Source: Candidatus Methanophagales archaeon
GTDB lineage: Archaea; Halobacteriota; Syntropharchaeia; Alkanophagales; Methanospirareceae
NCBI GenBank assembly: GCA_025966525.1
Contig: JAPDIG010000007.1
Location: 1 to 40,824, forward strand
DNA length: 40,824 bases
Direction: 5' to 3'
Part shown: one piece after another, positions 1-40,824 of the stretch
Layout: each line of letters opens with the position of its first letter
How positions within the stretch are numbered: the stretch's first letter is position 1
The notes under the pieces: generated by a model
Database searches by the model: none
Told to the model about the DNA's origin: nothing
The model's input: the letters and a program-made list of their open reading frames with translations, nothing else
Position numbers and translations under genes: made by a program

Positions 1-175
1 GGTCATGGTTATACATTGTTATCATAATATAAATATCTCACTACAAAAATTGATGATTAAAATGGTTAAGAACGAAAAAACACCTAATTTTGAAGACTAC
101 ATAGAGCTAAAAACCATAATGAAAAGTAAAAAATCAATAGGTTACTTTTCCATCCGTTGGTATTTAAAATAAGTC

Positions 176-403
176 CTATAAATGCTTTTCTAATATGAAG
201 AGTGTTAAATTTGGGTTACTAATTGCCAAAAGCTCGTTAAACATCATGTAATCGAAGCTACTCCTTGGATCCTTTTCCTCTGCCTCTACCTCTTTTTCTA
301 GCTCATCGAGCATCTCCTTTAACTTCTTTGCTTCTTTTATTTTCTTCTTTAATTTCTCCCTTTTCCTTCTCTCGAAAAATGATAATCTCTTTTCTTCCCC
401 CAT
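176..403 (-). CDS. Small charged (coiled-coil-like) hypothetical protein
   Basis: 75-aa ORF, Lys/Glu-rich N-terminal half, starts ATG after a plausible AT-rich leader; no family recognised. Confidence 0.5.
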   Translation of the reverse strand: MGEEKRLSFFERRKREKLKKKIKEAKKLKEMLDELEKEVEAEEKDPRSSFDYMMFNELLAISNPNLTLFILEKHL

Positions 404-482
404 CTTTTTTCTTTCTACATTAATTATATCAGCTATGCTCCTTTAAATAAATTTTGACCACACTATGATATTATGATATAAC

Positions 483-1694
483 ATGAAAGCGGTAATTTTA
501 GTTGCAGGCGAGGGGAAAAGGATGCGACCTCTTACTTACGAAAGACCGAAAGTAATGCTTCCAATAGCAGGAAAGCCAATAATTGAGCATCTGTTAGAGG
601 AGATTAAAGAAGTTGGAATTAACGACTTCGTATTTGTTGTTGGATACCACGATGAAACCATTCGTGATTACTTCGGAAAAGGGGAACGGTGGGATGTTAA
701 TATTCAGTATGTAACACAAAAAACGCAGCTCGGCACTGCCGACGCGCTAAGGAGGACTGAGGGATTGATAGAAGACAAATTTCTTTTGCTGAACGGAGAC
801 ACAATTGTAAGCGCTGCGGATATCGAAAAAATCATAACTGACGATGCTAATATTGCTCTTGGAGTAATAGAAGTAATAAATCCGGAGGATTACGACGTTG
901 TTGAAGTAAAAGGAGAAAAGATAATGAAAATTCATAAAAAGATGAAAGAGCAGCCGTCATACTTGATAAATGCTGGCGTTTGTCTCTTAGATGAAAATAT
1001 TTTCGACGCCATATCACGAACAGATAAATCGAAAAGGGGTGAATTTGAGCTCCCAGATTCTTTACAGATGCTGATAGAAGAAGGTTACGATATCTTTTGG
1101 AAGAAAATCGAGCACTGGATAGACGTTATCTACCCATGGGATTTGTTGGCTGCAAACGAGCTCTTAATTGACAAGATAAACTATGTAAATAGAGGAAAGA
1201 TAGAAGAAAACGTTTGGATAAAAAACAAAGATAAGGTATCCATTGGAGATAACACCTTGATAAAATCCGGCTCTTACATAGAAGGACCTGTCGTGATAGG
1301 TGAAAATTGTGTAATCGGACCGAATAGCTACATACGTGCAAATACGTTTATTGGCGATACCTGCCATATAGGGAATGCAGTTGAGATTACGAACTCCATT
1401 ATTATGAATGACACGAAAATCCTGCCTTATAATCATGTTGGCGATTCTGTTATTGGATGCCGATGCAATTTAGGTGCCGGCACGAAAATAGCAAATCTAA
1501 GGTTTGATGATGCAACGGTAAAGGCAAAAGGAATGGATACCGGGAGAAAAAAGCTTGGTGCAATCATAAGCGATGGAGTAAAGACTGGAATAAACGCGTG
1601 TATTGATGTCGGCACGGTTATCGGAAATAAAACGATTATCGGTCCCGGAGCTTTCGCATCAGGTTATATAAAGGAAAACTCGAGGATATTTTAA
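483..1694 (+). CDS. glmU: Bifunctional sugar-1-phosphate nucleotidylyltransferase/acetyltransferase (GlmU-like)
   Basis: N-terminal VILVAGEGKRMRPLTYERPKVMLPIAGKPIIEH nucleotidyltransferase signature; C-terminal left-handed beta-helix hexapeptide repeats (VVIGENCVIGPNSYI...). Confidence 0.85.
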   Translation: MKAVILVAGEGKRMRPLTYERPKVMLPIAGKPIIEHLLEEIKEVGINDFVFVVGYHDETIRDYFGKGERWDVNIQYVTQKTQLGTADALRRTEGLIEDKFLLLNGDTIVSAADIEKIITDDANIALGVIEVINPEDYDVVEVKGEKIMKIHKKMKEQPSYLINAGVCLLDENIFDAISRTDKSKRGEFELPDSLQMLIEEGYDIFWKKIEHWIDVIYPWDLLAANELLIDKINYVNRGKIEENVWIKNKDKVSIGDNTLIKSGSYIEGPVVIGENCVIGPNSYIRANTFIGDTCHIGNAVEITNSIIMNDTKILPYNHVGDSVIGCRCNLGAGTKIANLRFDDATVKAKGMDTGRKKLGAIISDGVKTGINACIDVGTVIGNKTIIGPGAFASGYIKENSRIF

Positions 1695-2995
1695 TAACCT
1701 CTCTTAATTCTTTCCATTCGTTCTTCTTTCTTCTCTTTTACCGTCATTCGTTTCTCCCTGAGCATTTGTTCTCCTTCGAAAAATAAGATTTTATTTGGTT
1801 CTAAATCTTTGGTAACCACCGTGCCTGCACCTATTATTGAATTTGACCCAATTCTTACACCCGGCATGATTGACGAATTGACTCCAACTTTGCAGTTGTT
1901 AGCCATTATGCAGCCTAATTTATCCAATTCTGTATCCACCAGTTCATCCTCCACTTTTATCGAAATATTCTTTTCATCCAATCTGAAATTGGCTGTCACA
2001 GCACCATAACCAAAAGAACACTCATTGCCAATTATGCTATCGCCGATATAATTCGTATGGAACCAGCAGTCATTCCCGATGTATGCGTGCTTGATTTCTG
2101 TGGAATAGCCAACGACACATCTGTCTCCGATGTGAGATCCACGAATCAGCGAGTTGTTCCCGATAACACAGTCTTTACCAATATATGCCGGTCCTTTTAT
2201 CACCACATTTTCAAAAATCTCTGCACCTGCTTCTATGATGACATTTCCCTCTATCTTTGCACTTTCCTGGATTTTTACACCATTTACAATCTGTTTATCT
2301 ATCGTATTCAAAAAATACTCCATCACATTAAAAATGTGCCAGGGATATTTAATTGCTGTCCAAAAACCATCGTATTCAACCACCCTGAAGTCAAAACCAT
2401 CCTTTATCATACGGTCCATCGTTCGCTCATAGACATCGTCTTGCTCACTTTCCGTTTCCTCTAAATATCTGATAAATTCATCTGAATTCCTGTGGAGATG
2501 AACCACGATATTAACCAAATTGCTGGGTTCTTTCCCCTCTCCCGGCTTTTCAACAATCTCTTTTATTTTTTCATTTTCAACAGTGAGGTATCCGCCGGGA
2601 AAGTATTTACATACCTTATAGCCAAGAATAGCCGATTCACCCTCTTTCTTCTTTAAAATCTCCTCATACGCAGAAGGTTCAAAAACATCATTTGGGTTCA
2701 CAATAAGGATTTCCTCTCCTCTGAGCAGGTCTTTCGCTGTGAGCACCGCATCAGCCATACCTTTCGGCGTTTTCTGTACGGCATATTCAGCATCTTCCCC
2801 GCAGAGCTCCTTTAATTTGTCAACATTTGAGGGGTTGCCAACGAAAACGAAATCTTTTTCTTTTAATCCCAGCCCTTTCAAATGATCCATATGATGTAAG
2901 ATTAACTCTTTTCCTATGAATTTGAGCAAAAATTTATCCTCCTCAAGGGGATACATCCGTTTTCCTATTCCGCCACATAAGAACAGTATTTTCAT
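1691..2995 (-). CDS. NDP-sugar pyrophosphorylase/hexapeptide acyltransferase, divergent GlmU-like paralogue
   Basis: N-terminal ILFLCGGIGKRMYPLEEDKFLLKFIGKEL and C-terminal hexapeptide repeats; start codon overlaps stop of the downstream-strand glmM-like gene. Confidence 0.8.
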   Translation of the reverse strand: MKILFLCGGIGKRMYPLEEDKFLLKFIGKELILHHMDHLKGLGLKEKDFVFVGNPSNVDKLKELCGEDAEYAVQKTPKGMADAVLTAKDLLRGEEILIVNPNDVFEPSAYEEILKKKEGESAILGYKVCKYFPGGYLTVENEKIKEIVEKPGEGKEPSNLVNIVVHLHRNSDEFIRYLEETESEQDDVYERTMDRMIKDGFDFRVVEYDGFWTAIKYPWHIFNVMEYFLNTIDKQIVNGVKIQESAKIEGNVIIEAGAEIFENVVIKGPAYIGKDCVIGNNSLIRGSHIGDRCVVGYSTEIKHAYIGNDCWFHTNYIGDSIIGNECSFGYGAVTANFRLDEKNISIKVEDELVDTELDKLGCIMANNCKVGVNSSIMPGVRIGSNSIIGAGTVVTKDLEPNKILFFEGEQMLREKRMTVKEKKEERMERIKRGY

Positions 2996-4341
2996 GTTAA
3001 CTCCCGTTTAGCTTCATTTACAGCCTGAATAGCCATATCCATTATTTCTTTGAGTTCATCCCTGTCCTCGGACTCAGCGATTACCCTTATCAGCGGTTGA
3101 GTCCCACTGGCTCTTATTAAGACCCACGAGTCCTCAAAATCCAGTCTTAAACCATCCAATGAATTGGTGCGATGAGCAGGAAAAACGTCTAAATGCATAT
3201 GAACTCGTCCCAAGACTTCGTATTTTAGTTTATCGGCGACAGGAACTCCTTTTTTATCGAAATACAGAGTCGGCATTTCATTAATAAACGCACGGATCTC
3301 TTCGACATTCTCAATATTAGCCAATAAGTACATGGCAGCATAAATGCTATCTGGATAGTAGCCCATTTCTGGCATTATGTAGACGCCCACCTGTTCAACG
3401 CCTATCGAAGCTCCTTCCTCCTTTACCCTGTGACCCACGTATCCATCCCCAACTTTACCCCTTATCACCTCGCCGCCCAAATCCTCTATTGCATAATCGA
3501 ATAAACGACCGGTCTCCACTGTTGTTACCACTTTCTTTTTATTTGTTTCTTGTACCCTTAATCTCGAAATAAAAGAAATCGCCTCATTATAGCCAATAAA
3601 CCCTTTTTTATCACAGAAAACAACTCTGTCTGCATCGCCATCAAAACAGATTGCGAGATCAGCATTTTCTTTTCGTAGATAAGAAATTGTCTCTTTTAAT
3701 GTTTCTGCCGTTGGTTCGGGGCTTCTATTTGGGAACAATCCATCGGGTTCGTCATTTAATGGTAGAACATCTATGCCAGCTTTTTTAAAGACCATAGATG
3801 CATAATCCGCAGCGGCACCATTTCCGGGATCAACTACTACTTTGAAATACCTGTTAATTTCTACCCGTTTCAAAAGTTCGTCTGCATGTGCCTTCTTTGC
3901 ATTATAATCGTATCTTAGCGTGCCGATTTTATTCCATGTAGGCATCCTGTATTCATTCCACATTAATGCTTCTTCAATTATTTGTTCATCGTGCACGGTG
4001 TAAGCCATGCCATCACACCAGAGCTTTATTCCATTATATTCAGGAGGATTATGGGATGCTGTTATCAGCACTCCGGTATCGTAATTTTGATCTTTCGTTA
4101 AAAAGGCAAGCACTGGCGTAGGGACAATACCAAGATCAACGACATTTATATTACATGTTAATATACCGGATATAAGTGCGCTTTTTAAGAGGTCTTTCGT
4201 CACTCTGGTGTCTGTTGCTATGGCAATATTTGATTTCTCTGGAAGAGAGGAGGCAATAGCTTTCCCCAAGTTAAAGCAGAATTCGGGGGTTATTCTTTTA
4301 AAGACTTTACCTCTAATCCCGCTTGTTCCAAACAATCTCAT
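2992..4341 (-). CDS. glmM: Phosphoglucosamine mutase / phosphohexomutase
   Basis: LFGTSGIRGKV start, TASHNPPEYNGIK phosphoserine loop, CFDGDADRV metal loop, RASGTQPLIRV phosphate loop. Confidence 0.88.
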   Translation of the reverse strand: MRLFGTSGIRGKVFKRITPEFCFNLGKAIASSLPEKSNIAIATDTRVTKDLLKSALISGILTCNINVVDLGIVPTPVLAFLTKDQNYDTGVLITASHNPPEYNGIKLWCDGMAYTVHDEQIIEEALMWNEYRMPTWNKIGTLRYDYNAKKAHADELLKRVEINRYFKVVVDPGNGAAADYASMVFKKAGIDVLPLNDEPDGLFPNRSPEPTAETLKETISYLRKENADLAICFDGDADRVVFCDKKGFIGYNEAISFISRLRVQETNKKKVVTTVETGRLFDYAIEDLGGEVIRGKVGDGYVGHRVKEEGASIGVEQVGVYIMPEMGYYPDSIYAAMYLLANIENVEEIRAFINEMPTLYFDKKGVPVADKLKYEVLGRVHMHLDVFPAHRTNSLDGLRLDFEDSWVLIRASGTQPLIRVIAESEDRDELKEIMDMAIQAVNEAKRELT

Positions 4342-4422
4342 AAGTTAATTACCTCTTCTTATAATAGATTAATTCTTCTTTGAAGATATATATTTATATT
4401 TGAAAGGACATAATAAATATAC

Positions 4423-4599
4423 ATGGAGATTGAATATTACATACTTATCGGTATTGGTATCGGAATTATTGCGAATGTCATTTTTGAATTTTTAGGTTAC
4501 GGTATGAATAAAGTAACAGGGGAAATTTCGATATCCCCGCTTAGAGAATTTTGGAAAACGTTCCTCAGGGAAGGGGGAATTATTGTAAATATAAGTTGA
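4423..4599 (+). CDS. Small membrane protein candidate (58 aa), not in the supplied ORF track
   Basis: ATG to TGA, 59 codons: MEIEYYILIGIGIGIIANVIFEFLGYGMNKVTGEISISPLREFWKTFLREGGIIVNIS; one hydrophobic segment. Confidence 0.4.
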   Translation: MEIEYYILIGIGIGIIANVIFEFLGYGMNKVTGEISISPLREFWKTFLREGGIIVNIS

Positions 4600-4743
4600 A
4601 TTTACATATGGCGAGGTTTATTATAAAAAAAAGTTGAGAATGTCAAGATAATAGTAATGAAAGAGAACAAAAATTGGAAGAAGAAAAATCGGTGTTTCGT
4701 AGGATATAGCGTAAAAACGAGAATATATCCGGGGGGATAAGAA

Positions 4744-5931
4744 ATGGCATTTAAACAAGCGGTTGTGCTTGCTGCGGGAGAAGGAGAAAGGTTGAGACCG
4801 TTTACAGCTTCAAAGCCAAAGGTAATGATAAAGGTAGCGAATAAGCCGGTTCTGCAGTATGTAGTAGAAGCATTGGAAAGAAACGGAATAAGGCGGATTA
4901 TACTTGTCGTAGGCTACAAAAAAGAGAAGATAATGGATTATTTTGAAGACGGGAAGGCTTTAGGCGTGAAAATAGAGTATGTAGTTCAGAAACACCTGCT
5001 TGGAACCGGGGATGCACTGAAGCAAGCAGAGAATAAAACAGATGCGAGATTTCTTGTTTTGCCTGGCGATAACGTAATTGAGGCAGATACCATTTCGGAT
5101 TCTGGTCTTTTGGATATAGAACAAAATGGAAATGCGATATTGATAAAAGCGCATAAGGATGTGAGCAAATATGGTGTTGTAACGGTGAAAAACGGAATGG
5201 TCGTGGATATTATAGAGAAACCAAGCAAAGAGATAAGCAATCTGGTCAATACCGGAATATATGCCTTTGAGAAGGGAATATTTGGATTTATTGATGGAGA
5301 GCTGACATCGGGATTAAGAAGCATGATCCGTGCAGTGAATCGTATAAAGGCATGTGAAACGCACGGAGCCTGGTTGGATGCTGTTTATCCCTGGGACATC
5401 CTGAGTTTGAATGCCATAGTTCTGAGGGAGAACCCTGCAAAGTTGGAGGGAAAAATTGAACGTGGTGTGACAATAGATAAGCGAGTGTCAATAGGTAAAG
5501 ATTCGGTGATAAGGGGAAATTCATATGTGAAAGGACCGGTTATAATAGGAGAGAACTGCGAGATTGGTCCTAATGCATGTGTTTTCCCTTCCACGAGCAT
5601 AGGAAATAATGTTACAATTGGTGCATTTACAGAGATTAAGAACTCGGTGTTAACAGACGGTGTGAAAATTGGCTCTTTCTCCTCTATTCAAGATTCTATT
5701 TTTGATAGTGGGACGTATGCTGAGGGAGGACTCATAGCACGAAGCGAAGAGGCGGATATAGAAATCGGTGGTGAGTATCACCGCGTGAAAGTTGGAACGA
5801 TGGTAGGAGAATATTGTGAGATAGGTAGCAATGTAATCGCTTATCCGGGAACGATAATTGGAAATCGTTGTAGGATAAAATCAATGAAAGAACTGAGAGG
5901 GAAAATACCAGACGGTAGTTGGGTAGTGTAA
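4744..5931 (+). CDS. glmU: Bifunctional sugar-1-phosphate nucleotidylyltransferase/acetyltransferase (GlmU-like)
   Basis: AVVLAAGEGERLRPFTASKPKVMIKVANKPVLQY signature and C-terminal hexapeptide repeats; GGGGGGAT RBS-like sequence upstream; directly precedes glmS. Confidence 0.88.
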   Translation: MAFKQAVVLAAGEGERLRPFTASKPKVMIKVANKPVLQYVVEALERNGIRRIILVVGYKKEKIMDYFEDGKALGVKIEYVVQKHLLGTGDALKQAENKTDARFLVLPGDNVIEADTISDSGLLDIEQNGNAILIKAHKDVSKYGVVTVKNGMVVDIIEKPSKEISNLVNTGIYAFEKGIFGFIDGELTSGLRSMIRAVNRIKACETHGAWLDAVYPWDILSLNAIVLRENPAKLEGKIERGVTIDKRVSIGKDSVIRGNSYVKGPVIIGENCEIGPNACVFPSTSIGNNVTIGAFTEIKNSVLTDGVKIGSFSSIQDSIFDSGTYAEGGLIARSEEADIEIGGEYHRVKVGTMVGEYCEIGSNVIAYPGTIIGNRCRIKSMKELRGKIPDGSWVV

Positions 5932-5983
5932 GGGGAGACAATAGGCAAGTAGGCAATAGCCATTGGCTATTTACTAATAAAAA

Positions 5984-7834
5984 ATGTGTGGAATTGTGGG
6001 GTATGTAGGAGAACGAGAAGCGCTGCCAATCATCTTAGACTCGTTGAAAAGGATTGAATACAGAGGATATGATTCCTGTGGTGTGTTTGTGTTGGAAGAT
6101 GGCGAGCCGAAGCTACATAAAGATGCGGGAACCATTGACCATTTGAAAAAGAACTTATCAGAATCTGAGTACAAGGGTAAAGTAGCAATTGGGCACACGA
6201 GATGGGCAACACATGGAGCACCATCGAAAAAAAATGCGCATCCTCATCTCGACGGCAAAGGCGAAATTGCCGTCGTCCATAATGGTATAATCGAGAACTA
6301 CCAATTAATAAAAGAGGAGCTTTTGAGCCTGGGATGCAAGTTCGTATCAGAGACAGATACGGAAGTCATACCGCATCTGATAAACCTTTCTTTAAAAAAG
6401 AAAGCTTTACTAAAGAAAGTTAGTTCAGAAAAGTTTGATTGGCAACTAAAGGAAGCGGTAAGGGAAGCCTTAGCTTGTTTGAATGGGTCTTATGCAATAA
6501 TAGTCGCAGCAAAGGGTTTTGACGGGTTGATAGCAGCGAGAAAGGAATCTCCGCTCATTATAGGTGTTGGAGACCGTGAAAATTTTATCGCTTCTGACGT
6601 ACCGGCAGTGCTTGAACAAACGAACAGAGTAATTTATTTGGAGGAGGGAGACCTCGCAGTTGTAAAAAAGGAATCAATTTACATAGAGAACGGTGGTGCA
6701 GAAGTAAGGAGGGAAGGAAGATTAATACCCTGGACGATAGAGGACGCCGAGAAAGGAGGATACGAGCATTTCATGCTGAAAGAAATTCATGAGGAGCCAA
6801 GGGCAATTATGGATACGCTTAGAGGTCACATAGCCGAGGATGGGATAAATCTGGGGATTGATTTTAAGATCGAAGGTGGTGCGAAAGGCAGAAGCATTTT
6901 GATGGTTGCATGTGGAACGTCCTATTATGCAACTCTGTGTGGGAAACAGATAATAGAGAATTTAGCAAAGGTGCCTGTTCAAGTAGAGCTTGCATCAGAG
7001 TTCAATTACTCTGATTTTGTGCTGGATGGCACGAATATAATAGCAATGGCAATTACACAATCTGGGGAGACCGCGGATACATTGATGGCGCTGAAAAAAG
7101 CGAAGAGATACGGTAGTAAAACAGTGGCACTAACAAATGTCGTAGGGAGTTCGGCTACGAGAATTGCGGACGAAACGATATACATGGGTGCGGGTCCGGA
7201 GATAGGCGTTGCAGCGACAAAGAGCTTTGTTGCACAACTCGTCATTTTTTATCTGCTGGGTTTGTCCCTCGCGAAGATGCCAGAGAGTGAGTTTGTGGGA
7301 TATTTAGAGGAGCTAAAGAGAATGCCGCAAATAGCTCAAATAGTGCTTGACGAAGCAAATGGGGACATACAAAAGCATGCCAGGTATTTTTCCAAATACG
7401 AGCATGCGTTCTTCATTGGAAGGGGAGTAAATCTGCCTATTGCCCTGGAGGGAGCGTTAAAACTGAAGGAAATATCGTATATCCATGCAGAGGGATACGC
7501 CGCAGGAGAACTCAAACACGGACCTTTTGCACTGCTTACCGAAGATACACCCGTAGTTGTGATTCTGACCCATGATAATGTTTATGAGAAGACTTTGGGG
7601 AACGTGAAGGAGATAAAGGCAAGAGGGGCACCGGTGATTGCGATAGCAGAAGAAGGGGACGAGGAAGTGGAGAAATATGTGGATGCGGTGATAAGAGTTC
7701 CGGGGACAAGTGCAATATTCTCCCCAATCCCCAATACTGTTGCTCTTCACTTACTCGCGTACTGGACGGCAAAAGAGCGGGGATGTGAAATTGACAAGCC
7801 GAGGAATCTGGCAAAGAGCGTGACGGTGGAGTGA
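5984..7834 (+). CDS. glmS: Glutamine--fructose-6-phosphate aminotransferase (isomerizing)
   Basis: MCGIVGYVGEREALP N-terminal Cys glutaminase, GHTRWATHG, two SIS domains (CGTSYYA, SQSGETADT-type ITQSGETADT), C-terminal KPRNLAKSVTVE. Confidence 0.95.
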   Translation: MCGIVGYVGEREALPIILDSLKRIEYRGYDSCGVFVLEDGEPKLHKDAGTIDHLKKNLSESEYKGKVAIGHTRWATHGAPSKKNAHPHLDGKGEIAVVHNGIIENYQLIKEELLSLGCKFVSETDTEVIPHLINLSLKKKALLKKVSSEKFDWQLKEAVREALACLNGSYAIIVAAKGFDGLIAARKESPLIIGVGDRENFIASDVPAVLEQTNRVIYLEEGDLAVVKKESIYIENGGAEVRREGRLIPWTIEDAEKGGYEHFMLKEIHEEPRAIMDTLRGHIAEDGINLGIDFKIEGGAKGRSILMVACGTSYYATLCGKQIIENLAKVPVQVELASEFNYSDFVLDGTNIIAMAITQSGETADTLMALKKAKRYGSKTVALTNVVGSSATRIADETIYMGAGPEIGVAATKSFVAQLVIFYLLGLSLAKMPESEFVGYLEELKRMPQIAQIVLDEANGDIQKHARYFSKYEHAFFIGRGVNLPIALEGALKLKEISYIHAEGYAAGELKHGPFALLTEDTPVVVILTHDNVYEKTLGNVKEIKARGAPVIAIAEEGDEEVEKYVDAVIRVPGTSAIFSPIPNTVALHLLAYWTAKERGCEIDKPRNLAKSVTVE

Positions 7835-7839
7835 AATCT

Positions 7840-8420
7840 CCAACAACCTTTCGTATCATAAGCTTCAGATGGCTCCTGGGAGGAGAGAGGTCTATGGGAA
7901 GTTCTTCCGGAGTTTCGTATAGAAGCTAAAGTTTTCGCTTACACTTATACATGCACATATAAGTTCTAACAGCTTTTTCTAGAGTTGAAAACGTAGGTAC
8001 ACCACTTTTGTAGAAAAGTCTCCTCGCTTGCCCATCCACACGGTTAGGAGTGGTATAAGTTTCTTTTCCACTATCTTTAGCACCTTTTTAGCTAAATCGG
8101 TTGATTGTGCAGATCACTATAATCCCATCAACATTCGGGCCGGATAGGCATGCCCTTATAGCCTTTCGACATCAGCATCTCCCAGTATGTCTAATGGGTT
8201 CCCCCTGCTCCAGCAGAGGAATTCCTCCAGGGTGAGTTTCAGCTCTTCCGAAAGTTCCGCCATTTCCCCACCGTTATCGATAACGGAATCCGCAGCCATG
8301 ACGCCAGGGCACCGGCATTAGAGATGATGGCTAAGCGTGGTCCGGCTGGAAGATATTTCGAATACGCTCTTTGGATTAAGCATGCATTCTATTCGATACA
8401 TTTACAGCCCAGCTACTATT
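7840..8420 (-). pseudogene. Decayed ADP-forming acetate/acyl-CoA synthetase alpha-subunit (AcdA-like) remnant
   Basis: Reverse-strand fragments in shifting frames line up in family order: AYSKYLPAGPRLAIISNAG / PGVMAADSVIDNGGEMAELSEELKLTLEEF..GNPLDILGDADVERL* / ACLSGPNVDGIIVICT / STDLAKKVLKIVEKKLIPLLTVWMGK / KSGVPTFSTLEKAVRTYMCMYK / LLYETPEELPIDLSPPRSHLKLMIR; several frameshifts and stops. Confidence 0.85.
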
Positions 8421-8487
8421 AAATATGAATACATATATCAAAATATGAAGTAATAAAGAGATTTTTTTAGGGAAAAAGGGATAAAAA

Positions 8488-10347
8488 GTGGCAGGCGAGG
8501 CAAGATTTTTGGGAACATGGGCTAAACAGACGTTCTATTACGCAATCGCAGGTATTTTAGTTGCTCTTGCAATCGCAGGCTTCTTTTTAGCTTTGAATTT
8601 CTTCTCTCCTTTGTTTTTAGAGCTACTCGGTGGTTACTATCCGCCGACACCAGAAAATGAACCTCATTTCTTCGCTTTCACCCCCCTCTTAGGGGATGCC
8701 TTCACCAATCCGCTATTGTTGGTTCTATTAGCCCTTATTCCAGCATTTGGCGGTCTGATATGCGGATTAGTAAAATTTAAACTTCTTCCGGTTGAAAAAC
8801 CAGAACTACACGAGACTGATGTGTTCATAGACGGGTTCCACAATGAGAAGGGAGTAATAAAAGGCAAGACCGGCTTGATGCGAGGAGTATATTCGGTGCT
8901 GACGATTGGCTCAGGCGGAAGTGCGGGGAGAGAGGGACCGAGTGCAATGCTGGGTGCGACAGTGGGTTCGGTTTTCAGCAGATTTTTAAAATTAGACGTG
9001 AGAGAAAGAAGGAAGATTGTATCAGCGGCAGCAGGAGCAGGAATAGCAGCGATTTTTAAATCGCCACTTGGTGGCGCATTCTTTGGTATTGAAACTTTAT
9101 ACAAGCGAGATATGGAAATAGAGGCGCTGGTTCCTGCGATAATTTGTTCTATCACAGCGTATATCGTCTCCTGTTATTTCTTAGGACTGGGGCACCTTTA
9201 TGAAATAGGAGAATATGACACGGCAGCCCTTTTAAAACCTTTTTCTTTGCTTCTATTTCTGGCTCTTGGATTAGCATGTGTTCCCTTTGTTATTGCATTT
9301 GCCAAACTGCTGGAGATAATAAGGTCTTTTTTCTTCGGAAGACTGAAGATTCCTGACTACCTCAAACCAGGAATAGGCGGATTTATGATTGGTATCCTTT
9401 TCCTCATTGGTTATCTCATTGTTAATCCACATCATGGGGTAGAAAGGGGGATAGGAATAGCGAGCGGAATATTTGGTGGGGGGTATGGATTTATACAGTT
9501 AACATTTTACGGCAAGCTTACATTGAGCGTTTTAGTATTCATCGCAGTTGCGAAAATCATAGCGACTGCTTTAACCTTAGGGTCAGGAGGTAGTGGTGGC
9601 TCGTTTCTACCCTCTTTAACCATGGGTGCGGCGTTAGGAGGAGCAATAGGACAGGCACTCAGCTATTTCTTCCCAGAAACGGTAGGGAACCCGTGGGTAT
9701 ATTCACTTATCGGCGCAGCGGCTTTCTTTGGTGCCGCGGCTAATGCACCACTCACTGCGCTTTTCATCGTTTGTGAAATCTCAGGTTCTTATACACTGTT
9801 TGTTCCCACTTTACTTGCTATAATCCCTGCTTATTCCCTGGTAGGTAGATGGACGATTTATCCAGGTCAATATGAATTAAGGAAGGAGTCGCCAGCCCAT
9901 AGGAGAGAATTCATGATAGATATACTGGAGGGGATAAAAGTGAAAGATGCATATACGAAGGATGTGCTCGTTATTCCAGCAGATAAGACGGTGAAAGAGG
10001 GACTCCATTTTGCAGAGAGAACAGGGCACATAACTTACCCGGTGGTTGATAAAGAAGGGAAGATGGTGGGAATAACGACCATAGTGGATTTAGAAAAACA
10101 AAGAGAGATAGGCGCGGATTATAGGAGAATAAGGCTGATATGCACGAAGGATGTGATAGTAGCATATCCAGAGGAGTTTTTGGAAGATGTGCTGCATAAG
10201 ATGGACACTTACAATATAGGGCGATTGCCAGTGGTAAAAGGGGGAAGTGAAGAAGGCGAGAAAGAATTGTTAGGAATAATAAGCAGGTCGGATATAATAA
10301 GGGAGCACTGCCGCAGATGGTCGCGTATTAAGATGGAGTCTTCATAA
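8488..10347 (+). CDS. CLC-family chloride channel/transporter with C-terminal CBS domain pair
   Basis: GSGGSAGREGPSAMLGA, GSGGSGGSFLPSLTMGAALGG, many TM segments, C-terminal CBS pair; GTG start. Confidence 0.92.
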   Translation: MAGEARFLGTWAKQTFYYAIAGILVALAIAGFFLALNFFSPLFLELLGGYYPPTPENEPHFFAFTPLLGDAFTNPLLLVLLALIPAFGGLICGLVKFKLLPVEKPELHETDVFIDGFHNEKGVIKGKTGLMRGVYSVLTIGSGGSAGREGPSAMLGATVGSVFSRFLKLDVRERRKIVSAAAGAGIAAIFKSPLGGAFFGIETLYKRDMEIEALVPAIICSITAYIVSCYFLGLGHLYEIGEYDTAALLKPFSLLLFLALGLACVPFVIAFAKLLEIIRSFFFGRLKIPDYLKPGIGGFMIGILFLIGYLIVNPHHGVERGIGIASGIFGGGYGFIQLTFYGKLTLSVLVFIAVAKIIATALTLGSGGSGGSFLPSLTMGAALGGAIGQALSYFFPETVGNPWVYSLIGAAAFFGAAANAPLTALFIVCEISGSYTLFVPTLLAIIPAYSLVGRWTIYPGQYELRKESPAHRREFMIDILEGIKVKDAYTKDVLVIPADKTVKEGLHFAERTGHITYPVVDKEGKMVGITTIVDLEKQREIGADYRRIRLICTKDVIVAYPEEFLEDVLHKMDTYNIGRLPVVKGGSEEGEKELLGIISRSDIIREHCRRWSRIKMESS

Positions 10348-11742
10348 AAGTAGATAATCCGGTCTATAAACTATATTTCTCATCACATCTCCCCAATCCA
10401 CTTCCGTCATCACGCACCCGGTCTTTGAAAGCACCACGCCTATCATTGGAACCCCTTTGGATGTAACATATCTCATTGTTTCGTAAAGGTCATGCTGACA
10501 GGCAATGCCCATCGCAGCCCGAGGCTGTTTATCCCTTACAGCGCGCTTGACAAACTCGCCACCAGGTGCAATGCAAATTTCTACACCGTGTTCGTCACAC
10601 ATCTTTTTAATCTCTGCAATACCGCATCTACCACACTCTGCACAGATTATACCTTCTCGCGGCGATGTCTTCGCAGGACATTCGAGGTTGCGAAGGCACT
10701 GAGGCAGGAACAACAACCTCTTATTCATCGGTGCCTTTCCATACGCATCTTTATATATCGAATTCATCAGCGCAATGCCTATTTCATCTATGATTACTGG
10801 ATTTATATGGAAGTATCCAAGGAATAGCTTGGAGGGTTGGTAAAAGAGGTTGAGTACAAAGAGCGTGAATCTTGGGAATAGGTCTCGTTTATAAATGGCT
10901 AGGCCCACAGCAGTTAAAATTAGCGCTACCAACGCCACAGCAAAGATTACAAAAATTTCGCCCACTAATACATACACCGAGTCAGGGATAAGGGAATAGG
11001 GAATAGCCAAATAGGGAAATAGAGAACTGATATTAGCTTGTCTATTGCCCACGTGGATATTAGATAATAATTTATTTATTATTTCTTCACGGTCAACAGT
11101 AGTATTGACGCATCCGGGAGTAATTAAAGGTACGCCTTGCGCTATCACACCCATGAGCTTCGCGTTTAACATCCCTTCATGCAGGTTTGGGTAGCAAGCA
11201 ACGCCTACCACCGCTTTTGCTTTTGGTCTGCTGTACATGAGGATACGCCCTGTGAACGTCCCACCTGGCGATATGTACATCCTGATGCCAAGTTCTTTAC
11301 AAATAGCACTTAGTTCTGCAATCATGCATTTACCGCATTCCATGCAATGAATACCATCTACCGGGTTCAGTTTAGCCGGGCATTCCGTGCTTCGGATGCA
11401 CTGCGGCAGGAGTAGAACACGCTCTTCCATGCTCGTAGCAGCGAAATCAGGATAGTTAAGTGCGTTTCTTATCTCTACTGATACACGGTCTATCAGACTC
11501 GGGTCAACACGAAAGAAGGAAAGCAACCTCCGTAACGGTTCGTAAAGCAGAGTTATTATGAACAGCACGAAATTAGGTAATAATATTCTTTTGGTATGTA
11601 ACGTAAAGGAGCAAAAGAGGAGCGCTAATACTAAGAGAACCACAAATGCTAATGCTAAAATTATTATCACCTTCCCTATTGCTTCGAGCACCAAACTTTC
11701 TTTGAGAAAGAAAGCGTGAGCAAATGGACTGAAGAAAGTCAT
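10342..11742 (-). CDS. DUF116 membrane protein with two tandem DUF116 units
   Basis: Two copies of LLPQCxRxxECPAKxxPxxGIxCxECGxCxIAE...PGGxFxxR...xxGxAC, each preceded by TM segments. Confidence 0.85.
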   Translation of the reverse strand: MTFFSPFAHAFFLKESLVLEAIGKVIIILALAFVVLLVLALLFCSFTLHTKRILLPNFVLFIITLLYEPLRRLLSFFRVDPSLIDRVSVEIRNALNYPDFAATSMEERVLLLPQCIRSTECPAKLNPVDGIHCMECGKCMIAELSAICKELGIRMYISPGGTFTGRILMYSRPKAKAVVGVACYPNLHEGMLNAKLMGVIAQGVPLITPGCVNTTVDREEIINKLLSNIHVGNRQANISSLFPYLAIPYSLIPDSVYVLVGEIFVIFAVALVALILTAVGLAIYKRDLFPRFTLFVLNLFYQPSKLFLGYFHINPVIIDEIGIALMNSIYKDAYGKAPMNKRLLFLPQCLRNLECPAKTSPREGIICAECGRCGIAEIKKMCDEHGVEICIAPGGEFVKRAVRDKQPRAAMGIACQHDLYETMRYVTSKGVPMIGVVLSKTGCVMTEVDWGDVMRNIVYRPDYLLL

Positions 11743-11909
11743 ATATACTTAAATGTTCCTTTTTGTAAAATACCTTCGGGGATAATACTTAACATATCGA
11801 ATGGATCAGAAGTTCCCCGAAGGGGAATTTGGGCGGAGGCCGAAGGCAGGTTGATTCGACCAGAATGGACTTTCCACAAATCCAAAAAATGAAGTCTCTT
11901 TATTGAGTT

Positions 11910-12252
11910 TTATTTCCAATATAAACCTTTAAATTCGGGTATAATTGATTTTTTACACCCCATGCTTTCTTTCACCACCTTTCCATTCAATTCAACGAGT
12001 TTTACGTGTTCAAGCTTCTCCACCAATTTATTCACCGAAAGAGGAATCGTTTTCTTTTTCGCCATTCCGCGGTTTCTAAAGTCCAATTTCCTATATCCGT
12101 GCTTTCCAGTCGTTACCTTCATCGCTTCCCGCCGGGTTTTGGTCAAAGGCGTATATTTCTACATCGGGGAAAGCGGATGAAGTTGCTATGGCTATCCCTA
12201 CAAAGAGAAACACCAGAGCACCGTCAAATATTAACACAATCTTTTTATCCAT
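11910..12252 (-). pseudogene. Decayed secreted lamin-tail-like (LTD) domain protein
   Basis: Signal-peptide-like MDKKIVLIFDGALVFLFVGIAIATSSAFP followed by DVEIYAFDQNPAGSDEGNDW, then frameshift to DIGNWTLETAEW and a further frame EHVKLVELNGKVV; order and motifs resemble LTD domains. Confidence 0.6.
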
Positions 12253-12344
12253 CCTATCTGATTTTGATGATTCTCGACTTTTAAAACGGCATGAGCGATT
12301 TTTAAAGGAGTGTCGAAGGGTTATCACAATGAACTTGACAAAGG

Positions 12345-12863
12345 TTAAATAAAACACGGGCTAATGAAATCATTGTCTAAAGGTATGTATTTATCGCAAG
12401 CTTTTCTTAATGCAACAGAAGGAGCATCTTTAAAATATGCGTGTTCCACATGTTTACCCCTATCTTTCACGGCATTTACCGCTGCGGCGAAATCTCCATC
12501 GCCACTCACGAGAATTGCAGTATCATACGTGTCATCATAGGCGTATTTTAACATATCAACAGCAAGGAGAATATCAACACCCTTCTCGATAAAAGTATCT
12601 CCGCGAGGTTCAAGTCTTCCTAATTTAAGTTCGAGATAAGGAGTGCGTTCTAATAATGAAAAAAATTTTTGCTGCGATTTATATTTCTCTTCATCAATTT
12701 CTTTTTTGTGAGGGGCATTATAATAATAAATTCGGATAAGTTTACGATTCTCCCCGCAGAGTAAGGTAGCAAATTTATAGAAATCTACTCTTGTTCTTCC
12801 AAGATTAGCTTTAAGGCCATGATAAAAATTACTTCCGTCTATAAAAAGGGCTACCCTTTCCAT
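12345..12863 (-). CDS. NYN domain (LabA/DUF88-like) putative ribonuclease
   Basis: MERVALFIDGSNFYHGLK ... KGVDILLAVDMLKYAYDDTYDTAILVSGDGDFAAAVNAVKDRGKHV; ATG at 12863 preferred over the ORF-track start at 12893. Confidence 0.85.
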   Translation of the reverse strand: MERVALFIDGSNFYHGLKANLGRTRVDFYKFATLLCGENRKLIRIYYYNAPHKKEIDEEKYKSQQKFFSLLERTPYLELKLGRLEPRGDTFIEKGVDILLAVDMLKYAYDDTYDTAILVSGDGDFAAAVNAVKDRGKHVEHAYFKDAPSVALRKACDKYIPLDNDFISPCFI

Positions 12864-13099
12864 GGTTATCGCTATATCATTATAACACAACAATGAATAG
12901 AAATGAGAGGTTACTTCGTTTGGTAACCCCTCAGTGATTATATACCTGCCGTTGGTGCGTATTCAATGGCAGGGAGGATATTAGTTAATAATTAAACTTA
13001 GGTATATATATTATTTTCGATTTGTTATCCGATAAGATAACAGATGTTTTGAAAAAGACGAATTTTATCTCGGCAAAGTTTCAGAAAGGGAGAAGGAGA

Positions 13100-13137
13100 A
13101 AAAAGTTTGAATAGTTTTTTGATTGATCAAACTTTTT
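13100..13137. terminator. Stem-loop overlapping the purB stop codon, terminator-like
   Basis: AAAAAGTTTGA (13100-13110) and TCAAACTTTTT (13127-13137) form an 11-bp perfect inverted repeat. Confidence 0.45.
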
Positions 13138-14506
13138 CTAAAAGTTTGTTCCAATAACTCGCAACCTTCTCCGTCTTCTCCGCCGCTATACCAACATATT
13201 TCTCCGCATCAAAAACCTTCTCCTTCTGCTCATCTGTAAATTTCCGTAAATATGATAATATCTCATCATCTTGCTCGACAACTTCTCGCAACGATTTATT
13301 CTCCGTATACGCCTGAAAACTCTTCCTTCGCACATATTCATGCGCATTCGGATGCCCGTAATAAGAAAGGAGAATGTACATTGGTTCCGCAATGATATTA
13401 TCCTTAGAGATCATAAAATTTTCTCGCATCCGTTCCCTATCCACTACCAACCGCTCGGAAATCCTTCGTAGCCTTCTAATACAGTAATCAAACACCACCA
13501 GCAGCTCCTGCGTATAGCGCTGAGATGCCGAATTCGTAAGGTCGCGTTGGTGTTCAGAAATCTGGTCGAGATACATCGTTACTGCCTGCGGCATGAATCT
13601 TTTCCACAGGCTTTTCACTCCTTCAAAACCAATAGGATTTCGCTTATGCGGCATTGTAGAAGAACCTACCTGCTCCTCCGCTACTTTTTCCATCACCTCA
13701 CCTATCTCACTTCGCTGGAGGTGCCGCATATCATCGCAGAAATTAGCTAGGACTGAGAAACTGCTTATAATCGAATGAACAAAATCAGACATAGGTTCGG
13801 GCGGGACAATCTGCGTGGATATTGTTGCAGGGTTTATAGCGAGCATAGCGAGCACTTCGCACTCAAACTCCTCCGGGTCATCAAAGATTAGAGATGTCGC
13901 ATTATACGCACCAACAGCACCAGAGAATTTACCCACAAGGTTTTCACTCGCTTCCTTCACCTTTAAGATCATTGACCCCCATCGGTTCACGTACTGCGCA
14001 ATCGCGAACCCAAAAGTAATAGGTTCGGCGTGTTGTCCATGCGTCCTCCCTATTTGCAAAGTATCCTTCTCTCTTCGTGCTAAATCTATCCATGTTCGCT
14101 CCAATTCGAGCATATCTGGTATTATTACTTTCATCACGGCGTCTTTATACCTGAGCGCATTTGCTGTATCCACGACATCATAAGAAGTAGCGCCGAGATG
14201 CACGAAAGATTTCGCCTTATCGCTTACCTTGTTCCTTATTACATTAACGAGCGCACGGATGTCATGTTTTGTTCGTTTTTCTTCTTCGTACACTTCTGCT
14301 GCATTTACCCTTGATGCTGCTTCCACTATTTCATCGCATAATTCTTTACTCAGAATGCCCCTATGCTCGAAAACTCGCGCAAGTGCTGCTTCTACTTTCG
14401 CTTTATACTGCACGAAAGCTTCCTCTGATAGATAATCTCTCAATTCACTCACCGCATACCGGTAGTCCGTAGGCGAGAATTCCGAAAAGTCTATCTCTTC
14501 TTTCAT
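13127..14506 (-). CDS. purB: Adenylosuccinate lyase
   Basis: GATSYDVVDTANALR, GRTHGQHAEPITFG, GSSTMPHKRNPIGFEGV signature. Confidence 0.93.
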   Translation of the reverse strand: MKEEIDFSEFSPTDYRYAVSELRDYLSEEAFVQYKAKVEAALARVFEHRGILSKELCDEIVEAASRVNAAEVYEEEKRTKHDIRALVNVIRNKVSDKAKSFVHLGATSYDVVDTANALRYKDAVMKVIIPDMLELERTWIDLARREKDTLQIGRTHGQHAEPITFGFAIAQYVNRWGSMILKVKEASENLVGKFSGAVGAYNATSLIFDDPEEFECEVLAMLAINPATISTQIVPPEPMSDFVHSIISSFSVLANFCDDMRHLQRSEIGEVMEKVAEEQVGSSTMPHKRNPIGFEGVKSLWKRFMPQAVTMYLDQISEHQRDLTNSASQRYTQELLVVFDYCIRRLRRISERLVVDRERMRENFMISKDNIIAEPMYILLSYYGHPNAHEYVRRKSFQAYTENKSLREVVEQDDEILSYLRKFTDEQKEKVFDAEKYVGIAAEKTEKVASYWNKLLEKV

Positions 14507-14556
14507 TTTCTTTATCCTTCTATTTATCTTTTGTCCAATTCATTTGCATGCATTTT

Positions 14557-15555
14557 TCACAGCCACTGCTCTATTCTTCGCTGCGAAACGTTTATTTTTG
14601 ACTTTAAAATCCTTTCCAGGGCTTTACTCACCCGCTCCTCCGAGAAGTTGTGCTCTTCGCAGAGAAATTCTTTTACTTTCTCTTCATCCGGTGTTTCCCA
14701 GTTTATTTCATAAGATTCATTCACATCAGGCTGCAAGAAGATATTTCGAATGATTTCGTAATTCTCTATTCCCTCTATTTTTTCTATTTTCGCTTCTGCT
14801 ATTACTTTTTCGATGCTACGATGTCTTTTTATCAGCTTCAGTGCACTTTTAACTCCTATCCCTTTTATTCCCGGGTTGAAGTCAGTACCAACTAAAATTG
14901 CAATGTCCACAAGCTCTTCTCTGGTTATCCCGTGTTTCTCTTCGAGTTCTTTTAATTCAATGACTTCTGGTGTCGCCTTTCTTCTCGCGGCGCTAAGATT
15001 TCTTATCATAGTCGGCGCGCCAAAAAGCAAAGAATCGTAATCTTGAGAGGAAACGAGCTCTGCATCTCCTCTTCGAACCATATAAGCAGCTTGTGCTTCC
15101 CCCTCTGAAGCTGCCTGCACGCAAGGAATACCCAGATATGTTAAGAGTCGCTTCGCTTCTTCTACTATCGTCATGTCAATTCTTGCAGATGCCCGAGCAT
15201 ACTTAAACGCTTCTTCTGGAAGCAAGACCTTGGCTTCTTCCCATTTCCTTCTCGCCTCTTTTCTCCGTTCCGATCTGCCCTCGATAACTTTTGCTTTTAA
15301 CTCAGATGGTTTGCCATCAAAAACGAATATCTGCTTTATTCCACACTCCATTAAATTTGTCGTGCGGTATATCAGCCCGGAGAGGTGAGAAGTCGTTCTA
15401 CCCGAAGAATCTTTCAGTGGTGTTCCATCTGGCTGACGAATGATGCTTAAGAACTGGTAAAGCGTGTTATACGCATCTACGGCAACGGTTTTACCTGAAA
15501 GAGCCTCTAAACTCGTTTCTTTTGGCTCTAATATCGCACCAATATTGACCCCCAT
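14557..15555 (-). CDS. fen: Flap endonuclease 1
   Basis: MGVNIGAILEP start, VFDGKPSELK, EGEAQAAYMVRRGDAELVSSQDYDSLLFGAP, LVGTDFNPGIKGIGVKSALKLI; C-terminal QRRIEQWL resembles a PIP box. Confidence 0.95.
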   Translation of the reverse strand: MGVNIGAILEPKETSLEALSGKTVAVDAYNTLYQFLSIIRQPDGTPLKDSSGRTTSHLSGLIYRTTNLMECGIKQIFVFDGKPSELKAKVIEGRSERRKEARRKWEEAKVLLPEEAFKYARASARIDMTIVEEAKRLLTYLGIPCVQAASEGEAQAAYMVRRGDAELVSSQDYDSLLFGAPTMIRNLSAARRKATPEVIELKELEEKHGITREELVDIAILVGTDFNPGIKGIGVKSALKLIKRHRSIEKVIAEAKIEKIEGIENYEIIRNIFLQPDVNESYEINWETPDEEKVKEFLCEEHNFSEERVSKALERILKSKINVSQRRIEQWL

Positions 15556-15633
15556 CTTTTTCTTCTTTTATTTAAATTTAAAAATAAATTAGCAATGGAA
15601 TAAATAAACAAATGTAACACGAAGAGGGAAAAA

Positions 15634-16104
15634 ATGAATGTCATTGAAGTTTTGATAGAAGGGGGAAAAGCGAGTCCTGGACCTCCTTTGGGTCCTGCTC
15701 TGGGTCCGCTTGGAGTAAATATAAAGGAAGTGGTGGGCAGTGTAAATGCGCTTACAAGGGACTATGCGGGAATGGAAGTCCCAGTAAAGATAACCATTGA
15801 TGCTGCTGGAAAGGTAGATATAACTGTGGGCGTACCTCCGACATCAGCATTGATAAAGAGAGAGTTAGGGATTGAAAAAGCAAAAACAGACACCGCAACC
15901 GATTATGTCGGGGATATATCCTTAAAGCAAATAAGAGAGATAGCGCAAAAGAAGCGCAATGAGATGTTAGCAACTTCGTTAAAAAGCGCCATTAAAGAGG
16001 TAATAGGCACTTGTGTTTCCATGCGTATAAAGGTGGAAGGAAAAGATGCGAAAGAGATTCAGAGAGATATCGAAGAGGGTATGTATAACGAGGTGATAAC
16101 ATGA
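15634..16104 (+). CDS. rpl11: 50S ribosomal protein L11
   Basis: LIEGGKASPGPPLGPALGPLGVNIKEVV; followed by L1 and L10. Confidence 0.96.
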   Translation: MNVIEVLIEGGKASPGPPLGPALGPLGVNIKEVVGSVNALTRDYAGMEVPVKITIDAAGKVDITVGVPPTSALIKRELGIEKAKTDTATDYVGDISLKQIREIAQKKRNEMLATSLKSAIKEVIGTCVSMRIKVEGKDAKEIQRDIEEGMYNEVIT

Positions 16105-16730
16105 GTATGGAAGCTGAAGAGATAGTAGGAGAAGTCGAGAAGGCATTGAGCTCGAAAGAACGGGGGTTTGTTGAAAGTGTGGATCTCAGCATAAATCTAA
16201 AAAATATAGATTTGAAGCAGCCGAAGAACAGGATAAATGTGGATGTGGTTTTGCCTAATAAGTTCAGGGAGCCGAAGATTGGCGTTTTTGCTTCTGGTGA
16301 GATAGCATTGAAAGCGAAAGAGGCAGGTGCAGAGGTGATAGACCCAGAAGACCTGAAAAGGATGGATAAGAAAAAAGCAAGAGAACTGGTGAAAAAATAC
16401 GACTTCTTCGTTGCCGATGCATCTCTTATGTCTTTAGTGGGTAAAAGCTTGGGTACTATTCTTGGTCCACGTGGTAAGATGCCCGATCCTATTCCTCCGG
16501 GGGCTGACCCGGCACAAATACTGGCGCGGTTGAAGGGGACAGTTAAAGTAAGGTCAAAAACTACGACTTTATGGGTAAATATAGGTCGTAAAGATATGAA
16601 TGCAAAGGATATAGCAGAGAATGCCGTAGCGGTGATAAAAGCAATAGAAGCGCGTTTGGCGCGTGGCTGGCAAAATATAGGTTCTATTTATCTGAAAACA
16701 ACCATGGGACATGCGGTGAAGGTAGTGTAA
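16101..16730 (+). CDS. rpl1: 50S ribosomal protein L1
   Basis: LGPRGKMPDPIPP, NAVAVIKAIEARLARGWQNIGSIYLKTTMGHAVKV; overlaps the L11 stop by 4 nt. Confidence 0.95.
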   Translation: MSMEAEEIVGEVEKALSSKERGFVESVDLSINLKNIDLKQPKNRINVDVVLPNKFREPKIGVFASGEIALKAKEAGAEVIDPEDLKRMDKKKARELVKKYDFFVADASLMSLVGKSLGTILGPRGKMPDPIPPGADPAQILARLKGTVKVRSKTTTLWVNIGRKDMNAKDIAENAVAVIKAIEARLARGWQNIGSIYLKTTMGHAVKVV

Positions 16731-17677
16731 TGAAAGCAAAAAAGAGGGTAAAACGAGCTAAGGAATGGAAGCGCGAGCAAGTCGATGCTATAAAAAATTT
16801 GATAAGTTCCTACAAAACAGTAGGTATAGCAAAAATAAGAGGGCTGGGTTCTAAGCAACTACAACGAATAAGAAAAGAATTCAGGGATAAAGCAAGGTTA
16901 AGAGTATCGCGAAATAGCTTGATTTCTATTTCGTTTAGGAAAAGCGGGATGGATGAGGTGGTGAACTTTGTAGACGACCAGATGGCATTGATATTCACCG
17001 ATTTGGATCCTTTTGAATTGTACAGGGTGATAGAAGAGGGGAAGATACCAGCACCAATAAAGCCCGGTGCGGTTGCTCCACACGATATTGTGATAGAGGA
17101 GGGGCCCACCTCGCTTAAGCCCGGACCGATAGTGGGCGAATTGCAGAATTTGGGCATCCCCGCGGGAATAACAGGGGGAAAGGTGGTGATAAAGCAAAGA
17201 AAAGTAGCAGTACGGGGTGGGGAAAGAGTTTCTCCTGCACTTGCAGAGATGTTAGCAAGGCTCGAAATCCACCCGATAAAGGAGGGTTTGGATTTATGTG
17301 CTGTGTATGACGTTGAAGGAGAAGTGCTATACACGCCTGATGTTCTCCATATAGACCTCTCGAAATACTTTTCGGATGTGAAAGAAGGAGTAAAAGCGGC
17401 TTTTTCGCTTGCCACACGCATAAAGTATGACTATCCTACTCGATATACTATCGGCGATTTGATAAGCGAAGCAAATGTAAAATCGGTGGCGTTGGCATTT
17501 AATATTGCTTATCCAACTTCTGTGACAATAAAGCCGTTGATTCAGAAGGCGTATTCCAATGCACGAAATTTGTCCATAAACGCGTGCATATACGAACGCG
17601 AGACAATGGCTTATTTACTTGCGAAGGCATGTTCGCAGGCACGAAGTCTGGAGGCGTATTTGGGCGAATGGAACTGA
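16730..17677 (+). CDS. rpl10: 50S ribosomal protein L10 (acidic P0-type), short C-terminus
   Basis: WKREQVDAIKNLISSYKTVGIAKIRGLGSKQLQRIRKEFR, KPGAVAPHDIVIEEGPTSLKPGPIVGELQNLGIPAGITGGKVVI; starts at the L1 stop. Confidence 0.94.
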   Translation: MKAKKRVKRAKEWKREQVDAIKNLISSYKTVGIAKIRGLGSKQLQRIRKEFRDKARLRVSRNSLISISFRKSGMDEVVNFVDDQMALIFTDLDPFELYRVIEEGKIPAPIKPGAVAPHDIVIEEGPTSLKPGPIVGELQNLGIPAGITGGKVVIKQRKVAVRGGERVSPALAEMLARLEIHPIKEGLDLCAVYDVEGEVLYTPDVLHIDLSKYFSDVKEGVKAAFSLATRIKYDYPTRYTIGDLISEANVKSVALAFNIAYPTSVTIKPLIQKAYSNARNLSINACIYERETMAYLLAKACSQARSLEAYLGEWN

Positions 17678-18519
17678 GATTCACAAAGATGCATGGCTGT
17701 GGTAACGATTTCATTCTGATAGACGATCGAGAAGACCGGATAGGGGAGGAAAAGAAAAGACAAATCGCACGATTTTTATGTCAGAGACGATTCTCAGTTG
17801 GTGCAGATGGTGTTTTGTTCCTGTGTAGACCTACAACGAGTTCGTATGACGTGAGGATGCGAGTTTTCAATGCCGACGGTTCCGAGGCGGAGATGAGTGG
17901 AAACGGGATGAGGTGTTTCGCCAAGTACGTGTACGAAAGAGGGTTAGTGCGAAGTAGGCGAATGAGGGTGGAGACGTTGGGCGGATTGATTGTTCCCGAA
18001 GTAGAAGTGGATGAAAGAGGTCTTATGGTTACTTCTATCAGGGTTTTCATGGGTAAACCCGTTTTTGATAAAATAGATGGGGCGTTTTTTGTGAACGAAG
18101 AAATAGGAGAGATTAAACTAACTTCGGTACGCCTTGGCAATCCTCATGCCGTGGTCATTATTGACTCGTTTAATGGGCTGGATGTGGGTACAGTAGGAAA
18201 AAGCATAGAATCGCATCCAGCTTTTCCTGACAGGACTAATGTGGATTTTGTGAGGGTAGAAGCGAAAAAAATGAATGTGATAACTGTGAGGACGTATGAA
18301 AGAGGAGTGGGAGAGACATTATCCTGCGGAACCGGGTCAACAGCTTCTGTGCTTACATTGAATAAACTTGGATATATAAATCCGCGTGTACCAGTTACAG
18401 TACACACCAAAGGCGGGGATTTGGCGGTAGAGCTAAAAGAAGAAGGAGCATATCTTGTGGGTCCTGCGGAAGTAGTGTATGAGGGAGAGGTATCTGTTCA
18501 AAATTCTGCGGATTTTTGA
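17668..18519 (+). CDS. dapF: Diaminopimelate epimerase
   Basis: MELRFTKMHGCGNDFILIDDR, NADGSEAEMSGNGMRCFAKYV, RGVGETLSCGTGSTASV; start placed at 17668 by homology, not at the track start 17584. Confidence 0.93.
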   Translation: MELRFTKMHGCGNDFILIDDREDRIGEEKKRQIARFLCQRRFSVGADGVLFLCRPTTSSYDVRMRVFNADGSEAEMSGNGMRCFAKYVYERGLVRSRRMRVETLGGLIVPEVEVDERGLMVTSIRVFMGKPVFDKIDGAFFVNEEIGEIKLTSVRLGNPHAVVIIDSFNGLDVGTVGKSIESHPAFPDRTNVDFVRVEAKKMNVITVRTYERGVGETLSCGTGSTASVLTLNKLGYINPRVPVTVHTKGGDLAVELKEEGAYLVGPAEVVYEGEVSVQNSADF

Positions 18520-19034
18520 GTTGTCAATTTCAATAGAATCGAACACTTATTACACAGCCTATCCGGCTTCATCCTCGCTTCGTATAATGAATTAGAGAAT
18601 TGCATAACGCAATAGTTAGTGCAATGCGGTAGCCCAAAAACATGCCCGAGCTCGTGAATGGCTTCCTTTTTTATCAAATCGAGCGAATCGAGCCTGTGAA
18701 TCGAGAGAACCGCCGCTCTACCGGGTTGTGCTACTCCAAACACAAAATTCATTCCCTTCACATATATATCATCGCTTACAATCCATAAACATAACGAAGA
18801 CTCTGTTGCTGTCGATATGCCTCTGTCTTTAATAAGATAACTCAGGAGAATAGAAGCATCATATTGCCCTCTATTCGCGTTGTAGGCACCTTTTACTGCT
18901 ATCGCCTCAAAATGAATCGCTTCGGTTGTTTCTATCCGGAAAACATCTTCAACTGCTTCTTTCACCGGTAGCACCACATCTTCGCTATTTTCATCGTGAA
19001 ATATCCTGAGCTTCTTCATGCCGTGCTTCCACAA
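18498..19034 (-). CDS. amzA: Archaemetzincin-type zinc metalloprotease
   Basis: HELGHVFGLPHCTNYCVMQFSNSLYEARMKPDRLCNKC zinc-binding signature. Confidence 0.9.
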   Translation of the reverse strand: MWKHGMKKLRIFHDENSEDVVLPVKEAVEDVFRIETTEAIHFEAIAVKGAYNANRGQYDASILLSYLIKDRGISTATESSLCLWIVSDDIYVKGMNFVFGVAQPGRAAVLSIHRLDSLDLIKKEAIHELGHVFGLPHCTNYCVMQFSNSLYEARMKPDRLCNKCSILLKLTTQKSAEF

Positions 19035-19036
19035 CC

Positions 19037-19046
19037 TTTATATATA
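19037..19046 (+). promoter_or_regulatory. TATA-box-like element for the 19072 gene
   Basis: TTTATATATA about 26-35 nt upstream of the ATG, in a 37-bp divergent intergenic region; would imply a leaderless transcript. Confidence 0.4.
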
Positions 19047-19071
19047 TTGTTTCCTATAAAACGTTGAAGGC

Positions 19072-19761
19072 ATGAGAAAAATAGTGAACAAGCCAGATTT
19101 GAAGATGTTTGTGTTCTATGGACTGCTTCTTATACCAACTTTCTTTTTGTGCTACGAGGAGCGAAACCTAACTTTCTTCTTTGTCATCACAGCGATGCTT
19201 TTGACAAGTGTAATTGAGGTTCCAATCTACAAGCTTAGAACAAAAAAGCCGGAATACAGCGAACTCGAAGCCCGGTGTATCGGTGAATTTTATGGAGTGC
19301 AAATAGTAGAGGAAATGCAGGGAGACCGCGAAAGAACATATAAAACAAGAGTAACGTTGAACATGGGTGGTTTTATTATACCCCTCTTTTTCGCCTTTTA
19401 TCTGCTGCTGAGCTATACCACACTCATGTTAGAAATAGCGATGTCCATCTTGCTAATGACTGTCTTTTCCTACATACTTTCAGAGGTGAAAGCAGGTGTA
19501 GGTATAGTAATTCCAAGCTATGTGGGTATCTTTGCTATTCCTCTTGGGCTTATACTCGCACCAGAATCCGGGAATACCGCAATAGCCGGGTTAATATTTG
19601 TATTGGCAATTTTTGGCATTCTACTTGGGATACTGATAACGTTGGCAACACTGCCAAAAGAAGAAGTAGGCAGTGCTTTCTTTAATCTCGGTGGAATTGG
19701 CAGTTTCCATTCCATATACCTCATCTCCCTTTTGGCTTTGTTTATCGGAACAGTAGCATAA
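19072..19761 (+). CDS. DUF1614-like integral membrane protein
   Basis: Multiple TM segments, VIEVPIYKLRTKKPEY and LNMGGFIIPLFFAFYLL, KAGVGIVIPSYVGIFAIPLGLIL pattern. Confidence 0.65.
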   Translation: MRKIVNKPDLKMFVFYGLLLIPTFFLCYEERNLTFFFVITAMLLTSVIEVPIYKLRTKKPEYSELEARCIGEFYGVQIVEEMQGDRERTYKTRVTLNMGGFIIPLFFAFYLLLSYTTLMLEIAMSILLMTVFSYILSEVKAGVGIVIPSYVGIFAIPLGLILAPESGNTAIAGLIFVLAIFGILLGILITLATLPKEEVGSAFFNLGGIGSFHSIYLISLLALFIGTVA

Positions 19762-19767
19762 CAGAGA

Positions 19768-20448
19768 ATGCAAAGTGCAAAACGCAAAAGTAAAGTGATA
19801 ATAAAATTGGGTGGCAGTCTAATAGAAAAAGGCAGAGACATCATACGATTTCTTAGAGAGTATGTAGACGAGAAAGAGAAAGCTCCAACCATAATATTAA
19901 TCCCCGGCGGGGGACCCTTTGCAGAAGTCGTAAGAAACGTATCAGCAGATATGTCAATATCAGAGGAGACTGCGCACTGGATGGCTGTTCTCGCGATGCA
20001 CCAGTACGGGCTTTTATTAGCAAATGGTGAAATCGGGATTGCTTTAGTGGAAAGCATGAAAGAAATAGACGGGGCTGAACCTATACGCATATTACTACCC
20101 TATGAGGTTCTAAAAGCAGATGATTGCCTACCGCATACATGGGATGTCACATCTGACACGATAGCAGCGTTTGTTGCAAATAAAATAGGTGAAAAGACGT
20201 TCATAAAACTAACCGATGTTGATGGGATAATAGACGAAAAAGGGCATCTTATCAAAGAAATCTATGCAAAAGAAATGGTAGAGCTCGAGGAGAAGGGATG
20301 TGTTGACGCAGGGCTCCCAGGATTTTTAATGCAGAACAGAATGAGTTGCACGATTGTAAACGGCAACTTCCCAAATCGAATAATAGCTGCAATTGAAGGA
20401 AAAGAAACACTCTGCACAAAAATACTTGCAATTACAAAAAAGTTTTAG
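19768..20448 (+). CDS. mfnE: Amino acid kinase family protein, probable MfnE-type kinase of methanofuran biosynthesis
   Basis: IIKLGGSLIEKGRDIIRFLREY, ILIPGGGPFAEVVR, EETAHWMAVLAMHQYGLLLA, DVTSDTIAAFVANKIG, KLTDVDGI; MfnE assignment within the kinase family is tentative. Confidence 0.65.
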   Translation: MQSAKRKSKVIIKLGGSLIEKGRDIIRFLREYVDEKEKAPTIILIPGGGPFAEVVRNVSADMSISEETAHWMAVLAMHQYGLLLANGEIGIALVESMKEIDGAEPIRILLPYEVLKADDCLPHTWDVTSDTIAAFVANKIGEKTFIKLTDVDGIIDEKGHLIKEIYAKEMVELEEKGCVDAGLPGFLMQNRMSCTIVNGNFPNRIIAAIEGKETLCTKILAITKKF

Positions 20449-21365
20449 ACAGGAGAAGCCCCGGAAACTTTTTCTCGATGAGGATGCGAGGAAAGAGCGT
20501 CTATATTCAACTTTAAACTCTTCTCCAATTCCTTATACCTATTCCGAATGGTAATCTCAGTTGTACCTGCAACCTTGGCTATCTCCTTCTCTGCTCGATA
20601 CTCGCCCTCATCATTACTTAAAACTGCGGCTATGTATATTGCCGCCGCTGCCGTTCCTATGGGTGCCCACCCTCTGGCTGCTCCCGCCCCTTTATTCCGC
20701 TTTAGTATCTCTATTGCCTTTTCCCTTGTCCCCTCACTTAATCCAAGTTCGGAGCAGAACCGAGGTATGTAGTGCGCTGGGTCCGCAGGTGCAATCTTTA
20801 ACCCAAATTTCCTTAAGAGAAAAATATACGCGCGTCTTATTTTCTTTAGAGGGCTTCTTGACACCTTTGCAATCTCTTTCAGTGTTCGTGGAACACCGTA
20901 TTGTCTACAAATGATATACAGCATTGCAGAGACCAATTCCTCAATACTTCGTCCTTTAATCAAATTTTGCTTCGCTGCTTTTCGGTATAAGACCGAAGTT
21001 GCCTCCTTGATGTCATTCGGCAGTTTAAGCGCACATGCCATTCTATCTATCTCAATAAGTGCGAATGCAAGGGTCTTTTCACTGCTATCCATATTTACCC
21101 AGCGTAATCTTTGTATTCCCGCGGGCAATTTTGGCGTAGGTGTGCTCAGACCTTTATCATGGATTCTATAACTCATACCGGGACCTGTTCTTACCCGTTT
21201 AGAAGCTTGTTCGGAGTCATATGCACGCCATTCCGGGCCGAGGTCCACAATATTCTCTGCTATTACCATCCCGCAGTCGGCGCAATAAAGTTCCGCGTGC
21301 TTAGAATCTGATACTACGTTTTTTGACCCGCATTCGGGACATTTTCTTAGTTGGTTATCCTCCAT
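20445..21365 (-). CDS. tfb: Transcription initiation factor IIB
   Basis: N-terminal zinc ribbon CPECGSKNVVSDSKHAELYCADCGMVI, then EWRAYDSEQASKRVRTGPG and two cyclin folds. Confidence 0.96.
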   Translation of the reverse strand: MEDNQLRKCPECGSKNVVSDSKHAELYCADCGMVIAENIVDLGPEWRAYDSEQASKRVRTGPGMSYRIHDKGLSTPTPKLPAGIQRLRWVNMDSSEKTLAFALIEIDRMACALKLPNDIKEATSVLYRKAAKQNLIKGRSIEELVSAMLYIICRQYGVPRTLKEIAKVSRSPLKKIRRAYIFLLRKFGLKIAPADPAHYIPRFCSELGLSEGTREKAIEILKRNKGAGAARGWAPIGTAAAAIYIAAVLSNDEGEYRAEKEIAKVAGTTEITIRNRYKELEKSLKLNIDALSSHPHREKVSGASPV

Positions 21366-21512
21366 ATTAATATCTATATATATTTTTCATCTATAAAATA
21401 CTTTCCCTTTTTTTGTTTTGGCACCGATACTTTTTTATGAACGCGACATATTTTAAAAAGCGCAGCAAAATTTAGCGAAGGGATATTTAAAATAAATAGG
21501 GGGTGATTGATA

Positions 21513-21833
21513 ATGGTAGAAGAAAAACCGGGTGAATTGAAACAGTTGTTTGTTTACGAACATGATGCAAGTCGGCTGGAACTTTTCATTAGAATCGTTT
21601 ATGGATGGGTTTGCATAGGTATAGTAGTAGCAGTGTATGGCTTCATTGCAGAGATATGCATGCTTATTCAGTGGTTTGTGATATTGATACTTGGACGTAG
21701 AAGCGAAGGGTTAAGCAACTTCATTAAGGGATATCTCGAATATCTTGTGCACGTGATGAGCTATTATTACTTTATGACTGACGATAGACCCGGAATATTG
21801 CCAAAGAGGGTTGAAATATACGAGAAAGAGTGA
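21513..21833 (+). CDS. DUF4389-like membrane protein
   Basis: LFIRIVYGWVCIGIV...IQWFVILILGRRSEGLSNFIKGYLEYLVHVMSYYYFMTDDRP; ATG at 21513 after GGGGGTGA. Confidence 0.75.
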   Translation: MVEEKPGELKQLFVYEHDASRLELFIRIVYGWVCIGIVVAVYGFIAEICMLIQWFVILILGRRSEGLSNFIKGYLEYLVHVMSYYYFMTDDRPGILPKRVEIYEKE

Positions 21834-21937
21834 AGGAAGGGTTCACCAATGAACCGGTGAATATCCGTAATAACCTTTTTCTCTTTTCTTCTCTTTTTTA
21901 TATGTTCATATCCAAGAATTGTATATATAGAACTAAA

Positions 21938-22918
21938 ATGAGAACAGCGTGGCTAAAGATAAGGATGGGGCTATGTGTATTGCTCCTGTTTGCAGTGATA
22001 TATGCGCTATTGGTCGTTATAGCTACTTTTGTTGGTGCGGGGACGCCGCTAATTTATGCCTTACTCGCCGTTGTCGTGGTGGCTATTCAGTTCTTTATAG
22101 GTCCGAAGATAGTGGAAAAGACGATGCGTGTTCGGTATGTTTCAGAACGCGAGCAGCCGGAATTGCACCGAATAGTGAGCGAATTAGCGATGAAGGCAGG
22201 GATACCAAAGCCAAGGGTAGGGATTTCAGAGATACCAATACCAAACGCTTTCGCGTTTGGCACCTCTAAAAGGACAGCGCGGGTTTGCATCACGAGGCGA
22301 TTGATGGAGATGTTGAAAAGGGATGAGATAGAAGCAGTTTTGGGGCATGAATTATCGCACATAAAACATCGAGATATGGCGGTTATAACGGCGTTGAGCG
22401 TGATACCGATGATATGCTACTTTATCTATTTCAGCTTCTTCTGGTCCGGCATCTTTGGCGGCGGCGGTAGAAATAGAGAAGGGGCGTTACCAATGATGGC
22501 TATTGCTCTTATTGCCTTCATTGTATATTTCATAAGCAACCTTATTGTACTTTATGCGTCTCGTATAAGAGAATATTATGCAGACGCGGGAAGTGCAGAA
22601 CTCACGAGAAGACCGCATGCACTTGCTTCTGCACTGTATAAAATGATTTATGGTAGTGCAGCAGGTGTGAAGCAGGAAAAGGTAAAAAAGGAAATGGGGA
22701 GCATGCGCGCTTTTTTTGCTACTGACCCTGTAACTGCGAGAAGGGATTTGAGGGATTTGAGTGCAGCAGACTTGAATAGGGATGGAAAGATAGATGAGTA
22801 TGAGTTAAGGGCATTCGCAGAGAGGGCGAGAGTAACGCGTGCTGAAAGACTGATGGAACTTTTTTCCACGCACCCTAATCCGGTGAGCAGGGTTAAGAGG
22901 TTGGGGACGTATCTTTAA
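21938..22918 (+). CDS. htpX: HtpX-like M48 membrane zinc metalloprotease
   Basis: VLGHELSHIKHRDMAVIT (HEXXH), RIREYYADAGSAELTRRPHALASAL, THPNPVSRVKRL; ATG at 21938 preferred. Confidence 0.93.
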   Translation: MRTAWLKIRMGLCVLLLFAVIYALLVVIATFVGAGTPLIYALLAVVVVAIQFFIGPKIVEKTMRVRYVSEREQPELHRIVSELAMKAGIPKPRVGISEIPIPNAFAFGTSKRTARVCITRRLMEMLKRDEIEAVLGHELSHIKHRDMAVITALSVIPMICYFIYFSFFWSGIFGGGGRNREGALPMMAIALIAFIVYFISNLIVLYASRIREYYADAGSAELTRRPHALASALYKMIYGSAAGVKQEKVKKEMGSMRAFFATDPVTARRDLRDLSAADLNRDGKIDEYELRAFAERARVTRAERLMELFSTHPNPVSRVKRLGTYL

Positions 22919-23020
22919 GGTGCGATAAATTTTATTCACTCATGAAGCAGTAAAATTTTAAACTCTAAGCATCAAATAGATAGGAACTACAAAAATTTAC
23001 GATTTTAAAGGAGATAAAAC

Positions 23021-24154
23021 ATGCTCGAATACGTGATTGTAGGTTTGCTCATTGCAATCCTGCTTGGATTGGCTTTTTTGGGCATTTCGCTGAAGAAGAG
23101 AAAAGAAGCGATAGAGATAGACTCAACAAAGTTAAGTGAAGACATCTCAGCGAAAATAAGGGAAGATGTTTCCAAAGCGGTTCGCGAGACAATAAGCGAA
23201 GTGTCGGAACGTGTGGGCGGTGTTTCAAGCACTCTGAAGTCGGTTGTAGAATTGTTTGAAAAAATAAGAAGAGAACTTCCAAAGGATGTTACAGAGCCAG
23301 TAAACGAGGTCTTGGACCGTGCACTGCGGGATTTAAGGGAATTTGATGGGAATATAGCGGAGATGAGCAATGAATTGCCAAACAAGGTTTTGAAAAGCAT
23401 ACAAACGAGCATTAACGTTAGAAAAGGAAAAGCAGGGGAGCTTGCCACTCTTATGTCCTTCTTGGGCGAATATAAAAGAATTATTCCTTTAGGGCAGCCT
23501 ATTGATTTTATTGGGGTTAGCGATGACTACATTGACTTTATAGAAGTGAAAACAGGGACAGCAGGATTATCACCGATGGAGAGAGAAATAAAGGAAATAA
23601 TAGAGAAAGGAAAGGTGAGATTTATTTTGAGGAAGGAAGATGTGGAAATTATTATGCCGGAGGAAATGGAAGCGCGGAAGTTTAAAACTGAGCATGAGGA
23701 GGAGGTTAAGGGTACAGAATCAGTTATTTTTAAATTGGGTGAATCAAAAGACCCCAAAGTTATTCCACGGCTGATAGAATTCACAAAAAGTAAAGATGGA
23801 AACGAGAGAAGATTATCAGCCTCTGCTCTCGGGAAACTTTCGGTTTTCAAGTCCCAAATATCAGAGGCAGTTCCACCCCTCATAAAATTGCTTGAGGATG
23901 AAAATCCGCAGGTAAGGCAATATTCAGCAAAAGCATTGGGAAAAATAGGGAGAAGGGATGTAATACCTTACCTTAAACAACTCATGAACGACAAAAAAGA
24001 GTATGTGAGGTCAGCGGCAAAATTGGCTATTAGCCAAATAGAAGGCGAAGTTGGGGAATCAAGGGGAGAGATTTACGTATGTCTAAATTGTGGCGAGCCC
24101 ATTAGTGGTAAGTTTGATGTATGTCCATATTGCGGTGACCCATTGATAAAGTAA
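23021..24154 (+). CDS. Membrane-anchored protein: coiled coil + Holliday-junction-resolvase-like nuclease domain + HEAT repeats + C-terminal zinc ribbon
   Basis: N-terminal TM; RKGKAGELATLMSFLGEYKRIIPLGQPIDFIGVSDDYIDFIEVKTG; HEAT-like PKVIPRLIEFTKSKDGNERRLSASALGKL and VPPLIKLLEDENPQVRQYSAKALGKIG; CLNCGEPISGKFDVCPYCGDPLIK. Confidence 0.8.
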   Translation: MLEYVIVGLLIAILLGLAFLGISLKKRKEAIEIDSTKLSEDISAKIREDVSKAVRETISEVSERVGGVSSTLKSVVELFEKIRRELPKDVTEPVNEVLDRALRDLREFDGNIAEMSNELPNKVLKSIQTSINVRKGKAGELATLMSFLGEYKRIIPLGQPIDFIGVSDDYIDFIEVKTGTAGLSPMEREIKEIIEKGKVRFILRKEDVEIIMPEEMEARKFKTEHEEEVKGTESVIFKLGESKDPKVIPRLIEFTKSKDGNERRLSASALGKLSVFKSQISEAVPPLIKLLEDENPQVRQYSAKALGKIGRRDVIPYLKQLMNDKKEYVRSAAKLAISQIEGEVGESRGEIYVCLNCGEPISGKFDVCPYCGDPLIK

Positions 24155-24193
24155 GGAAGAAGTATGGAGCTGTCTCATATGTGATTTTTTTCA

Positions 24194-24718
24194 CTACTTC
24201 ACACCCTCCACCGCCATCTTTATCATCTCCACTATATACTTCTCACTCCACCTCGAAGAGTTTATCACCAGGTCATAAATAGAAAGGTCATCTAAATTTA
24301 TGCCATAATATCTCTTATACCGCGTATCCTCTGAACGTTCTCTATGTTTCATAGCAGAAAGAGCTTCTTCGTAGGTTATTCCTTCACGAGCTGCAATTCT
24401 CCTCGCCCTTATTTCCGATGGAGCCTTCAACCATATTTTTAAATCCGCAGCGGGAACGAAGAATCCGGATAACCTACCTTCTACAATGACATTCTCCCGT
24501 TTCATTGCCTCTTCTCCCTGTCTTGCATCTACCCGACTATCGAAATCATCGTTATTTTCTGCTATTTTATTAAAATGCTCTAACTGCAATTTCTTCTCCT
24601 TCGCTATTTGTCGAAACATCTCGCCAGCGGAAATTAGTTCTACGGACAAATCCTTAGATAGCAACTTCGCCACTGTTGTTGTTCCACTGCCTGGAAGACC
24701 GCTTATTGTAATTCGCAT
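24194..24718 (-). CDS. cmk: Cytidylate kinase, archaeal type
   Basis: MRITISGLPGSGTTTVAKLLSKDLSVELISAGEMFRQIAKEK, VIVEGRLSGFF, KAPSEIRARRIAAREG. Confidence 0.92.
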   Translation of the reverse strand: MRITISGLPGSGTTTVAKLLSKDLSVELISAGEMFRQIAKEKKLQLEHFNKIAENNDDFDSRVDARQGEEAMKRENVIVEGRLSGFFVPAADLKIWLKAPSEIRARRIAAREGITYEEALSAMKHRERSEDTRYKRYYGINLDDLSIYDLVINSSRWSEKYIVEMIKMAVEGVK

Positions 24719-24764
24719 CTGCATAAACATCCCTTAAAAAAGAAAGTTTTTAAAAATATTAGCT

Positions 24765-26273
24765 TTACCCCTTTATCACACCAATAGCACTAAAAGCCGC
24801 TACTCTCTTCGCTATCCCCGACACTTCGCAACTCTGTACCACCACTTCAGGGTCTTTATATGCCGCTGCTACTTCTTCTGCCAGCTCGCCGTATTTATCA
24901 AAAGGAATCCCTCTCTTCCTCCTCACGTCTCTCTTACTTCTTTCTCGTGCTTTAACCAATATATTTCGCTTTGCCAGTTCTTCTCTCACTTCAATTCCTC
25001 TGTATTTTCTCATTGCCGCGGTCCTGCTCATCTCTCTTCCGGAGCCATGTGCACAGCTACCAAACGTCTCGTGCTTCGCTACTTCGGTGCCTACGGCTAA
25101 AAAACTGCGTGTGCCCATCGAACCGGGAATCAACACCGGCTGACCAATGCTTCTATAAATGGAAGGCAATCGTTCATCACCCGCAGGGAACGCCCTCGTC
25201 GCTCCTTTCCTGTGCACACATAACTTCTTCCGCTTACCATCCACTACATGTTCCTCCTCTTTCGCTATGTTATGTGCGATGTCATATACCAGCCTTATCC
25301 CCATATCCTCCGCTGGGCATCGAAGCACGTCTTCAAACACTTTTCTTACCCAATGCGTGGCAAGTTGCCTGTTCGCAAAAGCGTAATTCGCACACGAACA
25401 CATCGCTTCAAAATAATCCATGCCCGTGCGGGATTTCAAATAAGCACAAGCCAATTCCCTCTCCAGACTAAGTATTTTCGATAGCTTTGCATCCTTACCC
25501 ATCTCTCGTTCGAATTTTCTCAAGTAGAATGTGCAAACGCCATGCGAGAAACCTCTACCACCAGTATGAATTAAAACAGTTACCTGCCCCTTCTCTTCTA
25601 TCCCAAACGCCTTTGCAAGCTGCGCATCAAAAATATCATCTACCACTTCCAGTTCCAAGAAATGATTTCCAGAGCCGAGCGTGCCAAGCTGGGGTGCACC
25701 CCGCTTCTTTGATTTCTCGTCTATCTTCTCGGGATTCGCAGCTTTTAATCTCCCGCCTTCCTCTGTCCGCTCTATGTCTTCCTCCCAGCCATAACCGTTC
25801 TCAATGCACCATTCCGAACCGCCTATCAGCACTTCATCTAACTGGCTATACGACAACTTTACTTTCCCTGACAGCCCAAGCCCTGCGGGAATATATTCAA
25901 ATAAGCCGTCTAATATCTCTGACAGATGAGGTCTGACATCTTCCTCCTTTAGATTAGTTCGGAGAAGTCTTACTCCACAGTTGATGTCGTAGCCGACACC
26001 CCCGGGCGATATAACGCCTTCCTCGAAGTCCGTAGCCGCTACGCCTCCAATTGGAAAGCCATATCCCTGGTGCCCATCAGGCATAACCATCGAGTATTTC
26101 TCTATACCAGGAAGCGAAGTGACGTTGATTGTTTGCTGCAGCGTGAGGTCACTCTTCATCTTCTCTAACAGCGCTTCAGCAGCATAGATCCTCGCTGGAG
26201 TCCTCATGTAGTCTTTATAATCCTGCGATACTTCCCATACATCTTCCCTTATTTTTTTAAGTGGAATGTCCAT
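24765..26273 (-). CDS. rtcB: RNA-splicing ligase RtcB
   Basis: MPDGHQGYGFPIGGVAATD, GGVGYDINCGVRLLRTNL, LGSGNHFLELEVV, KGATRAFPAGDE, PGSMGTRSFLAVG; start placed at MDIPLKKIREDVWEV. Confidence 0.95.
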   Translation of the reverse strand: MDIPLKKIREDVWEVSQDYKDYMRTPARIYAAEALLEKMKSDLTLQQTINVTSLPGIEKYSMVMPDGHQGYGFPIGGVAATDFEEGVISPGGVGYDINCGVRLLRTNLKEEDVRPHLSEILDGLFEYIPAGLGLSGKVKLSYSQLDEVLIGGSEWCIENGYGWEEDIERTEEGGRLKAANPEKIDEKSKKRGAPQLGTLGSGNHFLELEVVDDIFDAQLAKAFGIEEKGQVTVLIHTGGRGFSHGVCTFYLRKFEREMGKDAKLSKILSLERELACAYLKSRTGMDYFEAMCSCANYAFANRQLATHWVRKVFEDVLRCPAEDMGIRLVYDIAHNIAKEEEHVVDGKRKKLCVHRKGATRAFPAGDERLPSIYRSIGQPVLIPGSMGTRSFLAVGTEVAKHETFGSCAHGSGREMSRTAAMRKYRGIEVREELAKRNILVKARERSKRDVRRKRGIPFDKYGELAEEVAAAYKDPEVVVQSCEVSGIAKRVAAFSAIGVIKG

Positions 26274-26385
26274 TTTAAAACGCCTCCTTTGTTTTTGCCT
26301 TTTTAATTGCCGATAGGGCAATACGAAGCACAAATAAATTGATTGAGAGAGAAATTGCGATGGTATTATGCCAATTTGAGCTACG

Positions 26386-26757
26386 CTATGCACCCATCGT
26401 CTGCGAAACAGCGCCTAAAGCCTCTCGCAACTGTTGCTGTAGTTGCTGATATTTCTTTTGCACCCTTTCCTCCTGCCTTTCCAGGGTCTTCAGTCGCAAA
26501 TCGTAGGTCTCCTTTCTCTCTGACAGGTCTTCCTTTACCAATTCCTTATCCGCTTTTATCATCAACTCGCCAACGTTCTTGTATATCACCGAATTTTCAT
26601 CAAGCTTTTCTAACTCCTCTAAAGCACTCTCACTGTCTCGAAGCATGGCTTCTACCTGCATCTTCTGCCTCCCCACAGCTTCTATCTGAACTTTAAGCTG
26701 CTGTAACTGAGCAAGCTGATTTTGCACCTGAGGTGGTATTTCGCTACTTCCGCTCAT
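26386..26757 (-). CDS. pfdB: Prefoldin beta subunit
   Basis: IPPQVQNQLAQLQQLKVQIEAVGRQKMQVEAMLRDSESALEELEKLDENSVIYKNVGELMIKADK. Confidence 0.92.
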   Translation of the reverse strand: MSGSSEIPPQVQNQLAQLQQLKVQIEAVGRQKMQVEAMLRDSESALEELEKLDENSVIYKNVGELMIKADKELVKEDLSERKETYDLRLKTLERQEERVQKKYQQLQQQLREALGAVSQTMGA

Positions 26758-26809
26758 ATTATCATCTCCTATTTTATTCTTTTTTCTGTGCCTTTATAAA
26801 TATAAATAC

Positions 26810-28219
26810 ATGGGAGAAAGAGTAGGGATATTGGTCATTTCTTATGGGTCGAGAGCGGCTGCGGTGATAGATGCACTTAGCAGAAGTGAAAATTATGATG
26901 CGCGTTTTTATGTTGCAGACAAGCAAAGGAATCCATTTAACGTGAAACATGCCGAGAAGCACGTGGTTATTCCTGATCTGGATGTAGGGAAAATATGCGA
27001 CTTCGTTGAGACGAATAAAAACGAGATTGATTTTGGTATTTGCCTCCCGGAGAAGCCCATAATAGAAGGTGTTAGAGATGTGATCGAGAATAAGACCGGT
27101 GTAGCGATGATATGCCCCACGAAAAAATATGCGATAGAAGGGAGCAAAGCTACGCAGCGTCATCTGCTTGTGGAATGTTGTGCGGAGGCGAATCCGCGAT
27201 TTAAAGTGTTCCACTGTGTGGAATATTCAAATATAAGAGAAGTAAAAAGTGCGGTATGGGAATTTTTAGATGAAATAGGGAATGAAGTGGCGGTGAAACC
27301 TGATAAGCCTGCGGCAGGGAAGGGTGTGGGCGTATGGGGCGACCACTTTGCGAGTAGAGAGCAGTTATTCGAGCATTTTTTGTCCATCTTTGAGGGAGGC
27401 AGCGATGTGCTAATAGAGGAGAAAATGGAGGGTGAAGAATCGAGCTTCCAGGCTTTCTGTGACGGTAAAAGAATCTCAGTCCTCCCGGACACAAGGGATT
27501 ACAAACGCGCGTTTGATGCAGACCTCGGGCAGAATACAGGCGGAATGGGCTCTTACAAGGATAATAAAGATTGGCTGCCTTTTATGGAGAAAAGGGATAG
27601 AGAAGAAGAGGAGAGACTGGTTCAAAAGATATTCAACAAGCTCCGGGGAAAAGTGAGCAACGAAGAGCTGAGAGGGATGCCTTTTTACGTTGCTTTCATA
27701 CATACTGACGAAGGAGCGAAGATATTGGAGATAAACAGCCGACCGGGCGACCCCGAGATACAGAATGTGCTGCCCGTTTTGAAAAATGATTTTGTAGACG
27801 TTTGCTTTCGCATGATAGAAGGAAATCTATCGAGGATAGAATGTGAGGAGAAGGCAACAGTGGTGACATATGCCGTGCCGATGGACTATGGCGGGTACAG
27901 AGTGAAATACAGTGGAGATAAAAGGGTGGATTTGAGTGGCGCGTATGCGCAGCAGGAAAAATATGGCGATGATTTGAGAATCTATCCGGGGTCTATGGAG
28001 TTAAGGGCGGATGATGGATTTACTTATTCGCTCGGTTCAAGAACTGTTTGCATTGTGGGTGTCGGAGAAACGATAGTGGAGGCGAGAAGAATTTCGCTGG
28101 ACGGCATCAGAAATATAGACGGCGCGTTGTGGAACAGAGAGGACATTGGTGCGGAGCATCATATTGAGAGAAGTGTGAGGAGGATGAAAAGAAGAGCAGT
28201 TAGCGATTTGGGGGTTTAG
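26810..28219 (+). CDS. purD: Phosphoribosylamine--glycine ligase
   Basis: ATP-grasp protein: AVKPDKPAAGKGVGVWGDHF, VLPDTRDYKRAFDADLGQNTGGMGSY, EINSRPGDPEIQNVLP. Confidence 0.92.
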   Translation: MGERVGILVISYGSRAAAVIDALSRSENYDARFYVADKQRNPFNVKHAEKHVVIPDLDVGKICDFVETNKNEIDFGICLPEKPIIEGVRDVIENKTGVAMICPTKKYAIEGSKATQRHLLVECCAEANPRFKVFHCVEYSNIREVKSAVWEFLDEIGNEVAVKPDKPAAGKGVGVWGDHFASREQLFEHFLSIFEGGSDVLIEEKMEGEESSFQAFCDGKRISVLPDTRDYKRAFDADLGQNTGGMGSYKDNKDWLPFMEKRDREEEERLVQKIFNKLRGKVSNEELRGMPFYVAFIHTDEGAKILEINSRPGDPEIQNVLPVLKNDFVDVCFRMIEGNLSRIECEEKATVVTYAVPMDYGGYRVKYSGDKRVDLSGAYAQQEKYGDDLRIYPGSMELRADDGFTYSLGSRTVCIVGVGETIVEARRISLDGIRNIDGALWNREDIGAEHHIERSVRRMKRRAVSDLGV

Positions 28220-28245
28220 AAGTTTAGAGGTTTAGAGGTTTAGAT
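28214..28245. repeat. Four tandem 8-bp units GTTTAGAA/GTTTAGAG/GTTTAGAG/GTTTAGAT
   Basis: Direct reading; the first unit contains the purD stop codon. Confidence 0.85.
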
Positions 28246-28251
28246 AACCGA

Positions 28252-29448
28252 CTACTCTTCCTTCTTACTCTTATGCTCCTTATATACCTCTCTCTGCACG
28301 ATAAACCTCATTATCTCGTTCGTGCCTGCGGGAATCATTGACAACCTTGCCATTCTGAACGCCCATTCCGCGGGATATTCGTCACTGAGTCCTCTGCCGC
28401 CCAATATCTGGACAGTGCTATGCGCCACTTCGTAGAACGCCTCGGAAGCGAGCAGTTTTGACATCGCCGATTCCTTCTCCGCATCGAACCCCTTATCAAT
28501 CAGCCTTGCTGTATGATAAACCATCAACTTAGCTGCTTCCAATCTCGTCACTATATCCGCGATTTTGAAACTTATTCCTTCAAAACGGCTTATAGACGTT
28601 CCAAACTGCTCTCGCTCCATAGAATATGCAACCGCAAGCTCAAGCACTGGTCTCGCTTCTCCCACCAGCATCGCTGCGTATAACGCCCTCTCGATGGAAA
28701 GCTCATCAAACATTATCTTCGCGCCCTCATTCTTTCCACCAAGTATATTCTCTTCCGGCACGCTCATCTCATCAAACAGGAGATGAGAATTTACAGTTCC
28801 CGGAAAGCCGCCTAATAATTTGTAGTCCTCCAACACTTCAAACCCTGGCTCCGCCATGCCCGCTTTTGACTCTACTATAAATACACTCATTCCTTCTGCG
28901 GGGTCAACTCTTTGATCCGTTATCGCCCATACTAAAAGAATATCGGCTTTACTTCCGTTTGTTATGTTCCTTTTCTCGCCACTTATCACGTATGTATCAC
29001 CCTTCAGCTCTGCTATCGTCTTGATACGCATCACATCGCTTCCCGCTTCAGGCTCGGTTATAGCAATCGCACCTATATTAGCACCCTTTTTCAGCGCAGG
29101 CAAATATCGCCTCTTTTGCTCCTCGCTACCATATCTTGCAATCGTTGCATAAACGTAAGAAGAAGTGGACTGTATCCATGCAAGAGGAACACATGCTGCA
29201 CCAAGTTCCTCAGCTAATATCGTCTCGTACACCAATTTTCCCTTACCGCCATACTCCGCAGGTAATACCGGAGCTAAGAAACCTTCTTCTCCGAGTTTCT
29301 CGTAAAACTCGCGCGGATAAAAATCCCTTTCGTATATCTCATGCTCTATCTTTTTCGCTTCTGCTTTCACCAAAAATTCTCTTAACTCATCCCGGAACTT
29401 CTTCTCATCCGCAGAGAAAAGAACTTCTTCTTTGTTTCTGTTTTTCAT
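28252..29448 (-). CDS. Acyl-CoA dehydrogenase
   Basis: IGAIAITEPEAGSDVMRIKT, YVISGEKRNITNGSKADILLVWA, REQFGTSISRFEGISFKIADI, QILGGRGLSDEYPAEWAFRMARLSMIPAGTNEIMRFIVQREV. Confidence 0.93.
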   Translation of the reverse strand: MKNRNKEEVLFSADEKKFRDELREFLVKAEAKKIEHEIYERDFYPREFYEKLGEEGFLAPVLPAEYGGKGKLVYETILAEELGAACVPLAWIQSTSSYVYATIARYGSEEQKRRYLPALKKGANIGAIAITEPEAGSDVMRIKTIAELKGDTYVISGEKRNITNGSKADILLVWAITDQRVDPAEGMSVFIVESKAGMAEPGFEVLEDYKLLGGFPGTVNSHLLFDEMSVPEENILGGKNEGAKIMFDELSIERALYAAMLVGEARPVLELAVAYSMEREQFGTSISRFEGISFKIADIVTRLEAAKLMVYHTARLIDKGFDAEKESAMSKLLASEAFYEVAHSTVQILGGRGLSDEYPAEWAFRMARLSMIPAGTNEIMRFIVQREVYKEHKSKKEE

Positions 29449-29461
29449 CCTTTCGCTTCAC

Positions 29462-30382
29462 CTATACAAGTTTAGCAACAAGTTCTCCCCTTTTTACACC
29501 TATGCTGCTCGCAATTGGCTCGCATTTCGCCCTTAAAATGTATATCAACCTGCCTTTCAACCCCAGCTCAGGCTCAGCTTCAAACTCTGATATCGCCTCG
29601 TAGTTCCCCATCCCCTTTGCTATCACTAAATACCTGTTATCGCTGAACAAATCCATGAATTCCTCCTCAGCTTCTTCTAATGACACACCTATGCAAGAAC
29701 CACTTGGAATTACTTTTAGCATACCTCTATTTTGAATATCTATACCTACACTTGCAATCGCTTCCCGCAGGTCTTCTGTTGTTGCGTCGTTTATAACAGG
29801 GGCGTTCTTCGGCGATACGACCACCTCTTTACCCATTTCTATCAATTTTCCTACCAAAAACGCATCAAAAAATATCTCGCCTGCATTGTCAGTCAAATAT
29901 AAAATCTTCTTTCGCTCCTTTATTGCCGACATTATCGAATCCATGTCCCAATTAAGTTTTTCTTTCAACGTGCGCACGAAATCGCCTTTAAAAATATCGT
30001 CGTCGTATGAATATCCCTTTACACCGTATTCCATTGAATTCGCAGCTGCTGCTATTCGTATCAAAGCTTCTATCGTATTCCCGTTCTTTGCAGCGGCATT
30101 GTAAAATTTATACGCTTCTGGAAGCAAACCTTTCGCAACTTCGTTGCTTCTCCTTTTCACCCCCATGTGAGGGTCTTTCGCTCCGCTTCGCTTTTTTATT
30201 ATCTTCTCCCTTTCAGTGCCAAAAAAAGCAGGCGACTTCCTCTCTTTGTCGAGATGCTCCACGAGAAAAGCAATAAATTCCTTCAGTGCAAAGATTTTCT
30301 CTCTGTCGTCGTTAAGAGCCATATCGCACTCATATTTCGTCCTTTCCACCAGACAAGCGATACACTCGGATTTCGGTTTCAT
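29462..30382 (-). CDS. DUF89 (ARMT1-like) metal-dependent phosphatase family protein
   Basis: MKPKSECIACLVERTKYECDMA, YLTDNAGEIFFDAFLVGKLIEMGKEVVVSPKNAPVINDAT, GMGNYEA; start placed at 30382. Confidence 0.85.
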   Translation of the reverse strand: MKPKSECIACLVERTKYECDMALNDDREKIFALKEFIAFLVEHLDKERKSPAFFGTEREKIIKKRSGAKDPHMGVKRRSNEVAKGLLPEAYKFYNAAAKNGNTIEALIRIAAAANSMEYGVKGYSYDDDIFKGDFVRTLKEKLNWDMDSIMSAIKERKKILYLTDNAGEIFFDAFLVGKLIEMGKEVVVSPKNAPVINDATTEDLREAIASVGIDIQNRGMLKVIPSGSCIGVSLEEAEEEFMDLFSDNRYLVIAKGMGNYEAISEFEAEPELGLKGRLIYILRAKCEPIASSIGVKRGELVAKLV

Positions 30383-30479
30383 CGGCGTTATTTTTATATA
30401 GGAAAAGATAGAAAACAAATAAAATATAATAGATAATATACTTCTAAAATTAGAAGAAAAAATAGGAGAAAGAAGAGAA

Positions 30480-31745
30480 ATGGTAGAGAAAGAGCACATG
30501 AATCTGGCGATGATTGGCCATATAGACCATGGTAAGTCAACGCTGTTGGGCAGGTTACTGACTGAGACAGGGGTGATAGACTCGCATGTGATAGAGGAGT
30601 ACAGGAAAAAGGCGGAAGCAATAGGAAAAGCGACTTTCGAGTATGCCTGGGTGATGGATAGTTTGAAAGATGAGAGAGAGAGGGGCATTACCATAGATGT
30701 TGCACATCAGAGGTTTGATACTAACAAGTATTATTATACGATTGTAGATTGCCCCGGACACAGGGACTTCGTAAAAAACATGATTACTGGCACATCGCAG
30801 GCAGATGCCGCAGTGCTGGTAGTGGATGCTAAGGATGGAATAATGGCACAGACAAAGGAGCACGTATTCTTAGCCAGAACTTTAGGAGTATCCCAGCTAA
30901 TTGTCGCAGTAAACAAGATGGACCGCGTGAATTACGATCAGAAGAGATATGAAGAGTTGAAGAAGGAACTTTTAGACCTTCTTAAGATCGTGGGATACAA
31001 AGAAGAGAACGTCGTGTTTATTCCAGTTTCTGGACTTGAGGGAGATAATGTAACGAAGCGCAGTGATAAACTAAAATGGTTCGATGGACCGACTTTCTTA
31101 GAAGCGCTGGATCTCATGAAAGTACCAGAGAAGCCAATTGAGCTCCCGCTCAGGATACCGGTTCAAGATGTATATACAATAACAGGTGTTGGCACCGTTC
31201 CCGTGGGCAGAGTAGAGACAGGAAGGCTAAAGAAGGGAGATAAGGTCATCTTTAACCCCCCTGCTAAAGTGAGCGAGGTAAAAACGATAGAGATGCACCA
31301 TGAAGAGATTCCTGAAGCAATTCCGGGTGACAACATCGGCTGGAATGTAAGGGGAATAAGCAGGAATGAGATAAGAAGAGGAGATGTTTGTGGTCATGTG
31401 GATAATCCGCCAACGGTTGCTGATGAGTTCACTGCGCAAATAGTTGTACTCCAGCATCCCAGTGCAATTACTGCGGGATACACACCGGTTTTCCATTGCC
31501 ACACTGCTCAAGTGGCATCTACGATAATAGAGATTTCAAAGAAGTTGGACCCGAAGACTGGAGCAACAATAGAAGAGAATCCAGACTACATAAAAGCAGG
31601 GGACGCTGCCATAATAAAGGTAAAGCCGACTAGACCTTTGGTTATCGAGCGTGTGAAGGAAATACCGCACCTGGGGAGGTTTGCAATTCGCGATATGGGT
31701 CAAACCGTTGCAGCAGGAGTGGTGATGGACATAAAAGAGAAGTAA
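30480..31745 (+). CDS. tuf: Translation elongation factor 1-alpha
   Basis: [66 protein letters not shown]; followed by S10. Confidence 0.96.
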
Positions 31746-31755
31746 AAACGAGAGA

Positions 31756-32067
31756 ATGGATCAAAAAGCGCGGATAAAACTGTCGAGTACGAATCATAAA
31801 CAGTTGGACGGTATATGCCAGCAGGTGAAGAAGATAGCAGAGACCACAGGTGTCAGAATGTCGGGTCCTATCCCCCTTCCTACAAAGAAGCTCGTAGTTC
31901 CTTGTAGAAAAAGCCCGGATGGGGAAGGTTCTCCTACCTGGGACCATTGGGAAATGCGAATACACAAGCGGTTGATAGACCTGGAAGCGGACGAACGCGC
32001 ACTGCGACAACTTATGCGCATACCTATACCGAAAGATGTGCATATAGAAATTGTATTGAAAGGGTAG
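31756..32067 (+). CDS. rps10: 30S ribosomal protein S10
   Basis: [72 protein letters not shown]. Confidence 0.96.
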
Positions 32068-32136
32068 GGTGAAAAAATAGAAAAATATAAATATTAGAAT
32101 TTTTAAATTAGTATATATCATAAGAGAGGTGATAAA

Positions 32137-32358
32137 ATGAGTGTTGTACCGGATGAAATAATAAAAGAGAAAGACGAGGAGATAGTGGCACTGATAAAGG
32201 AGATAGACGCTTTAGTAAACGAGCTTAAAAGTACATCGGAAGAGGCGAAGAAAGAAATAATAGAAAAGATAATAGAAAAGGAGAAGGATTTGCGTGCCGT
32301 AAGGCAGAAGAAGGGACAATTTAGAGCAGTGCTACCGCGACTTACAAAGCTCTGGTAG
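32137..32358 (+). CDS. Small coiled-coil hypothetical protein downstream of S10
   Basis: 73-aa ORF with RBS-like GAGGTGATAAAATG; heptad-like acidic/basic helix; no family recognised. Confidence 0.65.
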   Translation: MSVVPDEIIKEKDEEIVALIKEIDALVNELKSTSEEAKKEIIEKIIEKEKDLRAVRQKKGQFRAVLPRLTKLW

Positions 32359-32383
32359 TATCAAATCAAAAAAGAATAAATTT

Positions 32384-32438
32384 TTTACCGCCGAGATCGT
32401 GGAGAGCTTTCTGTATTCTCCGCAGGCTCAGCGGTAAA
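32384..32438. repeat. Long imperfect palindrome (REP-like hairpin) in a convergent intergenic gap
   Basis: TTTACCGC..GAG...GGAGA...TCTCC...CTC..GCGGTAAA; 8-bp outer stem plus two inner stem segments. Confidence 0.7.
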
Positions 32439-32444
32439 CACTTC

Positions 32445-33341
32445 CTATTTTAGTAATTTCTCTGGCATCGTAGTCGTTTGTATATCTAACCCGCATTCTT
32501 TTTCACTGAGCCCCAATGCCAGACCGAGGAACTGCGTAGCGAAGAGAATGGGGAAATTAAAGTTCGTACCGAAAGCCTTGTTCATCTCTGCTTGCCCTCG
32601 ATCAAGCTGCAAATGGCAGAATGCACATGGATGAACCATACAGTCACATCCCGCCATTAATGCATTTACCAATTTCTGACGTGTCCATTCTAAAGATTGA
32701 ACTGTATCAGCGGTTCGGTTTCCGCCTCCGGCGCCACAACACATCAATTTATCTTTGTATTCTACCTCCTTCGCTCCTGTTACCTTCACGAGATCCTCTA
32801 AGATGTAAGGGGTTTCTGAAGAGCCATGTCCTCTTACTTCGCGTGGTTTGAGGAAATGGCAGCCGTAATGCACTGCAACATTCACGTCGTTCATTGGTTT
32901 TGTTATTCTCTCCTTCAACTTATCCAGCCCAATAACATCGTGTAGAATCACGATTGAATGGTTCACCTTTGTGGTCCCTTTATATTCCCTACCGAATTCA
33001 TTTAACACCTTGTTTGTCCTCTCTTTTAACTTCGGATGCTCTTTCAGCAAATGGTCGGCTTCCTGAAGTGACCCGTAACAACCATTACACGTCACATATA
33101 TCTCAAGCTCCATCTCTTCCGCAATACTGAGATTTCGCGCTGCAACCGGCAGCCATGTATGCATGTCAAAAGAGCCGAATACACCCGGTGCTGGGCAGCA
33201 AGAAGCACCCACCATCTCCTTCGTCTCTATTCCAAACTCCTTAAATATCCGCTTTGTCGCTGCTTCTATCCCCGGATACCTGTTCGGCGTGATACAACCG
33301 AGGAAATAAGCGTATGTCAAGCCCAAATCTCCATCCGTCAT
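32445..33341 (-). CDS. hdrB: CoB--CoM heterodisulfide reductase subunit B
   Basis: CCG domains: GASCCPAPGVFGSFD...VTCNGCYGSL and HYGCHFLKP...LMCCGAGGGNR...HPCAFCHLQLDRGQ. Confidence 0.92.
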   Translation of the reverse strand: MTDGDLGLTYAYFLGCITPNRYPGIEAATKRIFKEFGIETKEMVGASCCPAPGVFGSFDMHTWLPVAARNLSIAEEMELEIYVTCNGCYGSLQEADHLLKEHPKLKERTNKVLNEFGREYKGTTKVNHSIVILHDVIGLDKLKERITKPMNDVNVAVHYGCHFLKPREVRGHGSSETPYILEDLVKVTGAKEVEYKDKLMCCGAGGGNRTADTVQSLEWTRQKLVNALMAGCDCMVHPCAFCHLQLDRGQAEMNKAFGTNFNFPILFATQFLGLALGLSEKECGLDIQTTTMPEKLLK

Positions 33342-33895
33342 TTCTTACCTCCTTTTTCCATTCCTCTTAAATTCATCGTGTCCCAATCAAAATCAATCAT
33401 CGCATCGTAGTTCGTAGTTCTGAATATCTTTTGCACCTGTTCGAGTTGTTCTTTGTATTTCTGCGTGGTCGGCGGCTGTGATTCGAGACCCACCGCTTCT
33501 CTCAACTTCATCTGGTCGGGACCAATCGGCACTGCGTGACCCGTTTTCAGCACATAAACGCCAATCATCCGGTGTGGAACCGACATGTGCCCCTCCTTCG
33601 CTGCCAGGTTTCTTATTATTCTGATTATATCGGTCGTTTTCACTCCTTTTGGACATCTCTCATAACAGGTGAAACACGTTGAGCAGAACCACAGTTCTGG
33701 TGCATTAAATATCTCCTCACGCAGGTCCAACAGAGCCATCTGAAATAGCTTTCTTGTTCTTAACGCTGTGTTTCTCCCCGAAGGACAGCCACCCGTACAC
33801 TTACCGCATTGCACACACTCCCGGAGTGTTTCCATGTGCTCCTCGCCAAAAACTTCTCCCCCATAAGCAACTATGTCTTCATATAACGTTCCCAT
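33338..33895 (-). CDS. hdrC: CoB--CoM heterodisulfide reductase subunit C
   Basis: Two 4Fe-4S motifs CVQCGKCTGGCPSGR and CSTCFTCYERCPKGV; stop overlaps hdrB start. Confidence 0.92.
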   Translation of the reverse strand: MGTLYEDIVAYGGEVFGEEHMETLRECVQCGKCTGGCPSGRNTALRTRKLFQMALLDLREEIFNAPELWFCSTCFTCYERCPKGVKTTDIIRIIRNLAAKEGHMSVPHRMIGVYVLKTGHAVPIGPDQMKLREAVGLESQPPTTQKYKEQLEQVQKIFRTTNYDAMIDFDWDTMNLRGMEKGGKK

Positions 33896-34028
33896 TTGAA
33901 TATACCTCCTTGTTCACCATAACTTACCTCTTCCTTTTTATTTATAGATGAATTTGACATTTTACGTTATAAATAATTTGCGGTTTTTTCATGCACAAAC
34001 TTTTTGCTTCGCAAAAAAATGAAACTGG

Positions 34029-34535
34029 TCACAATTCTGCTATCTCTGCCTCTTTCTGCTCTAAATCAAGTATTGCCACCGTTCTTTCCCCCGTGAGGTA
34101 TCCGCAACACTCCCCTGGGTTTATCACCAATGTTTCCGCTTCTTTTTTATTCCCCTTCTTCTCTATCACTGCTTTATGTGTATGTCCATAGATCACCACG
34201 TCATAAGCACCGGATGTGGCTAACGCATCCACTATCTTTGGTTTGTGCGTTACAATTATCCTCTTCGCAACGTACTCAAAATCATAAGGGTCCTCGTATA
34301 TATCTCCCACCCCCTTCTCGTGGTATTTCTCCTTTAGAAGCAGCTTATCACCGTCGTTATTGCCAAATATTCCCACCAGAGGCGCATTTAGCGTTCTGAA
34401 TGGCTTCTCGGTAAATGGTGCAACAAAATCACCAGCGTGAATCAAGATTTCGATTTCTTCTTTGTTAAAAATTTCCACCGCTTTGCTTATCGCATCTAAG
34501 TTATCATGCGTATCTGCTATTATTCCCGCTTTCAT
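34029..34535 (-). CDS. YfcE/MJ0936-type metallophosphoesterase
   Basis: MKAGIIADTHDNLDAI, LIHAGDFV, GIFGNNDGD, VIYGHTHKAVIEKKGNK, NPGEC. Confidence 0.92.
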   Translation of the reverse strand: MKAGIIADTHDNLDAISKAVEIFNKEEIEILIHAGDFVAPFTEKPFRTLNAPLVGIFGNNDGDKLLLKEKYHEKGVGDIYEDPYDFEYVAKRIIVTHKPKIVDALATSGAYDVVIYGHTHKAVIEKKGNKKEAETLVINPGECCGYLTGERTVAILDLEQKEAEIAEL

Positions 34536-34598
34536 TTTATCCCTTCCTCGTCTTCACATTACTTTTTTATGACCTAAATATATTAAATAGTATAATAG

Positions 34599-35849
34599 AT
34601 GGCATATTCACCCACAAGACGAAAATATACTGTTGTTGGCATAGACCCCGGCACTACGATAGGAGTAGCCATAATTGACCTCGAAGGAAGACCAATAGAT
34701 GTATTCAGCTCCAAAAATTATTCGTGCTCCGATGTGATAGAAAGGATAATATCGCATGGAAACCCACTGATTGTGGCATCGGATGTTACACCCACGCCTT
34801 CGACGGTAAAAAGGATAAGCCGTATTTTCTCTTCACCAGTTCACGAATTAGACGAATCGCTGTCAACGGAAGAGAAAGTCGCACTAACTAAAGGGGAGGG
34901 GTATGAATATAAAAACGTGCATGAGCGTGACGCATTAGCTGCCTGCATTAATGCATTCAAGCGATATAAGAAGAAATTCTTGCAGGTGCAGCGCAAGACA
35001 CCGGCGACGGTGAACGTGGAAGAAGTGAAAGCACTGGTAGTTAAAGGTGTATCCATAAGTGCGGCTATAAATAGATTAATTCGTGCTGGTGAGGAGAACG
35101 AGGAGAAAAAGAGGATAGTGAAAGAGGAGAAAACGGAAAAGGAAGCGAAAAAGGGCGGTGAGGAAGGAGAGAGCGAAAATCTTCTCAGACTGCGCAGAAT
35201 TATGAAGGGGAAGGACGAGAAAATAGAGCTGATGAAGGAGTTCACGACGGCTCTGAAGACGAAGTTAGAGGAAAAAGAATCAGAAATAAAAAATTTGCGC
35301 TCCAAGCTCGATTCTATGCGGTCAGCGAGAAGGCGAGCGATAGAAGAAGCGGAGGAGATAAGTCGGAGAGAAAAGGAGATAGAAAGGCTGAGAGAGGAAA
35401 TGAAAGCGGTGGAGGCGGAGAATGCAGAATTAAGGAGAATCATAGAAGAGTTAAAGGGAGAAAGAGAAGTAAAGGTGAAAGGAGGGAAAAGGATAAAAGT
35501 GATACGATCTTTCAGTCGAAATGCAATATTGGATACGGACAGGAAATACGGATTGAAAAAGGGGGATATTGTGTTTCTTGAGGACGGCAGTGGAGGGGGA
35601 GCAAGTACAGTGGAATTACTGGCGAATAAAGGCGTTGCCGGGGTAATATATGGCAAGAAGTTATCGCATTTCGCGGCTGATAACTTTTTTGAATTTGATA
35701 TTCCCGCTTTTTCTACCGACGAAATACCGTTGCTTTTAAGAGAAGGCGATTTCGCTTTTGTGGATCAGCAGTTGCTGAGTGAAAAGGCAGAGGAGTGGAA
35801 GAAAAAGAGGAAAAAGAGGAAAGAGAAAATTATTATTTTTGCGCTTTGA
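34599..35849 (+). CDS. DUF460 family protein (RNase H-like N-terminus, long coiled coil)
   Basis: VVGIDPGTTIGVAIIDLEG, VASDVTPTPSTVKRI, HERDALAACINAFKRYKKKF, then Glu/Lys/Arg-rich coiled coil. Confidence 0.88.
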   Translation: MAYSPTRRKYTVVGIDPGTTIGVAIIDLEGRPIDVFSSKNYSCSDVIERIISHGNPLIVASDVTPTPSTVKRISRIFSSPVHELDESLSTEEKVALTKGEGYEYKNVHERDALAACINAFKRYKKKFLQVQRKTPATVNVEEVKALVVKGVSISAAINRLIRAGEENEEKKRIVKEEKTEKEAKKGGEEGESENLLRLRRIMKGKDEKIELMKEFTTALKTKLEEKESEIKNLRSKLDSMRSARRRAIEEAEEISRREKEIERLREEMKAVEAENAELRRIIEELKGEREVKVKGGKRIKVIRSFSRNAILDTDRKYGLKKGDIVFLEDGSGGGASTVELLANKGVAGVIYGKKLSHFAADNFFEFDIPAFSTDEIPLLLREGDFAFVDQQLLSEKAEEWKKKRKKRKEKIIIFAL

Positions 35850-35913
35850 AAAATGAAAGATTATCTCAACTACTTCTCGAATTACAAGGGAAGTAAGCGG
35901 CTACGTGTTTAAT

Positions 35914-36120
35914 TTAATCAATTATTTGCATTGCTCCTGTTGGGCATACCTCTACACACCTCATGCATCGTGTGCATTTCTTATAATCTATTTTAACTGG
36001 CTTTCTCTCCTCTATGGCATTCTCTGGACACTCATCAATACACAGGTAACACATACCGCATCTTCCAATTGCTACCGTATAAACGGACTTATCATACCGA
36101 TATTTCTCAAGCTCTCTCAT
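35914..36120 (-). CDS. 2x[4Fe-4S] ferredoxin-like protein
   Basis: CGMCYLCIDECPENAI and CTRCMRCVEVCPTGAM. Confidence 0.9.
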   Translation of the reverse strand: MRELEKYRYDKSVYTVAIGRCGMCYLCIDECPENAIEERKPVKIDYKKCTRCMRCVEVCPTGAMQIID

Positions 36121-36262
36121 AATTTCTTACCCTTCTCTCAACCTCCCCCGTGCCTGGTAATTGCGGGATAACGAGCATTGCACGACTGGCGAAAGTCAAG
36201 GTATATCATAGAATAACGGTATATAAAATGAAGAAGTTTTTTATGAAAGGAGGAGAAAAAAA

Positions 36263-37180
36263 TTGGAAAGAAAAGCAATTGCAGGATTAATAGTCGTGGT
36301 TGCAATCGTAACAATTGCGATGCTTGCCGGATGTGTTGAAGAGAAGCAAATGAGTACAGCGGAAATAAAAGAGATGGTTCTTGCTACCGCTGAAAACATA
36401 GATACCTACCAGTTTGGCATGAATATGACACAAAAGACGCTAATAAGCAACGCCACTGATGAGACCGAGATTACGGCGATAAGTAGTGGAAGCGGTACAG
36501 TGGACGAAACAAACAAAAAGATGAAGCTGGAGATGATGACGACGATGGAAATGCCAGAGAAAGCAAAAATGCCCGAGACAAGAGAAGTGAAAATGGACAT
36601 ATATTTCATCAATAACACCCTATACACGAAGATGGACATGGGTATCCCAGAGATGCCAGCAAAATGGACAAAGATGGAAATACCCGAAGAATACTGGGAA
36701 TCGCAGAACCAGATAGACCAGCAAATGGAACTGCTGAACATCTCGAAGGTAGAACTATTAGAGGATGAAAAGGTAAGCGACGTGGATTGCTATGTGCTAG
36801 AACTCACGCCTGACATCGAGAAGTACTGGGAGACTGTGATGAAGCAGGAAGGGCTGGGCGAACTAATGCAAAGCCTGAAACAAAACGTTAGCTTCGATAT
36901 AGGGGAAATGATAAAGGAGATGTCTCTGAAGTACTGGATTGCAAAGGATACGAAGTTCCCGGTGAAGACAGAAACGCAGATAAAAATGGTGATGAGCTCC
37001 GCGGACTTGAACATATCCGAGACAGAGGCGGAATTTACAATGACGATAGACCAGAGAGCCAACATAGTTTTCTACGGTTATAACGAGCCAGTGACGATAG
37101 AATTGCCAAAAGAGGCGGAGAGTGCTGTCGGTTTTCCAATGCTTCCACCGGTGAATCAAACAGCTACCACTGCGGCATAA
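36263..37180 (+). CDS. Lipoprotein with a LolA/LppX-like candidate fold
   Basis: Lipobox IAMLAGC after a hydrophobic N-terminus; beta-rich secreted sequence; TTG start after AAAGGAGG. Confidence 0.65.
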   Translation: MERKAIAGLIVVVAIVTIAMLAGCVEEKQMSTAEIKEMVLATAENIDTYQFGMNMTQKTLISNATDETEITAISSGSGTVDETNKKMKLEMMTTMEMPEKAKMPETREVKMDIYFINNTLYTKMDMGIPEMPAKWTKMEIPEEYWESQNQIDQQMELLNISKVELLEDEKVSDVDCYVLELTPDIEKYWETVMKQEGLGELMQSLKQNVSFDIGEMIKEMSLKYWIAKDTKFPVKTETQIKMVMSSADLNISETEAEFTMTIDQRANIVFYGYNEPVTIELPKEAESAVGFPMLPPVNQTATTAA

Positions 37181-37210
37181 GTAAATACAAGATATAAAGA
37201 GGATTTCTTC

Positions 37211-37246
37211 CTCTTCTTTTATTTTTTAAAAATTAAAAAAGAAGAG
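37211..37246. terminator. Bidirectional terminator-like hairpin between convergent genes
   Basis: CTCTTCTTTT (37211-37220) pairs with AAAAGAAGAG (37237-37246), T/A-rich loop. Confidence 0.6.
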
Positions 37247-37540
37247 AGTTTGCTCGAAATTTGCCACTTTTCTCCTCTTTATTTCTATCCCTTCTGCCTT
37301 CAAAAGTTTTATTTTCTTTTCTACTCCTAAACTATAACCCCCAACGTCTCCATCACTTCTCACGACACGATGACAGGGTATAGCGATGGGGTATGGATTT
37401 CTCGCAACTGCCCGGGCAACTGCCCGGGCAGCACGAACTGAGCCGGTTATTTCTCTCGCTATCTCACCATAAGTTGTTACTTTACCTGCGGGTATTCGCT
37501 TTACCAGGTTCAATACCGTGTCCTGAAAATTCTCGCCCAT
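37226..37540 (-). CDS. ogt: Methylated-DNA--protein-cysteine methyltransferase, C-terminal domain only
   Basis: VKRIPAGKVTTYGEIA, RNPYPIAIPCHRVVRSDGDVGGYSLGVEKKIKLLKAEG. Confidence 0.92.
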   Translation of the reverse strand: MGENFQDTVLNLVKRIPAGKVTTYGEIAREITGSVRAARAVARAVARNPYPIAIPCHRVVRSDGDVGGYSLGVEKKIKLLKAEGIEIKRRKVANFEQTLFFFNF

Positions 37541-37565
37541 AGTTTAAGATATAACATTCACTACA

Positions 37566-39344
37566 ATGATAACATCATCATGCAATAATACTATGAGAGA
37601 AAATAGATGTGGTGCTCTGCCCCACGACCCCGCAAGCCCTGTAAGGGCTTATCACACAGCCGTATTCATTGTCATTACAATTACCCTGCTTTCCACCGGA
37701 GCAGCAGCGATGATCTACGAAGTCGTCCTTTTAAGGGAATTTACACTACTTCTCGGCTCTTCTTTTTATTCCGGCTCGATAGTTTTAGCCTCGATAATGG
37801 GCGGTCTCGCAGTTGGAAGCCTTGTCATCGGCAAACTCTCGGATAGAACCAGGAATCCATTCCTCCTGCTCTTCATATTAGAAATGCTTATTGCCCTTAT
37901 TTCTCTTGTTATCGTGCCAGTCACGAGGAGACTCGCACTTTGCGATACATGGATGCTAACCGACGGAATAATTTATACATTCGAATTTATCAATCTCAAA
38001 CCCACTTCATGGCATGTTCTGTTATTTTACAGTTCCTGCATTCTGCTCGTTCCCGCCGTGTTGATGGGTGGAGAACTTCCGGTAGCCATAAACATATTAT
38101 CAAAATACAAAACGGAAAAAATCGGCGAAGTATCCGGATATTCATATTTTTTAGATACCATAGGGGGAATCTTCGGGGCGATTTCTGCCGGGCTCGTAAT
38201 GATTCCGCTGATTGGTGCAATAATGTCAGTCCACACCGGTGGGATCCTGAATACAACAGGAGCCGTGAGTGTGGCACTGTTCCTGATATTCTTTCGTAGT
38301 TCTGATAGCCTTCCAAAGGCACTCTCTTCAAAGAACAAACATCGAAATAATTGCAAGATTTTTTCGGTTATTATAGTTATAATAATGGCTCTTTTTTTCT
38401 CTCTCTTTGCCATGGGGTACTATAAGGCAGAGCAGTTGGAATATACCACGGTTGGTGATTTGTATCGTGGACAGGTTATTCTTGAGCGAACACAGAGCAG
38501 ATACCAGACGATAACAGTAATAGACCATGATATTCTTGGACGTGTTCTGTTCCTCGATGGTAGAGTGCAAATATCGGAGAGTGATGATGAGCCATATTCG
38601 GAGGCGCTGGTATTACCCGCCGCAGTTACTTTACTAAATAACGCACACACAAATAATCTTGACGTCCTCATCATTGGCGGTGGTGACCTCGGCGTCTTAG
38701 AAGTATTAACGAGGTTCTCAGATGACAAAATAGGAAAGATAACACTTGTGGATTTAGACCCTGAAGTAATAGAAATATCAAAGAAATATCTGAGTGGCAT
38801 ACATAATGATTCATGGAAAGACCATAGATATGAGTATGTGGCGAAGGACGGAAGGAAATATGTTGAAGAAGCGATTGAAGGTAATAAAAAGTTCGACCTC
38901 GTTATTTTAGACCTGCCAGACCCCAACAATGATCTTCTCGCAACTTTTTATTCGCTGGAGTTCTATAATGACGTTTATTCTTTGCTGACTGAGGATGGGA
39001 TGATGGCTACACAGGCTACACAGGCAGATTGGGCATTAGGAGCTGACGGATACGTGATAATTGCGAATACCCTGCGACAGTCACGATTTCCGATTGTTCG
39101 AATGTATGTGCAATATATACCAAGTTTTGGGCAATGGGGGTTCGCAATCGCATCTAAACGTTATGATCCACTGCAAATGAGTGACGATGAGATTGCAGAT
39201 GTTATAGCGGCTATCGAAACAAACACATACAGCGAAGAGACACATTTTTCGCTCTTCGTACTCCCTCCATGGCTTCTAAAAGATATGGAGAATACGCAGC
39301 TTATAAATACGATTGATAAACCTGTGATAATTAGAGAGTGCTAA
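37566..39344 (+). CDS. Membrane-embedded spermidine-synthase-like protein
   Basis: N-terminal multi-TM region (GAAAMIYEVVLLREFTLLLGSSFYSGSIVLASIMGGLAVGS), C-terminal methyltransferase-like LIIGGGDLGVLEVLTRF...TLVDLDPEVIEISKKYL...DLVILDLPDP; exact start uncertain. Confidence 0.85.
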   Translation: MITSSCNNTMRENRCGALPHDPASPVRAYHTAVFIVITITLLSTGAAAMIYEVVLLREFTLLLGSSFYSGSIVLASIMGGLAVGSLVIGKLSDRTRNPFLLLFILEMLIALISLVIVPVTRRLALCDTWMLTDGIIYTFEFINLKPTSWHVLLFYSSCILLVPAVLMGGELPVAINILSKYKTEKIGEVSGYSYFLDTIGGIFGAISAGLVMIPLIGAIMSVHTGGILNTTGAVSVALFLIFFRSSDSLPKALSSKNKHRNNCKIFSVIIVIIMALFFSLFAMGYYKAEQLEYTTVGDLYRGQVILERTQSRYQTITVIDHDILGRVLFLDGRVQISESDDEPYSEALVLPAAVTLLNNAHTNNLDVLIIGGGDLGVLEVLTRFSDDKIGKITLVDLDPEVIEISKKYLSGIHNDSWKDHRYEYVAKDGRKYVEEAIEGNKKFDLVILDLPDPNNDLLATFYSLEFYNDVYSLLTEDGMMATQATQADWALGADGYVIIANTLRQSRFPIVRMYVQYIPSFGQWGFAIASKRYDPLQMSDDEIADVIAAIETNTYSEETHFSLFVLPPWLLKDMENTQLINTIDKPVIIREC

Positions 39345-39356
39345 AATTAAAACAAA

Positions 39357-40310
39357 ATGCTAATATGGTTGATAAACAGGATAAGAGCTTTGAAACAGCA
39401 CATAGATAAATTCAGAATACTATCCATGCTCCTCGGTGTGCTCATATTCGGCTCCATAGCTTTTTCATATTTTGAAAAGAAGGGGATATGGGATGCTATC
39501 TACTGGGTAATCGTGACGATTACGACCGTGGGCTATGGTGATTTTTATCCGGAGACAACTGGTGGGCGGATTATATTCGTGCTGGTTGCATTAGGTGGAA
39601 TAGGAACCATTGCGTATGTAGTTGAACAAATCGTATCCTTTTCTACTAAGAGTGCATTAAAAAAATTATTTGGGTCTGGGACAGTGAAGATGAAGAAGCA
39701 TACCGTTATTGTGGGCTGGAATACCAAAGCAGAAGAAGCGATAAAAGAGCTCAGGAATGAAAATGAGGAGTTTTTGGTGCTGGGTAGCGAATTGAATCAA
39801 GCAGAGCTGAATGCGCGGGAAATACCGCATATTAGCGGGGATGCAACAAAGAGCGAGACGCTGGATAGATGCAATATAGGAGATGCAAAGACACTGATGA
39901 TACCACTGGAGAATGATTCTGAGACGATAATGATTGCTCTCGCAGCCAGGAAACAGAATCCGGGTATAAAAATTGTTGCGACATGCGAGGAGCGGGAACA
40001 CGTAGAGATGATGCATGGGGCTGGGATTGACCATATAATATCTTATGCGGAGATAAGCGGGAGATTACTTGCTCATGCGGTTACCGAGCCAGTGGTTGTG
40101 AATTTCATTGTGGATGCTTCGACATCGGTTGAAGGATTTGACCTGAAACAGATAAAAGTGGGCGAGAAAACGAGGTTGGCAGATATATCGCTGAGTGAGA
40201 ATGAAAAGGTGATTGCGTTATACAAAAGGGGAAGGTTTGTTTTCGACTTCACGGCTGATGTTATGCTGGCGGAGGGGGATTATCTGGTGGTAATAGCTTC
40301 TTTATGCTAA
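39357..40310 (+). CDS. Two-TM potassium channel with TrkA-N/TrkA-C (RCK) domains
   Basis: WVIVTITTVGYGDFYPETTGGR selectivity filter, HTVIVGWNTKAEEAIKEL, ISGDATKSETL. Confidence 0.92.
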   Translation: MLIWLINRIRALKQHIDKFRILSMLLGVLIFGSIAFSYFEKKGIWDAIYWVIVTITTVGYGDFYPETTGGRIIFVLVALGGIGTIAYVVEQIVSFSTKSALKKLFGSGTVKMKKHTVIVGWNTKAEEAIKELRNENEEFLVLGSELNQAELNAREIPHISGDATKSETLDRCNIGDAKTLMIPLENDSETIMIALAARKQNPGIKIVATCEEREHVEMMHGAGIDHIISYAEISGRLLAHAVTEPVVVNFIVDASTSVEGFDLKQIKVGEKTRLADISLSENEKVIALYKRGRFVFDFTADVMLAEGDYLVVIASLC

Positions 40311-40455
40311 AAGTTTTCTATCCTGAATTCTTTCGGGGATATTCAAATTTTAGCTTTTAACCACCATAAGACCCATCCACGCCACCCATGTTTGAAAACG
40401 GGGGCATCCACGGGCCATTGGGTTATTCTATTAACATGGATTTTCGCAATCATAA

Positions 40456-40824
40456 TTAACGTAATGCTTTCACATCCAAACGAACTCCAATGCTTTCCCT
40501 AACCAGGAGACATATTTTCCGCCATCCACCCAACCATCCAAAAAAAGGAGCATTGATCAAACAACCTGTGGACCTCTTTTTGCTCAGACACACGATTATC
40601 CTGCTTTCGTAATTATATATCCTGCCCCAGCCCTGAACGAACTCCTTATACCGTGTTTCAGGCTCAGCGCTCTCATAGTCACTTTTGAGTCGATAATTAT
40701 CCATTCCGGCTTTATTCCCAATGGTTTAACCATATCCAAAAATTTTTTGGAAATGTGGTGTCGTATGGAAATCTATGTGGAGTACACTGGGACCCATGTA
40801 TTTCTTCAGTATTTCGGTGTAAAA
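40456..40824 (-). pseudogene. Transposase-like remnant, frameshifted, truncated by the window edge
   Basis: Reverse-strand frame 1 YTEILKKYMGPSVLHIDFHTTPHFQKIFGYG* then DYESAEPETRYKEFV; frame 2 MVKPLGIKPEWIIIDSKVT. Together these resemble a DDE transposase core in mixed frames. Confidence 0.45.

Follow-up and report, generated by a model that had tools for sequence, protein, structure and literature searches.

The gap at 7835-8487 of the window (the whole analysed stretch of 40,824 nucleotides, from the Candidatus Methanophagales genome called G000 here) contains what is left of an ANME-1 ACD-GNAT fusion gene, a pseudogene of relatively recent origin whose parent joined an ADP-forming acyl-CoA synthetase (ACD) to a GNAT acetyltransferase; we put the probability of this reading at about 95%. 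The remnant yields no functional protein and most likely does nothing.

Location and reality of the remnant

All of the peptide blocks quoted in the original prediction were found on the minus strand, in the right order and in differing frames. The gap was indeed invisible to an ORF track, having no internal ORF of at least 90 aa; the lone ORF of that size reaching into 7835-8487 (minus strand, 7536-7859) is antisense to glmS. The extent first given for the remnant, 7840-8420, was approximately right, and the corrected bounds are 8401 (start codon) to 7835 on the minus strand. The earlier list of blocks included neither the segment with the start codon (8401-8364) nor the 833-bp deletion (Table 1). 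The stop of glmS (7834) abuts the remnant, with homology to relatives ending one base beyond, at 7835, and the stretch 8402-8487 is upstream of both the dead start codon and the divergent ClC gene.

When 59 related genomes were searched, the gap DNA was 78-80% identical to sequences in G023, G002, and G001 (E = 2e-130 to 1.3e-155) and 72% identical in G035 (E = 6e-96). In tblastn, the protein of an intact relative matched the gap in three different frames, at 128, 105, and 35 bits, far past chance, since the top score among 100 shuffles of the gap was 23.9 bits. The first 19 codons of the intact relative's protein scored 24 bits, and support for the start segment comes from the DNA alignment with intact genes (90% identity with intact orthologues over bases 1-29) rather than from tblastn.

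Table 1. Features of the gap and its two flanking genes, in window positions
Feature	Position	Strand	Description
glmS	5984-7834	+	intact flank; Pfam SIS, GATase_6; matches relatives full-length
Block ARRLFYKSGVPTFSTLEKAVRTYMCMYK...LLYETPEELPIDLSPPRSHLKLMIRKVVGD	7835-8029	-	nonsense TAG 7928-7926; homology ends beside glmS stop
Block STDLAKKVLKIVEKKLIPLLTVWMG	8030-8112	-	closed by 16-bp deletion at 8030/8029
Block IRACLSGPNVDGIIVI	8113-8161	-	closed by 17-bp deletion at 8113/8112
Block PGVMAADSVIDNGG...NPLDILGDADVER	8162-8310	-	6-bp in-frame deletion 8216/8215; 10-bp deletion 8162/8161
Block RYLPAGPRLAIISNAG	8311-8363	-	first residues altered in window; closed by 1-bp deletion (frameshift) at 8311/8310
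Junction of 833-bp internal deletion	8363-8364	-	about codons 13-290 of intact gene gone
Start remnant MYRIECMLNPKSV	8364-8401	-	ATG 8401-8399 and about codons 1-13; aligns with starts of intact orthologues
ClC chloride channel with CBS domains	8488-10347	+	intact; divergent from remnant; Pfam Voltage_CLC, CBS

Anatomy of the lesions

Between the anchors of the large deletion there were 836 bases in G023 and 3 in the window, the deletion not being a multiple of three, and a GAGTGT repeat stands at both ends of the deleted 833 bp in the intact gene, which suggests, without proving it, that the deletion arose between these short repeats. The TAG codon is in frame, and GAA or GAG occupies the same codon in four aligned relatives. 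Pyrrolysine read-through of TAG codons was considered and ruled out: no pyrrolysyl-tRNA synthetase (PylS) scored above the curated cut-off in G000 or seven relatives, and the TAG was therefore taken as a real stop. The 3' half of the gene is missing, with the ATP-grasp and GNAT parts absent from the window copy.

An intact gene could be made to look broken by assembly or sequencing indels, as the genome is a draft and one lesion is a single base. However, sequencing error was rejected as the cause because the deletions are too large: losses of 833, 17, 16, 10, and 6 bp stand beside a TAG for GAA/GAG and the loss of the 3' half, and the missing piece was on no other contig, so that an artefact is very improbable. 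Only slightly less improbable is that the sequence has been retained in another role, encoding a short peptide or a non-coding RNA or controlling the ClC gene; 8402-8487, upstream of the ClC gene too, may carry a promoter, but the remnant has mixed frames and several stops, an Rfam search of the window returned nothing, and no conserved copy in the remnant's form occurred among the relatives searched. A plasmid DNA search also returned nothing.

The claim of a pseudogene was thus borne out by several disabling lesions relative to intact orthologues and by the lack of an intact copy in the genome, and its recent decay by a remnant that can still be aligned base by base with the relatives' genes. 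The same lesions were not found in a second genome among the relatives searched. Unique changes at codon positions 1/2/3 amounted to 8/143, 8/158, and 13/103 in the window and to 7/142, 5/155, and 10/100 in the intact gene of G002, a weakly relaxed pattern with small counts that fits recent decay and does not by itself prove loss of constraint.

Parent gene

The remnant is collinear with the intact genes of relatives, which encode 889-916 aa (889 aa in G023; 916 aa in G002, L011:5435-8185). The Pfam order in these intact orthologues is CoA_binding_2, Succ_CoA_lig, Ligase_CoA_2, ATP-grasp_5, and then a C-terminal GNAT acetyltransferase, and the best solved matches were protein acetyltransferases of 877-886 aa, matched full-length (residues 4-887 aligned; E = 6e-166). 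A synthetase plus a GNAT domain is the architecture of the type I GNAT enzymes, such as Salmonella Pat and E. coli PatZ (PMC8556138). The intact orthologues share with Pat/PatZ both order and size, about 700 aa of NDP-forming acyl-CoA synthetase followed by about 190 aa of GNAT. A tree of 33 proteins placed the remnant within the ANME-1 Pat-type fusion clade (support 100/99); the next relative of the ANME-1 fusions was Hadesarchaea, and the plain ACDs were distant, on long branches. Because the remnant filled only 19% of the columns, its precise position inside the ANME-1 group is not secure. The remnant therefore descends from a gene with an N-terminal synthetase part and a C-terminal GNAT domain and, having no GNAT domain itself, is not a working member of that family.

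In the original prediction, the parent was a plain ADP-forming acetyl-CoA synthetase (AcdA or ACD). The surviving blocks do fall in the part common to ACD alpha subunits, one block is matched by the ACD of G000 itself (37% identity, 38 bits), and CoA_binding_2, Succ_CoA_lig, and ATP-grasp_5 are common to ACD and the fusions. However, the ANME-1 ACD-GNAT genes match at 78-80% in DNA and, across the columns that survive, at up to 86% in protein, whereas the plain ACD is a far poorer match that lies outside the remnant's clade, is intact in G000, and is about 36-38% identical to the intact fusions; moreover, ACD has no GNAT domain while the remnant clusters with the GNAT-bearing clade and neither derives from a GNAT-less gene nor groups with ACD. 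An origin from plain ACD is accordingly hardly tenable. The similarity to ADP-forming acyl-CoA synthetases was correctly seen, but the parent was an ACD-GNAT fusion of Pat/PatZ architecture according to domains, solved matches, and tree.

Acetate enzymes kept by the genome

A search of G000 for an intact acd gene found one plain ACD of 698 aa on contig C5, and one AMP-forming acetyl-CoA synthetase scored above its cut-off. No other pieces of the lost fusion gene, including its ATP-grasp and GNAT halves, were found elsewhere in the assembly (126 contigs, 95% completeness; unassembled sequence may hold an intact copy), so that, within the limits of this assembly, the fusion was lost rather than moved. 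The suggestion that an acyl-CoA/acetate energy-conserving enzyme had disappeared from this lineage or been relocated in it could consequently not be upheld: what disappeared was a fusion with an acetyltransferase.

Previous studies reported ANME-1 to be without acd (PMC7414198) and acd to be present in all ANME clades (PMC10134854). The 698-aa ACD-like gene here and the similar genes that occur in many of the 51 family genomes agree with the latter report (PMC10134854). The intact ACD gene corrects a possible misreading of this methane-oxidising archaeon as having lost an acetate energy-conserving enzyme.

Function of the intact relatives

The intact relatives retain the acetyl-CoA-binding motif R/QxxGxG, and the ANME-1 copies retain a Glu that corresponds in the alignment to residue 809 of the solved enzyme. 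From these sequences, the ancestral enzyme would have acted as a type I protein acetyltransferase (Pat/PatZ), its GNAT domain moving acetyl from acetyl-CoA onto protein lysines (predicted lysine acetyltransferase activity) and its synthetase-like part binding acyl-CoA. That part perhaps still catalyses, because the relatives retain the active-site histidine motif of ACD: SHTG was present in 30/30 orthologues examined, so that the synthetase part is not inactivated there through loss of the catalytic histidine. In the window copy, the SHTG region had gone with the 833-bp deletion. The alignment has a gap at SHTG in the solved 886-aa enzyme, whereas ANME-1 and the other searched orthologues have the motif; likewise, enterobacterial Pat is without the synthetase histidine motif whereas the archaeal and related fusion versions have it. 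In the literature, the missing histidine is stated for class II, and the synthetase part of bacterial type I (class I) enzymes is called inactive (PMC8556138).

The intact orthologues may thus be bifunctional, as synthetase and acetyltransferase, and the retained histidine motif makes bifunctionality a testable case. Further, we propose tentatively, and consider rather doubtful, that the ANME-1 fusion, whose nearest searched relative is a Hadesarchaea gene and which may have arrived by horizontal transfer, retains an active synthetase site, by which a single protein could link acetate/acetyl-CoA energy metabolism with protein acetylation, and that it is undergoing separate losses in several lineages, the window being one such case.

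A cognate deacylase for the fusion was not evident, with no match to the sirtuin SIR2 in 4/4 genomes of the window's genus, including one with an intact fusion. AMP-forming acetyl-CoA synthetase was present in genomes both with and without the fusion. Coupling of the fusion to either the sirtuin or this synthetase was considered and showed no clear association.

Fate of the fusion across the family

Close copies of the fusion were surveyed in 51 family genomes, where draft assemblies may hide some. The gene was intact in G002, G023, and G067, had one internal TAG in G035, and was broken in G001 (start lost, internal deletion, frame breaks), in G020 (about codons 11-134 only), and in G073 (about codons 413-441, attached to part of an ACD); G065 had a more distant copy (59%). 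The lesions differ in G000, G001, G020, and G073, which points to repeated and independent losses, and the fusion gene seems to have been lost repeatedly in ANME-1. A Pat-type acetyltransferase fusion is thus patchy and repeatedly broken in this group; the window remnant is ordinary gene decay, and the family-level story is mildly interesting.

In G073 (L038:4745-5558), fusion codons 413-441 are joined to codons 603-642 of a plain ACD beside a broken MarC gene, suggesting recombination between fusion and plain ACD genes during decay.

Locus order in relatives

Comparison with relatives, one of the checks proposed for the original prediction, found intact fusion genes in G023 and G002. ClC directly after glmS was absent in the relatives compared, so the glmS/remnant/ClC order of the window reflects rearrangement or deletion. 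The divergent ClC-fusion arrangement also occurs in G067, where the ClC is only 52% identical.

At loci L001, L011, and L037 we also observed a P-type ATPase gene: in G000 and G023 (where it is shortened) it immediately precedes the plain ACD, and in G002 it immediately precedes the ACD-GNAT fusion, as though fusion and ACD had changed places at one site. The glmS gene, intact in the window, has a fragmented match in G001 and, in G002, a match in which one segment is shifted (L024, L015).

Other genes

The GlmS of G004 (contig C88:7009-10194, L028) and of G020 (C99:12080-15271, L025) is interrupted in frame after residue 71 by an insertion of about 430 aa, giving open frames of 1083 aa and 1085 aa, respectively; the window's GlmS is without this insertion, which is possibly an intein. 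At 10342-11742, the window encodes a 466-aa protein in which a DUF116 stretch occurs twice, apparently through tandem duplication.
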